In this document: positions 1 through 64,000 of the stretch, in pieces
Numbering within the stretch: the stretch's first letter is position 1
Layout: the number at the start of each line of letters is the position of its first letter
Source of the DNA: an uncultured Pseudomonadales bacterium
Lineage (GTDB): Bacteria > Pseudomonadota > Gammaproteobacteria > Pseudomonadales > Azotimanducaceae
Direction of reading: 5' to 3'
DNA: 64,000 nucleotides
Assembly (NCBI GenBank): GCA_951813295.1
Contig: CATOTI010000001.1
Span: forward strand, 372,001 to 436,000
The notes under the pieces: model-generated
Told to the model about the DNA's origin: nothing
The model's input: the letters and a program-made list of their open reading frames with translations, nothing else
Databases searched by the model: none
Position numbers and translations under genes: made by a program

Positions 1-1
1 G

Positions 2-667
2 CCGACCTACGAGATCGGCCGCGATTCGCGCGGTCGGGTCTACTTCACGATGAAGCTCGTGCACGGCTACACGCTGCGCGAAATCCTCGATTATCGCGAG
101 CGCTACGACTTGAACCAGTTGGTCGACGTCATCGTTCAGGTCGCCCAGGCGCTCGACTATGCGCACAGTCACGGTGTCGCACACCGCGACATCAAGCCCG
201 AAAACATCCTCGTCGGTCCGTTCGGTGAGGTGCTGTTGCTCGACTGGGGGCTCGCGAAGGTCTGGGATCCGACCGACAAGGGGCAGAGCGAGAGTGCCGC
301 CATCGAGGTGAGTACGTTGGATGACCTATCGCTCACCGCGCACGGCGCCTTACAGGGCACGGCCGCGTTCATGTCACCCGAGCAGATTCGCCGTGATCCG
401 AATATTGACTATCGCACCGACATCTACAGCCTGGGGGCGATCCTCTACGAAGTCTTGACCGGCGTAGCGCTATCGCAGGGCGACACCTTCGATGCGATTC
501 TCGATCAGACGCTCAATCAGAAGCCCGCCTCACCGAGCGATGCATCGCGCGTCGGCGCGGTGCCCGGACGGCTCGAGACGATCTGCATGAGGTGCATCGC
601 GAAAGCCCCCGACGATCGTTACCAGAGCGCGGGCGAGCTGGTGCGCGAGTTGCGCGAGGACTGGTAG
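2..667 (+). CDS. Serine/threonine protein kinase, C-terminal part (5' end outside window)
   Basis: The open frame runs in from the left edge and encodes the C-terminal part of a eukaryotic-type (Hanks) Ser/Thr kinase. Visible motifs are the catalytic loop HRDIKPENILVG, a DWGLAKVW segment at the metal-binding DFG position (DWG here), the activation-segment GTAAFMSPEQ and the subdomain IX DIYSLGAILYEVLTG. The protein stops soon after the kinase domain (ends RELREDW), so no C-terminal sensor follows; any extra domain must lie upstream. It converges on gltA, whose stop is about 20 bp away. Substrate is unknown. The family call is secure, the 5' end cannot be seen. Confidence 0.88.
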   Translation, partial: PTYEIGRDSRGRVYFTMKLVHGYTLREILDYRERYDLNQLVDVIVQVAQALDYAHSHGVAHRDIKPENILVGPFGEVLLLDWGLAKVWDPTDKGQSESAAIEVSTLDDLSLTAHGALQGTAAFMSPEQIRRDPNIDYRTDIYSLGAILYEVLTGVALSQGDTFDAILDQTLNQKPASPSDASRVGAVPGRLETICMRCIAKAPDDRYQSAGELVRELREDW

Positions 668-686
668 CCCGGTTCGAGTGTCCCGA

Positions 687-1997
687 TCAGGAACGCTGGT
701 CGATCGGTACGAAGTCGCGCCGCGTTTCGCCGAGGTAAAGCTGGCGGGGGCGACCGATCTTGTAAGCCTCGCCCACCATTTCGTCCCAATGTGCGATCCA
801 GCCGGGCGTTCGGCCGAGCGTGAAGATCGCCGTGAACATCTCGACGGGAATGCCCACGGCCTTCAACGTGACGCCCGAGAAGAAGTCAACGTTCGGATAG
901 AGCCGCTTTTCGACGAAGTACTCGTCCTCGAGCGCGATCTTCTCGAGGGCTTGCGCCATCTTCAGCGTCTCGTTGTCCTGGACGCCGCGTTCGTTCAGCA
1001 CCTCGTGGCAGGTGTCCTGCATGACTTTGGCGCGCGGATCGTAATTTTTGTACACGCGATGCCCGAAGCCCATGACCCGGAACGGGTCGTCACGGTCCTT
1101 TGCCTTGCCGACGTAGGTATCGATGTTGTCGACGGAGCCGATCTCGTCGAGCATGTTGAGCACGCCTTCGTTGGCGCCGCCGTGCGAGGGTCCCCACAAC
1201 GCGGCCACCCCCGCGGCAATCGCGGCATAGGGGTTGGTACCCGTCGATCCCGCGAGACGCACGGTCGAGGTCGATGCATTTTGTTCGTGGTCGGCGTGGA
1301 GCATGAAGATGCGATCCATGGCCCGCGCGATCACCGGGTTGATCTCGTAGTCCTCGTCCTCTGCAAACGTCATGTAGAGGAAGTTTTCGGCGTAGTTCAG
1401 ATCGTCACGTGGCGGCAGGAACTTCATTCCCTTGCCTTGCCGGTACGTGATCGCCGCAAGCGTCGGCACCTTGGCAATCAGATCGCGACAGACGCGCTGC
1501 CGATCGTCGTCGTTCGTGATGTCGATGCCCGCGTGTTCTTCCGCCGCCAGAGCACCCATCAGCGCAGTCATGATCCCCATCGGATGGGCGCCTGCCGAGA
1601 ATTGTTGGACCATTGCCTCGATCGCAGGCGAAACGGCGCGGCGGCTCGTGATTTCATTGACGAACGCGGTTTTTTCCGCGGCGTTTGGCAGCTTACCGTG
1701 CAGCAGGAGGTGGCAGAGTTCGAGGTGGTCGGATTGCTCGGCGAGTTGCTCGATGGGATAACCCCGATGCAGCAAAACGCCTTCGTCACCATCGATATAG
1801 GTGATGGATGAGTTGCAGGAAGCCGTCGAAACGAAGCCTGGATCGTAGGTGAAGTATCCGTTCGAGGTGAGGGCGCCGATATCGATGACGTCTGTACCGA
1901 GTGTCGGGCTTAGCACCGGCAGGTCGATAGACGCGCCATCGATGGATACTTGTGCCTTTCTCTCGTTGTCTAAACCGCTCCCTTCACCTTTAGCCAT
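687..1997 (-). CDS. gltA: Citrate synthase (type II)
   Basis: Condenses oxaloacetate with acetyl-CoA to start the TCA cycle in the cytoplasm. The 436-residue length fits the hexameric NADH-sensitive type II enzymes. Active-site segments are visible: [26 protein letters not shown] and the C-terminal RPRQLYLG. The first ~50 residues match the small N-terminal beta domain of this class (ending [11 protein letters not shown]). It is transcribed away from the sdh-suc block, separated from sdhC by a CAP-domain gene. The start at 1997 gives MAKGEGSG, with purine-rich GGGAAGGGG upstream as ribosome site. Confidence 0.97.
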
Positions 1998-2035
1998 ACA
2001 ACCCCTTCCCCAGTCCTCGCCCTTGAGAGGCGCAC

Positions 2036-2064
2036 AAGCTATAGAGCCACTTACCGTGCGTCAA
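2036..2064 (-). promoter_or_regulatory. Possible gltA sigma-70 promoter
   Basis: On the minus strand a TTGACG box (plus positions 2059-2064) is followed after 15 bp by TATAGC (2038-2043), or after 17 bp by TAGCTT (2036-2041). It lies about 40 bp upstream of the gltA start. The spacing is not ideal for the better -10 box, so this is a weak call from sequence alone. Confidence 0.35.
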
Positions 2065-2126
2065 CGCGCGAAGAGCCTCGGACACGGGCTCCAGTCGGGC
2101 CACGACGTGACCAGGGAGGACGTGTT

Positions 2127-3371
2127 TTGAGATCGATTCGGATCACCTGGTTCCTGCTACTACTCCTCGCGCTGGCGTACGCCCAAGGGACTTCGGCGAG
2201 CTGCGTGTCGACACAAAGTCTCGTCGAAGGCTATGGATGGCTTGACGAGATCAGGGCTTCCGCCGGGCTCGAACCCTTCGGCCGCCGCGTGGAGCTCGAA
2301 TTGGCGGCGCGCGATCACGCCGCCTACCTCGCCCAACACCGTACGACGTCGCACGCACAGCTTCCCGGTCGGCGCGGCTTTACGGGCGAAACCCCGTCCG
2401 ACAGAGCTCGTGCACGGGGTTATTCAGCGAATGCGAGTGAGAACGTCTCTTATGGGCATGCCGACGTTCGTGCCTCGATCGACGGCCTAATGGCGGCGAT
2501 CTACCACCGGATCAACTTTCTCGATATCGAACGTGACGAAATCGGCATCGCTGGATGTAAGGGCGGCGGTAGCTACGCCTTTACCTACAACCTTGGGTCA
2601 TCGGGACTGGCTCGGCTATGTGACCGCCCGCGTGAAAGGCCGATCGGGCGGGTTCTGATCGGACTCTGTGCACAGTCGCGGCGGATGTTGCCGGAAGCTG
2701 ACGTGGCGCTCTGGCGTGCCGAGGTGACGAGCAAATCGCCCGATATCATCGTCTGGCCGCCACCCGATCGAGTCGTCGACCCCGTGTTCTTCGAAGAAAT
2801 CCCGGATCCGTTGCCCGATCTCGCGGTCTCGGGATACCCGGTGTCGATTCAGGCACACCCGGGGCGATTCACGACGCTCGAACTCGAACGTTTCTCTGTC
2901 GCGCTCGAAAACGGCGACGAGGTACGGCGGCTCAGAGTTCTCGACGTCGACAGCGACCCGCACGGCAAGCTCGGCCGCCGTGATGTCGTGATCTTCCCGC
3001 TCCGCCGTCTCGAATGGGATCGGCGCTACCGAGTGAGGGCTACCGTCCGGCTCGATGGTGAATCGCGCGAGCTCGATTGGCGCTTCCGCACGGCGCGCGC
3101 GGACGGGGAACTGATTGAACTCGAGGCGCGGATGCCTTATCACGTCATCGAGCCGGGCGTCCGCTACGACATCTATGCACCCCCGCCGGCGTTTGCACGT
3201 CTCGCGGACGGGGTGAGCTGGCGCTATCCGGCGGGCGTGACGCTCGAAACCTCGTTCCAGGACGCCAACACGCTCATCCTGACCGTCAAGGGGCGGGCGT
3301 GTGCACCAATCGAGTTGCGCCTCGAAGACGGGACCCAGCGGTTCGACGCGAGCGCGGCGAGCGGCTGCTAA
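2127..3371 (+). CDS. Secreted CAP (SCP/PR1-like) domain protein
   Basis: A 414-residue exported protein. Residues 1-24 form a signal peptide (MRSIRITWFLLLLLALAYA, then small residues before the first Cys). Residues ~30-170 look like a CAP/SCP domain: an N-terminal helix with LDEIRASAGLEP, then a central SENVSYGHAD segment. The rest resembles beta-rich Ig-like modules. Biochemical role is unknown; bacterial CAP proteins are usually envelope or extracellular. The TTG start at 2127 is chosen because AGGGAGGA lies 7 nt upstream and the signal peptide begins there. It sits alone between gltA and sdhC. Confidence 0.75.
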   Translation: MRSIRITWFLLLLLALAYAQGTSASCVSTQSLVEGYGWLDEIRASAGLEPFGRRVELELAARDHAAYLAQHRTTSHAQLPGRRGFTGETPSDRARARGYSANASENVSYGHADVRASIDGLMAAIYHRINFLDIERDEIGIAGCKGGGSYAFTYNLGSSGLARLCDRPRERPIGRVLIGLCAQSRRMLPEADVALWRAEVTSKSPDIIVWPPPDRVVDPVFFEEIPDPLPDLAVSGYPVSIQAHPGRFTTLELERFSVALENGDEVRRLRVLDVDSDPHGKLGRRDVVIFPLRRLEWDRRYRVRATVRLDGESRELDWRFRTARADGELIELEARMPYHVIEPGVRYDIYAPPPAFARLADGVSWRYPAGVTLETSFQDANTLILTVKGRACAPIELRLEDGTQRFDASAASGC

Positions 3372-3524
3372 CGTATTGCGTTTTCACGGTTTCTTCGGCT
3401 CGCGGGCACGCTCGCTGGTACTGGGGTTATGCCCGTTCGGCACGTGATAGTGGCGCCTCCCTCAGTGTATTTCGGTAGGGGCCTTCGACTATTATCCCGC
3501 CGTTCGAATCCAAGAATCCGAGTC

Positions 3525-3905
3525 ATGCGTAGCGACCGTCCGGTCAACCTTCCTTTAGTTTCGCTGTTCTTCCAGATGCCAGTCACCGCGACCGCGTCGA
3601 TCCTGCATCGGGCGAGCGGTGTCGTGCTGTTCGTCGGCGCGATTTATCTCTTCTACCTTTTCGATCTGGCTATCGACGGGGACGACGGTTTTGCCGAAGC
3701 GCGCGTCCTGATCGGCGGCGGGATCGGCCGCCTGGCGCTCTGGGCCGTGCTCACGGCCCTCGGCTATCACTTCCTCGCCGGTATCAAGCACCTCTTGTTG
3801 GATTTTCACGTGGGTGACACACCCGCGAGCGCCAAGGCGGGGGCGTGGATCACGATCGTCCTGACGGTCGTCGCGGCCATCGGCGCGGGGGTGTGGTTGT
3901 GGTAA
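3525..3905 (+). CDS. sdhC: Succinate dehydrogenase cytochrome b556 subunit
   Basis: Membrane anchor subunit of complex II; with SdhD it binds heme b and ubiquinone. The 126 residues contain the RPVNLPL N-terminus, the SILHRASGVVLF helix with the quinone-site Ser/Arg region, and the family motif GYHFLAGIKHLLLD carrying the heme-ligand His. Three membrane helices are visible. The ATG at 3525 is chosen because the protein then begins MRSDRPVNLPL as in the family; an upstream ATG at 3429 would add an unrelated extension. First gene of sdhCDAB. The 153 bp upstream contain a TATTAT (3490-3495) but no convincing -35. Confidence 0.94.
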   Translation: MRSDRPVNLPLVSLFFQMPVTATASILHRASGVVLFVGAIYLFYLFDLAIDGDDGFAEARVLIGGGIGRLALWAVLTALGYHFLAGIKHLLLDFHVGDTPASAKAGAWITIVLTVVAAIGAGVWLW

Positions 3906-4267
3906 CGAATGTCACCAGCCTCGGCCGCAGCGGCCTTTCGGATTTTGTTCTTCAGCGTGTCTCGGCGGTGATCCTCGCGGCCTACGCGTTGTGCATCACC
4001 GGGTTCTTCGTAGTCTCGGACGTCGATCACGCGTCGCTCGTCGCGTTCTTTTCCCAGACGAGCATCGTGATCTTCACCACGCTCGCGATCCTGTCGTTCG
4101 GCGTCCACGCCTGGATCGGGATGTGGACGATCGGCACTGACTACATCCTGGCACACCATGTCGGCAGCGGAGCGACGTTCCTGCGCATCGGCTATCAGCT
4201 CGTCTGCCTCGCCGTGATCTTTCTGTTTTCTTTCTGGTCGCTTTCGACAGTGTGGAGTTTGACTTGA
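3899..4267 (+). CDS. sdhD: Succinate dehydrogenase membrane anchor subunit
   Basis: Second membrane anchor of complex II, 122 residues with three hydrophobic helices. The GTG start at 3899 overlaps the sdhC stop by 7 nt and gives [16 protein letters not shown], which matches the beginning of gammaproteobacterial SdhD closely. The segment [17 protein letters not shown] is the conserved helix II region, with the His near the heme and the quinone-site Tyr of the family. Translational coupling with sdhC is likely. Confidence 0.93.
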
Positions 4268-6036
4268 GCCAGACCCGTGTCATGGAATTCGATGGATTGA
4301 TCGTCGGTGGTGGCGGCGCGGGCATGCGTGCCGGGCTCCAACTGGCGCAATCCGGTCTCAAAACGGCGGTGCTGTCGAAGGTTTTTCCGACCCGTTCTCA
4401 CACCGTTTCGGCGCAAGGCGGCATCACCTGCGCAATCGCGAGCGAAGATCCAGACGATGACTGGCGCTGGCATATGTACGACACCGTCAAGGGGTCGGAC
4501 TATATCGGCGATCAGGACGCGATCGAGTACATGTGCAGCGTCGGCCCGCAGGCGGTTTTCGAGCTGGAACACATGGGCTTGCCGTTTTCGCGTACCGAAT
4601 CCGGGCGGATTTATCAGCGCCCGTTCGGCGGGCAATCGAAGGATTTCGGCAAAGGTGGCCAGGCGGCACGCACGTGTGCCGCTGAGGACCGAACCGGCCA
4701 TGCCCTCCTGCATACGCTCTATCAGGGCAATCTGAAAAACGGCACGACGTTCCTGTCCGAATGGTTCGCCGTCGACCTCGTCAAGAATCAGGACGGCATC
4801 GTCGTCGGCGTGATCGCCATCGAGATCGAGTCCGGCGAAGTCGTCTTCATCAAGAGCAAGGCGACGGTGCTCGCGACCGGTGGGGCGGGGCGAATCTACG
4901 CCAGCACCACGAATGCGCTCATGAATACGGGTGACGGGGTCGGTATGGCGCTACGCGCCGGCGTGCCGGTCCAGGACATCGAGATGTGGCAGTTCCACCC
5001 AACCGGTATCCATGGTGCGGGTGTGCTCGTGACGGAAGGCTGTCGTGGCGAGGGCGGTTATCTCGTCAACAAGGATGGCGAGCGGTTCATGGAACGCTAT
5101 GCGCCGAACGCGAAGGATCTCGCTGGTCGGGACGTCGTCGCGCGTTCGATGATCCTCGAGATCCTGGAAGGCCGCGGTGTGGGCGAAGACGCCGATCACG
5201 TGCTGTTGAAGCTCGATCATCTGGGCGAAGACGTCCTCAACGCACGATTGCCCGGCATTCTCGAACTGTCGCGAACGTTTGCCCACGTCGATCCCGTCAA
5301 GGAGCCGATTCCCGTCGTCCCCACCTGCCATTACATGATGGGTGGTGTGCCGACGAACGTCGCGGGTCAGGCATTGACGCAGGATACGAGCGGCACTGAT
5401 CACGAGGTCGAAGGCCTCTACGCCGTCGGCGAAGTCGCTTGCGTCTCGGTGCACGGCGCCAACCGGCTAGGCGGCAACTCGCTGCTCGACCTCGTCGTGT
5501 TCGGCCGGGCGGCTGGGATCCATATCGAAGAGGTCATGCGCCAGGGCGTCACCTACCGGGATCCGAGCGACAGCGATCTGGAGGAAGCCCTTTCGCGGCT
5601 CAATCGATGGAACGACTCCTCCTCCGGCGAAGGCGTCGCGGAACTCAAACGGGAGCTGCAGGACACCATGCAGGTCAATTTCGGCGTTTTTCGCACCGAA
5701 GAGCACATGCAGACCGGCATCCAGAAGCTCGACGAACTGCGCGTTCGGATCGATAACGCGCACCTCGCTGACAAGAGCAATGTGTTCAATACCGCGCGAC
5801 TCGAAGCGCTTGAGCTCGACAATCTTCTCGAAGTGGCGGAAGCGACGGCGATCGTCGCGGATGAACGCAAGGAGAGTCGCGGTGCGCATGCACGGGACGA
5901 TTATCAAGAGCGCGACGACGAAAACTGGTTGTGCCATTCGATGTATTTCCCGACTGACAAGCGGGTGGGCAAACGCGGCGTCAACTTCGCACCGAAGACC
6001 GTCGACGCGTTCCAACCGACCGAGCGTAAGTACTAG
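4264..6036 (+). CDS. sdhA: Succinate dehydrogenase flavoprotein subunit
   Basis: Oxidises succinate to fumarate using covalent FAD. Visible are the dinucleotide fold [16 protein letters not shown], the flavinylation site [10 protein letters not shown], the active-site stretch [23 protein letters not shown] and the [19 protein letters not shown] motif. Length (~590 residues) is normal. Three starts are possible: GTG 4252, TTG 4264 (overlapping the sdhD stop) and ATG 4282. TTG 4264 gives an N-terminus of the usual length, so it is preferred with moderate certainty. Confidence 0.97.
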
Positions 6037-6077
6037 GCACGTCTCCTGGTACGACTGATCGAAGAGAAAAACTGAAG

Positions 6078-6782
6078 ATGCAAATCAGCATTTATCGCTA
6101 TGACCCCGACGCGGATGAGAATCCGCGGATGGAAACCGTTGACGTCGACCTCCCGGAAGGTCGCGACCTGATGGTCCTCGACGTCCTGGAGTTGGCTAAG
6201 GCGGCAGATCCGTCGATCACCTATCGGCGCTCGTGCCGCGAAGGGGTCTGCGGTTCCGATGGCGTCAACATGAACGGTACGAACGGCCTTGCGTGCATGA
6301 CGCCGGTCTCGAGCGTCGCAAAGAACGGCAAGCTGACGCTTCGTCCGCTGCCCGGTTTGCCGGTGGTCAAGGATCTGGTCGTCGACATGACCCAGTTCTA
6401 TCGGCAATACGAAAAGATCCAGCCGTATCTGATCAACGACACCCCGCCGCCGGCGCAGGAGCGTCTTCAGACGCCGGAGGAAAGGAGCGAACTCGACGGC
6501 CTCTACGAGTGCATTCTGTGTGCGTGTTGCTCGACATCGTGTCCGTCGTTCTGGTGGAACCCCGACAAATTCATCGGCCCGGCGGGCCTCCTGCAGGCCT
6601 ATCGGTTCCTGGCGGACAGTCGCGACACCGCAACGGCGGAGCGTTTGGCCGCCCTCGAGGATCCATTCAGCGTATTTCGCTGCCGCGGGATCATGAATTG
6701 CGTGAATGTTTGTCCCAAGGGCCTCAATCCCACCCGTGCGATCGGCAAAATACGTACGATGTTGTTGAAGGCGGGCACCTGA
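6078..6782 (+). CDS. sdhB: Succinate dehydrogenase iron-sulfur subunit
   Basis: Carries electrons from SdhA flavin to quinone. The N-terminal [2Fe-2S] domain has SCREGVCGSDGVNMNG; the C-terminal domain has the [4Fe-4S] and [3Fe-4S] cysteine clusters CILCACCSTSCPSFWW and CRGIMNCVNVCPKGLNP. The 234-residue length is standard. It lies 41 bp after sdhA and closes the sdhCDAB operon; sucA follows after ~100 bp on the same strand. Confidence 0.97.
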   Translation: MQISIYRYDPDADENPRMETVDVDLPEGRDLMVLDVLELAKAADPSITYRRSCREGVCGSDGVNMNGTNGLACMTPVSSVAKNGKLTLRPLPGLPVVKDLVVDMTQFYRQYEKIQPYLINDTPPPAQERLQTPEERSELDGLYECILCACCSTSCPSFWWNPDKFIGPAGLLQAYRFLADSRDTATAERLAALEDPFSVFRCRGIMNCVNVCPKGLNPTRAIGKIRTMLLKAGT

Positions 6783-6885
6783 GGAGTTCCTTCGCTGCCC
6801 GCCCGGATTCTCGTCTCTGGTTCCAACACGCGCCTGAAACGATGGCCGATGCGTGATTGGGACGTGATTTGAAAGGACAGCGATT

Positions 6886-9719
6886 TTGAGCGAACCGACG
6901 TTCATGGAGCGCATGCAGCGCTCGTCGCACTTGGCCGGCGGCAACGCGGCCTATATCGAGATGCTATACGAGGCCTACCTCGAAGATCCGACGAGTGTTC
7001 CCGAGGTCTGGCAGCAATACTTCAATCGCCTGCCGATGGTCGAAGGGGTCGCCGGCGACGTCTCCCACAGTACCGTCATCCAGCATTTCGAGCGGCTCGG
7101 TCGCAATCGCCTGAAGGCACGTCCCGAAAGGGTCAGTACCGAGGTTTCGTCGGACCACGAACGCAAGCAGATCCGCGTGCTCGAGCTGATCAGCGCCTAC
7201 CGGCGTCGTGGCCATCTCAAAGCGCGGATCGATCCGCTGGAAATGTGGGTACGCGAACCCGCGCCCGAGCTCGAACTCGACTACCACGCGCTCAACGATG
7301 CCGATCTCGACACCGTCTTCCACACCGGCTCGGCGCAATTCTTCGAGAGTGGCCAGGCGACGTTGCGTGACATCGTGCAGGCCCTGTCGGAGACCTATTG
7401 CGGCTCCATCGGTGCCGAGTACATGCACATCACCGACGAAGCTGAGCAGCTCTGGGTGCGCCAGCGTCTCGAGTCGGTCCACGCGCGCGCTAACCTTTCC
7501 GCGGCGTCCAAAGAGGCGATCCTCGAACGGCTGACCGCCGCCGAAGGGCTCGAAAAGTATCTTCACGCACGCTATCCCGGCACCAAGCGGTTCGGGCTCG
7601 AGGGCGGTGAAAGCCTGATCCCGATGGTGCACGAAACGCTGCAACGGTGCGGTTCCCACGGGGTCGTCGAGACGGTCATCGCGATGGCGCACCGCGGTCG
7701 CCTGAACGTGCTCGTCAACATCTTCGGCAAGGACCCCTCTGATCTCTTCGACGAATTCGAGGGCGTCCTGCCTCGATCCGATCACAGCGGCGATGTGAAG
7801 TATCACCAGGGTTTTTCGTCCAACGCGCAGACGCCGGGCGGCGAGATGCACCTCGCTTTGATGTTCAACCCGTCGCACCTCGAGATCGTCGGGCCCGTCG
7901 CGACGGGATCGGTACGCGCGCGTCAAGACCGGCGTGAGGACCAACATGGTGACCTGGTCGTCCCGCTTGTCGTCCACGGCGATGCCGCTTTTGCGGGCCA
8001 GGGCGTCGTCATGGAAACGTTCCAGATGTCGCAAACCGCGTCGGTGGAACGATCCACCTGATCGTCAACAATCAGGTCGGCTTCACGACGCACCGCCGCG
8101 AAGACGCACGATCGACGGAGTACTGCTCGGAAGTCGCCAAGATGGTGCGCGCACCGATCTTCCACGTGAACGGCGACGATCCGGAAGCGTGTGTGCTCGC
8201 CGTGCAGCTTGCGGTCGACTACCGCATGCAGTTCAAGAAAGACGTCGTCATCGATCTCGTCTGCTATCGGCGCCGCGGTCACAACGAAGCTGAAGAGCCG
8301 ATGAAGACGCAGCCGCTGATGTATCAGGCGATCCGCAAGCACCCGACGACGCGCACGCTCTACGCGAACCGTCTGATAGAGGAAGGTCTGTTGGATGGCG
8401 AAACGGCCGACGCCCAGGTCGATAGCTATCGAAGTGCGCTCGATTCAGGCGAACACGTCGCGCTTGCGCTGGTGCACGAACCCGACGAGTCGCTGTTCGT
8501 CGATTGGCGACCCTATCTCGGCCACGACTGGGAAGCGCCGGGCGACACGAGCGTCGGCTTGAGCGATCTTCGCGAACTCGCGGAACGGCTCGACGACGTG
8601 CCCGACGGCCTGGCGCTCCATCGTCAGGTCACCAAGATCGTCGAGGACCGGAAGAAGATGCGCGCCGGCGCGCTGCAGCTCAACTGGGGGTTCGGCGAGA
8701 CGATGGCCTACGCGACACTCCTCGCCGAAGGCTACAACATCCGTCTGACGGGCCAGGACGTTGGTGTCGGCACCTTTTCCCATCGCCACGCGACCCTGAC
8801 CAACCAGAAAGACGGATCCCGCTACGTCCCACTCGATGCGCTCGATGGGGATACGCGTTTCTGGATCTACGATTCGCTGTTGTCCGAGGAAGCGGTACTC
8901 GCGTTCGAGTATGGCTATGCGGCCACGACGCCGCGCACACTCGTCATCTGGGAAGCGCAGTTCGGCGATTTCGCCAATGGCGCGCAGGTCGTCGTCGATC
9001 AGTTTGTCTCGAGCGCCGAAGCCAAATGGGCAAGGCTGTGTGGTCTGGTTCTACTGCTGCCGCACGGCTATGAAGGGCAGGGACCCGAACACTCCTCGGC
9101 TCGTCTCGAGCGTTACCTGCAACTGTGTGCGGAGCACAACATGCAGGTCTGCATTCCGACGACGCCCGCGCAGATTTTCCATGTGTTGCGCCGCCAGATG
9201 ATTCGTCCGATGCGCCGCCCGCTCGTCGTTCTGACGCCGAAGAGCCTCTTACGCCACAAGCTCGCGACCTCGACGCTCGAAGACCTGACGGAAGGTGGTT
9301 TCGAACCGGTCATCGGCGAGCAGGACGATCATGATCCGGATGCGATTCGGCGCATCGTGCTCTGCAGTGGGAAGGTGTACTACGACCTCCTGACGCAACG
9401 AAGGGAAGACGCGAATCCCGCCGTCGTCATCTTCCGGATCGAGCAGCTCTATCCGTTTCCCGAAGAGCAACTCGTCAATCTCATGAGCCAGTACAAGAAC
9501 GTCACGCAAGTGGTCTGGTGCCAGGAAGAACCGAAGAACCAGGGCGCCTGGTACTCCTGTCAGCATCGACTGGTCCGCGCGACCGAACGTCATCAAGCAG
9601 GACTTTCCCTTCAGTATGCTGGTCGTGAAAGCTTTGCGGCGCCGGCGGGGGGTTATGTCGCCCGCCACGTCGAACAACAGCATCAACTCGTTAATGCCGC
9701 TTTAGGACCGCCTTCGTGA
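6886..9719 (+). pseudogene. sucA: 2-oxoglutarate dehydrogenase E1 component, interrupted by a frameshift
   Basis: Thiamine-diphosphate-dependent E1 subunit that decarboxylates 2-oxoglutarate. The TTG start at 6886 has GAAAGGA upstream and gives MSEPTFMERMQRSSHL. The first reading frame runs to a stop at 8059-8061; conserved sequence ends at METFQMSQT (about residue 384). Homology resumes in another frame from about 8037 with R-VGGTIHLIVNNQVGFTT and continues to 9719. Together the parts make ~944 residues, the normal length. At the junction (8035-8042) the residues expected between MSQT and GGTIHL are too few, consistent with a deletion of about 10 bp. Everything else is well conserved, so this is either a very recent mutation or an assembly error. 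Confidence 0.9.
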
Positions 9720-10993
9720 CGATCGAGATCAAAACACCGACTTTTCCGGAATCCATCACGGACGGAACCGTGGCAGCCTGGCACAAGGCAGTGGGCGAGG
9801 ACGTCAGCCGGGACGAGCTCCTCGTCGATATCGAAACCGACAAAGTGGTGCTGGAAGTCGTCGCGCCAGCCAATGGTGTGCTGTCATCCATTCTCAAGAA
9901 TGAAGGCGATATCGTTGAATCTGAAGATGTTTTAGCGATCTTCTCGACAGAGAGCGTGGCGGATCCAGCCGCGCCGAGCGATGTGCGCGCTGAAGAAGCG
10001 CCGACGACGGAGCCGGTTGAAACGCTCGAAGCGGTGAGCTCACATCCGGCGCCTTCCGCTCGTAAGCTCGCTGACGAACAGGGTATCGATATCGGTGCCG
10101 TTGTCGGAACGGGTCGTGGGGGGCGCGTCACGAAGGAGGATGTGCGGCGAGAGATCGATGGTGGCCTTGCGGATAGCGCTGCACCTCGCCCGGTTGAACC
10201 GCCGATAGCGGAACCTGCCGCCGCGGCGCCGCGACCATCGGCGGAGCCGACGGGACCGTCCTCGCTTACGGCCGCGTCGACGGACGACGAACGTGTCGAA
10301 CGACGGGTACCGATGACGCGCCTGCGCGCCAGCATCGCCCGACGGCTGGTCGAGGCGCAGCAGACGGCCGCGATGCTGACGACCTTCAACGAGGTCGACA
10401 TGGCGCCGATCATGACAATGCGGCGGCGTTACGGGGAAGAGTTCCAGGCACGCCACAACGGCACGAGGCTGGGCTTCATGAGTTTCTTCGTGCGTGCCTC
10501 GGTCGAAGCGCTCAAACGGTTTCCGTCGGTGAATGCCTCGATCGACGGCAGCGATGTCATCTACCACGGCTACTACGACATTGGCGTCGCGGTCAGCAGC
10601 GAGCGAGGGCTTGTCGTCCCGGTGATTCGTGACGCCGATGCGCTCGGCCTGCACCAGATCGAAGACGCTGTGGCGGAATACGGCGAAAAAGCCCAGACGA
10701 ACAAACTCGCGATCGAGGACATGGCGGGCGGAACGTTCACGATCTCGAACGGCGGCGTCTTCGGTTCGCTGATGTCGACCCCGATCCTGAACCCGCCACA
10801 GACCGGCATTCTCGGCATGCATAAGATCGAAGATCGCGCGATCGTCGTAGACGGCGAGGTCGTCGTTCGACCGATGATGTACTTAGCGCTTTCGTACGAT
10901 CACCGACTGATCGACGGCCAGGAGGCGGTTCGCTTTCTCGTCACGATCAAGCAACTCATCGAAGATCCCGCGCGGATCCTGTTGGAGCTCTAG
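9716..10993 (+). CDS. sucB: 2-oxoglutarate dehydrogenase E2, dihydrolipoyl succinyltransferase
   Basis: Core of the 2-oxoglutarate dehydrogenase complex, transferring succinyl to CoA. Residues 1-80 form a lipoyl domain with the lipoylated lysine in [12 protein letters not shown] linker follows, then a peripheral subunit-binding domain (~105-140, [20 protein letters not shown]) and the catalytic domain ending with [13 protein letters not shown], whose His and Asp are catalytic. 425 residues. The GTG start at 9716 overlaps the sucA stop in GTGA, so translation is probably coupled, which makes the sucA frameshift notable. Confidence 0.96.
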
Positions 10994-12427
<1,434 letters not shown>

Positions 12428-12538
12428 GTCGGGATCGCGACGGGTCTGGCCCACAGCCGATCAAACAATGGAGGCGCTTGAACTGAGCGCGAAGACGAGG
12501 CGCTTGTTCGCGCTCGCAGGGGAGGAAAAAACAACGAC

Positions 12539-13708
12539 ATGAACTTGCACGAATACCAATCCAAGGCGCTTTTTGCGGAGTACGGGCTCCCCGTCTCGCG
12601 CGGGATCGCCGTCGATACCGCCGATGAGGCAGTGGCGGCCGCGGAAGAACTCGGCGGCTCGCAGTGGGTCACCAAAGTCCAGGTCCACGCCGGCGGGCGC
12701 GGCAAGGCAGGCGGGGTGAAGCTCGTCAACTCCCTCGACGATGTCCGCGCGTTCGCCGAGCAATGGGTGGGCCAACGACTCGTCACCATTCAGACGGACG
12801 AAGAAGGCGCGCCGGTCAGCAAGATCTATGTCGAAGAAGCCTCCGACATCGACCGCGAGCTCTATCTGGGACTCGTGATCGATCGCTCTTCACAGCGGGT
12901 GGTCGTCATGGCCTCGACCGAAGGTGGCGTCGAGATCGAAAAGGTCGCGGAGGAGACCCCCGACAAGATCCTACGTGTGACGATCGATCCGGTGACGGGC
13001 GCACAGAGCTACCAAGGCCGTGCACTCGCTTTCGAACTTGGCCTGTCGGGCGCGCAGATCAATCAGTTCGCCTCGCTCTTCGTCAATCTATCCAGGCTCT
13101 TCCACGAGCTCGATTGCTCGTTGGTCGAGATCAATCCGCTCATCATCACGGCCGGAGGCGACGTGCACTGCCTCGACGCGAAGGTGAACATCGACAACAA
13201 CGCGCTCTATCGGCAGCCGAAGCTGGTCGAACTGCGCGATGCATCGCAAGAAGACGAGCGCGAGTCGCAGGCCGACGAATTCGGTCTCAACTACGTCGCT
13301 CTCGATGGCTCGATCGGCTGCATGGTCAACGGCGCCGGTCTTGCCATGGGCACCATGGACCTCGTGAAGCTTCACGGCGGCAATCCGGCCAACTTCCTGG
13401 ATGTCGGCGGAAGTGCTACTCAGGAAGCGGTCGCCGAGGCGTTCAAAATCATCTTGTCCGATGCGGCGGTGAGCGCGGTTCTGATCAACATTTTCGGCGG
13501 CATCGTCTCGTGTCAGGTCATCGCCGAGGGGATCATCGCGGCGGTCAAACAGGTCGGCGTTGAAGTACCCGTCGTCGTTCGTTTCGAGGGCAACAACTCG
13601 ACGGCGGGTCTCGAGACCCTCGCGAATTCGGACGTCGACATCGTCACGGCGGAATCGTTGGTCGATGCGGCCGAAAAGGCCGTGGCGGCGGCCGGAGGTG
13701 CGGCATGA
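12539..13708 (+). CDS. sucC: Succinyl-CoA synthetase beta subunit
   Basis: Forms the nucleotide-binding ATP-grasp half of succinyl-CoA synthetase. It starts [19 protein letters not shown], typical of the family, and contains the [14 protein letters not shown] and [17 protein letters not shown] segments. 389 residues. GGGGAGGAAA lies 10 nt upstream of the start. The 111 bp separating it from lpdA contain no clear terminator. It overlaps sucD by 4 nt. Confidence 0.97.
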
Positions 13709-14580
13709 GTATTCTCGTCGACAAAGACACCAAGGTGATTTGCCAGGGATTCACGGGGTCGCAGGGCACGCTCCACAGCGAGCAGGCGATCGCGTACGGC
13801 ACGCAGGTGGTCGGGGGTGTGACACCCGGGAAAGGTGCAACCACGCATCTTGACCGGCCGGTTTTCGACACGGTCCAGGAAGCGGTGGATGCCACAGGTG
13901 CCACGGCGACCGTCATCTACGTCCCGGCGCGTTTCGGCAAGGATTCGATCTTCGAAGCCGTCGATGCAGGAATCGAACTGATCGTCTGTATCACCGAGGG
14001 TATCCCGACGCTCGACATGCTCGCCGTCAAAGAACGACTCGATGCGCGCGGACTGCGTCTGATCGGGCCGAATTGCCCAGGCGTCATCACGCCAGGGGAG
14101 TGCAAGATCGGCATCATGCCGGGCGACATTCACCTACCAGGCAGAGTTGGCGTCGTTTCCCGCTCGGGAACGCTCACCTACGAGGCCGTGAAGCAGACGA
14201 CGGACAAGGGCTACGGCCAATCGAGCTGTGTGGGCATCGGCGGTGATCCGATCCCGGGATCGCATTTCAACGACATCCTCGGGCTCTTCGAAGCCGATCC
14301 GCAGACCGAAGCGATCGTGATGGTCGGCGAGATAGGCGGTACCGCCGAAGAGGAAGCTGCGGACTTCATCAAGGCGAACGTCACCAAACCCGTTGTCGGC
14401 TATATCGCGGGCGTGACCGCGCCGCCGGGTAAGCGCATGGGCCACGCCGGGGCGATCATCGCCGGCGGCAAAGGTACGGCGGACGAGAAGTTTGCCGCAC
14501 TCGAGTCGGCGGGCGTTCGAACGGTGAAGAGCCTCGCCCAAATCGGCGACGCGCTCGCCGAGATCACCGGCTGGGATTGA
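13705..14580 (+). CDS. sucD: Succinyl-CoA synthetase alpha subunit
   Basis: CoA-binding and phosphohistidine subunit of succinyl-CoA synthetase. CoA-binding segment [20 protein letters not shown] and the catalytic histidine in [14 protein letters not shown] are present. 291 residues, normal. Its ATG overlaps the sucC stop (ATGA), so the two subunits are translationally coupled. Last gene of the TCA block. Confidence 0.97.
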
Positions 14581-14588
14581 ACGCCGCG

Positions 14589-14615
14589 CCAGGCTCGCGC
14601 TGTGCGCGGGCCTGG
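14589..14615 (+). terminator. Strong hairpin after sucD, terminator-like without U-tract
   Basis: Nine bases after the sucD stop, CCAGGC (14589-14594) pairs with GCCTGG (14610-14615), and CGCGC (14596-14600) pairs with GCGCG (14604-14608) around a TGT loop, with one internal T/G mismatch. No run of T follows, so it may be an mRNA 3'-end stabiliser or a weak terminator rather than a classic intrinsic terminator. Confidence 0.45.
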
Positions 14616-14677
14616 TGAGTGACGCCCAAACCGTGCCCCGGCGTTGGGGTTCGCCAGCGCTCGTGCGAATTCGGGCG

Positions 14678-14705
14678 CTTGAAATTTGTTTGGCGGAAGC
14701 CATAT
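14678..14705 (+). promoter_or_regulatory. Sigma-32-type heat-shock promoter of htpG
   Basis: CTTGAAA at 14678-14684 matches the sigma-32 -35 element. After 13 bp, AGCCATAT (14698-14705) matches the CCATnT part of the sigma-32 -10 consensus CCCCATnT. It lies ~35 bp upstream of the htpG start, and htpG is a standard heat-shock regulon member, so both spacing and context fit. Confidence 0.62.
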
Positions 14706-14739
14706 TGCCCGCCGTAAACCAATACGCGTGAGTCGACGT

Positions 14740-16584
14740 ATGTCCGAAGCCACCGAAACCCGCGGTTTCCAGACCGAAGCCAAAAAGCTCCTGAAACTGA
14801 TGATCAACTCGCTGTACTCGAACCGCGAGATTTTCCTGCGCGAGTTGATCTCCAACGCCTCCGATGCGATCGATAAGCTCCGTTTCGAGGCACTCAACGA
14901 CACCGGACTCTTAGGATCCGATCCAAATTTCGAGATCAAGATCGAGTTCGACAAGGACACGCAGACGCTTGCGATCGTCGACAACGGAATCGGCATGTCG
15001 CGCGAAGAAGTGATCGACAACCTCGGCACGATCGCCAAGTCGGGCACGGAGGAGTTCTTCGAGCATCTGACGGGTGATCAGCAGAAGGACGCGGCCCTCA
15101 TCGGTCAGTTTGGTGTCGGGTTCTACAGCGCGTTCATCGTCGCGGATGACGTCGAAGTGCTGACGTGCCGTGCGGGATTGACCCAAGGCACGCGCTGGAC
15201 CTCGGCTGGCGAGGACGAATTCACGGTCGAAACCGTGGACGATCTTCCGCGTGGTACCCGCGTGGTGCTCTCGCTCAAGGACGACGCCGCGGAGTTTGCA
15301 GACGGATTTCGACTGCGATCGATCGTCAGGCAATACTCGGATCACATTGCCGTTCCGGTCGTGATGGACAAGGAAGGCGACGAGGAAGGCACCGAGACGG
15401 TCAACGAAGCGAAGGCACTCTGGACCCGCTCGCGCTCGGACGTCGGCGAGGACGAGTACAAGGAGTTCTACAAGCACGTCTCGCACGATTTCGACGAACC
15501 GCTGACGTGGAGTCACAACCGTGTCGAGGGCAAGCTCGAATACACGAGCCTTCTGTACATCCCGAAGCGTGCTCCGTTCGACCTGTGGAACCGGGACGTG
15601 CCGCGCGGCCTCAAGCTCTACGTCCAACGCGTCTTCATCATGGACGACGCGGATCAGTTTCTGCCGCTCTACCTGAGATTCGTCCGGGGCGTCGTCGACT
15701 CGAACGATCTACCGCTCAACGTTTCACGCGAGATCCTCCAGCAGGATGAATCCACCCGATCGATCAAGAATGCGCTGACAAAACGCGTGCTCGACACGCT
15801 CGCCAAGCTCGACGCCGACGACTACGGTGCCTTCTGGGACGAGTTCGGCCAGGTGCTGAAGGAAGGTGTCGGCGAAGACTTCGGCAATCAGGAACCGCTC
15901 CTGAAACTCATGCGGTTCGCATCAACCGCCGATCCCCTCGATCAGCAAAGAACGTCGCTCGCGAGCTACGTGGAACGCATGCAGGAGGGGCAGGACAAGA
16001 TTTACTACATCATCGGCGAATCGCTCAGCGCCGTCCGACAGAGCCCGCATCTCGAAGTTTTCAAGAAGCGAGGGATCGAGGTGCTGCTGCTCGTCGACCG
16101 GATCGATGAATGGTTCATGTCGTTCGCGAACGAGTTCGACAGCAAGTCGTTTCAAGACGCATCGCGCGGTGAACTCAACCTCGAAGACGACGAACCGGAA
16201 AACGAGGCCGACGAGTCGGTCGATGAGCCGCTGCTCGAGCGCATACAAGGCGCGCTCGGTGAACGCGTGGCGTCCGTGCGGCGTTCGAAGCGTCTGACTG
16301 ATTCGCCCGCATGTCTGGTGTTGAACGAAGAAGATATGGGCGCACAGATGCGGCGCATCCTGGAGGCGACCGGTCAGGAAGTTCCAGAGACGAAACCGCA
16401 TCTGGAGGTCAACGCCGATCATCCCTTGATTCGCCACCTCGACACCGAACCCGACGAGGATCGATTCAACGATCTGGCGTGTGTGGTCTTCGATCAGGCG
16501 AATCTCGCCGAGGGCAACACGATCACCTCGCCGGGTGAGTACGTGCAACGGGTGAACCGGATTCTGGTCGAATTGCTCCACTAA
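14740..16584 (+). CDS. htpG: Molecular chaperone HtpG (Hsp90)
   Basis: ATP-dependent cytoplasmic Hsp90 chaperone. The GHKL ATPase domain has [26 protein letters not shown] and [12 protein letters not shown]; the middle domain has [11 protein letters not shown] and NVSREILQQ. With the ATG at 14740 ([10 protein letters not shown]) the protein is 614 residues, close to the usual size. An in-frame GTG or TTG further upstream would add non-homologous residues and overlap the heat-shock promoter. Confidence 0.97.
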
Positions 16585-16728
16585 CAATCTCGACGGCTCA
16601 CTTCGCTACACTAGGGCGAGAAACGTCGCGGTCGTTGGAGCGGATAACTGCGCGACAGCGGATACCGCTCGCCGCGACGCATTCGGATTTGGACGGAACC
16701 GGTTGATTACCGAGGTGTCGGTGAAGTC

Positions 16729-17646
16729 ATGAAACGAATCATGAAGCTCTCGGATCGCCCCATTGGCCCGTTTCTGACGCTGGCGATCGGCGTACTCGCG
16801 ATCGCGGAGGGCGCATTCGCCGACATCGACATCGAGCCGTTCCCCGGATCGACGGTCGAGCGGACTGAAACCCGCGCCGCGCAACGCGCACACCAGTTCA
16901 TCACGGGCCCCGTCGACAAGATCCGCCGCGACGTTCGGATCGAAAAGAGCGTCCGGGTCGCCGGCGATCTTGAACGGCGCACGTACCGCATCCCGAGCTA
17001 TGAGCGGCCCGACGAAATCTTCGCCTACTACCAGAGTGCGGTGATGGAACGCGGCGGCGACATCATTTTCGATTGTCGCGGTGCCGATTGCGGCCGAAGC
17101 ACGGTCTGGGCGAACGATGTTTTCCGCGTAGCCGTGCTCGCCGCGCCGGTCAACGCGCAGCACTATTTCGCCGCACAGATCCCCGGCGATCGCTCTCAAC
17201 TGATCGCCGTCTATGTCGTCCAGCGGGGTAACAAGCGGATTTATGGCCACGTTGAAGTGCTGACGACGGATGGCGCGGTCGAGTTCGACGTAAACCGGGA
17301 TCTGTCCGGCCTGCTCGCGCGGCGAGGGTGGACGATCATCGAAGGCATCACGCCGGATCGACGAAGCGGCAATCTGGACGACGGAGCACTCGCTGAACTC
17401 GATCGCGTTGGCGAAGCGCTGCGATCGTTTGCGCGTGAAGACCTGGTCGTCGTTTGCCACCTGGGCGGATCGCCGGATGTCGAAGCGCTCATCGAGCGCT
17501 CGAACCGCTGCGCCGCGGCGGCCGCGGAACGGCTGACGGCGGCTGGACTCAAGGCGGAACCGTTCGGCGCGGGCCCGTTGATGCCGCGCCAGGACGTGCC
17601 GAACGAGCGGGTCGAGATCGTGCGGCCCTATCGCGATCGACCGTAA
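16729..17646 (+). CDS. DUF4892 family exported protein
   Basis: 305-residue protein of unknown function with an N-terminal signal peptide (hydrophobic FLTLAIGVLAIAEGAFA, residues ~15-31). The body resembles DUF4892 proteins of marine gammaproteobacteria: an N-terminal region with PFPGSTVERTE, a central DIIFDCRGADCGRSTVWAND segment with two cysteines, and a C-terminal part with an OmpA-like feel (DVEALIERSNRCAAAAAERL). Probably periplasmic. Its 3' end overlaps the inferred start of prmB. Confidence 0.7.
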   Translation: MKRIMKLSDRPIGPFLTLAIGVLAIAEGAFADIDIEPFPGSTVERTETRAAQRAHQFITGPVDKIRRDVRIEKSVRVAGDLERRTYRIPSYERPDEIFAYYQSAVMERGGDIIFDCRGADCGRSTVWANDVFRVAVLAAPVNAQHYFAAQIPGDRSQLIAVYVVQRGNKRIYGHVEVLTTDGAVEFDVNRDLSGLLARRGWTIIEGITPDRRSGNLDDGALAELDRVGEALRSFAREDLVVVCHLGGSPDVEALIERSNRCAAAAAERLTAAGLKAEPFGAGPLMPRQDVPNERVEIVRPYRDRP

Positions 17647-18469
17647 CGCGACCGCGCGGCAGAGCGCGATCGACGCCTGTCGCGCCCGACTCGAGAAAGC
17701 GGACCTCCATTTCGGCCACGGTTATCTCGATGCCGAAGCGGAGGCTGTGGCACTCGTCGATGCGGCGTCGACGACGGACGATCCCGAACGAACCCTCGCT
17801 GCCTGGCTCGAACGGCGCATCGCCGACCGCGAGCCGCTCGCTTATATCCTCGGCAAGTGTTTGTACTGGGGGCTCGAACTCGACGTCGACCTCGGGGTCA
17901 TGGTCCCGCGCTCGCCGATCGGCGGCATGATCGTGGAAGGGCTCGTGCCCTGGATTCGTCGGACACCGGAACACGTTCTCGACCTCTGTTGCGGCGTCGG
18001 CTGCCTCGGAGCGCTCGCGGCGCGCGTATTCCCCGACGTGCAGGTCGATCTGGTCGACATCGATCCCCGGGCCATCGAACTCGCCCGGCGAAACACGGCC
18101 GCGTTTGCCGATCGTGTGCAGGTATTCGAGGGCGATCTCTTCGAGCCCGTGGGAACGACCCGTTACGACCTCATCGTCTGCAACCCGCCCTACGTCGCCG
18201 CGGACGAATACGCTTCGATTCCACCGGAATACGCGCACGAACCGCGGCGGGGTTTGGAAAGCGGATCGGACGGCCTGGATCTATGGCGACGGATCCTGGC
18301 GACGATCGACGATCATCTGATGCCGGGAGGGTTGCTCGTGGGTGAAGTCGGCAACGGCGCGGCTGCGTTCGATCGCAGTTTTCCGGCGCGCCAGCCGATC
18401 TGGGTAGAACTCGCCTGGGCCGAGCCGCAAGCGGACGGTACCTTCGGTGTCTTCGTCTCGGGCGGATAA
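17636..18469 (+). CDS. prmB: 50S ribosomal protein L3 glutamine methyltransferase
   Basis: SAM-dependent N5-glutamine methyltransferase acting on L3. It shows the SAM motif VLDLCCGVGCLGALAA, the acidic LVDIDPRAIELARRN and the catalytic NPPY (IVCNPPYV). Next to aroC, as in pseudomonads. The conserved N-terminal segment ADLHFGHGYLDAEAEA lies upstream of the first canonical start (GTG 17747). The open frame extends back to a stop at 17579 with no ATG, GTG or TTG. Comparison of N-terminal length with the family points to ATC at 17636 (277 residues). If GTG 17747 is used, the protein is 240 residues and lacks part of the N-terminal domain. Confidence 0.82.
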   Translation: MDRNATARQSAIDACRARLEKADLHFGHGYLDAEAEAVALVDAASTTDDPERTLAAWLERRIADREPLAYILGKCLYWGLELDVDLGVMVPRSPIGGMIVEGLVPWIRRTPEHVLDLCCGVGCLGALAARVFPDVQVDLVDIDPRAIELARRNTAAFADRVQVFEGDLFEPVGTTRYDLIVCNPPYVAADEYASIPPEYAHEPRRGLESGSDGLDLWRRILATIDDHLMPGGLLVGEVGNGAAAFDRSFPARQPIWVELAWAEPQADGTFGVFVSGG

Positions 18470-18531
18470 GGGCGGAATCCTCAAGTAAACTCGCGCGCCG
18501 GTACGCACACTGCACAACGGATGGTTAGCCC

Positions 18532-19611
18532 ATGGCGGGTAACTCGATTGGTCAGGCCTTCCGGCTGACGACCTTTGGCGAAAGCCACGGACCGGCGCTT
18601 GGCGCCGTCGTCGACGGCTGCCCGCCGGGACTGTCGCTCGATGAGGCCGACCTACAGGGGGATCTGGATCGCCGTCGCCCCGGTCAGTCGAAGTACACGA
18701 CGCAGCGGCGCGAACCCGACCAGGTAAAGATCCTCTCGGGCGTCTTCGAAGGGGTCACGACCGGTACGTCGATCGGCCTCGTGATCGAAAACGTCGATCA
18801 ACGTTCACGCGACTACGGCAAGATCAAGGATCAGTTCCGCCCGGCACACGCCGACTTCACGTATCTGACGAAGTACGGTGTGCGCGACTACCGCGGTGGC
18901 GGTCGAGCGAGTGCACGTGAGACCGCCATGCGTGTCGCGGCGGGCGCGATCGCGAAGAAGTACCTCTCGACAGTCGCCGGAACGCGGGTCCGCGGTTACC
19001 TCTCACAGATTGGCGAACGAACACTCGACCTGAACGACTGGACGGCCGTTGATACGAACCCGTTCTTCTGCGCCGATCCGCAATCGGTCGACGCGATCGC
19101 GGCCGATATTGATGCCCTGCGGCGTGCGGGTGACTCCGTCGGCGCCAGAGTCACGGTAGTGGCCGACGCGATGCCGGTCGGCCTCGGTGAACCGGTGTTC
19201 GGCAAGCTCGACGCGGATCTCGCCGGTGCGCTCATGGGCATCAACGCGGTCAAAGGTGTCGAGATCGGCTCTGGTTTCCGCTCCGTCACCCAGCGTGGCA
19301 GTGAGCATCGTGATGAACGCGACGGCAGCGGTTTTCTCAAGAACGACGCCGGCGGCGTGCTCGGCGGCATCTCATCGGGTCAGGATCTCATTGCGCATAT
19401 TGCGCTGAAGCCGACCTCGAGCATCACGATCCCGGGTCGCAGCCTCGACACGGACGGCAACGAAGTCGAAGTCGTCACGACTGGCCGACATGACCCCTGT
19501 GTCGGCATTCGCGCCGTTCCCATCGCCGAGGCGATGGTAGCGCTCGTCCTGATGGATCACTTCCTGCGCGATCGCGGACAGAACGACGGTGTCACGCGGC
19601 CGACGGACTGA
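18532..19611 (+). CDS. aroC: Chorismate synthase
   Basis: Converts 5-enolpyruvylshikimate-3-phosphate to chorismate with reduced FMN, the last common step of aromatic biosynthesis. Signature segments [55 protein letters not shown] and [14 protein letters not shown] are present. 359 residues, normal length. It follows prmB by 62 bp and converges on the LysR gene. Confidence 0.97.
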
Positions 19612-19623
19612 CCTCGGGCGGCG

Positions 19624-20502
19624 CTAGTCGCCGTGCTCGCCAAGCGTCGCGAGAAACGCGGAGGCGGCGTTACTGAGCGAGCGATGTGGATGGGTTATCG
19701 AGCCGAGTTCGCGTGACATGGGCGCGGTCGCGACGGCGAGTTCGCGGATCTCGTCGGTCAGGAGCGTCCGTGGCAGCACGCTCCAGCCGAGCCCGATCCC
19801 GACGAGCATGCCGATCGTTTCGAGGTAGTTCGTCGACATCTCGGGTTTGAGATCGAATCCTTCGGAGCGAAATCGATCTCGCACGATGCGCCCTGTATAG
19901 GTTTCCAATCCCGGCAGGATGCTCGGCCGCTCGGCGAGTTGAGCGAGCGTCAGCGGTTCCCGCGCTTTGACGTCACGTTCCGTGACGAAGACGAGCGGGT
20001 CCTGCCAGAGCGTGCGGCGGACGAGGACGTGATCGGTATCGATGTCGCCGCGCGGATCGAGCGTCACGACGGCGAGTTCGGAACGCCCCTCGGTGACGAG
20101 CGCGTGGGCAGCTTCGGAATCTTCGAAACGAATGTCGAGGCGCACATCAGGATAGCGACGCGCGTACTCTCTCAAAACCGGCGCGAGGCGGTGCAAGCCC
20201 ACGTGATGGCTGGTGGCGAGCTTCAGGACACCGGCGATCTCGCCTTGTGTATTGCGTACCAGGCGTTCGGCATCGTCGCGCTGGCTGAGGAGTTCCTTCG
20301 CCCGCGGTAGCAGGAGTTCGCCGGCGTTCGTCAGGTGCGCTCGTCGCCCGATCCGATCGAAGAGGGGGACGCCGAGACGTTCCTCGAGGTTGCGAATACG
20401 TTTCGTGACCGCGGGCTGCGTGACGTGCAAAGCCGCCGCCGCTTGCGAAAAGGAGGCGCCGTCGGCGACGAGGACAAACGCTTGTAAATCATTCCAGTCC
20501 AT
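19624..20502 (-). CDS. LysR-type transcriptional regulator divergent from leuC
   Basis: N-terminal winged helix-turn-helix (FVLVADGASFSQAAAALHVT, TKRIRNLEERLG) followed by a periplasmic-binding-fold effector domain. The ATG at 20502 gives MDWNDLQAFVLVAD, the usual start of such regulators; an upstream ATG at 20526 adds eight hydrophobic residues and is less likely. Neither start has a Shine-Dalgarno sequence. It is transcribed divergently from leuC across an AT-rich 87 bp region. By position it may regulate leuCDB, but the effector cannot be read from sequence. Confidence 0.88.
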   Translation of the reverse strand: MDWNDLQAFVLVADGASFSQAAAALHVTQPAVTKRIRNLEERLGVPLFDRIGRRAHLTNAGELLLPRAKELLSQRDDAERLVRNTQGEIAGVLKLATSHHVGLHRLAPVLREYARRYPDVRLDIRFEDSEAAHALVTEGRSELAVVTLDPRGDIDTDHVLVRRTLWQDPLVFVTERDVKAREPLTLAQLAERPSILPGLETYTGRIVRDRFRSEGFDLKPEMSTNYLETIGMLVGIGLGWSVLPRTLLTDEIRELAVATAPMSRELGSITHPHRSLSNAASAFLATLGEHGD

Positions 20503-20509
20503 TATGGAG

Positions 20510-20515
20510 ATTATA
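20510..20515 (-). promoter_or_regulatory. Consensus -10 box for the LysR gene, placed for a leaderless transcript
   Basis: The minus strand reads TATAAT at plus positions 20510-20515, a perfect -10 hexamer. Its 3' end is 7 nt from the LysR ATG at 20502, so a normally spaced transcription start would fall at or next to the A of the ATG. No convincing -35 is present, which suggests activator dependence or weak transcription. Confidence 0.4.
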
Positions 20516-20536
20516 AAAATGATCAATTGGTTTTAT
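20513..20536. promoter_or_regulatory. Inverted repeat, probable LysR-family operator
   Basis: ATAAAA (20513-20518) and TTTTAT (20531-20536) form a perfect inverted repeat separated by 12 bp, inside an AT-rich island of an otherwise GC-rich region. One arm touches the -10 box of the LysR gene, the other overlaps the -35/spacer of the leuC promoter. This placement suits a LysR protein that represses itself and activates the divergent gene. Confidence 0.45.
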
Positions 20537-20556
20537 CGATTGTACGATCCTATGAT
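20527..20556 (+). promoter_or_regulatory. Sigma-70 promoter of leuC
   Basis: TTGGTT (20527-20532) and TATGAT (20551-20556) are separated by 18 bp. The expected transcript starts near 20563, about 27 nt before the leuC ATG at 20590. The -35 overlaps the inverted repeat described at 20513-20536. Confidence 0.5.
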
Positions 20557-20589
20557 GCGCGCCCTGTAGCTCCGAAGGCGGAAAAGTGA

Positions 20590-22005
20590 ATGGCTCCTCA
20601 GACGCTCTACGACAAAATCTGGGATGCCCATCTGGTCGCTGAACGCGATGATGGGATGTCGATTCTCTATATCGATCAGCATCTGCTGCACGAAGTCACT
20701 TCGCCGCAGGCCTTTGAAGGACTGCGCCTCACCAACCGCACGCCTTGGCGCGTCGGCGCGAATCTCGCGACGCCGGATCACAACGTGCCGACGACCAATC
20801 GTGCGGCCGGGATCGGCGGCATCGATGACGAGATCGCCCGAATCCAGGTGATCACGCTCGATGAGAACTGCAAACGCTACGGCATCGAGCAGTTCGAGAT
20901 GACGGACATTCGCCAGGGCATCGTGCACGTAGTCGGCCCCGAGCAGGGCGCGACCCTGCCGGGAATGACGATCGTTTGTGGCGATTCCCACACGTCGACC
21001 CACGGTGCCTTCGCGGCCCTGGCACAAGGGATCGGCACCTCGGACGTCGAACATGTGCTCGCGACCCAATGCCTCGTTCAACAGAAGAGCAAGAACATGC
21101 GCATCGAGGTCACGGGCCAACTCGGCGCGGGCCTGACCTCGAAGGACCTCATTCTCGCGATCATCCGCGCCATCGGCACAGCCGGCGCCACGGGTCATAC
21201 GATCGAGTACGCGGGTGATGCGGTGCGTGCGTTGTCGATGGAAGCGCGGATGACGCTCTGCAACATGTCGATCGAAGCGGGCGCGCGAGCCGGTCTCGTA
21301 GCGGTCGATGACACGACGATCGACTATGTTCGTGGTCGACCGTTTACGCCCGTCGGCGATGAGTGGGTCCAGGCGGAAGCGCTCTGGCGGGGCTTCGTCT
21401 CCGACCCGGATGCTGTGTTCGATCGTGAGATGACGTTGGATGCGGCAAGCCTCGTTCCGCAGGTGAGTTGGGGCACATCACCCGAACTCGTCGTCGGCGT
21501 GAACGAGCCGATTCCCAGTCCCGATGATTTCGACGAACCGGGGAAAAAAGAACTCTGCTCGCGGGCACTCGACTACATGGATCTGAAGCCGGGCCAGACG
21601 ATGTCCGAGCTGACGCCCGACCGGGTTTTCATCGGCAGCTGCACTAACGGACGCATCGAGGACATCCGCGCGGCGGCGGCCGTCGCGCAAGGGCGTCACG
21701 TGCATCCTTCGATTACCCAGGCACTCGTCGTGCCGGGCTCGGGGTTGGTCAAAGCGCAGGCCGAAGAGGAAGGCCTCGATAAAGTCCTGACGGCGGCCGG
21801 GTTCGAATGGCGTGATCCGGGATGTTCGATGTGCCTCGCGATGAATTCCGACCGACTTTTCCCGCAAGAGCGCTCGGCCGCGACGTCGAACCGCAACTTC
21901 GAAGGGCGCCAAGGGCATCTGGGGCGTACCCACCTTGTGAGTCCGGCGATGGCGGCCGCGGCCGCTGTCAGTGGTCATTTCATCGATGTGAGGGAGCTCG
22001 ACTGA
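20590..22005 (+). CDS. leuC: 3-isopropylmalate dehydratase large subunit
   Basis: Aconitase-family enzyme of leucine biosynthesis, isomerising 2- to 3-isopropylmalate with LeuD. The [4Fe-4S] ligands are in [14 protein letters not shown] and in [11 protein letters not shown]. It begins [16 protein letters not shown], as in the family. 471 residues. The stop overlaps the leuD start by one base (TGATG). Confidence 0.97.
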
Positions 22006-22649
22006 TGGATGCCTTTTCCACCCACCATGGCCTCGTCGCGCCGATGAATCGCGCGAACGTCGACACAGATCAGATCATCCCCAAGCAGTTCCTGAAGTCG
22101 ATCCGACGCACGGGTTTCGGCGACAACCTCTTTGATGCTTGGCGCTACCACGACGAGGGTGATCTCTCGAAGACGGCCAACGAGCGCGAAATCAACCACG
22201 ACTTCATCCTGAACCAGGCGCGCTATCAGAGCGCGAGTGTGCTCGTCGCCGGAGACAATTTCGGCTGCGGTTCGAGCCGTGAGCACGCCGTCTGGGCGAT
22301 TCAGGAGTTCGGCTTCCGCTGTGTCATCGCGCCGACTTTCGCCGACATCTTCTTCAACAACTCATTGAAGAATGGCCTGCTCCTGATCCGTCTCGACGAG
22401 GCGGTTGTGAAGGGACTGATGGAGACGATCGAGTCGACGCCCGGGCTGCACCTGACGGTCGATCTCGAGAACCAGACGATCACGGGCGATGGTGTATCGC
22501 TCGCGTTCGACATCGAAGCCGATCGTAAGAAGCTCCTGCTCGAAGGTCTCGATGACATCGGCCTTACGCTCTCTTATGCCGACGAGATCCGCGCGTTCGA
22601 AGCACGCCATCAGAAAGCGATGCCGTGGGTGTTCGGAGGGTCGCGGTGA
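22005..22649 (+). CDS. leuD: 3-isopropylmalate dehydratase small subunit
   Basis: Small swivelling domain partner of LeuC. Typical sequences are [14 protein letters not shown] near the N-terminus and the [16 protein letters not shown] substrate loop. The ATG at 22005 gives [13 protein letters not shown] and 214 residues, the family size; the same frame is open further upstream, but that part is leuC shadow. Overlaps both neighbours by a few bases. Confidence 0.97.
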
Positions 22650-23722
22650 GCCACCAGCTGCTGGTATTGCCCGGTGACGGCATCGGCGCCGAAGTCATGC
22701 CGCATGTCGAGCGGGTGCTCGATGCCACGGGTGTCGACTTGACCGTCAAACACGGCCTTCTGGGCGGCGTCGCGATCGATTCCGAAGGCGTCGCGCTACC
22801 GCCCGAGACACTCGAGAAGGCCAAAGCGTCGGACGCGATTCTCCTCGGCGCAGTCGGCGGTCCCGCGTGGGATCACCTGCCGATGATGGATCGACCCGAG
22901 CGGGGTTTGCTCGGTCTTCGTTCGGAGCTCGACCTTTTTGCGAATCTCAGGCCCGCGATCCTCTTCGAGCCGCTCGCGCACGCCTCGTCTTTGAAGCCGG
23001 AACTCGTCGCGAATCTCGACATTCTCATCGTTCGAGAACTCACCGGCGGGATCTACTTCGGTGAACCACGAGGCGTCGAGGAGGCGGACGGCCAACGGCG
23101 CGGCTTCAACACCTATGTCTACGCCGAGGACGAAATCGATCGAATTGCACGGGTCGCGTTCGATCTGGCGCAAAAACGAAACGGTCGCGTGTGCTCGGTC
23201 GACAAGGCGAACGTGCTCGAGGTGACTCGGTTGTGGCGCGAAGTGGTCGATGAGACGCACGCGGACTTCGAAGACATCGAGCTCTCGCATATGTACGTCG
23301 ACAATGCGGCGATGCAGCTCGTCCGCGCGCCGAAACAGTTCGACGTGATCGTGACCGGCAATATGTTCGGCGACATCCTGTCGGATGTTGCGGCCATGTT
23401 GACCGGATCGCTCGGTATGTTGCCTTCGGCGTCGCTGAACGGCAGTGGTCAGGGTTTGTACGAGCCCGTGCACGGTAGCGCGCCCGATATCGCCGGGCAG
23501 AACGTCGCCAACCCGCTCGCGACCGTGCTCTCCGCGGCCATGATGATGCGCTACAGCCTCGACGAAATGGACGCCGCCGATCGCCTCGAGCGTGCGGTAC
23601 AGAGCGTTCTCGAAGCAGGCTTTCGAACGCCCGACATCATGCTCGATCACTCGAACACGAAACTCACGCGAGTGGGTACGGACGCGATGGCGGACGCGGT
23701 GATTGCCGCCCTGAGATCGTAG
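22646..23722 (+). CDS. leuB: 3-isopropylmalate dehydrogenase
   Basis: NAD-dependent oxidative decarboxylation of 3-isopropylmalate. N-terminal [20 protein letters not shown], catalytic [14 protein letters not shown] with the Tyr, and the metal-binding/NAD region [26 protein letters not shown] are visible. The GTG start at 22646 overlaps the leuD stop in GTGA and has TCGGAGGG upstream; 358 residues. A more distal ATG at 22625 is in frame but would precede the family N-terminus. Confidence 0.96.
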
Positions 23723-23798
23723 CGACCGACTCTAGTAAATCGTGCGCGTCCGAACGCGCGAATCGCGCGCGAAAGCCGCGCATAGAACGAGGTATGTC

Positions 23799-24815
23799 AT
23801 GGAAAAGCTCAACGTAGCTGTCGCCGGTGCCACGGGCGCTGTCGGCGAGGCGATGTGCGAAATCCTCGAATCACGCGAGTTTCCGATCGGCGAGCTCCGC
23901 CTGCTGGCCTCGGAACGTTCGGCCGGAAAACGCCTGCAGTTCGGCGGCCGGTCGGTGAAGGTCGAAGTGCTCGACGATTTCGACTTCGCCGACACGCAGA
24001 TCGCCCTTTTTTCCGCCGGGGGTTCGGTGTCCGGAGACCACGCGCCGCGAGCGGCCGCCGCCGGTGCAGTCGTGATCGACAACACGTCGCGCTTTCGCAT
24101 GGAAGACGGCATTCCGCTGGTCGTGCCGGAGGTCAACGCACACCGAATCAAGGACGGTATCGGGCCGAACATCATCGCCAACCCGAACTGCTCCACGATT
24201 CAGATGGTGGTCGCGTTGAAGCCGATTTACGACGCGGTGGGGATCCGGACGATCAACGTCGCCACCTATCAAGCGGTGTCCGGCGCCGGCGCGTCGGGCG
24301 TTCTCGAACTCGCGGGGCAGACGGCGAACCTCCTCAATACCAAGCCGATCGAGACGTCGGTACATCCGGTGCAGATTGCTTTCAACGCCATCCCCCACAT
24401 CGCCGATTTTGGTGAGAACGGTTACTCGACCGAAGAAATGAAGATGGTCAACGAGACCCGCAAGATCTTCGAGGACGATTCGATCGAGGTGAATCCGACC
24501 TGCGTTCGAATCCCGGTCTTCTACGGTCATTCGGAAGCGGTCCATATCGAGACGGTCGATCCGATCGCGCCAGAGACCGTGCGTGAACTGCTGAGCGTAG
24601 CGCCCGGGGTGGAAGTGATCGATCAGCTCGAGGGGGGCGGCTATCCGACGGCTGTTTTGCATGGGGCCGGTACGGATCCGGTCTATGTGGGACGGATTCG
24701 TCGCGGTCTCGCGGGCACGAACGCCATCAACCTCTGGGTCGTATCCGACAACGTCCGCAAGGGCGCGGCGCTCAATTCGATACAAATCGCTGAATCCCTC
24801 AAGGAACTGCTCTAG
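23799..24815 (+). CDS. asd: Aspartate-semialdehyde dehydrogenase
   Basis: Reduces aspartyl phosphate to the semialdehyde for Lys, Met, Thr and diaminopimelate synthesis. NADP fold LNVAVAGATGAVGEAM, catalytic cysteine in ANPNCSTIQMV, and the C-terminal PVFYGHSEAVHIET region are present. The ATG at 23799 with GAACGAGG upstream gives 338 residues; the upstream in-frame ATG at 23742 is rejected. The leuCDB-asd-fimV order is that of pseudomonads. Confidence 0.96.
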   Translation: MEKLNVAVAGATGAVGEAMCEILESREFPIGELRLLASERSAGKRLQFGGRSVKVEVLDDFDFADTQIALFSAGGSVSGDHAPRAAAAGAVVIDNTSRFRMEDGIPLVVPEVNAHRIKDGIGPNIIANPNCSTIQMVVALKPIYDAVGIRTINVATYQAVSGAGASGVLELAGQTANLLNTKPIETSVHPVQIAFNAIPHIADFGENGYSTEEMKMVNETRKIFEDDSIEVNPTCVRIPVFYGHSEAVHIETVDPIAPETVRELLSVAPGVEVIDQLEGGGYPTAVLHGAGTDPVYVGRIRRGLAGTNAINLWVVSDNVRKGAALNSIQIAESLKELL

Positions 24816-24846
24816 TCTCTGGGCTTAAGGATTCTCGGGTACGTCT

Positions 24847-26466
24847 ATGAAGAAATGGGCAGCCGTTCGCACGGCCTTTGCGCGCTGGTGCATGGTCACC
24901 GCGTTGATCGTGACGCAGGGCGTTCAGGCGCTCGAATTGGCCGATGCCCGTCGTGAAGCAGACGGTGCTCTCGTCGCGTCGCTCGTCGGTGCCGACTCGT
25001 TTACGCCGACGAGTGTCTTTGTTCGTCTCGCGAGCGCTTCGGCGCACAGTGAGCGCGGCGTGGCGCGACCCGAGGCCGACCTTCGTTTTGCGGTGCAATC
25101 CGGGGCAAACGGGCTGGTGCTTCGAATCGTCGGCCCAAATGGTGTCCCGGCCGACGCTTTCCTGATCGAGGTCTTCTCACCGAACGGGCGAGAGGTGCTG
25201 CGGTTTGATACGTCCACGACACCCATGGTGGCCACGGCTCTGCCGAGTGAATCGGTGACGGTCACGTCACCCGCCGTGGCGGCGCCGAGCCCCGCGGTCG
25301 TCGAACCGTCCGCGATGCCAGCTCGCCAGATCGAACCGGCGACGCAGCCAGCAGGACGCACGGTGACGGTGCAACGCGGCGAAACCCTCTGGGCGATCGC
25401 GGGTCGGTACCAATCCGGCGGTATCTCCACCGCACGCATGGCGCGCGCGATTCAGGATGGGAACCCGCAAGCCTTTTCTCTGCGCGATCCGGATCAGATT
25501 CTCGAAGGTTCGGTCATCACGATTCCCGATCTTGCCGAAAACGTTCTGGCGCGAACGCCGACGCCGCCACCGGTGTTGCCTACGCGCGAAGGCGACGAAG
25601 CCACGCGTCGGATCGAAGAGGTGATCGCCGCGCGGGATGCCCGCCTCGAACGACCGGCCGAGGACGACAATCGGCGAGACGTCGTCAGGCAGCTCGAGCA
25701 AGCCCGGTTCGGCCAACGTCAGGCCGAGACGCGGGTGATGGAGCTCGAGAGCCGGCTCGCGGGCGTCGAGTCCGAACGCGATGCGCTGCGTCGGGAAGTG
25801 ATGAGCCTGACGAGTCGGTTGGAAGCAGCCGACACGCAGCAAGCCGCTGCACCAGCGCGACCGGCACGTTCCGCGGACGACGCGGGTCAGACGATGACGT
25901 TGCGCGAGAATTCACCGCCCGCCGGTCAGCCTCAACAGAGGCCGGACACGCCGCGCCAGTCGGCCACAGCGCCGGCCGGCTCGCCGCCGAGCGGCGGTAT
26001 GGGCTGGATCATCGGTATCAGTGTGTTTGCCGTCGTTGCGATCGGAGCGGTCGCGACCGTGATGGGTATTCGACGCAACCGCAAAGCAAAAGCCGAGGGA
26101 TCGGAAGCGGAATCCGACGCACCGGACGAATCTCCTGCTGCGCCCGAGCCGACGCCGGCTGACGATTCGGCGATGAATGAAGAGCCGGCCACAAACACCG
26201 CCGCTTATGAGCCACCGCGGGAGCCGGACGAACCGCCGGCAGAAGCCGAAGTTGCCGCATCGGCCGCCCTCGAGGATGAGGAAGACGATCTCGAGGATAT
26301 CGGCCTCATCATCCCGGACGCTGGCACGAAGCTCGCCCTGGCGCGGGCTTACGTCGACATCGACGACGCCGAGAGCGCACGCGAAATCCTCGTCGAGGTC
26401 ATTCGCGAAGGATCGGACAAGGAACGTTCGGATGCGGAAGCATTACTAGCGAAGATCGACGCCTGA
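24847..26466 (+). CDS. fimV: FimV-like pilus assembly / polar organisation protein, short form
   Basis: Inner-membrane peptidoglycan-binding protein. In order: signal peptide (residues 1-28), FimV N-terminal domain, LysM peptidoglycan-binding domain at ~176-235 (TVTVQRGETLWAIAGRY), coiled coil ~255-335, Pro/Ala linker, one transmembrane helix (GWIIGISVFAVVAIGAVATV), an acidic cytoplasmic region and the C-terminal FimV motif (TKLALARAYVDIDDAESARE). At 539 residues it is much shorter than Pseudomonas FimV. The family helps type IV pilus secretin assembly and cell polarity. It sits in the conserved asd-fimV-truA position. Confidence 0.88.
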   Translation: MKKWAAVRTAFARWCMVTALIVTQGVQALELADARREADGALVASLVGADSFTPTSVFVRLASASAHSERGVARPEADLRFAVQSGANGLVLRIVGPNGVPADAFLIEVFSPNGREVLRFDTSTTPMVATALPSESVTVTSPAVAAPSPAVVEPSAMPARQIEPATQPAGRTVTVQRGETLWAIAGRYQSGGISTARMARAIQDGNPQAFSLRDPDQILEGSVITIPDLAENVLARTPTPPPVLPTREGDEATRRIEEVIAARDARLERPAEDDNRRDVVRQLEQARFGQRQAETRVMELESRLAGVESERDALRREVMSLTSRLEAADTQQAAAPARPARSADDAGQTMTLRENSPPAGQPQQRPDTPRQSATAPAGSPPSGGMGWIIGISVFAVVAIGAVATVMGIRRNRKAKAEGSEAESDAPDESPAAPEPTPADDSAMNEEPATNTAAYEPPREPDEPPAEAEVAASAALEDEEDDLEDIGLIIPDAGTKLALARAYVDIDDAESAREILVEVIREGSDKERSDAEALLAKIDA

Positions 26467-27242
26467 CCGTCGCGCTCGGCGTCGAATACGACGGAACGAG
26501 CTTTCGCGGCTTCCAACGCCAAGCCAACGCCCCCTCTGTCCAGGCGGACCTCGAAGCGGCCATCTCACGGGTCGCGGACGAACCTGTCCGCCTTGTTGCC
26601 GCGGGGCGAACGGACGCCGGGGTGCACGCCACTCAGCAGGTCGTCAGTTTCGAGACGAACGCCGAGAGAAGCGCGGATGGATGGCGACGCGGGGTGACGT
26701 CGCTTACAAGTGACGGTGTAGCCGTCGTCTGGGCCGAGACATCGGTGCCGAGAGGATTCCACGCGAGGTTCGATGCCCACTCGCGGCGCTATTGCTATGT
26801 GATGCTCGATCAGGACGACGTACTCGTGATCGGCAGAAACCTGTGTACGACCACGGCGGCCCTCGATCACGAACGTATGCACCGGTCCGCGCAGACGCTC
26901 GTCGGTGAGCGGGATTTTTCGAGTTTTCGGGGCGCCGGATGTCAGAGCCGAACGCCCTGGCGCGCGGTGCACGAGATTACCGTTCGTCGCGCTGGGGCGT
27001 TTGTCGTCCTCGAGATCGAAGCCAACGCCTTCCTGCTGCATATGGTGCGCAACATCGCCGGCAACCTGATCGAGGTCGGCATGGGTAAGCGAACGGAAGC
27101 TGAGTTCGTCGCGCTGCGCGATGCCCGCGATCGACGGCTCGGCGCCCCGACCGCGCCACCGCAAGGGCTCTATCTCGTGCACGTGGGCTATCGATCGCTC
27201 GAACTCGCGCCGCGCGACCCGTTCTTCCTACGCGCCCTTTAG
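26442..27242 (+). CDS. truA: tRNA pseudouridine(38-40) synthase
   Basis: Makes pseudouridine at positions 38-40 of tRNA anticodon stems. The N-terminal strand VALGVEYDGTSFRGFQRQ, the catalytic Asp in AAGRTDAGVHATQQV and the NAFLLHMVRNIAGNLIEVG motif are all present. The first ATG in frame (26622) lies after the catalytic Asp, so it cannot be the start. The frame upstream to about 26440 has no ATG, GTG or TTG. Candidates are ATT 26442 (266 residues, family length) and CTG 26463 at the fimV stop. The gene overlaps the end of fimV, so translation may be coupled. Confidence 0.9.
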   Translation: MTSEDRRLTVALGVEYDGTSFRGFQRQANAPSVQADLEAAISRVADEPVRLVAAGRTDAGVHATQQVVSFETNAERSADGWRRGVTSLTSDGVAVVWAETSVPRGFHARFDAHSRRYCYVMLDQDDVLVIGRNLCTTTAALDHERMHRSAQTLVGERDFSSFRGAGCQSRTPWRAVHEITVRRAGAFVVLEIEANAFLLHMVRNIAGNLIEVGMGKRTEAEFVALRDARDRRLGAPTAPPQGLYLVHVGYRSLELAPRDPFFLRAL

Positions 27243-27296
27243 CCCGCCTCGCGTCGCCTGTAGACTCGCGCATCTTTTTCCGCGCCGGTTCTTCCG

Positions 27297-27926
27297 ATGT
27301 CTCGTGTTCGCGTCAAGGTTTGTGGGGTGACGTCCGTCGACGACGCCCGCGCCGCTGTCGACGCAGGCGCGGATGCCATCGGGTTGAACTGTTTCCCCCG
27401 AAGCCCGCGATTCATCGACGTCGAGCGCTTGGCGGCCATCGTCGACGCGGTACAACCGTTCGTGACGACCGTTGCCGTTTTCGTCAATCCGTCGGCGGAA
27501 GCCGTCCGACAGGTCGTCGAGGCGAGTAACGTCGATCGATTGCAGTTTCATGGCGACGAGCCGGCCGAATTCTGCGGCCAGTTTTCTCGACGCTATGTGA
27601 AAGCGCTCGGTGTGGGCGCCGATTTCTCGTTCGAGGACTACGATCGCGCGTTCCCCGATGCGGATGCCTTCATTCTCGACGCGTATGCACCGAGTGAGCG
27701 CGGTGGCACCGGACATACGTTCAGTTGGTCGCTGTGGCCGTCGACGGATCGTACGTTGGCGCTCGCTGGCGGCCTCGACCCCGACAACGTCGCGCGGGCA
27801 ATTCGCTGCACCCGCGCACGGGTGGTCGACGTGGCGAGCGGTGTGGAAATGAGTGGCGACAAACGACGTAAGGATCGCGCGAAGCTCGACCGGTTCATGG
27901 CCGAAGTTCGTCGCGCAAACGACTGA
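27297..27926 (+). CDS. trpF: Phosphoribosylanthranilate isomerase
   Basis: Amadori rearrangement step of tryptophan synthesis, a single (beta/alpha)8 barrel. [20 protein letters not shown] carries the catalytic Cys, and [12 protein letters not shown] the phosphate site. 209 residues. It lies between truA and trpB in the conserved order. The ATG at 27297 is the only start that gives the family N-terminus SRVRVKVCG. Confidence 0.95.
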
Positions 27927-27949
27927 CATCAGGAGAACGCAGGAACGAA

Positions 27950-29179
27950 ATGACCATCGGTAACCGACCGCCCTACGACGGTCCGACCGAGTCGGGCCAC
28001 TACGGGGAATTCGGCGGACGTTACGTAGCGGAAACGCTCATGAGTGCCCTCGACGAGCTGAGTGAGCTGTTCGAGGAATGTTGGAACGATCCGGACTTCC
28101 GGGCCGAGTACCAGCGCGATCTCGTGGAATATGTCGGCCGCCCGACGCCGCTCTATCTCGCTGAACGGCTGACGAGCGAAATCGGTGGCGCGCGCCTCTA
28201 CCTCAAGCGTGAAGACCTGAACCACACCGGCGCGCACAAGATCAACAACACCCTCGGTCAGGCGCTACTGGCCAAGCGAATGGGCAAAGAGCGCGTGATC
28301 GCGGAGACGGGTGCCGGCCAGCACGGTGTCGCGACCGCCACGGTCGCTGCCCGCCTGGGGCTCGAGTGTGACGTCTTCATGGGCGAGGAGGACATCCGCC
28401 GACAGAGCATCAACGTCTTCAAGATGAAGATGCTCGGTGCGCGTGTCATCCCGGTTCGATCGGGATCACGCACGTTGAAAGACGCCATGAACGAGGCGAT
28501 GCGCGACTGGGTCACCCACGTCGACGATACCCACTACATCATCGGCAGCGTCGCCGGACCGCATCCGTATCCGATGCTCGTTCGTGAACTTCAGAGCGTC
28601 ATCGGCAATGAAGCGCGCGCGCAGTGCCTCGAGAAGGAAGGGCGTTTGCCGGATCTTCTGATCGCTTGCGTCGGCGGCGGATCCAATGCGATGGGGCTTT
28701 TCTATCCGTTCGTCGACGACGAAAGCGTCGACATCGTCGGGGTCGAAGCGGCCGGTCACGGCATCGAATCCGGCGAACATGCCGCGCCGTTGTCGGCAGG
28801 AACACCCGGTGTGCTCCACGGTAGCCGCACTTACGTTCTCGACAACGACGATGGCCAGATCGAAGAAGCCCATTCGATCTCCGCGGGACTCGATTACCCG
28901 GGGGTCGGGCCCGAGCACTCTTACTGGAAGGATATTGGTCGGGCGCGCTACGTCAGCGTCAACGATCAGGAAGCGCTTGCCGCGCTCAAACTCTTGAATC
29001 GAACGGAGGGCATCCTGCCCGCGCTCGAGTCGAGTCATGCACTCGCCTGGGCTGCCCAGGAAGCGGCGCGGCGGCCAAAAGACGACGTCATCATCGTGAA
29101 CCTGTCGGGACGGGGCGATAAGGACATCGACACGGTGGCGCGGATCGAAGGGATTGGATTAGCCGATGACGCGGATTGA
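27950..29179 (+). CDS. trpB: Tryptophan synthase beta chain
   Basis: PLP-dependent condensation of indole and serine. PLP lysine in [20 protein letters not shown], phosphate loop [12 protein letters not shown], and the N-terminal [16 protein letters not shown] are all standard. 409 residues. AGGAG lies about 15 nt upstream of the ATG. It overlaps trpA by 14 nt. Confidence 0.98.
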
Positions 29180-29966
29180 AACGACGCTGGCGCGATGCCG
29201 CGAGTCTGGAAAGCGTGCGCTCAACACGTTTATCACCGCGGGTGATCGTGGCCTCGACGTCACCGTGCCGGCGATGCATGCCCTCGTCGAGGGCGGTGCC
29301 GATCTGATCGAACTCGGCGTGCCGTTTTCCGATCCTGAAGCGGAAGGTCCGGCAATCCAGGCGAGTTCCGAGAGGGCGCTGCGCCACGGGGTGACCCTCG
29401 CGGACGTGATCGACCTGGTGGCGTCGTTTCGCGAAAACGATCCGACGACGCCCGTCATCCTGATGGGCTATCTCAACCAGTTTCTGAAGATGGGTGTCGA
29501 CGGATTCGTCGATCGTGCGGCCGATGCGGGCGCGGACGGCGTCATCATCGTCAACCTGCCGCCGGAAGAGGCAACGGATTTCGCGGCAGCCCTCGAGCGC
29601 CGGGATATGGATCTGGTGCTTCTCGCCGCACCCACGACAACGCCTGGAAGAGCGAAAAAGATCGCCGACATGGCGAGCGGCTTTCTCTACTACGTGAGCT
29701 TCAAGGGCACGACCGGGGCCGACCTCCTCAACCCGAAAGAGGTCGAAGGCGCGGTGGCCCGACTGCGGCGCGCGACCACGTTGCCGATCCTCGTGGGATT
29801 CGGGATCAAGGATGCGACTTCGGCACGTGCGATCGGTGCGTTTGCCGATGGTGTGGTTGTCGGCAGCATGCTGGTGAACGCCATGGCATCAGCCGAACTC
29901 GAGGCGATCCCTACGGTTCTGAGCAAGCGCACGCGCGAGCTCCGCGACGCACTCGACACGCTCTAG
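29166..29966 (+). CDS. trpA: Tryptophan synthase alpha chain
   Basis: Cleaves indole-3-glycerol phosphate to indole. The catalytic Glu and Asp are in [21 protein letters not shown]; phosphate-binding [24 protein letters not shown] is near the C-terminus. 266 residues. Its start overlaps the end of trpB, so the two subunits are coupled. folC follows after only 4 bp; accD, often found here, is absent. Confidence 0.97.
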
Positions 29967-29970
29967 CTCC

Positions 29971-31194
29971 ATGGCGCCTCTCGACGACTGGCTCGCGTCG
30001 TTCGGCACGACGCATCCGAGCCATGTGCTCCGTGGTCTCGATCGGATCCGAGAGGTTGCGCGGCGCCTCGACGTGAACCCGCCGGCGCCGACGACGGCGG
30101 TGATCGCGGGAACCAACGGCAAAGGCTCGACAGTCGCGGTGCTCGAGACCCTTCTCGGCGTCCGACATCGCGTCGGCGCGACCATTTCGCCGCATCTGCA
30201 TCGATTCAACGAACGTGTTCGGGTCGCCGGCAAGGATGCCACCGACAATGAGCTGATCGACGCGTTCGAGGCAATCACGGCGGCGCGAGGCGATATCCCG
30301 CTATCGTATTTCGAGTTCGGCATTCTCGCGGCGCTCTATCGCCATCGCACGTCGGAATGCGATGTGAGCTTGCTCGAAGTGGGCCTCGGCGGGCGTCTGG
30401 ACGCGGTCAATATCGTGGATGCCGACGTCGCGGTGATCACAAGCATCGGCCTCGATCATCAGCAATACCTCGGTGATACGCATGAGTTGATCGGCGCCGA
30501 AAAGGCGGGCGTCCTTCGCAGGGGCGTACCGCTCGTTTTCGGCACGAATGACCCGCCAACCTCGGTCCTCGACCGAGCCGCTACGCTAGACGCGCCAGTC
30601 TTCCTGGCTGGACGAGACTTTGGCGTGATGGACGATCACTACTTCGTGACCGACGCCTCGGCCAAGCGCCGCGTGCTGCCGACCGCGGCCTGCGATGTGG
30701 ATTCGACGAACGTGGCGACGGCACTCCAAGCAGCCGCGCTCATCGATCCGCGATGTCTCGGCGACTGGGATTGCGTTGCTGAAGACATCAGAAACCCGGG
30801 CCGGTTCGAGGTCGTCGCACGGGGTCAGGCGACCTACGTAGTCGACGTTGCACATAACGTCGACGGCGCGCGCTTCCTACGGGGCCAGATCGAGCAACAC
30901 TTTGGATGTGTCGATTGTGCCCTCGTCGGGACGCTCGAGGACAAGGATGTCGAAGCGATCGTTGGTGAGCTCGATACCGTCACGCGCCACTTCGCCTTCG
31001 TCGACACGCATGGTCAGCGCGGTCAGCGCGGGGTCGATACCGCCTCGCGCGCCGCGGTCGATTCGATCGCCAGCGGAAGCCTCGAAGAGGTGCTCGAGCA
31101 GGTCCGAGCGTCTACATCGAGGGGCAACGGTGTTATTCTCGTTTTGGGTTCCTTTGATCTCGTGGAGAGGATGCGGGACTGGCTTGCACGGTGA
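29971..31194 (+). CDS. folC: Dihydrofolate synthase / folylpolyglutamate synthase
   Basis: Adds glutamate to dihydropteroate and folates using ATP. The P-loop IAGTNGKGSTVAVLETLL, the substrate segment SPHLHRFNERVRV and SLLEVGLGGRLDAVNIVDAD are present. 407 residues. Near 31015 there is a short duplication giving GQRGQRG, probably harmless. It starts the folC-dedD-cvpA-purF string, which in many gammaproteobacteria follows accD. Confidence 0.96.
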   Translation: MAPLDDWLASFGTTHPSHVLRGLDRIREVARRLDVNPPAPTTAVIAGTNGKGSTVAVLETLLGVRHRVGATISPHLHRFNERVRVAGKDATDNELIDAFEAITAARGDIPLSYFEFGILAALYRHRTSECDVSLLEVGLGGRLDAVNIVDADVAVITSIGLDHQQYLGDTHELIGAEKAGVLRRGVPLVFGTNDPPTSVLDRAATLDAPVFLAGRDFGVMDDHYFVTDASAKRRVLPTAACDVDSTNVATALQAAALIDPRCLGDWDCVAEDIRNPGRFEVVARGQATYVVDVAHNVDGARFLRGQIEQHFGCVDCALVGTLEDKDVEAIVGELDTVTRHFAFVDTHGQRGQRGVDTASRAAVDSIASGSLEEVLEQVRASTSRGNGVILVLGSFDLVERMRDWLAR

Positions 31195-31216
31195 GCCATC
31201 CCGGTGGTCGACGCCA

Positions 31217-31744
31217 TTGACGGACCAAACTCGTTATCGCATCACTGGAACGATTTTCCTCGTCGCCGTGGCGGCTATTACGCTGCCCATGCTCTTTGAC
31301 GGCGATGGAATCGCCATCGAAGAACTGCCGCCGCTCGACGTGGCTGCACCCGAGGTGACGGCGCTCCAAGAACCACCCCCCGATCCTTCGTACGCGATCG
31401 AAACGCGTGATCTCCTGGAGACGCTAGTGGACGAAGACGGCTTCGCCCGTGACACGGGTACGAAGCTCGGCGAGCCGGTCCTGTTGGCGGAAAGAGATTC
31501 AGCCGATCTCACCTGGGCCCTGCAACTGGCGAGCTTCACCGAACCCGAGCGGGCGCGGGACCTTCGCGATCGACTCCGCACGGACGGCTACAACGCCTTC
31601 ATGTCCCGACACAAAAGTGGGGAACAGATATCCACCCGCGTTGCCGTCGGCCCCTTCGTCGAACGAACGCATGCGGCTGATCTCAAGCGCGAACTCGACG
31701 TGCGCTACGAAGTCGAATCCATCGTCGTGCACTTTTCGCCATGA
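31217..31744 (+). CDS. dedD: SPOR-domain cell division protein (DedD-like)
   Basis: Small septal inner-membrane protein. One N-terminal membrane helix (ITGTIFLVAVAAITLPMLF), a Pro/Glu-rich periplasmic linker and a C-terminal SPOR domain (ALQLASFTEPERARDLRDRL to the end) that binds denuded septal peptidoglycan. Identity is supported by position between folC and cvpA. The TTG at 31217 is chosen because it gives MTDQTRYRITG just before the helix; another in-frame TTG is at 31184. About 175 residues; it overlaps cvpA by 4 nt. Confidence 0.85.
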   Translation: MTDQTRYRITGTIFLVAVAAITLPMLFDGDGIAIEELPPLDVAAPEVTALQEPPPDPSYAIETRDLLETLVDEDGFARDTGTKLGEPVLLAERDSADLTWALQLASFTEPERARDLRDRLRTDGYNAFMSRHKSGEQISTRVAVGPFVERTHAADLKRELDVRYEVESIVVHFSP

Positions 31745-32262
31745 CTGATCTCGCCAGCGCGGACATCGTCATGGCCGTCATCGTCCTCATCTCGGCCACG
31801 ATCGGACTCTTGCGCGGGTTCATCAAGGAAACCGCGTCGATCGTGATCTGGGTCGCGGCATTTCTGCTCGCGGTCGCTTTCGGCCCCTATGTCGCCTCGC
31901 TGATCGAAATCGACCTGAGAGACGTCGTGCGGCTCGCGATCGGTTGGGTCGCCGTTTTCATCGTCGTCCTTCTCATCGGCGCGCTCATCCAGCGGTTTTT
32001 GGGGGCACTGGTCGAAACGACCGGCCTCTCGGGCTTCGATCGAATGGTGGGCCTCGTCTTTGGCGCATTGCGCGGGGCCGTCGTGCTGATTTTTGTGCTT
32101 GTCGCGATCCGACCGTTCGCGGAGAACTACTTGTGGTGGGAGACTTCCGAGATTCGCCCTGTACTGTTGCAGTTCGAGGAGGACGTATTCGCGATCTTCC
32201 ACGGCACGATCGCAGGCGTTTCGGAACTGTCTGAACAGGCGCAGAGCGTTCGAGAAATCTAG
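31741..32262 (+). CDS. cvpA: CvpA family membrane protein
   Basis: 173-residue inner-membrane protein with four hydrophobic segments (from DIVMAVIVLISATIGLLRGF to VLIFVLVAIRPF). The GLLRGFIKETASIV motif near the first helix and GALRGAVVLIFV are family features. In E. coli it is tied to colicin V export and envelope function; the actual activity is not settled. The gene directly precedes purF, 22 bp away. Confidence 0.93.
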   Translation: MTDLASADIVMAVIVLISATIGLLRGFIKETASIVIWVAAFLLAVAFGPYVASLIEIDLRDVVRLAIGWVAVFIVVLLIGALIQRFLGALVETTGLSGFDRMVGLVFGALRGAVVLIFVLVAIRPFAENYLWWETSEIRPVLLQFEEDVFAIFHGTIAGVSELSEQAQSVREI

Positions 32263-32284
32263 GCGTTCGAGGGGAGCCGAGAGG

Positions 32285-33808
32285 ATGTGTGGAGTCGTTG
32301 GGATTGTTGGGAAGGGGCCCGTCAATCAGCAGATCTATGACGCGCTCCTGGCATTGCAGCACCGCGGTCAGGACTCCGCGGGGATCGTCACGTGCGATGG
32401 AACGCGGGTCGAGATGCGCAAGCACACCGGGCTCGTGCGTGAGGTGTTTGCCGATCGGCACATGCGGCGTCTCGCCGGCCATGTGGGTATCGGTCATGTC
32501 CGCTATCCGACCGCGGGATCGTACGGGTCCGATGAAGCACAGCCCATGTACGTCAACTCGCCGTACGGCATCAGCCTGGCCCACAACGGCAACCTCACGA
32601 ATGCCCGCGAACTCGAGGAAGAAATCTTCGAGCAGGACAAGCGACACATCAACACGGGCTCGGACTCGGAAATCCTGCTCAACGTTCTGGCGTCGGAACT
32701 CGAGAAGTCGGGCTCGTTGCGTCTCGATCAGATCCACGTATTCGAGGCCATCAAGGGCCTGCACCGGCGTTGCCGGGGTGCCTACGCGACGATCGCCATG
32801 ATCAACGGCGTCGGCATCGTCGCCTTCCGTGACCCGAACGGCATCCGTCCGCTCGCCTACGGTGTGCGCTACTCGCCGATGGGGCCCGAGTACATCATCG
32901 CGAGCGAAAGCTGCGCGATCGAAACACTCGGCTATCAATTCGTCCGGGACATCCAGCCGGGCGAGGCGGTGTTCGTCTCGGACGACGGCACGCTCGCCAC
33001 GCAGATCTGCACCGCCGGGGACGTCCCGCACACGCCGTGCATTTTTGAGCACGTCTACTTTGCGCGCGAGGATTCGATCCTGGATGAGGTGTCGGTCTAC
33101 AAGGCGCGTCTGCGGATGGGCGAGAAGCTCGCTGAACGGATCCTCGAACGGTTCGGCTCGGACCACGACATCGACGTCGTCATTCCCATTCCCGAATCGA
33201 GCCGAACGGCTGCTATTCCGCTCGCCTATGCGCTCAACGTGAAGTTTCGCGAAGGGTTCGTGAAGAACCGCTACATCGGTCGAACGTTCATCATGCCGGG
33301 CCAGACCGAACGGCAGAAATCGGTCCGGATGAAACACAATGCGATCGCGCTCGAGTTTCAGGACAAGAACGTCCTTCTGGTCGAAGACTCGATTGTTCGC
33401 GGGACGACCATGCGCCAGATCGTGAAGCAGGCACGCGATGCGGGCGCGAAGAAGGTCTATATGGCGGTGGCCGCGCCGCCCGTCCGTTATCCCAACGTTT
33501 ACGGCATCGACATGCCGGCGGCGCGCGAGTTCATCGCCTACAACTCCACCGAAGAAGAAGTCGCCCGGAAGATCGACGTCGACTGGCTCATCTATCAGCA
33601 AATCGATGACCTGATCTCAGCAGCGGCCGAGGGAAATCCAGAGCTCGCCGGGTTCGAATGTTCCGTGTTCGACGGCGACTACGTCACCGGCGATATCGAC
33701 GAGGAGTATCTGGACCTGCTGCAACGCGACCGCAACGATGGCAGCAAACGCCGCCGGCAGATCGCGGAAGGCGAGCAGGGCGTCATCGAACTGCACAACC
33801 ACGCGTGA
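32285..33808 (+). CDS. purF: Amidophosphoribosyltransferase
   Basis: First committed step of purine synthesis. The N-terminal nucleophile glutaminase starts MCGVVGIVG, so Cys2 becomes the N-terminal catalytic residue. HRGQDSAGI, the PRPP loop VLLVEDSIVRGTTMRQIV and the NGIRPLAYG region are present. 507 residues. The ATG at 32285 has GAGGGGAGCCGAGAGG upstream; the frame is open further back only as a shadow of cvpA. Confidence 0.97.
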   Translation: MCGVVGIVGKGPVNQQIYDALLALQHRGQDSAGIVTCDGTRVEMRKHTGLVREVFADRHMRRLAGHVGIGHVRYPTAGSYGSDEAQPMYVNSPYGISLAHNGNLTNARELEEEIFEQDKRHINTGSDSEILLNVLASELEKSGSLRLDQIHVFEAIKGLHRRCRGAYATIAMINGVGIVAFRDPNGIRPLAYGVRYSPMGPEYIIASESCAIETLGYQFVRDIQPGEAVFVSDDGTLATQICTAGDVPHTPCIFEHVYFAREDSILDEVSVYKARLRMGEKLAERILERFGSDHDIDVVIPIPESSRTAAIPLAYALNVKFREGFVKNRYIGRTFIMPGQTERQKSVRMKHNAIALEFQDKNVLLVEDSIVRGTTMRQIVKQARDAGAKKVYMAVAAPPVRYPNVYGIDMPAAREFIAYNSTEEEVARKIDVDWLIYQQIDDLISAAAEGNPELAGFECSVFDGDYVTGDIDEEYLDLLQRDRNDGSKRRRQIAEGEQGVIELHNHA

Positions 33809-33819
33809 GCGAAGCGACG

Positions 33820-34263
33820 ATGCCCGCGCGGCTGCGCCGTACGCCGTGCGTGGGGATCTGCTCGACCACCTACGGCGATCTCGTCTGCCGAGGCTGTAAG
33901 CGGTTCTCCCACGAAATCGTCGGGTGGAACGGATTCTCGGAAGCGCAGCGCGAACTGGTCTGGACACGGCTCGTGACGTTGCTCTCCGAGGTTGCGGAGT
34001 CCCATATCAACGTGGTGGACGCCGTCCGGTTGCGCCGTAAAGCCGCGGAGTTCCGGCTGCCCGACGCCGTGCGTCTGCCCGACGGTGCGCTCGCTTTCCA
34101 GCTCCTACGGCTTCGTCCACCGGACCTCGCAGCCATCGGCGTTGCGGCCAAACCGCAAGCGGCGACACAGGACGTCCGAGACGTCGTCCGAACAATCGAT
34201 CGCGACTTCTACGAGCGTTCGACCGCGCACTACGAACGCAGTTTCAAGATCCGGGCGAGTTGA
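33820..34263 (+). CDS. DUF1289 family protein
   Basis: 147-residue protein with an N-terminal DUF1289 module: TPCVGICSTTYGDLVCRGCKR has the four-cysteine pattern suited to a small metal-binding knuckle, followed by EIVGWNGFSEAQRELVW. The C-terminal part (~70-147) is not recognised. An in-frame GTG at 33805 overlaps the purF stop and could add five residues. It is tightly placed between purF and miaE, so it is probably cotranscribed. Confidence 0.78.
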   Translation: MPARLRRTPCVGICSTTYGDLVCRGCKRFSHEIVGWNGFSEAQRELVWTRLVTLLSEVAESHINVVDAVRLRRKAAEFRLPDAVRLPDGALAFQLLRLRPPDLAAIGVAAKPQAATQDVRDVVRTIDRDFYERSTAHYERSFKIRAS

Positions 34264-34869
34264 GTGCAGGAGTTTCTGACCACCGCGACACCCGAGGCGT
34301 GGTTCGAAGCGGCGACCGACGATCCAGAGACGCTTTTGATCGATCACGCCAACTGCGAGAAAAAGGCCGCGAGCACGGCACTCTCGCTTCTCTATCGCTA
34401 TGTCGAACACCCGGAGTTGGTGCATCGACTGTCGCGCCTGGCGCGCGAAGAGCTACGCCACTTCGAGCAGGTCCACGCGCTCATGCAGCGCCGAGGAATC
34501 GTCTACGGCCAGTTGTCGGCGAGCCGCTACGCGGGCGGGCTACATCGGCTGATCAGCGGTGAAGAGCCCGATCGCCTCATCGACACGATGATCGTCGGCG
34601 CGATCGTCGAAGCACGTTCCTGCGAACGTTTCATTGGCCTCGCGCCCCGCCTCGATACCGAGCTTCGATCCTTCTACGAAGGGTTGGCCGAATCGGAGGC
34701 CCGACATTTCAACGTCTACCTCGACTTCGCCCGGCACTTCGCGGCGGGTCACGATGTCGACCTCGATCAGCGACTTGCGATGTTCCTCGAAGCGGAAGCG
34801 ACGCTTTGCACGTCTCCCGATACCGAGTTCCGCTTTCACAGCGGACCGCCGGTAGACGCAGCGGCTTAG
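34264..34869 (+). CDS. miaE: tRNA-(ms2io6A37) hydroxylase
   Basis: Diiron oxygenase that hydroxylates the isopentenyl side chain of ms2i6A37 in tRNA. Ferritin-like four-helix fold with metal-ligand motifs DHANCEKKAAS, REELRHFEQVHAL, EARSCERF and ESEARHFNVY. 201 residues. GTG start immediately after the preceding stop. It overlaps the convergent lpxH by 4 nt. It implies that MiaA and MiaB act elsewhere in this genome. Confidence 0.93.
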   Translation: MQEFLTTATPEAWFEAATDDPETLLIDHANCEKKAASTALSLLYRYVEHPELVHRLSRLAREELRHFEQVHALMQRRGIVYGQLSASRYAGGLHRLISGEEPDRLIDTMIVGAIVEARSCERFIGLAPRLDTELRSFYEGLAESEARHFNVYLDFARHFAAGHDVDLDQRLAMFLEAEATLCTSPDTEFRFHSGPPVDAAA

Positions 34870-35582
34870 TCGAAGCCGAAACAGATCAGCCGATCGTCAT
34901 CGGGATCGGCGCTCATTTCCAGGCGCCAGCCGCAGCGATGCCAGTCGCCCAACACGACCCGTTTACCTTCATCGGCGCGGTGAATCGCGGGCCGATGCGT
35001 ATGTCCGTGCACAAGTGTCGAGACCTCGGCTTCGCGCATCGCCTCCGCCACCGCACCGGCGTTGACGTCCATGATGTTGGTGGCTTTGTTTTCGTTCACT
35101 GCCCGGCTACGCTCGCGAAGCCCCTGCGCAAACGCGCGGCGCTCATCAAGTGACCGACCGAGCATGTCGTCCTGCCACGCGGGCGATCGAAACATCCCGC
35201 GCATCGCCTGATACTCATGATCGTCAGTGCAGAAAGCGTCGCCGTGCGCCACGAGGATCGATCGTCCGTCGATAGTGACCGTACTCGGGTCCTGGAGGAT
35301 CGTCAGACCGCAGGCCGACGCAAACGATTCGCCGAACAGGAAATCCCGGTTGCCATGGAGGACAAAGACCTCGGCATGCTGTGACGCACGCATGAGCGTC
35401 GAACGAAATCGGTCCGCGAAAGCCGAATCATCGTCGTCGCCGACCCAGACCTCGACCAGATCCCCCAACAGGAAAAACGAATCGAAGGACGGCACGACCT
35501 CGTCCACGAGCCGCTCGAACGCATCGATTCGCTCGGGGCAGGTGTCATCGAGATGCAGATCGGAGATGAAGAGCGCGCTCAT
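34866..35582 (-). CDS. lpxH: UDP-2,3-diacylglucosamine diphosphatase
   Basis: Calcineurin-like phosphoesterase making lipid X in lipid A synthesis at the inner membrane. Motifs in order: ALFISDLHLDD, LLGDLVEVWVGDDD, VLHGNRDFLFG, LVAHGDAFCTDD and LVHGHTHRPAIH. 238 residues. The ATG overlaps the folD stop (ATGA), so folD and lpxH form one operon on this strand. Confidence 0.95.
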   Translation of the reverse strand: MSALFISDLHLDDTCPERIDAFERLVDEVVPSFDSFFLLGDLVEVWVGDDDDSAFADRFRSTLMRASQHAEVFVLHGNRDFLFGESFASACGLTILQDPSTVTIDGRSILVAHGDAFCTDDHEYQAMRGMFRSPAWQDDMLGRSLDERRAFAQGLRERSRAVNENKATNIMDVNAGAVAEAMREAEVSTLVHGHTHRPAIHRADEGKRVVLGDWHRCGWRLEMSADPDDDRLICFGFD

Positions 35583-36436
35583 AGCGGGTCGGCCGTCTCG
35601 GCCGAATCCAAGGCGTTCTGCAGCATCATGGCGCGCGTCATCGGCCCGACGCCACCGGGTACGGGCGTGATCCAGCTCGCTTTCTCGGCGACTTCATCGA
35701 AACGGACGTCGCCGGCCAGCCGACCATCGGCCTGCGCGATGATCCCGACATCGATCACGATCGCACCATCCTTGATCCAATCGGCCGTGATAATGCCCGC
35801 GATCCCCGTCGCCGAGACGACGATATCGGCGCGCGCGACGTGCTCGGCCGTGTTCCGCGAGAAACGATGCACGGTCGTGACCGTACATCCCGCCAGCAAA
35901 AGCTCGAGCCCGGTCGGTCGGCCGACATGATTCGAGGCACCGACGACCGCGGCATGCAGGCCCCGAATCGGCACGTCTGTGTGTTCCAGAAGCTTCATCA
36001 CGGCGAGTGATGTACACGAGCGAATCGCCGGCTCACGCAGGACGAGACGACCCATGTTGAACGGATGCACCCCGTCGACGTCCTTCGACGGCGACACGGT
36101 CTCCGTAACCGTCAACGCATCGATGTGCGCCGGCAACGGCAACTGCACGAGGATGCCGTCGATGGAGGAATCCGCATTCAGCGTCTCGACGATCTCGACG
36201 AGTTCAGCCTGTGTGGTCGATGCCGGGAGATGACGTACGTCCGACTTGAACCCCACCACCTGGCAGTCCTGGCGCTTCAGCCGGACGTACACCCGTGACG
36301 CCGGGTCATCACCCACCAGCAGCACGGCGAGCCCGGGGGCACGATGCCCGGCGGAAACACGGGCGGCGACGCGTGTCTTAATCGCCTTGCGGCGCGCACG
36401 CATGATCGCTTGACCATCAAGAATCTCTGCCGCCAA
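35579..36436 (-). CDS. folD: Methylenetetrahydrofolate dehydrogenase / cyclohydrolase
   Basis: Bifunctional one-carbon enzyme. VYVRLKRQDCQVVGF carries the Tyr/Lys active-site region, GILVQLPLPAHID the folate site and AAVVGASNHVGRPTGLEL the NADP site, with PVPGGVGPMTRAMML at the C-terminus. The TTG start at 36436 is chosen because GGGAGG lies 5 nt upstream and the protein then begins MAAEILDGQAIM, as in the family (285 residues). The frame opens 19 codons further upstream without homology. Confidence 0.96.
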   Translation of the reverse strand: MAAEILDGQAIMRARRKAIKTRVAARVSAGHRAPGLAVLLVGDDPASRVYVRLKRQDCQVVGFKSDVRHLPASTTQAELVEIVETLNADSSIDGILVQLPLPAHIDALTVTETVSPSKDVDGVHPFNMGRLVLREPAIRSCTSLAVMKLLEHTDVPIRGLHAAVVGASNHVGRPTGLELLLAGCTVTTVHRFSRNTAEHVARADIVVSATGIAGIITADWIKDGAIVIDVGIIAQADGRLAGDVRFDEVAEKASWITPVPGGVGPMTRAMMLQNALDSAETADPL

Positions 36437-36547
36437 TCGAACCTCCCACGAGTCGAGCGCGCATTCTAAGCGAGCCCCAATCCACCACGACACCGATCCG
36501 ACGCGGTTGCGCCGTCAAAATCGAAAAGAAACGTGCCCGAATCGGTT

Positions 36548-36576
36548 TTGCCTGCACGCGAGCCCACCTTTATGAT
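36548..36576 (+). promoter_or_regulatory. Promoter of the tRNA-Pro / tRNA-Arg unit
   Basis: TTGCCT (36548-36553) and TATGAT (36571-36576) are separated by exactly 17 bp, followed by a GC-rich stretch CGCCGCCTCG typical of the discriminator of stringently controlled stable-RNA promoters. Transcription would start near 36583, about 25 nt before tRNA-Pro. Confidence 0.65.
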
Positions 36577-36607
36577 CGCCGCCTCGCTGGTCGACGACCA
36601 ACGAGTT

Positions 36608-36684
36608 CGGGGTATAGCGCAGTCTGGTAGCGCGCCTGCTTTGGGAGCAGGATGTCGGGAGTTCAAATCTCTCTACCCCGACCA
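36608..36684 (+). tRNA. tRNA-Pro(UGG)
   Basis: 77 nt with encoded CCA. Acceptor CGGGGTA pairs with TACCCCG; D arm GCGC..GCGC; anticodon stem CCTGC/GCAGG with loop TTTGGGA, anticodon TGG at 36642-36644; T arm with GTTCAAATC. It is the first gene of a two-tRNA unit, with only AATT before tRNA-Arg. Confidence 0.97.
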
Positions 36685-36688
36685 AATT

Positions 36689-37040
36689 GCGCCCGTAGCT
36701 CAACTGGATAGAGCATCGGCCTTTGAGCGATCGAGATCGATCACGAGGAGCCGCTGTCGGGAAACGGGAACCGACAGCGTGGACTGCACCGTAACGGGGA
36801 AACCTCAACGTTCGTCGAGAACACTGGCAACCCCGTGGAAACCGAGGCGATGAAAGGCCGCAGAAGCGGGGTACATCGCCCACTTCGCGAAAGCGAAACG
36901 GGCTCCGTAGAGACTAGACGTGCAGCACCTGAGACGGTGAAGGGATAGTCCAGACTCCAAACCGCATCATGCGGGCTACGAAAGTAGTGGTGGGTAAGCT
37001 AAGCCGAGGGTTGAAGGTTCGAGTCCTTCCGGGCGTACCA
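36689..37040 (+). tRNA. tRNA-Arg(UCU) interrupted by a group I intron
   Basis: 5' exon 36689-36723 and 3' exon 36999-37040 join to a normal 77-nt tRNA with CCA. Acceptor GCGCCCG/CGGGCGT (one G-U), D arm GCTC..GAGC, anticodon stem TCGGC/GCCGA, loop C-T-T-C-T-A-A, T arm GAAGG..CCTTC with GTTCGAGTC. The joined anticodon is TCT, arginine. The exon segment CCTTCTAA is identical to that of E. coli tRNA-Arg(UCU). The interruption falls between positions 34 and 35, inside the anticodon, so the gene is functional only if the intron is removed. Confidence 0.93.
36724..36998 (+). ncRNA. Group I self-splicing intron (IC3-like) in tRNA-Arg
   Basis: About 275 nt. The 5' exon ends CCUU; the guide GAGG at 36745-36748 pairs with it, leaving the required G-U at the splice site. 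P2 is a 9-bp stem (36752-36760 with 36771-36779). A TTCGC-GAAA-GCGAA hairpin is at 36884-36897. The conserved core elements AGACTAGACG (36911-36920) and GAAGGGATAGTCC (36939-36951) correspond to the R and S elements around P7. A CTAC-GAAA-GTAG hairpin (36976-36987) suits P9. The last base is G (36998). The core wording resembles cyanobacterial tRNA-Leu introns. There is no ORF inside, so no homing endonuclease. Confidence 0.9.
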
Positions 37041-37085
37041 GATTTGTCGTTTTAGATCAGCAAGTTAGGGTGTGGGTCGAAAGCC

Positions 37086-37475
37086 TTGCGCCAGCATTTC
37101 GCTCGGGCAAGCCGACTCAGAATGCCTAGGTCGAGGGCCAGCTGGATGAACATCACTCCGATGCCCGGTTCGTCGGCCCGGTTGGTGCTGGCGCTCATGG
37201 AGGAAGTTGCAGCCGTCGCTCGAGCGGACGGCGCGAACATCGCGCAGGATGTACCGTCAAAGGCCCTGGCCGCACTCGTGGGACGTGACCGCGTGCATTT
37301 CTCATCGATCACGGTCGACCGTCTGCAGGGCCGTCGTTTGGAATGGCAGGTACGCAACGCCGTCGTGGGTGAGCGGGGTAGGGCACACGGCATCGCCACA
37401 CCCATGAACGACGCGATGACGGCGCTGCTGCGCGCTGTGGATGGACAGCCGATTCCTGATCCCACGGCGCTATAG
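37086..37475 (+). pseudogene. Ketopantoate reductase (PanE/ApbA) C-terminal remnant
   Basis: The translated segment from about LVLALMEEVAAVARADG through SSITVDRLQGRRLEWQVRNA to GIATPMNDAMTALLRAVDG resembles the C-terminal domain of 2-dehydropantoate 2-reductase, including the substrate-contact Ser-Ser and Glu region. The N-terminal NADP-binding domain is absent; the sequence upstream runs straight into the tRNA-Arg 3' end. An ATG at 37086 exists, but the residues after it do not look like the family. Probably a decayed fragment left beside the tRNA genes; a short expressed protein is less likely. The 45 bp between tRNA and fragment hold nothing I recognise. Confidence 0.55.
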
Positions 37476-37551
37476 CAGAGCATTGTCCTGACTCCCCCCG
37501 GTCGTCTCCGGCTGTTACTTCACCGCGCCAACGCCGTTCGGAGTGCAGACT

Positions 37552-38292
37552 TCAACGCGGCGCGTACAGCGCCACAGGCAGCCAGTTGCCGTCGAACTCT
37601 TGCGTGTCGCGCCACACCCGGCGCTGTGGATCGGCGTCCAACGGGCGTTCCGCGACGCGACCACCCACGCGCTCGCCGGCGAACTCGTAGGCGCTGACGG
37701 CACCGGCTTCGACGTCGGCGACCGAGATGCCGGGTCTGTGGCGCGAGGTCAGCGTTCCGGCATTCAGCAGCGTCAGCCCGTGAAAGTCGATCAGCACTCG
37801 ATAGTGCATGTGCCCGTTGACCAGGAATCGGGTTCTGCCTTCGGCGACGAGGGCGTCGAGCTCCGCGCTGCGCTCGATCGGCATCCGTTCCGTGCCAGGC
37901 CAGACTTTGCGGAGGTCATTGCCGCCAACGCCGTGGCAAAGCAGTAGCGCGCCGGCGACGGTGTCGATCTCGATCGTCGCCGGCAACGTGTCGAGGAACT
38001 CGATGCTGGCGTCGAGGAGATCTTCACGGCGATGTGCCTGGGCAATGTGACGCACCCGGTCCTGCAGCAGCCAGCGATCGTGGTTTCCGCGTACGGTCAG
38101 CGCTGCCGCCTCGTCGAGGAGGCGGCAACAGAGATCGACGTCACCGGGACCGTCGGCAACGTCGCCAGTGCAAATCACTGCGTCGACGCGTTGACCGTGC
38201 AGCCATTGCAAAGCCTCAGCGAGACGGCCGTGCTCCGCGTGCACGTCGCCGACGATTCCGATTCGGCGCACCGGCGGTTGATCGCTCATCAA
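37552..38292 (-). CDS. Calcineurin-like metallophosphoesterase
   Basis: 246 residues with the full dimetal motif series: IGIVGDVHAEHGRL, CTGDVADGPGDVD, VRGNHDRW, LLCHGVGGND and LVNGHMHYR. This is the YfcE/PP2A-like phosphodiesterase superfamily; the substrate is unknown. The final ~50 residues (after SRHRPGISVADVE) form a beta-rich tail found in some cytoplasmic members. Single gene; its 3' end faces the panE remnant. Confidence 0.85.
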   Translation of the reverse strand: MMSDQPPVRRIGIVGDVHAEHGRLAEALQWLHGQRVDAVICTGDVADGPGDVDLCCRLLDEAAALTVRGNHDRWLLQDRVRHIAQAHRREDLLDASIEFLDTLPATIEIDTVAGALLLCHGVGGNDLRKVWPGTERMPIERSAELDALVAEGRTRFLVNGHMHYRVLIDFHGLTLLNAGTLTSRHRPGISVADVEAGAVSAYEFAGERVGGRVAERPLDADPQRRVWRDTQEFDGNWLPVALYAPR

Positions 38293-38430
38293 GTGACCTG
38301 GTTGTGACTTCTCGATACGTTGTTCCGTGTTCGGCGGCGCAAGGGCAAGCGATTGGCGTGGATAGCTTCGGCACAGATCCCGAGTGGAGTGCGCATGATC
38401 ACGGATGGGACAACGCAGCGCCGGGCGATT

Positions 38431-38928
38431 CTACTCCTCGATTCGAAAGCCCCAAGCGAACCCCATCGGGACTGCCAGCGATTTCGGATCGTCGGCAACC
38501 CGAACAAGATTGACCCAGTGGCGGTACCCGTCGTCTAGCACCGTGCTCCGATAGATGTACTCGTAACGAACGCCCTCGAACACGCGCGTATGTCGGTCCT
38601 CGATCGCAAAGAAACTGTCGCCGGACTGGTACTTGAACTCAAGGTCGTCCGTCGGTTGGTCGTCGTTGTTTTCACGAATCGTTCCGGCGGAGAAATCGTA
38701 TTCCCACGTCTGGGCAGTACCGTCGTCGCTAACGCCTTCGGTGTAGCCCGGACGGATCTCCTTCTTGGTTTCAATCGCGTGCTGGCTCTGTTGGGAAGGC
38801 GGCGCTAGCCCGGTCACAAACCGAGAGCTCACGCTCTGTTTGCCAAGCAACATACGCTCGGCTTCGATACGGCACTGTGCGTTCTCATCGACCTCTTCGT
38901 GCCCGTCTGCAACGGTGTTTGCCGTCAA
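38431..38928 (-). CDS. Hypothetical protein, possibly 5'-truncated
   Basis: I do not recognise this protein. The 165 residues are polar, with a central part rich in acidic and aromatic residues (TWEYDFSAGTIRENND, FEGVRYEYIYRSTVLDDGY) that suggests a beta-sandwich. The TTG start at 38928 is only formal: the same frame stays open upstream to 39042 with protein-like sequence (VDQLVQCYADPIGNIILGAG) but no usable start there. This may be the 3' end of a longer decayed gene. No signal peptide is visible from the chosen start. Confidence 0.35.
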   Translation of the reverse strand: MTANTVADGHEEVDENAQCRIEAERMLLGKQSVSSRFVTGLAPPSQQSQHAIETKKEIRPGYTEGVSDDGTAQTWEYDFSAGTIRENNDDQPTDDLEFKYQSGDSFFAIEDRHTRVFEGVRYEYIYRSTVLDDGYRHWVNLVRVADDPKSLAVPMGFAWGFRIEE

Positions 38929-39125
38929 AACTGTTGAAAAACTGCTGCTGCCAACGCCGGCTTCTTCATGTCCCGCCCCAAGGATGATGTTCCCGATCGG
39001 GTCAGCGTAGCACTGGACTAGCTGGTCGACGGATTGAATGGCTCAGCGTCATCGATCGGGTCGCTCAACGAAGGCTTGGCAACAGAACGCCAGTCGCGAA
39101 CGATCCCTATGAGTTCAGCGCCCGA

Positions 39126-39836
39126 TTATTCCGTTTCCGTGGCGAGAAACCAGCCCGTGATGCTGTAGCGCGCCGCCTTGGCGTACGGCGCGACGTACGA
39201 CACGGCATGCACATGCTTCACGTCGAAGAGACTCAGCACGTTGAAACCGGGCGCCCAGGCATCTCTCGGCGTGCCGTCATTTTCGTAGAACTGTAGTAAC
39301 CCGCCCCAGTCCGGGTGCCAATCCGGGGTGAAGCTGATCACGTAGGCCAGACGGCGCTGCTCGGTGGCGTGCGTGTCCTTGTGACGTGTCAGGAACTGGC
39401 CGGCGACGTATCGGGTCGCCTGCGCGCTCGCGGAAACGACGTCCCGATGACCACTCAGATCGCGTACCCATCCCAGTACGGTTTCGCTGTTGAGCCATCG
39501 GTGCAACGAATGGAGTATGGGGTTGGATTCCTCGCCGAGTTTCAGGGCGTGGCGACCGTAGAGAAACCCGATGCCTTTGCCGGCGTTTGCCAACACGTCT
39601 TGCTGGATTGATTGCTGTTCCTGGGTCGGCAGCCGTCGGATCTGGTCTTCCGTGACGTTTAGATTCTTTCCCTGACTGAAAAGCGCCAGTTGGTACACGA
39701 CCTCGCTCGATAGGGCGTGGTTCAGTTGTTGGGCGTTCTCTGGCCTCAGGAAGTCGCGAATCCGCAGACGGGCATCGGTCCTGAATGATCGTTTGATCTG
39801 GGGGAAGTTCAGCCCTTCGTTGAACCCGATTTCCAC
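39126..39836 (-). CDS. 2OG-Fe(II) oxygenase (prolyl-hydroxylase-like)
   Basis: 236 residues. The double-stranded beta-helix core shows the Fe ligands H152 and D154 (FLTRHKDTHAT), H210 (DVKHVHAVSYVAP) and the 2OG-binding R223 (ARYSITGWF). The pattern is that of the prolyl 4-hydroxylase/OGFOD1-like group. The N-terminal region (1-140) is helical. The target in bacteria of this type is not known to me. It lies 19 bp upstream of the VOC gene on the same strand, transcribed after it. Confidence 0.85.
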   Translation of the reverse strand: MEIGFNEGLNFPQIKRSFRTDARLRIRDFLRPENAQQLNHALSSEVVYQLALFSQGKNLNVTEDQIRRLPTQEQQSIQQDVLANAGKGIGFLYGRHALKLGEESNPILHSLHRWLNSETVLGWVRDLSGHRDVVSASAQATRYVAGQFLTRHKDTHATEQRRLAYVISFTPDWHPDWGGLLQFYENDGTPRDAWAPGFNVLSLFDVKHVHAVSYVAPYAKAARYSITGWFLATETE

Positions 39837-39855
39837 TCCGTCGGGCCGGCGGGGC

Positions 39856-40263
39856 TCAAGCGCCGTCGGTCAGTTTCAGCTGCATGAGCTGAATCAGGTT
39901 GCCGCAGGTGTCGTCGAGCACCGCGATCCGCACGTCGCCCGCGTCCATCGGGTCCTGGACGAAGCACACGCCCAGGCCGCTGAGTCGCTCGAATTCGGCG
40001 TCGAGATCGTCGACCTGGAAGGACGTATAGGGAATCCCGTCGGCGACGAGTGCTTCGCGAAACGGGCCTACGGCGGGATGTGCGCTCGGCTCCAGCAAGA
40101 GCTCGGTACCGTTCGGTTCACCCTTGCCGGTCACGGTCAGCCAGCGGTACTCGCCGACGGGAATGTCGTTCTTGAGCTCGAAGCCGAGCACGTCGGTGTA
40201 GAACGCAAGCGCCTTGGCCTGATCGTCGACGGGAACGCTCGTGGCGTAAATTCTCATGTCCAA
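39856..40263 (-). CDS. VOC superfamily (glyoxalase-like) protein
   Basis: 135 residues with one pair of beta-alpha-beta-beta-beta modules: ATSVPVDDQAKALAFYTDVLGF at the start and VAVLDDTCGNLIQLMQL near the end, including the usual DxxGNxIxL ending. This fits stand-alone VOC proteins rather than glyoxalase I itself. Substrate unknown. Start ATG at 40263, or the second ATG two codons later. Confidence 0.87.
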   Translation of the reverse strand: MDMRIYATSVPVDDQAKALAFYTDVLGFELKNDIPVGEYRWLTVTGKGEPNGTELLLEPSAHPAVGPFREALVADGIPYTSFQVDDLDAEFERLSGLGVCFVQDPMDAGDVRIAVLDDTCGNLIQLMQLKLTDGA

Positions 40264-40314
40264 CCTCTTGAGGTGCTGTGCGAGTGCTTCGCCCGGGCGG
40301 CGCTTCAGCGCACT

Positions 40315-40710
40315 CTACATCGCCTCAAGTTCGTCCGGCACACGCGCCCAGTGTGGCGCATCGTCGACGAAGACCTTCTTGCTCGGTTGGAAACGCTCGG
40401 GATCGTCGAGTGTACCGGCGGCGACGCTCACCAAACCAAAATCCGTGACGCCGAAGAGATTGCTGCCACACTCGGGGCAGAAGTTGCGACGTACAGTTCT
40501 TCCCTCCTTGGACTGACGGGAATGCACGCGCGGTTCGCCCCGGACGACCGCGAAGTGGGACTCCTGGACCATGTATCCGCCGTAACCGGACGTACCGGTG
40601 GTCTTCAGGCAGTCGGTACAGAAACACAAGACCTGAAGGGCAGGTTCGGCGCGGATCTCGTAACGAATCTGGCCGCAGAAACAGCCGCCGCCGAGCGTGT
40701 TGTTGGACAT
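40315..40710 (-). CDS. GFA family zinc-binding protein
   Basis: 131 residues. Zinc-ligand cysteines are in GGCFCGQIRY, LCFCTDCLK and FCPECGSNLFG, the pattern of the glutathione-dependent formaldehyde-activating (GFA/CENP-V) fold. Most such bacterial proteins have no proven formaldehyde role. It is upstream of the VOC gene on the same strand, 51 bp away. Confidence 0.9.
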   Translation of the reverse strand: MSNNTLGGGCFCGQIRYEIRAEPALQVLCFCTDCLKTTGTSGYGGYMVQESHFAVVRGEPRVHSRQSKEGRTVRRNFCPECGSNLFGVTDFGLVSVAAGTLDDPERFQPSKKVFVDDAPHWARVPDELEAM

Positions 40711-40776
40711 GATGTCGACCTCTTTCGTCTAGCCCGTCGTTGGAAGCGCTTTTCGTCGTACGGCGTTTCGGTGCCG

Positions 40777-41778
40777 CTAGCCCGGATCTGACTCGGAACC
40801 CGACGCTTGGCGAAGCAGTCCTCGAAACGCCTGGGTGGGTGTTCCTTCGCCGCGTATCACACGATTGACTTCATGGGCGATGGGCATTTCGATCTCGTGC
40901 TCTGCGGCCAGCTCGATGACGACCGGCGCGGACTTGACGCCTTCGGCGACCATGTTCATTTCCGAGATGATCTGATCCAAGGGTTGTCCCTGACCGAGCT
41001 TCTCGCCGACGAAGCGGTTACGGCTCTGAGGGCTCGTACAGGTCGCGACGAGGTCACCCATTCCGGCGAGCCCGGCGAAGGTTGCGGGTCGTCCCCCCAT
41101 CGCCGTGCCCAACCGCGTGAGCTCTGCGAGGCCACGCGTGATGACCGCCGCGCGGGTATTGTCGCCGGCGTTCAGCCCGTCGCCCATCCCGGCGGCGATC
41201 GCGATGATGTTCTTAAGTGCGCCGCCAAGCTCGCAGCCCGCGACATCGGTGTTGGTGTAGACGCGAAAAAGCCCCGACCCCACGAGGTGCTGAAGGCGCT
41301 TGGCGATGGTTTCGTCTTCCATGGCGATGACGCTTGCGGCAGCACTGCCAAAGATGATTTCTCGCGCGAGGTTCGGACCGCTGATAACGCCGGGGGGATG
41401 ACCGGGCAGGATCTCCTCGATGATTTGGGTCATTCGCAGACGCGTGCCGATCTCGAGTCCTTTCGACAGGCTGATCACCGGGACCCAGGGACGAATGTAC
41501 CGCGCAACGGTTTCCAGCGTGTCGCGGAAGGTCTGTGCCGGTACACCGACGATCAGGACGTCGGCGAACGTGACGGCTTCTTCGAAGTCCGCCGTCGCAC
41601 GGAGACGTTGGGCGAGCTTCGCACCCGGGAGATACGTTTCGTTGCGGTGCTGCTCGTTGATTTCCGCGACCGTCGCCGGGTTGCGCGCCCAGATGAGTGT
41701 TTGGGTGTTGCGGGCGACGACTGAGGCGATCGTCGTCCCCCAGGAACCGCCCCCTAAAACCGTTGCTCGTAGTTCCAT
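40777..41778 (-). CDS. gpsA: Glycerol-3-phosphate dehydrogenase [NAD(P)+]
   Basis: Reduces dihydroxyacetone phosphate to sn-glycerol 3-phosphate for phospholipid synthesis. NAD fold ATVLGGGSWGTTIASVVARN, SLSKGLEIGT, ISGPNLAREI, the catalytic lysine region ELGGALKNIIAIAAGMGDGL and LAGMGDLVATCTSPQSRNR are all present. 333 residues, normal. Cytoplasmic. The ~175 bp between it and the divergent antiporter gene contain no feature I can assign. Confidence 0.96.
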   Translation of the reverse strand: MELRATVLGGGSWGTTIASVVARNTQTLIWARNPATVAEINEQHRNETYLPGAKLAQRLRATADFEEAVTFADVLIVGVPAQTFRDTLETVARYIRPWVPVISLSKGLEIGTRLRMTQIIEEILPGHPPGVISGPNLAREIIFGSAAASVIAMEDETIAKRLQHLVGSGLFRVYTNTDVAGCELGGALKNIIAIAAGMGDGLNAGDNTRAAVITRGLAELTRLGTAMGGRPATFAGLAGMGDLVATCTSPQSRNRFVGEKLGQGQPLDQIISEMNMVAEGVKSAPVVIELAAEHEIEMPIAHEVNRVIRGEGTPTQAFRGLLRQASGSESDPG

Positions 41779-41954
41779 TTGCCTGCCGACGGTGCGAACG
41801 CGTGACGCGGATGAACCTAGTCTAGCCTGCGCCGAGGCACGCGGTTCACGTGAGCGGGCAGGACCTGCGGCTCGTGTACCTGAAGGCCACGGGTAAATAC
41901 GGAGGGTCCTGGTGCCGCCGCTTCGCCTAGGCTTCAGGGCAGAGGAACCAAACG

Positions 41955-43112
41955 ATGCTCGTCGTCATCGGCGGTCTGCTCGTCATCGGTCTCGCCGCCG
42001 ACGTTGCCGGTCGTCACACACCTTTCCCGCGCGTGACGCTGCTACTGCTGGCGGGCCTTCTGATCGGACCGTCGGGATTCGACGTCATCCCGGGCGACTT
42101 CATCTCGGCATGGTTCGACGTGCTCACCACCGTTGCACTGACCATGATTGGTTTCCTGCTGGGGCAGCGCGTGACGATCGGCGCGCTACGCGCCGAAGAG
42201 AATGCAATTGTTGCGCTCGCGACGGGCAAGGTGGTCGGGGCTGCGCTCGCGGTGTTCATCGGGCTTCTTTCGATCGGCGTTGATATGACGCTCGCGCTCG
42301 TCCTCGCGGGTATTGCGCCTGCCACCGCACCGGCAGCCACGTACGACGTTGTGCACGAGATCGATGCGCAAGGCCCCTTCGTCGATCGTCTACTCGGTAT
42401 TGTCGCCCTCGACGACGCATGGACGCTGATTCTCTTCTCAGTACTGCTCGCGGCGGCGACCGTGGGTACGGGTGCGGACACCCAGAGCGTGATCATGACG
42501 GGCATGATCGATGTCGGCGGCGCCATCGTTTTCGGGGCGCTAATGGGTGTTCCGATGGCCTATCTGACGGGCCGGTTGAGCGACGGCGAGCCGATCCTCG
42601 CCGAAGCCCTTGCCTTCGTCTTCCTCTGTGCCGGTGGCGCGAACCTGCTCGGGATCTCTCCGATCCTTGCCGCGATGGCGATGGGTAGCATCGTGGCCTC
42701 ACTCGCCACGCACCACCAGCGCCCGTTCCGCGCCATCGAAGGGATCGAGTGGCCCTTCATGGTGCTGTTCTTCGTCCTGGCAGGCGCGTCGCTGCATATC
42801 GAGGCGGTTGCCGGCGTAGGCTTTGCGCTCTTGGTATATCTTCTCGCCCGCGCGACGGGTACCGTGCTCGGGATCGCGGCGGCGGGCTCGCTCAAGCGCG
42901 AGCCGGACGACGTGCGCTGGTGGATGGGGCCTGCACTTCTGCCGCAGGCTGGGGTGGCGCTGGGCCTCGCCCTGGTGGCATCGCAACGACTGCCCGAATA
43001 CGCCGAGCCGATCCTCACGATCATGCTCGCCTCGACGGTCATTCTCGAGGTGACGTCTCCCGTCGTCACACGCGCCGTGCTGCGACGCGTCGGCGCTGTC
43101 TCGCGCGACTGA
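41955..43112 (+). CDS. Cation:proton antiporter (CPA2 / KefB-like membrane domain)
   Basis: 385 residues with about 11-12 membrane helices. The N-terminus LVVIGGLLVIGLAADVAGRH and the motif LLLAGLLIGPSGFDVIPG are typical of CPA2 Na+/H+ or K+/H+ exchangers, as is AGIAPATAPAATYDVV, with a GIVALDDAWTLILFS helix carrying the Asp pair. No C-terminal TrkA-N (RCK) domain, unlike KefB/KefC. Ion specificity is unknown. Confidence 0.88.
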   Translation: MLVVIGGLLVIGLAADVAGRHTPFPRVTLLLLAGLLIGPSGFDVIPGDFISAWFDVLTTVALTMIGFLLGQRVTIGALRAEENAIVALATGKVVGAALAVFIGLLSIGVDMTLALVLAGIAPATAPAATYDVVHEIDAQGPFVDRLLGIVALDDAWTLILFSVLLAAATVGTGADTQSVIMTGMIDVGGAIVFGALMGVPMAYLTGRLSDGEPILAEALAFVFLCAGGANLLGISPILAAMAMGSIVASLATHHQRPFRAIEGIEWPFMVLFFVLAGASLHIEAVAGVGFALLVYLLARATGTVLGIAAAGSLKREPDDVRWWMGPALLPQAGVALGLALVASQRLPEYAEPILTIMLASTVILEVTSPVVTRAVLRRVGAVSRD

Positions 43113-43125
43113 CGAAACCCGTGGG

Positions 43126-44073
43126 TCAGCCCGGCGCGTTGGCTGTGCCCAGATCCTCCGTCAGCCATCGAACAGTATTCAGGCAGAACTGCGCGTTCTG
43201 ATCGGCGAGTGGGTGATTCATGCCCATCGGCATCTCGGCGGGGCCGGCGAGCTGCGCCGTACACATCGCGGCTTCGCCGAAGAACACGATGCGGCCCTGT
43301 TTCCAAATCCGAGCCGCGCCGTGCGTCCAGCCGGCGACCGAGAAGGACGGCCAATCGCGATAGGGGCCTTGCTGGAATCCCTGCGGCAGGCTCAGACGCA
43401 TGCGTGCGTCGTTACCGAAGACAAGCAGCGGTTGCCAACCGTCGGTGAGCTTCACCGCTTGACCCGTAAAGGTCGCGACGTGAGTCACGGGCTCGCCCGA
43501 TCCGCGTCCCTGCAGGATGTCGTGATCTCGAAGTGTGCCGTCTTCCAGGCGGAACACGTCCGGATTCGAACCGCCGGACGCGTAACCGTCGACCATGGCG
43601 ATCCCGAGCATCGCCCCGAGATCGCGCGCGGCACCTGCCATCGGGGCGTGATCGGCGAACAGTAGCAACCGGCCGCCGGCCTCGATCCAGCGCAATACAG
43701 CTTCGAGTTCGCTTCGGCCGAATGCAGACGGGTGCGGGTATGTCCACTCGGACGAGTTGGCTTCGCCGACCGCGTTCGCGATGACGACGACGTCGCATGC
43801 CTCCAACGACGTCTCGGAGAAAAGCTCGGTCGAGGGCTCGACATCGAATCCGTCGGCGCGAAGCAGGCGAGCGAACGGGGCGTAGCGGCCACCGGATGTG
43901 TGGAAATTGTGATGGGCCTCATCGAAACAAAGACGCGGACCCGCACCGCGAGAAAACGCGGGGTCGGTGATTTCGAAGTGGTAGTCGGGGTCGCCGGATT
44001 GCTGAGCTGTCGCCCAGATTGCCGAAAGCACGATGATCACGATTGCTAGAGGTTTCGAGACGCCGAGTTGCAT
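43126..44073 (-). CDS. Exported protein of unknown function, DUF4350/GATase-like
   Basis: 315 residues with a signal peptide or N-anchor (KPLAIVIIVLSAIWATAQ). The next region resembles a ThuA/DUF4350-type flavodoxin-like fold: LCFDEAHHNFHTSGGRYAPF, ACDVVVIANAVGEAN, LRWIEAGGRLLLFADHAPM. The last 70 residues contain KQGRIVFFGEAAMCTAQ. Such proteins are often found near lipoprotein or hydrolase genes; no activity can be inferred. Convergent with the antiporter and divergent from the amidohydrolase. Confidence 0.6.
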   Translation of the reverse strand: MQLGVSKPLAIVIIVLSAIWATAQQSGDPDYHFEITDPAFSRGAGPRLCFDEAHHNFHTSGGRYAPFARLLRADGFDVEPSTELFSETSLEACDVVVIANAVGEANSSEWTYPHPSAFGRSELEAVLRWIEAGGRLLLFADHAPMAGAARDLGAMLGIAMVDGYASGGSNPDVFRLEDGTLRDHDILQGRGSGEPVTHVATFTGQAVKLTDGWQPLLVFGNDARMRLSLPQGFQQGPYRDWPSFSVAGWTHGAARIWKQGRIVFFGEAAMCTAQLAGPAEMPMGMNHPLADQNAQFCLNTVRWLTEDLGTANAPG

Positions 44074-44180
44074 GCCATGCCTCCTTGGGAGGTGATTCCG
44101 TCACTCGATTCGAGCGTTACGAGTCGCACGACGGACGATGGTAGTGTCTTCGCGACGAGACGAGGAAAGTGAAAGAGAAG

Positions 44181-45568
44181 ATGCGATACATACTTTTGAT
44201 CGTCGCGTTGGGTTCTTGCGCCGCGTGGGCGGATGACGTCGCCCTCGTCGGCGGACGGGTGATGGACCCCGCTTCCGGATTCGACGCGATCGCAAATGTC
44301 GTGATCGAGGGCGACCGTGTCGTTTTGGTAACCGGGGAACCTGTTGATGCCGACCGCGTGATCGACGCGAGCGGACTAGTCGTCGCGCCAGGGTTCATCG
44401 ATCTGCACGCCCACGGGCAAGATCCCGTCAGTAACCGCTTTCAAGCGGGGGACGGCGTGACGACAGCGCTCGAACTCGAAATCGGCACGAACCCCGTGGC
44501 GGCTTGGTATGCGGCTCGTTCAGGTAACTCGGTCCTCAATTACGGCACGAGTTCGGGCCATCCTGCTTCCCGTGGCGTGGCGGTTTCGGCGGGATCGCGC
44601 GGGTTGGGTGTGGCGGCCTATGCGGCGCTCACGGAAGCAGAAACGATCCGGATGCTCGAACTCATCAAGGAGGGCCTCGATCAGGGCGGCCTCGGTATCG
44701 GCATGGGGATTACCTACACGCCGGCAGCCGATCATCGGGAGATCTACCGAGTTTTCGAGTTGGCCGCGGCCGAGGGACGGCCGGTCTTCGTGCACATGCG
44801 TAACGCGAGCAAGCTCTCGGGCGATCTTCTCGCGCCGTTACAGGAAGTCATCAGCAATGCCGTCGTCACCGGCGCATCGCTTCATGTCGTGCACATCAAT
44901 TCGAGCACCAACACGGCCGCGGAAACCGCGGTCGAGATGATTCGACGTGCTGCCAATCAAGGCTTCGACATTACGACGGAAAACTACCCGTACACGGCCG
45001 GCTCGACGCGCCTCGAAAGTGCGCTTTTCGACAACTGGACGGACTACGCCAGTCTGCAGTGGGTCGCCAGGGAGAGCGACTGACGAAGACGACGTTCGAC
45101 CAATACCGCAAGACCGGCGGCTGGGTGATCATTCACGGCCGTAGCGAAGAGCAGAACGCGTGGCTCGTCGCGCAGCCGGATCTGATCATCGCCTCTGACG
45201 GCATACCTTTCGTGGATGGGTTGTCCCATCCACGCAGCGCCGGCACGTTCGCGAAGATTCTCGGCCGTTACGTACGCGAAGAGCGGGTTCTCGATCTCAT
45301 GGAGGCCCTGGCGAAGATGACGATCATGCCGGCACGACGGTTGGAGAACTTCGTGCCGCAGATGAAGACTAAGGGGCGCATCGCGGAAGGTATGGACGCG
45401 GATATCACGGTATTCGATCCGGACACCATCATCGACCGGGCGACCTATACCGAGCCCGGACAGTACTCAGCCGGAATCGAATTCGTTTTTGTCAACGGCG
45501 TGGCCGTCGTCGATGACGGTGAGGTCCTGGACGACGTCTATCCGGGTCGCGCGATTCTCGCGCGGTAG
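44181..45568 (+). pseudogene. Exported D-aminoacylase-like amidohydrolase, frameshifted
   Basis: N-acyl-D-amino-acid deacylase-like metal-dependent hydrolase. Signal peptide MRYILLIVALGSCAAWA, then the composite beta domain, the metal motif GFIDLHAHGQD, HMRNASK and VVHINSS. The first frame stops at 45081-45083 after QWVARESD. Homology continues in the next frame with GERLTKTTFDQYRKTGGWVIIHGR, then ASDGIPF, HPRSAGTF, KMTIMPARRLE and a final ADITVFDPDTI. Loss of one base near 45069-45070 (an expected A-T-G-E-R-L read-through) explains the break. Together ~462 residues. Either a recent pseudogene or a sequence error. The GTG at 44169 is an alternative start. Confidence 0.85.
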
Positions 45569-45592
45569 GTGGCGATGCGCGTATCGGCGCGC

Positions 45593-46510
45593 TCAGTTCG
45601 CGGGGATCTCCCAGTGCCCGTAGAAGACCCGCAAGCCGCGCAGTATTGCCGCGACCGGTACCGATAGATGGGTCTCATACGGCATGTTGTAGCAACGCAC
45701 GGTGAGCCCCGGATAACCGCGTGACTCGAGCTTGGCGGTAATTTCGGGCGTGATCTCCGCCATGCGCGGCCAACCGTGCTCATCGTACGACGCGGCCACC
45801 GCATCGCGCGCTTCTGCAGGCATCATTTCCGAGTTGCGGACCTGCTCCTCGAGGGCCTCTCGCACCTCGAGGCTGCCGGCGCTGAAGAAGACGTCGGCCG
45901 GTAGATCGTCGTGGCTGGCCGCGTAGGCTTCTTCCCATTGCCAGACCTCTTCGCCGTTCCACCAGATCGATGGGCTGACGCAGAGATAGCGGTTGAAGGA
46001 TTCCGGCGCGTGCAGCAGCACCCAGGTGGGAAAGAGACCGCCGAGCGACGCGCCGCCGAGAATACTGTCGTCCGGGTCGACATCGAATTGCGCTTCGATC
46101 GTGGGGCGGAGTTCCTCGCGCAGGAAGTCGAGGAATGCCGCCGCGCCGCCGGGTGGGTAATCCGAGGCGCTGCCCGCGCCGGCGAGCGTCGTAGCCTCGA
46201 GCGCGCCGCCGGCATTAGGCGTCAGGTCGCGCTGGCGAACGGCCATCGTTTCGGCGAACGTGTCCACGGGATAGCCGATCGAAACCACATGCATCTGCGG
46301 TAACTCATAACCGAGGCTCATCAAACGAATCGATTCGGCCGCGGCATAATTGGCATTGCCGTCGAGCGCGTAGAGGACCGGGTGCTTCGTGTCGGGCTCA
46401 GGCATCAACGGCGTCGCGACGAAGATTCGATACGAATCGCCGACGTGTTTCGATTCGATGTCGGCAAAAAAGGTGTTTGCCAGACCTTCGATTTTCTTGA
46501 ATTCGACCAT
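45593..46510 (-). CDS. Alpha/beta hydrolase, esterase of the IroE/BesA type
   Basis: 305 residues of the esterase-D/enterochelin-esterase-like group (PF00756). HPVLYALDGNANYA, the oxyanion/nucleophile elbow DSILGGASLGGLFP with Ser155, and a C-terminal PYETHLSVP that may carry the catalytic His. No signal peptide. It is the third gene of a minus-strand unit after the two hydroquinone-dioxygenase-like subunits (45 bp gap). An ester-cleaving role in the same pathway is possible but inferred. Confidence 0.85.
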   Translation of the reverse strand: MVEFKKIEGLANTFFADIESKHVGDSYRIFVATPLMPEPDTKHPVLYALDGNANYAAAESIRLMSLGYELPQMHVVSIGYPVDTFAETMAVRQRDLTPNAGGALEATTLAGAGSASDYPPGGAAAFLDFLREELRPTIEAQFDVDPDDSILGGASLGGLFPTWVLLHAPESFNRYLCVSPSIWWNGEEVWQWEEAYAASHDDLPADVFFSAGSLEVREALEEQVRNSEMMPAEARDAVAASYDEHGWPRMAEITPEITAKLESRGYPGLTVRCYNMPYETHLSVPVAAILRGLRVFYGHWEIPAN

Positions 46511-46555
46511 GCTGTCTCTTCCTGGTGGCTGTGACCGCCCGGGGATCGTAACTCC

Positions 46556-47569
46556 CTACCAACGCACCGATACGAGCGGGGCCGCACCGGAACGAACGAG
46601 ATCGGGGATCTTTTCGGACGCATTTTCCCAGACCAGCAACATGGAGCGCTTGTTCGAGAAGCCTCGATGACGGATGTCCGCTGGCATGCAGGCCACGTCA
46701 CCGGCCCGCATCGTGACGACGGCACGCGGTCGACCTGACTGACCGTCTTTGACGTCCCAGACGATTTCGTCGGAGAGCTGAATGAACCACTCACATCGGT
46801 CGTTGCCGTGGTCGACAGGCAAGATGAACTCCTCGGTGGTCGGACAGAAGAGACTCTCCCGCACGACGGAACAGACCGATGGATTCCACGTGACGTCGGA
46901 GCGCGACAGGTAGCCAAACAGGTTGTAGGCCGAGACCTCGGATTCGAATCCCGGCTCGGCGTGGATTTCCGGCTCGCTCTGATCGACGTCCGTGAACATG
47001 CGGTTCACAGGATGAGTGGCATCGGTGCGAAGCGGCGTATCACCCGCCACCCCGACCATGCGCTCCGCCGTCACCCGCTCGCGTGACAGCGCGTCGTCAT
47101 TCGATCCAGACTTGGCGCCCCACGGTGCGTTCGTTTCCATGGGAGCGGCAAAAGGATCGTATCCCTCGATCGTCCAGTCCGAGAGCATCTCCCGAAACGT
47201 CGACACGAGTTCGTCCGAGCGGAAGCGTTGGATGAAGTCGTTGCCGGTAGCCGTGTAGCCATCGTTCATCGTGCCCGCGAACATCTCGACTTCGCCGTAG
47301 TAGTTCGTCGTCCCGAAGACGTCGTCGAAGTTAACGGTGCCGTAGAAGAATCCCCAGGCGACGTCGCGCATCAGGGCGCGTAGGAAAGCGTCGATCGCGA
47401 GCTGATGTCGCCCGCCGGGCCAGGTGATGTGGGCGAAGTAGGCGTCCCGCCGAAACGAGAAGCCGCCTGCTTGGAACGACCGATAGCCGTCTTCGTTGGC
47501 CGGCGGTGTGCTGGCGTACGCGTCGGTGATGGGTAGACCGCGCGGATTGGAAATCGTCGATTCGCTCAT
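46556..47569 (-). CDS. Hydroquinone 1,2-dioxygenase large-subunit-like protein
   Basis: 337 residues; the size and paired organisation match the ~38 kDa beta-type subunit of two-component hydroquinone dioxygenases (HapD/PnpD). The C-terminal half is a cupin barrel with VDHGNDRCEWFIQL and MPADIRHRGFS; H254, E260 and H301 are candidate Fe(II) ligands, but I cannot confirm the exact set. Such enzymes cleave hydroquinone to 4-hydroxymuconic semialdehyde. ATG with GCAGGAG 7 nt upstream. It follows the small subunit by 16 bp. Confidence 0.72.
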   Translation of the reverse strand: MSESTISNPRGLPITDAYASTPPANEDGYRSFQAGGFSFRRDAYFAHITWPGGRHQLAIDAFLRALMRDVAWGFFYGTVNFDDVFGTTNYYGEVEMFAGTMNDGYTATGNDFIQRFRSDELVSTFREMLSDWTIEGYDPFAAPMETNAPWGAKSGSNDDALSRERVTAERMVGVAGDTPLRTDATHPVNRMFTDVDQSEPEIHAEPGFESEVSAYNLFGYLSRSDVTWNPSVCSVVRESLFCPTTEEFILPVDHGNDRCEWFIQLSDEIVWDVKDGQSGRPRAVVTMRAGDVACMPADIRHRGFSNKRSMLLVWENASEKIPDLVRSGAAPLVSVRW

Positions 47570-47585
47570 GTCGGTACTCCTGCGG

Positions 47586-48080
47586 CTAGTTCTGCTGACA
47601 GATCGTTTCCCAACGCTTGAGCGTCAGTGCGCCGTCGAGCGTCTGAATCAGTACCGTGGCCGGTTCGCTCGACGTGAACCGATAAGCGGCACCGAGTGGG
47701 AGTAGGGCTTGATGTCCGCGGCGCAGGACGACGTATCCCATTCGCACGCCAACGGGCGGCTCGTCGAGCGCGACCGCACCGTCGGTGCCGGGCGCTACCG
47801 CGTCGTTGTCGCACTTCATCAGGTCGATCCGCACTTCGCCGTCCATGCAGAGGGCGAACTCGTCATGATCGGCGGCAAACCAGCGTGACTCGCCTTCCGA
47901 CCGCATCGCCTCGACGACGTACTCGAAGTTCTTCGCGACGCAAATGCGCTCGAAAGGCGATGCGGCTTTCGCGACGGCGAAGACGTTGGAGAAGACGTAG
48001 TTCTTGGCGTCGTCGTCGATGACTTGTACGCCGCCGGGGTCATAGTCGCTGAGAGAGCCGAAAACCGTTCTGGACTCCAC
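47586..48080 (-). CDS. Hydroquinone 1,2-dioxygenase small-subunit-like protein
   Basis: 164 residues with the GTG start at 48080, which has GGAGGA upstream; this is the size of HapC/PnpC. It shows IDDDAKNYVFSNVFAVAK, AADHDEFALCMDGEVRIDL and RRGHQALLPLGAAYRF, typical of the cupin-like small subunit. The frame is open 38 codons further upstream, but those residues are Arg/Pro-rich and not homologous. Adjacent to the large subunit in the same unit, which strengthens both assignments. Confidence 0.72.
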   Translation of the reverse strand: MESRTVFGSLSDYDPGGVQVIDDDAKNYVFSNVFAVAKAASPFERICVAKNFEYVVEAMRSEGESRWFAADHDEFALCMDGEVRIDLMKCDNDAVAPGTDGAVALDEPPVGVRMGYVVLRRGHQALLPLGAAYRFTSSEPATVLIQTLDGALTLKRWETICQQN

Positions 48081-48221
48081 GGTGTCCTCCGTCGGGATGA
48101 TGTTGTTGGGACCGATACTACGCGGCCTGAACGCCGCCCGATGATCCTCGGGCGAGGCCTGTTCCTTGGATTGACCCCGTCGAGGCCGCATCATCGTTAA
48201 CGACCCTTCGGAAGGACTGTC

Positions 48222-48383
48222 ATGGACGTCGTACGCATCATCTGCTCGATCCTCCTGCCGCCACTCGGTGTGTTTCTACAGGTCGGCATCGGGCTGCACT
48301 TCTGGATCAACATCCTTTTGACGTTGCTCGGCTATATCCCCGGCATCGTCCATGCCGTGTGGATCATCCTGCGGGAAGATTGA
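48222..48383 (+). CDS. YqaE/Pmp3 family small membrane protein
   Basis: 53 residues with two membrane helices (ICSILLPPLGVFLQVGIG and INILLTLLGYIPGIVHAVWI). The LPPLGVFLQVG and LGYIPGIVHAVW motifs identify the YqaE/Pmp3 (UPF0057) family, which is stress-associated and affects membrane potential in yeast and plants. GGAAGGA lies ~7 nt upstream of the ATG. It runs against its neighbours and overlaps the end of the MBL gene by 20 bp. Confidence 0.9.
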   Translation: MDVVRIICSILLPPLGVFLQVGIGLHFWINILLTLLGYIPGIVHAVWIILRED

Positions 48384-49050
48384 TTACTTCGTGGCGGTCG
48401 TGACTGAACACGATTCGATGCGCGCCCGGCGAGGCGAGGCGCTTGATCGATGTGACGTATTGATCCTCGAGGTTGTCGTGCGCTTGTACTCCGGGATCGC
48501 CACCGCGCTTGAACTCGTCCGCCGTGAAGCTCGCCTGTGCGGCAATGATCGTACGCGTCGTACCGTCGTCGATGAGCGCGCTCTGGTGGCCGGGCGTGTG
48601 CCCAGGCGTCGTGAGGAGGGTGACCTGTCGATGAGGCTGATGGTCGCCGTCGACCACGTGCAGATTCGCAGCGTCGTAGTCGAACCATTCATTCACGGTG
48701 TAACGCGTCGATCGAGCGATCTCGAGCTCTCGTTCCTGGACGTAGATCGCGGCGTTCTCGAAGGTCGCGTTGGTGCCGCAGTGATCGAAGTGCAAGTGTG
48801 AGTTGACGACGATCGTGACGTCGTCGGGCCGGAAGCCGGAGCGTAAGAGTTCGTCGACGATCACACGATCGCTCGGCGCGAAGGTCGTATCGACGTAGTC
48901 GTTACCGAACCCCACGCCCGTATCGACGAGGATGACCTCGCGGTCGATCGCGATGAGGTAGGCGAAGACGTCAATGCGGGTATCTTCGAACGTCGGTGGG
49001 TTGAACTTGCCGGCGAGGTTCACCCGCCCGGCGAGGAGTTGACGCAGCAC
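48364..49050 (-). CDS. Metallo-beta-lactamase-fold hydrolase, N-acyl homoserine lactonase-like
   Basis: 228 residues. Zinc motif NSHLHFDHCG gives H85, H87, D89 and H90; H151 follows in TPGHTPGH. The surrounding FENAAIYVQERELEIAR is typical of AiiA/AttM-like lactonases. The position of the bridging Asp (family DAS/GDA) reads AAQASF, so Gln172 replaces it. In this neighbourhood it may hydrolyse a ring-cleavage lactone rather than signal molecules. GTG start 49050, with no clear ribosome site. Confidence 0.78.
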   Translation of the reverse strand: MLRQLLAGRVNLAGKFNPPTFEDTRIDVFAYLIAIDREVILVDTGVGFGNDYVDTTFAPSDRVIVDELLRSGFRPDDVTIVVNSHLHFDHCGTNATFENAAIYVQERELEIARSTRYTVNEWFDYDAANLHVVDGDHQPHRQVTLLTTPGHTPGHQSALIDDGTTRTIIAAQASFTADEFKRGGDPGVQAHDNLEDQYVTSIKRLASPGAHRIVFSHDRHEVINLPAG

Positions 49051-49072
49051 GATGTCGCTCTAGGTGAGGATT

Positions 49073-49648
49073 TCACTCATCGCGCGGAAACGGTGTCGGG
49101 TCACCTTCGGCGGTAGGAATGTTGAACGTGTTGAGTGTCATCGAGACAAACGTGTAGAAGCCGATCGTCTGGATGATGTCCATGAGCCCGACCTCACCCC
49201 ACTCATCGATCGCCGCGTCATATAGGGGCCGCGGGAGGTCTTTCGTTTCGTGGAGCGCGCGACACACTTCGATCACGAGTCTTTCGTCCTCCGGTGCATC
49301 CGCCGGGAGGTCGGTCTGATCGAAGACTGCTTGAATGACTTCTTCCGAGACGCCTTCGTTTCGTGCCATCTGGGAATGCGCGACCCATTCGACGTTGCTC
49401 CGCCAATGCCGCCCCGTGACGATGATCGCGACCTCGACGATGCGTCGTCCGACGGCCGTTCGCTCCCAGACGAAGTTACCGAGGCTCATTGCTCGCTGTG
49501 CCACTTCGGGGCTTCGAATCCAGGGGTCGAAGGGTCCGCCGAGCTGTTCGTCGGCGCGGGGTTTCCGGGATTTGCTGATGCGGTCGTGCTGTCCCTGCTG
49601 TTCGGGCGTGAGTTCCGCGTAGCGCTTTGGCGTGAGACGGCTGGTCAT
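49073..49648 (-). CDS. Carboxymuconolactone decarboxylase family protein
   Basis: 191 residues, all-helical AhpD/CMD fold. RRIVEVAIIVTGRHWRSNVEWVAHSQMARNEG-type region has the R..E...H pattern of CMD proteins and lacks the CxxC of the peroxidase AhpD, so a decarboxylase-like or unknown function fits better. AAGGAAT upstream of the ATG. It is just upstream of the MBL gene (22 bp) on the same strand, so the two are probably cotranscribed. Confidence 0.82.
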   Translation of the reverse strand: MTSRLTPKRYAELTPEQQGQHDRISKSRKPRADEQLGGPFDPWIRSPEVAQRAMSLGNFVWERTAVGRRIVEVAIIVTGRHWRSNVEWVAHSQMARNEGVSEEVIQAVFDQTDLPADAPEDERLVIEVCRALHETKDLPRPLYDAAIDEWGEVGLMDIIQTIGFYTFVSMTLNTFNIPTAEGDPTPFPRDE

Positions 49649-49739
49649 GGTATTCCTTCGGTCGAAACGTTCGATTTATACGCGGCGCGGTGCAGGCGAA
49701 CTAGTCTTTGCGTTTCGCGGGCGCGCGAGGAGTCCTGAT

Positions 49740-51047
49740 ATGGCTGAATTCGACGATTCCCAGCTCAACATCGAACCAGATCCCGAGCTTTCGCTGCGCA
49801 CTGGCGAGTTGCAGGATCCCTGGGAGACACGGCTCGACGAACTCGATGTCAGTGACTCACGCCTGTACCAACTCGACGCCTGGCGACCGTACTTCGAACG
49901 CTTGCGGCGGGAAGATCCGGTTCACTACACGGCCAATAGCCCGTTCGGCGCGTATTGGTCGGTGACGACGTTCGACGACATCAAACACATCGAGAGCCAC
50001 CCGGAAGTTTTTTCCTCCTATCCGACGATTGCGATCGGCGACGTGCCGGAGGGACAGACCATCGAAAACTTCATTTCGATGGACGCACCAAAGCACAACG
50101 AACAACGCAAGGCGGTCGCACCGGCCGTGGCGCCCAGCAACCTCGTCAAGCTCGAACCCGTCATTCGTCGTCACGCGGCGGAGATCCTCGATTCGCTGCC
50201 CGAGGACGGCGTCGAGTTCGACTGGGTCGACAGCGTCTCGATCGAGTTGACGACGCGGATGCTCGCGACGCTCTTCGATTTCCCGTTCGAAGACCGGCGC
50301 AAACTCACGTACTGGTCGGATCTTTCCATTGGTTCGCCGGAATCGACCGGGGCGGACGAAGGCCCATCTCCCGAAGAGGTTCGCGACGGCCTGACAGACA
50401 TGGCGAACACGTTCATGCGCCTGTGGGCGGAACGCGCCGCGGCGGACCCGACCGATCGGAATGATCTGATCACCATGCTCGTCCACACCGAAGAAACGAA
50501 GGACATGGTGACGCGGCCGCTCGAGTTCCTAGGCAACATCATGCTGCTGATCGTCGGTGGTAACGACACCACTCGAAACTCGATTAGTGGTGGCGTACTG
50601 GCCCTCAATCAGTTTCCGGACGAATACAAAAAGCTGCGACGCGATCCGTCGCTCATCCCGAATATGGTCTCCGAGATCATCCGCTGGCAGACGCCGGTGC
50701 TACACATGCGTCGGTCGCTCAGCGCGGACTATGAGCTTCACGGCAAGAAAATGAAGGCCGGGGAGAAGGTCGTCATGTGGTACATCTCCGGCAACCGGGA
50801 TGAGACGGCCCACGAGAATGCCGACCAACTCGTCATCGATCGCCCGAATGCGCGTAAACATGTTTCGTTCGGCTTCGGGGTGCACCGCTGCATGGGCAAC
50901 CGGCTGGCCGAGATGCAGCTTCGGATCGTCTGGGAAGAGATCGTGAAGCGATTCAGCCGGGTGGAAGTAACGGGCCCCGAAGCGCGGCTTAAATCGAACT
51001 TCATTCGCGGGATACGCGCTTTGCCGGTGCGGCTACACCGGCATTGA
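49740..51047 (+). CDS. Cytochrome P450, CYP153-like
   Basis: 435-residue soluble P450. I-helix LLIVGGNDTTRNSISGGVLALN, ExxR in SEIIRW, and heme loop FGFGVHRCMGNRLAEMQLR with Cys384 as thiolate ligand. The segment APKHNEQRKAVAPAVAPSNL and FDWVDSVSIELTTRMLATLF are close to the CYP153 group, which hydroxylates terminal carbons of alkanes, fatty acids or terpenoids. No ferredoxin or reductase gene is adjacent. It faces DUF7064-like and TonB-receptor genes. Substrate cannot be fixed from sequence. Confidence 0.9.
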   Translation: MAEFDDSQLNIEPDPELSLRTGELQDPWETRLDELDVSDSRLYQLDAWRPYFERLRREDPVHYTANSPFGAYWSVTTFDDIKHIESHPEVFSSYPTIAIGDVPEGQTIENFISMDAPKHNEQRKAVAPAVAPSNLVKLEPVIRRHAAEILDSLPEDGVEFDWVDSVSIELTTRMLATLFDFPFEDRRKLTYWSDLSIGSPESTGADEGPSPEEVRDGLTDMANTFMRLWAERAAADPTDRNDLITMLVHTEETKDMVTRPLEFLGNIMLLIVGGNDTTRNSISGGVLALNQFPDEYKKLRRDPSLIPNMVSEIIRWQTPVLHMRRSLSADYELHGKKMKAGEKVVMWYISGNRDETAHENADQLVIDRPNARKHVSFGFGVHRCMGNRLAEMQLRIVWEEIVKRFSRVEVTGPEARLKSNFIRGIRALPVRLHRH

Positions 51048-51080
51048 ACACTGGGCGGGACGGCGCGAACGCGTTTCCCG

Positions 51081-52040
51081 TCAGCTCCCGTCGACCTGAT
51101 CCAGGAACTCGCTCAAGCCGTAGCCCTTGCGTTCGCCGTCGAGGGTGTACTCGGTCATGCCTTCTCCGACGGTCGTGTTGCTGCCGGAGCGGCGGTTACG
51201 CAGCGGTACGTAGCACATCACTCGACCCTCGACGACGTGTTCGCTGCCATCCTCCATCGTCACGTCGGCTCGCAAGGCGGTGTGGTAGTTGGTGTTCGGT
51301 TCGTGGCTTGAGTGAATGGCGGCCTTTTCGATACGTTGGATTTCGTCACCGCGCTGAAAAAGTCCGCGCCCAATGCCGTCGCCCGTGGTGGTGATCACCA
51401 TGCCGAGATCGTCGCCGAAGTTACCCGTAATCCAGCGATAGGAAGGCGTCGATTGCCAGTATCGCGGCCCCCACGAGTGGTCGCGCACGCCCCAACCGGC
51501 AAAAGGCACAGGCGTATCGTCGCCTAGCGTGAGCGAGCCAGCGACCCGCATGTGTTGTTCTGTGTGGGCGCGAGCGAAATCATTGCCGTCGTCCGGATCA
51601 CCGACGTGCCCGTAGAGGGGACCGACGGCGTGGTGCTCGAGATCGATTCTGATCGAGGGGCGGGGGTTCTCGCGGAACGCCTTGCCGGGATCCGCCATGG
51701 CGCGAGGATCTTCGAGAAAGAGCGCTTTGCCCTCGTAGACCGTGCGCACGTGTTCGGCAGGCGTCAGGATCTCGATGTTCAGACCGCCCGCGTTCCAGCC
51801 GTCGTTGTGACTGATCTCGGGTTTTTTGTAGTTGAAATACGCCGAACCGTCCGGATTCCAGACGATGACGGTCATCTCTGCGTAGCCTTCGTTGGCGCGA
51901 TTGCCGATCCGCACGAACCCGCCGCGGCGTTCACGCGGATCGAAGAAGTTGAAATAGACCGATTCGTTGAAGTTTTCTTCCGGCCCTAGTTCGTGCGTGT
52001 AGTCGTCTTCCGCCCTGATGTTGCCGATCAGTCGAACCAT
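51081..52040 (-). CDS. DUF7064/AttH-like protein of unknown function
   Basis: 319 residues, no signal peptide, beta-rich. VYFNFFDPRERRGGFVRIGNRANEG near the start and the hallmark FAGWGVRDHSWGPRYW in the middle resemble proteins of the DUF7064/AttH/CrtC-like double-lipocalin group, some of which act on hydrophobic terpenoid-like substrates. Genes of this kind often accompany P450 and TonB-receptor genes in catabolic clusters. It converges on the P450 gene (34 bp) and is downstream of the receptor gene. Function unknown. Confidence 0.6.
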   Translation of the reverse strand: MVRLIGNIRAEDDYTHELGPEENFNESVYFNFFDPRERRGGFVRIGNRANEGYAEMTVIVWNPDGSAYFNYKKPEISHNDGWNAGGLNIEILTPAEHVRTVYEGKALFLEDPRAMADPGKAFRENPRPSIRIDLEHHAVGPLYGHVGDPDDGNDFARAHTEQHMRVAGSLTLGDDTPVPFAGWGVRDHSWGPRYWQSTPSYRWITGNFGDDLGMVITTTGDGIGRGLFQRGDEIQRIEKAAIHSSHEPNTNYHTALRADVTMEDGSEHVVEGRVMCYVPLRNRRSGSNTTVGEGMTEYTLDGERKGYGLSEFLDQVDGS

Positions 52041-52158
52041 GGGGTGGGCACCTTCAAAATCGTTGCGCTTAAGCCTAGCGTACGCGCGGACACGTGCGAC
52101 CTGCGGCTGAAGACGTATCCGCGCGGTTGGGTGAAAAAGGATCAGGGAAGGAAGATGT

Positions 52159-52186
52159 CGACGGCTCCCCGCGGGGGAAGCCGTCG
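52159..52186 (-). terminator. Intrinsic-type terminator after the TonB-dependent receptor gene
   Basis: CGACGGCT (52159-52166) pairs with AGCCGTCG (52179-52186), extended by CCCC/GGGG (52167-52170 with 52174-52177) around a GCG loop with one bulged base. On the minus strand it lies 12 bp after the receptor stop and is followed by pyrimidine-rich sequence ending in CCTTTTTC rather than a contiguous U-run. Transcription of DUF7064 probably restarts downstream of it. Confidence 0.6.
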
Positions 52187-52198
52187 ATCGATCACGAA

Positions 52199-55198
52199 CT
52201 AGAGCTTGTAGCGAACCTCGATACCACCCATACGCGGGTTGGTCGGCTCGAGCACACGAAGATAGTTCATCGACTCACCATAGTTGAACGAGTTACGGAC
52301 ACCCAGTTCGTCGGTGATGTTGTTGAGGAACCCGGCAACGCTCCACTTCTCATCAGCACTTTCCCAGGTCACGCGTGCATCCCAGCGGATGTACGACGGG
52401 GCCAGGTCCAGCGGACCGTTGACGCGGGGGCGGCCACCCGGGGCGAACTCGTCCGTCAGGCCGATGTTCGTCATGTAGGTGATGCTGCCGCGCTCGCCGA
52501 GCGACTGGACGTACTCCGCCCATGCGGTGAGCTTGTTCTCCATGATCCGCGGCAAGCTACGGCCGTTGACCGGGAAGAGCAGTTCCTGGTTGGTGTACAG
52601 CGACTCGGGCGCATCCGCGTTCGTCAGTTCGATCACGCCGACGTTGCCCGTGAGCGGATCGATCACTTCGCCCGTGTACTCGGCGTTCGTATAGCTGTAG
52701 CTGAAACCGAAGGTGATTTCAGGTGTCGCGAGCCAGAGAATGTCCGCCTCGAGGCCGGTCGTCGTCGCTTCGGGCGCATTACGCACCGAGGTGCTGTTGC
52801 CCGTGAACGTACTCGTCGTGAACTGCAAGTGCACGTTCTCGTAGTCGTATCGGTAGAGCGACAGGTTGACCTGCATCGTGCCGTCGAAGAGCTGACCTTT
52901 GTAGCCCAACTCGTACGCCAGAATGTCTTCGGATTCGTACGACGGAATGAACGAGAAGTACCCGAGGTTGAAGCCACCCGAGCGATAACCCGTCGTTGTT
53001 GACAAGTAGAAGAGCTGGTCATCCGCCGGCGTCCAATCGATGTTGAAGCGCCAGGTGAAGTTGTCGAAGTCGTTGAACATCCGACGATAGAGCGATTGGC
53101 TGAACGGGATACCGTTCACGCGAACCGGAACTTCACCCGAGATCCCGCGAGCCGACAGCGTGCCGTCCGGGTTCAAAGCACCCGTCATGATGTTGTAGTC
53201 GCAGAGCGTACCGCCGCCGCAGCCGTAATCAGGCATGTTGGCGACACCGGCACCGTATTCCTGATACAGGAACAGATGCTCGACGCCTTCGCGACGGTCC
53301 TTCGCGTAGCGCATACCGGCCGTCAGAGCCCAACGCTCGTTGATCTGCCACTCCGCCTGCGTATACGCGGCAAGCGCCTCCGTGCGGTTTTCGCTATCCC
53401 AGATGAACGTCGTTCCGTTCGATCCGTGCGGACTGCCGTCGGTTACGCGACCGCGCTCGCCAGACCAAGGGCCTACCGCGATCAGCACCGACTCCAGCGT
53501 CGCGTCACTGAATTGCGGGGTCGGGACGACGCCGACGAGGTCGAACAGGGCGAGGTTTTCGGCCGAGCGTGCTTCGACCGTACCGAACCCTTCGCCGAGG
53601 TAGAAACCGGAGACGCCCGCCAGCAGCGTATCGGCGCCGACCGGGCCGTAGTCGGCCGCGTGCGTGTAGCGCGTATCCGACGCCGGGCCCGTGCCCCAGA
53701 AGTCGAGTTGCTGGTCGATGTCGTTCTGATAGTAGAAGAGGCCGCTCGTGACAGTGATGTCCGAGCCGATGTCGGTGAAGATCTGCAGTTCGTGCTGGAA
53801 CTCGTGCTTCTCCTGCGCGGCATAGAACTGCTGGTCGAAGACCAGGCTGCCGGTGCGGTCGTCTTCCGTCGTGCGGTGGTAGAAGTAGTCGGTGTAGTTG
53901 CCGATGTACTTGACCGACAACCAGTCGTTGACGTCCCAGGTGATGTTCGTCGTACCGGCTTGCTGATCGAAGTATTCATCCTGGTAGCCATTCGTGACGC
54001 TCACCAGATCGTCACCCGAAAGCTCCGGCACCGATTGGCCGTCGCCGACCGCGGTTCGATTGAGCTGATTGGGGTCGGAGAAGAACGCATAGCTCGGGCG
54101 TGAGAACCCGTTGCCTGTCGTCACGCCCGTGATGTTGCCGCTGGCATCCACGATGGGACGACCTTCGGAGCGGTCGACACCGGGAACGAGGCGCTGACCG
54201 TGCCGGGTGATGCCGTTGTAGTCATACGTGAAGATTTGACGCCCAGCGACCGGACAGAGCGGGTCGGTTCGATCCGTCAGCGAGGCACATGCCGCCGAAT
54301 TGGGATTGACCGGGCGGTAACCGAAGACGTAGGCGCTCGTATTACGCAGATCGCCCGTCACGTCGTCGCGCCGGCCGCCGTTCTCGGCGTAGATGATCGC
54401 GCCGGCACCCTGTGCGCCGCTCATCGCTCGACGGTAGCTGCGTTCGTTGCCGCGAACGTAGATCTCGAGGTTGTCGGTGGGCGTGAACAGGAACGACAAC
54501 GCGTAGTTCTCATCCCCCCAACTGTTGATGTCCTCGTTGGGCGAGCCATCCGGCCCCGTGCCGATGTCGGGGATGAAACCGTCACGCGTTCGCTTCGACG
54601 CCACGGCGCGATAGGCAAGGATGTCCTGGATCATGGGCCCCGAGATGACGCCGTACATTTCCTGGGTGTCGTAGCTGCCGTAGATCGCACGAATTTCACT
54701 CTCGAACTCTTGGGTCGGTCGCTTGGTGTGAAAGTTCACCGCGCCGCCGATTCCGTTTCGCCCGTAGAGCGTGCCCTGCGGACCTCTGAGCACCTCGATT
54801 CGTTCGACGTCGAAAAGACCGCCTTCCGTCGATGCGATGCCGAAGTCTTCCGAGAACGCGTTGTCGTAGTAGGTTGCGATACCCGGGTCGCCGCCGAGCG
54901 ATCGGAACAGCCGTCCAACGCCTCGAATCGAGAGGTCGTACGGTTGGATCGTCGTTGCGGGGATGTGCTGTTGCAGATCCTCCTGGTTGCGAAGCCCGAA
55001 GTTCTCGATGAATTCGCCGGTAAACGCCGTAATCGAGATGGCCGTGTCTTGTACCGTCGACTCGCGTCGTTCGGCCGTCACGGTAACCTCTTCGATCCGG
55101 CGTACGCCGTCGTCGCCGTCTTCCGCCGCCTCTTCCGCGCCGAGCGCGAGGGCAGGGAGCAAGGCGGCAACGCGCCATAGTCCTTTTCTCAAAAGCAC
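52199..55198 (-). CDS. TonB-dependent outer-membrane receptor
   Basis: 999 residues. N-terminal signal peptide (LWRVAALLPALALGA), short linker, TonB-box/plug with IEEVTVTAERRESTVQD, the plug motif VERIEVLRGPQGTLYGRNGIGG, and a long barrel ending in GGIEVRYKL. The GTG start at 55198 is chosen because AGGAGGGG lies 7-8 nt upstream and the signal peptide begins there; an ATG 48 codons further upstream is rejected. Receptors of this kind in sphingomonads and marine gammaproteobacteria take up hydrophobic or sugar-like substrates as well as siderophores. The local context suggests the substrate of this cluster. Confidence 0.94.
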   Translation of the reverse strand: MLLRKGLWRVAALLPALALGAEEAAEDGDDGVRRIEEVTVTAERRESTVQDTAISITAFTGEFIENFGLRNQEDLQQHIPATTIQPYDLSIRGVGRLFRSLGGDPGIATYYDNAFSEDFGIASTEGGLFDVERIEVLRGPQGTLYGRNGIGGAVNFHTKRPTQEFESEIRAIYGSYDTQEMYGVISGPMIQDILAYRAVASKRTRDGFIPDIGTGPDGSPNEDINSWGDENYALSFLFTPTDNLEIYVRGNERSYRRAMSGAQGAGAIIYAENGGRRDDVTGDLRNTSAYVFGYRPVNPNSAACASLTDRTDPLCPVAGRQIFTYDYNGITRHGQRLVPGVDRSEGRPIVDASGNITGVTTGNGFSRPSYAFFSDPNQLNRTAVGDGQSVPELSGDDLVSVTNGYQDEYFDQQAGTTNITWDVNDWLSVKYIGNYTDYFYHRTTEDDRTGSLVFDQQFYAAQEKHEFQHELQIFTDIGSDITVTSGLFYYQNDIDQQLDFWGTGPASDTRYTHAADYGPVGADTLLAGVSGFYLGEGFGTVEARSAENLALFDLVGVVPTPQFSDATLESVLIAVGPWSGERGRVTDGSPHGSNGTTFIWDSENRTEALAAYTQAEWQINERWALTAGMRYAKDRREGVEHLFLYQEYGAGVANMPDYGCGGGTLCDYNIMTGALNPDGTLSARGISGEVPVRVNGIPFSQSLYRRMFNDFDNFTWRFNIDWTPADDQLFYLSTTTGYRSGGFNLGYFSFIPSYESEDILAYELGYKGQLFDGTMQVNLSLYRYDYENVHLQFTTSTFTGNSTSVRNAPEATTTGLEADILWLATPEITFGFSYSYTNAEYTGEVIDPLTGNVGVIELTNADAPESLYTNQELLFPVNGRSLPRIMENKLTAWAEYVQSLGERGSITYMTNIGLTDEFAPGGRPRVNGPLDLAPSYIRWDARVTWESADEKWSVAGFLNNITDELGVRNSFNYGESMNYLRVLEPTNPRMGGIEVRYKL

Positions 55199-55372
55199 GT
55201 GAGTTTCCCCTCCTGGAATGGTCAAAACCGGGCGCCGCAAACGAGCGGTACCATAAAACCCGGGAGCAAATACTCGAATTTGCTCCATATAGCAAGAAAG
55301 AATGCTCTTATAACCAAGCGCTCGCACGCGTTTGCCCGACAAAGGGCCCGAGCTCAGCCGGCGGACACTTGG

Positions 55373-56089
55373 CTATCCCAACGCGTTTCCAAGCGATCGA
55401 ATCATCGCCGCGCCGTCGCCTCGATAAGACGATCCGTGCATGCAGGCGAGCAACGTCGGTTCGACGTTGGCGAGCTTGTCGATAATCTCTGAATCAACCG
55501 GGGTCGCGAAATAGCCCGGCATACCCGCGCGCATGGCTTCGCTCGGCGTGAGCACGTCGTTCTCGGTGACCGGCTCGTGGCTGTCGCCGGGTTGCGTGAA
55601 CAAGTCACCACAGAATAGCGTCCGTGTCGTCTGCTCGAAGAGGTGGCCACATTCCCAAGCGTGCGGAAAATGTGGTGTATCGAGCCATTGCACGCGGTGG
55701 CCGCCGAGGTCCAGCACTTCGCCGTCAGTCATCGCTCGTGCCGGGCGGTCGGCCATGTCGTCGATCGACACCATCTTAGCGACGGCGCTGCATAGGGGTT
55801 CGGCACCGTTCGCGAGCGCGAGAAAGTCGTTCAATGCGCCGCATTCGTCCGATTCGTAATGACTGAAGGCGATGTAGCGAAGTGAGGTTACGGGCAACAC
55901 CGAAGCGACGGCTTCGCGCACCATCGGGAACATTTGCCGCCCGCCCGTGTGGTAGAGGAGCGGCGCGTCGCCCCGGATCAGAAACTGATTGAAGGTGAAG
56001 CCGCCGGGCATCACCTCTTCGCCGACGGCCGTACTGATGCGGAATATCCCGTTGGCGATCTCGTCGACACGAGTTGGGGAGTCAGTCAC
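55373..56089 (-). CDS. Oxygen-binding diiron MBL-fold protein (ODP-like)
   Basis: 238 residues, metallo-beta-lactamase fold with flavodiiron-type ligands instead of the zinc HxHxDH motif: SHYESDECG gives H77, E79 and D81, followed by PHFPHAWECG (H140/H143), CGDLF with D162 and MHGSS with H218. No flavodoxin domain is present. Members bind or reduce O2 or sense it; the function here is unknown. The GTG start has AAGGAT upstream. It follows the VOC gene by 17 bp in the same unit. Confidence 0.78.
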   Translation of the reverse strand: MTDSPTRVDEIANGIFRISTAVGEEVMPGGFTFNQFLIRGDAPLLYHTGGRQMFPMVREAVASVLPVTSLRYIAFSHYESDECGALNDFLALANGAEPLCSAVAKMVSIDDMADRPARAMTDGEVLDLGGHRVQWLDTPHFPHAWECGHLFEQTTRTLFCGDLFTQPGDSHEPVTENDVLTPSEAMRAGMPGYFATPVDSEIIDKLANVEPTLLACMHGSSYRGDGAAMIRSLGNALG

Positions 56090-56106
56090 GCTTGTATCCT
56101 TTTGTT

Positions 56107-56796
56107 TTAGCTCGCCTTTTTGATGGGCGGTTCGTTTTCAGAGTTGTCCCAGATCACCTGGTCGGGCGTCTCGATCACGCGCTGATAGCGACCGTCGGGG
56201 TAGTTCGTCATGTGCGGTCCGGCGGCATCGACCCCGGGTTGCGCCACGCTGCCGCCGCTATCGGCGAAGGCGGCGGGGCGCTTGTAGCGCGCGAGTTCTT
56301 CGGCGTTGATCCCGGCGAGCGCCTGAACTTCCGGGTCGATCCACTGCTCGGCGTCGATCGGTTCGCGCGAATAGGAGAGTTCGAGGGCGAGGTTTTCGGG
56401 GCCGGCGAAGTAGATCGAGACGCACATGCCGTGATCCATCGGTCCGAGCACCGGCACGCCTTTCGCGCGCAACCGATCGCGCATCGCGAGCAAGGCATCG
56501 TGGTCTTCGACCCGCAGGGCGACGTGTTGCATGACGCCCGGCGCGCAGTTAGCGCCGGGATTACCCGCGTGGGTTTCGCCCAGGCGCACGGGAATCTCGG
56601 CGATCTGTGGGTTGTGAACGAGAGCGACGGAGCTCTCGTCGTTGAGGCGAAGGAAGCCATGCCACGTGTTCGCCACACCGTGCATCCAATAGAGCGCGAC
56701 GAGTTCCATACCGAGCTTGTCGGTGAAGAACTCGATTTGTTCTTTCATGTCCGCTGTTGTGATGGCGAGGTGGTGAAGACCGTCGATCTTGTTCAT
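56107..56796 (-). CDS. VOC superfamily protein (extradiol-dioxygenase-like)
   Basis: 229 residues. Begins DGLHHLAITTADMKEQIEFFTDKLGM, the first VOC module, and MQHVALRVEDHDALLAMRDRL, the second, with FAGPENLALELSYS as the metal-binding end. Metal ligands of the type I extradiol dioxygenase/glyoxalase pattern (H, H, E) are compatible. The C-terminal ~60 residues (from PVEALAG-like to GRYQRVIETPDQV) are an extension I do not recognise. Same operon as the diiron MBL gene. Confidence 0.78.
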   Translation of the reverse strand: MNKIDGLHHLAITTADMKEQIEFFTDKLGMELVALYWMHGVANTWHGFLRLNDESSVALVHNPQIAEIPVRLGETHAGNPGANCAPGVMQHVALRVEDHDALLAMRDRLRAKGVPVLGPMDHGMCVSIYFAGPENLALELSYSREPIDAEQWIDPEVQALAGINAEELARYKRPAAFADSGGSVAQPGVDAAGPHMTNYPDGRYQRVIETPDQVIWDNSENEPPIKKAS

Positions 56797-56944
56797 TTGC
56801 GAATGCTCCCAAGAAGCAGGGGTTCTTACTCTTAGGCAGAAGGTAACGCGCTCGGAAGCGGATTCGAAGCGGCGCTCGTCTGGTGTTGTCGGGTGGGTTG
56901 AGCGAGCATTTCGGCCTGAAAGGCGAATCCCGCCAGGAGGAAGA

Positions 56945-58228
56945 ATGCATACCCTCGAGCATCAGTTTGAACTCGGCTCGGACGCCTGGCTCGCCGAAAC
57001 GCGGCGCGTCCTGGTGAGCTGGACGGCAGATATGGATGTCGATTTCTCGACGAGCGCGCGACTGACGAATACGCCGCCGCATCTCGAGCTGCCGAACGAT
57101 CGGGCCGATTGGCGTATTTCCTGCCATGGCGGTGGCGTCGACGTGACGCGGACTTTCGATCGAGAAGCGGATGTCGTCGTCGAAGCCGACTACCAGGCGG
57201 CTCTGATGGTCGCGCAGACGATCGGCGCGGGATCACCTTCGAAGATGACCGCGATCGAGCGTGCGGTCGCTGAGTGGCTCGGTGAAAGCGCATACCGGCG
57301 AAGCGAGAGGCGGGCCCTCACGAGCGAAGCCCGCGCGATCAGCGATCGATTGCACGATCATCTCGGCCGGCGCACGGTCGAGAACCCTGATCTCGCGCAT
57401 CGAGCCGAACGCCAGGGGCTGCTCAATCACGTTCGAGAGATGGAGCGCGACGGCTATACGGTGATCGAGAACGCGATCACGGCCGATGAGGCGGATCTGC
57501 TTCGTGAAGAGACCTTGAGGGCTCTCTCCACCCACGAGCACCCGACGATGCAATGGATGCTCTATCACGGCGAGGTTTTCGAGCGCGTGGTGATGAATCC
57601 GTTCTTCATGACGCTCGTCGATGCATCCCTCGGTCGCGGCGCCGTCATCGCGTCGATCAGTGCGATTCAGCGCGGGCCCGGCAAGGGATTCATCCCGCTG
57701 CACTCGGACTACGTTCACATCCCCGAGCCGTATCCGGAGTTTTCGGTCACAGGCGTCGGTGTGTGGGCGCTCGAGGATTGGACGCTGAGCGCAGGTCCGA
57801 CGTGGCTGGTACCCGGGAGCCATTTGAAGCGCCGTGGTCCTCGCCCCGGCGAGGCGATGGATGGTATTCCCATCGAGATGCCCAAAGGCTCTGTCGTCTA
57901 TTTCCAGCACGGTGTCTGGCATTGGCAGGGCGACCGCACCGATCCAGGTGAGCGTGTGACGCTGCACAGCCATTTCAACCGCGGGATTCTTCGCAGCCTC
58001 GAGCCGAAACGGGTCGATGTGCAGATGGTGAATCGTAATCCGCCACGTTTGGGTGAAGCGCTCGGCGAAGACGACTGGTTCGACAAGATCGACGCGAACG
58101 GTCGGGATTACGTCCGCTTCGGGCACATGCTGGCCCTCAACCGATTCAACGACGAACAGAAGGCGCGGATTCTCGACGGGTCCCGAGGGAGCTCGCGGAG
58201 TCATTCATCGGCCGCCGTCGCGGATTGA
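56945..58228 (+). CDS. Phytanoyl-CoA dioxygenase family protein with SCP2-like N-terminus
   Basis: 427 residues. The C-terminal half (from ~160, RDGYTVIENAITADEADLL) is a PhyH-like Fe(II)/2OG oxygenase: H253 and D255 in PLHSDYVHIPEP, the distal His in QHGVWHWQGDR and R337 for 2OG. The first ~110 residues (WRISCHGGGVDVTRTFD, VVVEADYQAALMVAQTIG) look like a sterol-carrier SCP2-like lipid-binding domain. This fusion suggests a hydrophobic substrate. The ATG at 56945 has AGGAGG directly upstream; the open frame before it is shadow sequence. Downstream is an MFS gene after 20 bp. Confidence 0.82.
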   Translation: MHTLEHQFELGSDAWLAETRRVLVSWTADMDVDFSTSARLTNTPPHLELPNDRADWRISCHGGGVDVTRTFDREADVVVEADYQAALMVAQTIGAGSPSKMTAIERAVAEWLGESAYRRSERRALTSEARAISDRLHDHLGRRTVENPDLAHRAERQGLLNHVREMERDGYTVIENAITADEADLLREETLRALSTHEHPTMQWMLYHGEVFERVVMNPFFMTLVDASLGRGAVIASISAIQRGPGKGFIPLHSDYVHIPEPYPEFSVTGVGVWALEDWTLSAGPTWLVPGSHLKRRGPRPGEAMDGIPIEMPKGSVVYFQHGVWHWQGDRTDPGERVTLHSHFNRGILRSLEPKRVDVQMVNRNPPRLGEALGEDDWFDKIDANGRDYVRFGHMLALNRFNDEQKARILDGSRGSSRSHSSAAVAD

Positions 58229-58247
58229 GCTCGATCGACGGCGAGGA

Positions 58248-59606
58248 ATGGATCAACAGACCCGCGTCGGGACCCACTGGCGTGGTGCCACGATGAAGTC
58301 CCGAGTCGGTGGGTGGCGGTTCCCGGGCTGGCGCATGGTGGCAGTCGCGTTTTTTGTCGATTTTGTCGCCGTTGGCTTCTTCTTCTATTCGTACGGGGTC
58401 TTCTTCAAGGCGATCGCCGAAGAGTTCGGCGGCTCGAGGCTCGGCGTTTCGATCGGCCTCACGATCACGAGTGTGGTCGGCTCACTCGCCGCGCCGCTCG
58501 TTGGACGAGCACTCGATCGATATGCGTTATCGCGGGTCCTGGGGGTCGGTGCCGTGTCGATGACGATCGGCTTTCTCGTTCTCGGCTTCGTCCGCACGCC
58601 GCTCGAGTTCTATCTCGCGATCGGGGTCTTCATTGGCTTGGGGGCGAGCGGGATGGGAAGCCTCGCGACCGCCAAGTTGGTGGCCAACTGGTTTGTGCGA
58701 CGGCGCGGCATGGCACTGGGAATCGCCGCGACCGGGATATCGGTTTCGGGTGTTCTGATGCCGTATATCAGCGCGGCAATCATCGAGGGGTTCGGTTGGC
58801 GCGAAGGATTTCTCATCTACGCGGCGTTCACCGGACTACTCATCGTTCCTCTCGTTTCGTTGCTCGTCATCTCGCGGCCCGAGGACATCGGCCTTCGGCC
58901 TGATGGTCAGTTGAAGGAAGAGCCCGGGTCGGCAACGGCAACCCCGGCGAGTGATCAGTCCTTATCGCAGGGAACGGCGGGTCAGAGCGTGCTCCGGGAG
59001 CGGAACTACTGGGTTCTGGTAGTCGTCGTCGGTCTCTTGTTCTCGTCCTCCGGCGGGACGTTGACGCATATGGTGCCGCGCCTGACCGACGCGGGCGTCT
59101 CGTTGGCGGGCGCGTCGCTCGTGATGTCTTTCAGCGCTGTGTTCGGGATCATGGGCAAGCTGTCGTTCGGCTGGTTCGGCGATTGGTGGCGCGGGCGAAC
59201 AGCAATCTGGTTTGCGATCGTCTGCCAGATCATCGGCCAGGTCGTGATGGCGCTCACCGTCGACGTCGTCTTCTTTGCCCTCGGTGCGGCTATCTTCGGC
59301 TATGGCATGGGCGGCGTCGTGCCGCTCCAAGGCACCCTGGTGGGCAAGCTTTTCGGGCGCGACCGGTTCGGCAAAGCCATGGGCGCCATGCGTCCCGCCA
59401 TGCTGCCTTTGCAGGTGCTGGGCGTGCCAGCCGCCGGGTTCATCTTCGACACGACCGGGTCCTACGACGGCGCATACGTCATGTTCCTCGTCTTCTATCT
59501 GCTCGCGGCCGTGGCGGCGTTTTTCTTCGTCGAACCGAAACGAGGGGCTCGCAGACGCGCCGAACGGGAAACCGAAGCCCGCGAAGCGTCCGCGACTGGT
59601 TCATAG
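58248..59606 (+). CDS. Major facilitator superfamily transporter
   Basis: About 452 residues with 12 membrane helices. The first helix is GWRMVAVAFFVDFVAVGFFFYSYGVF; the LVGRALDRYALSRVLGVG loop and FVRRRGMALGIAATGISV are of the monocarboxylate/oxalate-formate (MCT-like) type. ATG 58248 and ATG 58293 are possible starts. It probably forms an operon with the PhyH-like gene and the esterase after it. Confidence 0.87.
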   Translation: MDQQTRVGTHWRGATMKSRVGGWRFPGWRMVAVAFFVDFVAVGFFFYSYGVFFKAIAEEFGGSRLGVSIGLTITSVVGSLAAPLVGRALDRYALSRVLGVGAVSMTIGFLVLGFVRTPLEFYLAIGVFIGLGASGMGSLATAKLVANWFVRRRGMALGIAATGISVSGVLMPYISAAIIEGFGWREGFLIYAAFTGLLIVPLVSLLVISRPEDIGLRPDGQLKEEPGSATATPASDQSLSQGTAGQSVLRERNYWVLVVVVGLLFSSSGGTLTHMVPRLTDAGVSLAGASLVMSFSAVFGIMGKLSFGWFGDWWRGRTAIWFAIVCQIIGQVVMALTVDVVFFALGAAIFGYGMGGVVPLQGTLVGKLFGRDRFGKAMGAMRPAMLPLQVLGVPAAGFIFDTTGSYDGAYVMFLVFYLLAAVAAFFFVEPKRGARRRAERETEAREASATGS

Positions 59607-59652
59607 CCTTCCCTCTTGGCAGCATGCACGCTGCCTTTCTGGAACTGATTTC

Positions 59653-60684
59653 ATGCCCGAACGACCCATACCGCCGATTCGTGATCCTCAGACAACCGGG
59701 TACGTGGCGGCCCGCATGCTCAGCGACGGTGATATCCCGCCGGTCGATCAAAACGGCAATTTCGTGGTCGGCCCCACCCACGAGGCGCACCCGATGATGG
59801 CCGAGCCGGATGATGGGCTTACCGGCCAGGTCCACGAGTTCGTAATGAAGTCGAGCGATAGCACCATCTATCCCGGTATTGCCCGCGACGAAGGCACATT
59901 CGGGTCGCCCGATCCGGACAATCCAGCCCGATTGATCGTGACCACGAGCCGGCCGAAGCGGTATTCGCGCAAGGCGGCGCTGTACCTGCCGCCCGGCACG
60001 CACCGAGACCTGCCGTTCGTCGTCGGTACCGACGGGCCGGATCGAATGCTCTTCGTTGCTCTCGATAACCTGATCCGAGGCGGTGTCTTACCGCCCATGG
60101 CGGCGATTTCCTTACGGAGCGGCGGTGGTGACGCGCAAGGCAGTCAGCGTGGTCTCGAATACGACACGATGAGCGGTGTCTATGCTGAATTCGTCGAAAC
60201 GGAAGTCATTCCCCGACTCGAGGAGGACTATGGAATCACGCTGACCCGCGATCCGGAGAAACGCATCGCGATGGGTTGCAGTTCCGGAGCCGCCGCGTCG
60301 TTCAGCATGGCCTGGTATCGCAACGACCTCTATCGACGTGTACTGAGTTTGTCGGGCACCTACATCAATCAGCAGTGGCCATGGAATCCGGACTCGCCGA
60401 TGGGTGCGTGGGGTTACCACGAGGACCTCATTCCCAACCATTCACGCCGGCCGATCAGGATCTGGATGGCAGTTGCCGATCAGGATCTCTACAACCCGAA
60501 CGCGATGCGCGACGACATGCACGATTGGGTGCTCGCCAACGAGCGGATGGCACACGTGCTCGACGCCAAAGGCTACGACTACCAGTTCTCGTTCGTGCGC
60601 AACGCGCGTCATTGCGATCCCCAGATGAAGGCGCAACTACTGCCGCAAGCACTCGAGTGGCTCTGGCGCGAAGGCGTGGGCTAG
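59653..60684 (+). CDS. Alpha/beta hydrolase (esterase D-like)
   Basis: 343 residues of the PF00756 esterase group. The nucleophile motif is MGCSSGAAASFS with Ser210; the catalytic Asp is likely in VADQDLYNPNAM and the His in RNARHCDPQMK. AALYLPPGTHRDLPFVVGTDG is the N-terminal oxyanion strand. No signal peptide. Second hydrolase of this class in the cluster (see 45593). The ATG at 59653 is used; the frame is open further back only as shadow. Confidence 0.85.
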   Translation: MPERPIPPIRDPQTTGYVAARMLSDGDIPPVDQNGNFVVGPTHEAHPMMAEPDDGLTGQVHEFVMKSSDSTIYPGIARDEGTFGSPDPDNPARLIVTTSRPKRYSRKAALYLPPGTHRDLPFVVGTDGPDRMLFVALDNLIRGGVLPPMAAISLRSGGGDAQGSQRGLEYDTMSGVYAEFVETEVIPRLEEDYGITLTRDPEKRIAMGCSSGAAASFSMAWYRNDLYRRVLSLSGTYINQQWPWNPDSPMGAWGYHEDLIPNHSRRPIRIWMAVADQDLYNPNAMRDDMHDWVLANERMAHVLDAKGYDYQFSFVRNARHCDPQMKAQLLPQALEWLWREGVG

Positions 60685-60789
60685 GCATTCACGTCGCCCG
60701 GCCGCGAAACCCGTCCGGTCGGGGCCTCGAGGTTCGCTTTCGATTGCACCGCGGTTGCGGCAGAGTGCGGCATCGGAAGAGGGATCGGT

Positions 60790-62442
60790 ATGGCTGAAGA
60801 GAACGAAGGTTCGTCGACGCAAGATTCGACGGACGCGCCGGCCGACGGGGGCACCGACACATCTGAACCGGGCAGCCCGCCCGCGGAGTCCCAGGTGGGC
60901 GGACGCTATGCGCACTACGTCCTCGTGGTGCTGGTCATCGTCTATGTCTTCAACTTCATCGATCGGAACATCCTTTCGATCCTCGCCGAAGACATCAAAG
61001 CGGATCTCGGTATCGGCGATGCCGAGATGGGGTTTCTCTACGGCACCGTGTTTGCCGTCTTCTATGCGGTCTTCGGCATCCCGTTGGCGCGCTTCGCCGA
61101 CGTGTGGACGCGTCGTAGCCTGATCTCGGGTGGGCTTCTGTTCTGGAGCGCGATGACGGCTTTGTCGGGGACCGCCAAGTCGTTCGGCGCATTGGCCGTG
61201 TATCGGGTCGGCGTCGGCATCGGCGAGGCGAGCGCGTCGCCCGCGGCCTATTCGTTGTTGGCGGACTACTATCCGGTAAGAATCCGCGCGACGGTCATCG
61301 CCCTCTATTCCGCCGGTGTCTACATCGGTGCGGGGATCGGACTTTTCCTCGGCGGATTGGTGCTCGATTACTGGGCGACGACGTATCCCACCGATCCGCC
61401 GTTCGGCCTCAAGGGATGGCAGGTCGCGTTCATGGTCGTTGGCTTGCCCGGCATTCTGATGGCGATCTGGGTGAGAACGCTGCGCGAGCCACAACGCGGG
61501 ATCAGCGAAGGGCTCGTGACGGAGGCCCACCCGGCGCCTTTCAAGGTGCTGCGCGACGAAATGCTGGCGGTGATCCCGCCGTTCAACCTGATCGGCCTCG
61601 CCTCGCATCGGGATGTGCTCGTTCGGAATCTGATCGCGGCGGTTCTGCTTGCGGTCGTGGCGTGGGGGCTGATCGTCGTCACCGGGAGCACGGCGCAGTG
61701 GATCGCCACGGGCATCGGCGTCTACGTCACGATCTCCTGGGCGCAATCGCTCAAGCTCAAAGATCCCGCCACGTATTCGCTGATGTTCGGCTCCCGCGCC
61801 TTCATCTACACGATGATCGCCTTTCCGACGATCAGCTTCATCGGCTATGGCGCTGGTTTCTGGGTACCACCGCTTCTGCTGCGCGTCCACGATGTCAGCA
61901 GCGCCGAAATCGGGCTCTGGATTGGCCTTGGCGGCGCGCTAGGCGGACTGACCGGCGTCACGCTCGGCGGTGTTCTGGCGGACTACCTGAAGTCTCGGAT
62001 GGCGGGCGGGCGCATCATCATCGGCTATGTCGCGGTTGCCGGGTCAATCCCGACACTCATCGCGCTGCTCTACGCCGAGAGCCTGACGGCGGCGTTTTTC
62101 CTGAACTTCCTCTTTACGGTGCCGAGTGCGCTCTGGGTGGGGGTGCCGCCGAGTACCGCGAGCGATCTCGTGATGCCGCGAATGCGCGCCGTCGCGGGCG
62201 CGTATTACATTCTCGTCAACACGTTTATCGGGTTGGCGCTGGGACCGTACGTGATGGGCCAGATCAGCGATTTCTTCCAAGCAGGCGGCATGGATGATGC
62301 CAGCGCGCTGCGGCTCGCGATCGCCGTCTCGATGGTGATGTTCATACCGACCGTGATCTTCCTGGTCCTGGCGCACCGCAACCTGCCGAAAGACGAAGCC
62401 TCACGGCTCGATCGAGCGCGGGCGATGGGGGAGCCGGTCTGA
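60790..62442 (+). CDS. Major facilitator superfamily transporter (Spinster-like)
   Basis: 550 residues with an acidic, Ser/Thr/Pro-rich N-terminal tail of ~38 residues and 12 membrane helices. YVFNFIDRNILSILAEDIKADL near helix 1 and ARFADVWTRRSLISGGLLFW after helix 2 are typical of the Spinster-like MFS group often placed near aromatic or steroid catabolism genes. RVGVGIGEASASPAAYSLL is in helix 4. GGAAGAGGGA precedes the ATG. Confidence 0.87.
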   Translation: MAEENEGSSTQDSTDAPADGGTDTSEPGSPPAESQVGGRYAHYVLVVLVIVYVFNFIDRNILSILAEDIKADLGIGDAEMGFLYGTVFAVFYAVFGIPLARFADVWTRRSLISGGLLFWSAMTALSGTAKSFGALAVYRVGVGIGEASASPAAYSLLADYYPVRIRATVIALYSAGVYIGAGIGLFLGGLVLDYWATTYPTDPPFGLKGWQVAFMVVGLPGILMAIWVRTLREPQRGISEGLVTEAHPAPFKVLRDEMLAVIPPFNLIGLASHRDVLVRNLIAAVLLAVVAWGLIVVTGSTAQWIATGIGVYVTISWAQSLKLKDPATYSLMFGSRAFIYTMIAFPTISFIGYGAGFWVPPLLLRVHDVSSAEIGLWIGLGGALGGLTGVTLGGVLADYLKSRMAGGRIIIGYVAVAGSIPTLIALLYAESLTAAFFLNFLFTVPSALWVGVPPSTASDLVMPRMRAVAGAYYILVNTFIGLALGPYVMGQISDFFQAGGMDDASALRLAIAVSMVMFIPTVIFLVLAHRNLPKDEASRLDRARAMGEPV

Positions 62443-62467
62443 ACGACCGGCCTTTTAGGCGCGGTTG

Positions 62468-63334
62468 CTAGATCAGGACGCTTCTGACCGGCGGTAAATC
62501 GCACGCTACCAGCGACCAGTCGTCACCGTCGTTGGCGCTCGTGAAGACACGTCCGTCGCGCGTACCGAAAACGATCGTTTCGTCATTGCTCGCCAGGGCC
62601 GGCGCGTCGATGTTGTCGCCGAGCCACTGATCGAGCGGCGCGGTTCGCTCGAACTCGCCGGCGTCCTTGGCGCGTCGATAGACGGCAACTTCGTCGCTGC
62701 GCGGGCCGTGGGAAGCCGTGACGAAGATGGCTGATGTCGTGGACGTCACCGCGCGCAGGTAATGGCCGTGCAAACCGACGTTGTCGAAGGACCAATCCGA
62801 CCCGTCGGCGCTGCGGGCGTAGCCCTGCGCGCTCGCGATCAGAAGATCACCCTCGCAGGTTCTCGAAACCTGGTGGACGTCGGTCTTGATGGGGAGCTTC
62901 GTCTGCTCCCAGTGCGAGCCGGCGTCGGCGCTGTGCACGATGCCGCCGACATGAACGTTCACCCAGACGTCTTCATCACTCGTGCAGGCCGACCAGATCG
63001 ACGGCGGACCGCCCCACGGCGTATGCCACTCATCTCGTGTGGGGACGTGCGCAAACGCGTCGTCGCGGACGAACGCGTCACCGACAAGTCGGTAGACGTG
63101 GGCACCGGATGTACCGACGTAAAGGTTTTCTCCGACCGGCAGGATCCATCTCGCTCGGATGCCTTCCGGGAGCGTGCCGAGACGATGCCAACCATCCGCG
63201 TATCGCCACACCTCGCTGTCGGTCGCGGCAAGGACCGCCTCGCCATGCCGGGCGAGATGTTTGATGGACGCCGTCTCGAAGACGGGCTCAATCGTTTGAT
63301 CGTGATAAAGACCTTCATCCGTTCCGATCCACAT
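62468..63334 (-). CDS. BNR/YCF48-like beta-propeller protein
   Basis: 288 residues. Repeated sialidase/photosystem-assembly-like blades are visible: MWIGTDEGLYHDQTI, GGIVHSADAGSHWEQTKL, SAQGYARSADGSDWSFDNV, and GRVFTSANDGDDWSLV, each with the S-x-D-x-G-x-x-W Asp-box. No signal peptide. The Asp-box pattern does not by itself indicate sialidase activity. It converges on the MFS gene (26 bp) and is divergent from the GST gene. Confidence 0.8.
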   Translation of the reverse strand: MWIGTDEGLYHDQTIEPVFETASIKHLARHGEAVLAATDSEVWRYADGWHRLGTLPEGIRARWILPVGENLYVGTSGAHVYRLVGDAFVRDDAFAHVPTRDEWHTPWGGPPSIWSACTSDEDVWVNVHVGGIVHSADAGSHWEQTKLPIKTDVHQVSRTCEGDLLIASAQGYARSADGSDWSFDNVGLHGHYLRAVTSTTSAIFVTASHGPRSDEVAVYRRAKDAGEFERTAPLDQWLGDNIDAPALASNDETIVFGTRDGRVFTSANDGDDWSLVACDLPPVRSVLI

Positions 63335-63439
63335 CGTTTCGTTCTCCCGTTCGCGTCGCTTCGATCATGCGCTTGAAGCGTCTGTCGCGTCGATTGCATT
63401 CCGCTTACCGTGGGTTCCACCGAGAATCACGGACCGGCC

Positions 63440-64000
63440 ATGAAAGCGCTAACCCTCTACGGATCCCCCATGTCGCTCTTCACGGGCCGCGTGCGTAGCT
63501 ATTTCATCAAGGCCGGGATTCCCTTCGAAGAGGAACCGCACGCCTCGCCGCACTTTTTCGACGTCGTGCTTCCGAAGGCGGGAGGCCGACGGGGGATCCC
63601 GACGATCGAGTTTCCGGATGGGCGCGTGATTCGTGATGGCGTCGCGATCGTCGATCATTTCGAAGCGAAATCGGGTGACTCCTTTACGCCGCCGTCACCG
63701 AATCAGCGGCTGGTGTGCCTCTTGATGGACGTGATTGGTGCCGAAGGGCTCCTACGTCCCGCCATGCACTATCGGTGGAACTTTCCGGAAGAGAACCTCG
63801 AATTCCTACGCCCTCATTTCGAAACGGTCTTCGTCGATGAGACCGGTGAAGCAGCGGACGCTCGCATGAAGGAACTACGCGAAGTGGTGTCCCCTCTCTT
63901 TGGCGCGTCGCGTCATTATCTCGACGCGATCGAGACGCTGTACGTCGAGTTGCTCGAGAAGCTGAACACCCATTTCAAAGCGTTCCCCTATTTCCTGGGC
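63440..64000 (+). CDS. Glutathione S-transferase-like protein, 3' end outside window
   Basis: 187 codons are visible without a stop. It begins MKALTLYGSPMSLFTGRVRSYF, with a thioredoxin-like N-terminal domain (RRGIPTIEFPDGRVIRDGVAIVDHF contains the cis-Pro and the glutathione-site Ser/Asp region), then a helical C-terminal domain (LEKLNTHFKAFPYFLG). Typical of the larger GST or GST-like proteins. Class and substrate are not assignable. No Cys-Pro dipeptide at the start, so an omega-type glutaredoxin activity is not suggested. Confidence 0.82.
   Translation, partial: MKALTLYGSPMSLFTGRVRSYFIKAGIPFEEEPHASPHFFDVVLPKAGGRRGIPTIEFPDGRVIRDGVAIVDHFEAKSGDSFTPPSPNQRLVCLLMDVIGAEGLLRPAMHYRWNFPEENLEFLRPHFETVFVDETGEAADARMKELREVVSPLFGASRHYLDAIETLYVELLEKLNTHFKAFPYFLG

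Follow-up and report, generated by a model that had tools for sequence, protein, structure and literature searches.

The tRNA-Arg(UCU) gene (36689-37040) in the 64,000-nucleotide stretch of DNA analysed here (hereafter the window) is interrupted by an insert of 275 nt (36724-36998), for which the best reading, already put forward in a preliminary description of this DNA, is a group I intron at position 34/35, given the exact empty sites in relatives, the covariation of its helices and the existence of homologues. The evidence supports its membership of the group I introns, within a variant lineage that largely escapes the standard model. Very probably, the insert is a ribozyme that excises itself from the precursor of the only tRNA-Arg(UCU) in the cell, and belongs to a mobile lineage as a member devoid of endonuclease.

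With introns allowed, ARAGORN reported a tRNA-Arg(tct) of 77 bases at this place, with an intron of 275 bases and the joint gcctt/ctaag. The 5′ exon (36689-36723; all features of the window given here are on the forward strand) ends in GGCCUU, the last U being position 34, the intron (36724-36998) closes with a terminal G, and the 3′ exon (36999-37040) opens with CUAAGCC and encodes the CCA end. Once joined, the exons yield a complete 77-nt tRNA fold with the anticodon UCU, and the insertion point between bases 35 and 36 of the gene corresponds to the canonical 34/35; the two exon halves forming a whole tRNA with encoded CCA and the insert of about 275 nt of the preliminary description are thereby borne out. 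When run without introns, ARAGORN missed this gene and listed as sole tRNA in the window the tRNA-Pro(UGG) lying directly upstream (36608-36684). The boundaries of the insert are independent of any intron model, since the exon pieces stand side by side in relatives. A search of the 352-nt stretch against 97 genomes (window genome included) gave some match in 93, and query bases 1-35 and 311-352 adjoin in relatives such as G057, G030 and G058; among the matches listed, this empty site was found in at least 12 of 15 congeners. ARAGORN likewise recognised an uninterrupted tRNA-Arg(tct) in 27 of the 28 relative loci L003-L030, the remaining one (L004) stopping at a contig edge. Outside the window genome, the sole full-stretch match among those listed came from G026, a member of another genus of the same family (71% identity). 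A gene presumed from its sequence to be folD-like, tRNA-Pro and tRNA-Arg follow each other as a recurring order in relatives and in the named gammaproteobacterial loci L047, L050, L072, and L079; the intron therefore resides in an old chromosomal locus, and the recurring order is consistent with the assignment of the host to the Gammaproteobacteria.

The insert displays the core helices P3, P4, P6, P7, and P8 of group I introns, and the conserved core elements AGACTAGACG and GATAGTCC, the GAAA loops and the terminal G listed in the preliminary description are all present. Canonical pairs were counted in 31-32 Arg(UCU) rows and compared with the mean of 500 strand shuffles, which ignore relatedness; L302 and L098 were left out of this count, and one row without a readable guide was also left out of P1, P10, and P2. 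The P2 hairpin (36752-36779, pairing 36752-36760 with 36771-36779) is 95.0% canonical in 31 rows vs. 70.3% in shuffles, P3 (5′ strand 36784-36788, partner 36921-36925) 100% in 32 rows vs. 72.0%, P4 (5′ strand 36794-36798, partner 36832-36836) 100% vs. 83.2%, the P8 hairpin CACC-UGAGAC-GGUG (36926-36939) 97.7% vs. 89.3%, and P9b 100% vs. 68.4%; for none of these five helices did any of the 500 shuffles reach the observed value. The closing pairs of P9 (36954-36957 with 36992-36995), a domain that spans 36954-36995 and encloses two hairpins, one of them with a GAAA loop (36976-36987), are 100% canonical vs. 97.0% in shuffles. P6 with its loop (36837-36906, GGA at 36837-36839 pairing with UCC at 36904-36906) and P7 (5′ strand GACUA at 36912-36916, partner UAGUC at 36946-36950, invariant in 32 rows) pair in 32 of 32 rows and barely vary. 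Indeed, P1, P6, P7, and P10 are nearly invariant among the Arg(UCU) rows, where covariation is no test of them; for P7, a compensatory change (GGCCA/UGGCC) was read by eye in the phage locus L351. Every counted pair forms in the window copy. The terminal G is fixed by the empty sites for the window copy and is part of the search motif for the 34 extracted introns.

Conservation places the internal guide at 36746-36752 (AGGAGCC), in which GAG pairs with the exon CUU (P1, with a G.U pair at the splice site in the window copy) and AG with the CU of the 3′ exon (P10). Among 33 tabulated Arg(UCU) introns, 31 carry AG-GAG, one carries GG-GAG and one has no readable guide; the pairing of CUU with GAG in 31 of 31 scored rows is invariant and partly imposed by the search motif, and is thus consistent with P1 rather than proof of it. 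The pairing of GAGG with CCUU named as the guide in the preliminary description does exist in the window copy, yet GAGG was rejected as the guide for its lack of conservation across Arg(UCU) introns, the conserved guide being AGGAGCC. According to the proposed mechanism, the AG-GAG guide would align both exons, GAG with C32-U33-U34 and AG with C35-U36; because it pairs in this way with both exons, the guide amounts to a complement of the anticodon loop. P7, which we take to be the guanosine-binding site by analogy with known group I introns, would bind a guanosine that attacks after U34, and the freed U34 would then attack after the terminal G, thereby joining the exons and restoring the anticodon UCU.

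A pattern scan of named genomes returned at least 120 loci, of which 80 were worked on and the other 40 checked later. By exon match, 18 of the 80 are Arg(UCU) introns, hosted by Gammaproteobacteria, Bacillota (L066, L076, L091, L116), Bacteroidota (L065, L074, L098), and Acidobacteriota (L063), many of these 18 host genomes being metagenome bins. The 40 loci checked later, which enter no tree, pair or guide count, comprise 9 more Arg(UCU) introns (including that of an Exiguobacterium isolate, L123, and those of two further Acidobacteriota), 22 Leu-like introns and 9 others. The core pattern was found in 2 of 390 genomes of the window's order, one of the two being a Leu intron and G026 lying outside that sample, and in 20 of 369 sampled genomes of its class; 15 of the 369 have an Arg(UCU)-type core, as judged by a 42-base span, and 14 have both exons. 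The window copy, G026, the 18 named loci and 14 loci of the class survey make up the set of 34 introns; L058 and L291 are very probably one record, so that the counts of 34, 32, and 31 contain one repeat. Genome G682 contains a pair of Arg(UCU) introns, equal in length and located on separate contigs (L295, L302). In L301 (genome G794), the usual intron end and the start of the 3′ exon were not found.

Phylogenetic analysis (91 rows, 118 columns) included 32 of the 34 extracted Arg(UCU) introns; kept out of the tree were loci that could not be cut (L054, L098, L104, L105, L301), loci judged by eye to be introns of genes other than tRNAs (L286, L289, L298), loci rich in gaps (L057, L106, L107) and the second copy of G682 (L302). 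In this tree, 47 forks of 87 of which are open, the 32 Arg(UCU) rows, the window copy among them, form one clade (SH-aLRT 100, branch 0.75) that is separate from the Leu(UAA) introns and from other tRNA introns. The exons of the Arg(UCU) loci resemble those of their hosts and the introns are alike across phyla, which is the pattern that homing would leave. These results bear on the possibility that an intron was recently transferred from tRNA-Leu(UAA) into tRNA-Arg(UCU), within this genome or its order, the common CUU exon having enabled the move. The position 34/35 and the CUU exon are indeed the same, CUAG and AAGGG near P7 are common to the window copy and most Leu introns, and Leu(UAA) introns occur both in G082 and in the window genome. 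In the latter, the tRNA-Leu(UAA) gene, absent from the called tRNAs, was recovered by a looser core pattern and has its own 242-nt group I intron at 34/35 (L347 1327-1655, i.e., G000:C2, about 3050824-3051152; RF00028 score 29.7 bits); it adjoins tRNA-Leu(UAG) and brings to two, with Arg(UCU), the interrupted tRNAs of this genome. However, the window copy does not fall within the Leu(UAA) intron clade, and P6 reads GGAAA...UCC in the Arg(UCU) clade vs. GAGCCAAG...GGUG in the Leu type. The tree disfavours a recent transfer from Leu to Arg for the window copy, to which only a slight chance is left. Such a path is possible elsewhere, as illustrated by the Arg(UCU) intron of Fibrisoma limi (L098), unplaced in the tree, which combines a Leu-type P6 core with an Arg guide and may have invaded this site independently.

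The window copy would be a minimal member of the mobile lineage. As stated in the preliminary description, it has no endonuclease ORF: no similarity to the endonucleases of its relatives was found at E ≤ 5, no remnants were seen, and the PDDEXK_5 homing endonuclease of I-Ssp6803I-type mobile introns is absent from it. Full-length endonuclease similarity was detected in 7 of the 34 introns (L065, L072, L074, L075, L099, L290, L292), five of which (L065, L072, L074, L075, L099) contain stop-to-stop frames of 138-169 aa, and remnants in three (L050, L079, L300). In some relatives the P6 loop is the site of this PD-(D/E)XK ORF. The four intron frames tested are PDDEXK_5 proteins (PF11645, 1.6e-33 to 2.6e-43), and the best match to a solved structure was 2ost (E 0.0038), which we take to be I-Ssp6803I. 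The Arg-type pattern was also encountered in seven viral contigs (L219, L354-L359), five of which show both tRNA-Arg(UCU) exons (the contig end truncates L219, and L356 yielded no 5′ exon). In five of the seven, a frame of 171-186 aa lies between the guide and P3 (the same frame in L219 as in L357), and the two frames tested are HNH_3. Some members of the lineage would accordingly have, in bacteria, a putative PD-(D/E)XK homing endonuclease within the loop of P6 and, on viral contigs, a putative HNH endonuclease within the region of P2. The lineage probably spread by homing, with the conserved DNA of the tRNA-Arg(UCU) anticodon arm as its target.

Weak core matches occur in two phage records (L350 and L351), and the tRNA-Arg(UCU) intron of a 484-kb uncultured phage lies at L351 1470-1721. 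Relatives of the bacterial endonuclease were found in 16 phage records at E ≤ 1e-5; the four described here are free-standing. In Synechococcus phage Sf-FR1 (56.5%) and in Acinetobacter phage Herod (42.9%), the relative comes directly 3′ of an intron-less tRNA-Arg(UCU); these two phages have unrelated hosts (L348 2360-2935 and L349 1912-2447). In Salmonella phage SM5 (27.7%) it follows tRNA-Met, and in Streptomyces phage Forrest (31.5%) it has tRNA-Asp as the closest tRNA; Arg is thus not the constant neighbour of the endonuclease. Plasmids gave weak core matches in four Bradyrhizobium plasmids, and no endonuclease relative at E ≤ 1e-5. Of 120 viral (IMG/VR) loci, 80 were examined and gave 85 core matches; 28 of these have a Leu(UAA) 3′ exon, two have an Ile2-like one and 55 have no recognised tRNA exon; tRNA introns thus look common in viral contigs (28 of the 85 with a Leu(UAA) 3′ exon). 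A 2014 review, in the passages concerned, places all phage introns known until then within protein genes (PMC3984707).

The assembly of the window genome (5.97 Mb in 3 contigs; completeness 98.6%, contamination 7.4%) has 39 tRNA places, and none of these ARAGORN-called tRNAs is a tct. The preliminary description had held that a second intact tRNA-Arg(UCU) would weaken its claim of function; a search of the window genome with the joined exons returned the gene's own exons, Arg(UCG) as next best and weaker matches, and no second Arg(UCU) gene. AGA accounts for 4 of the 178 Arg codons in eight nearby reading frames chosen by the analyst. With AGA in use and a second Arg(UCU) gene not found, the cell should suffer if splicing were lost. 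Separately, tRNA-Ile(CAU) was not recognised among the 39 called tRNAs, and the best match of a tRNA-Ile(CAU) probe falls at a place that ARAGORN names tRNA-Asn; this tRNA may be absent from the assembly, divergent or interrupted.

A missing Intron_gpI match was also regarded in the preliminary description as counting against function, and indeed Rfam RF00028 (Intron_gpI) gave no match at E ≤ 1 in the window copy, nor in the intron of G026. This outcome is not decisive, as RF00028 serves to detect group I introns and does not define them, and none of the related loci reaches the cut-off either: at the gathering cut-off, RF00028 detects 0 of 18 Arg(UCU) loci (one of which, L098, has a different core) vs. 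5 of 17 loci with other hosts. The positive control, the Leu(UAA) intron of G082 (L042), scored 49.4 bits (E 1.6e-10), slightly below the cut-off of 50. At E ≤ 1, one of eight Arg(UCU) loci was matched, namely L058, over the full model and weakly (21.2 bits, E 0.33). Given these counts and the control, the silence of Intron_gpI is a gap of the model: RF00028 is nearly blind to the Arg(UCU) lineage, a missing hit does not count against a group I intron, and the absent match was dropped as a refutation. The same absence could be taken, together with the long end branch of the window copy in the tree (0.32), as the mark of a dead tRNA gene whose group I intron has decayed, with AGA being read by another tRNA or the gene having been lost. 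Against such decay stand the intact pairs of all counted helices in the window copy, the use of AGA codons and the failure to find another Arg(UCU) gene in the window genome, which together make this fate slightly less probable still than a recent transfer from Leu. As for an insert spliced by enzymes (bulge-helix-bulge type) or an unrelated insertion that landed in the anticodon by chance, the failure of the Rfam model would fit either, yet the group I architecture with covariation, the homologues with homing endonucleases of group I type and the weak full-model match of L058 to RF00028 leave them next to no probability.

For the self-splicing intron that we favour, the guide offers a further reading across tRNAs. 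Leu(UAA) introns have a 3′ exon that begins with AA; of the 35 with a readable guide, 29 show the bases UU before GAG, and UU is also present in the Leu(UAA) intron of the window genome; 12 of 47 Leu loci have no guide that the script could read, one of them (L085) showing GGG where GAG was expected. The tRNA-Thr(UGU) intron of Massilia alkalitolerans at 34/35 (L093) has the guide ACGAG, where AC is as the rule predicts, and a phage tRNA-Ile(UAU) intron (L350) has an AU guide. Of 69 introns, 63 form both P10 pairs, compared with a mean of 31.4 and a maximum of 46 in 10000 shuffles, a figure in which relatedness is left in and few cases are independent. Exceptions are 6 of 36 tested Leu introns without both P10 pairs, the phage tRNA-Lys(UUU) intron of L351, and viral Arg introns in which the guide reads TG or CG and only one of the two P10 pairs forms. 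We tentatively suggest, as an idea that could well prove wrong, that the five bases NN-GAG of the guide complement the anticodon loop, that a two-base change retargets a mobile ribozyme lineage and that phage tRNA clusters are the ground on which exchange takes place. The retargeting set, proposed with the same reserve, would comprise Leu(UAA) with UU, Arg(UCU) with AG, Thr(UGU) with AC and Ile(UAU) with AU.

Several known systems resemble the window intron. Anticodon-loop group I introns with a similar P7 interrupt tRNA-Ile(CAU) in Azoarcus and tRNA-Arg(CCU) in alpha-proteobacteria, at other insertion sites and in other anticodons. Bacterial and plastid tRNA-Leu(UAA) introns have in common with it the 34/35 position, the CUU 5′ exon, the general core and the GAG of the guide, and differ by their clade, their P6 and, mostly, by UU instead of AG before GAG. 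The cyanobacterial tRNA-fMet intron with I-Ssp6803I is comparable through the endonucleases, those of some relatives being PDDEXK_5 proteins that match 2ost; its tRNA is another one, and the window copy has no endonuclease. Precedents are Ca. Maribeggiatoa (BOGUAY) and Ca. Thiomargarita nelsonii Bud S10, for which putative group I introns in tRNA-Arg-TCT have been reported (PMC4853749). The tRNA is the same, the hosts are gammaproteobacteria and tRNA-Leu-TAA is interrupted too in each genome; the likeness is one of description, the relevant part of that report leaving secondary structure and type undetermined and mentioning neither guide nor endonuclease nor distribution (PMC4853749). The preliminary description, which did not consider tRNA-Arg(UCU) in a gammaproteobacterium a standard case, was therefore anticipated in print as to the existence of such introns, and holds insofar as they were given there as putative and without structure (PMC4853749). 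Introns of 22-49 nt termed group I, as they appear in the cited part of another report, are no comparable case (PMC5733544). The literature searched, which covered few subscription papers, gave no account of the lineage, of its guide rule or of its endonucleases.

The lineage may have consequences for the annotation of bacterial genomes. By their authors' account, as far as the relevant passages go, tRNAscan-SE 2.0 was not built with group I introns in view, and a 2025 group I intron database is described in the part concerned as seeded by Rfam model hits, so that it may under-count the Arg(UCU) lineage (PMC11835236). ARAGORN run without introns and the Rfam model both miss the lineage, and affected genomes can consequently seem to be without an AGA-reading tRNA. 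The agreement between guide and anticodon constitutes a testable rule for the choice of host by tRNA introns, and the links with phages suggest how such introns cross phyla.
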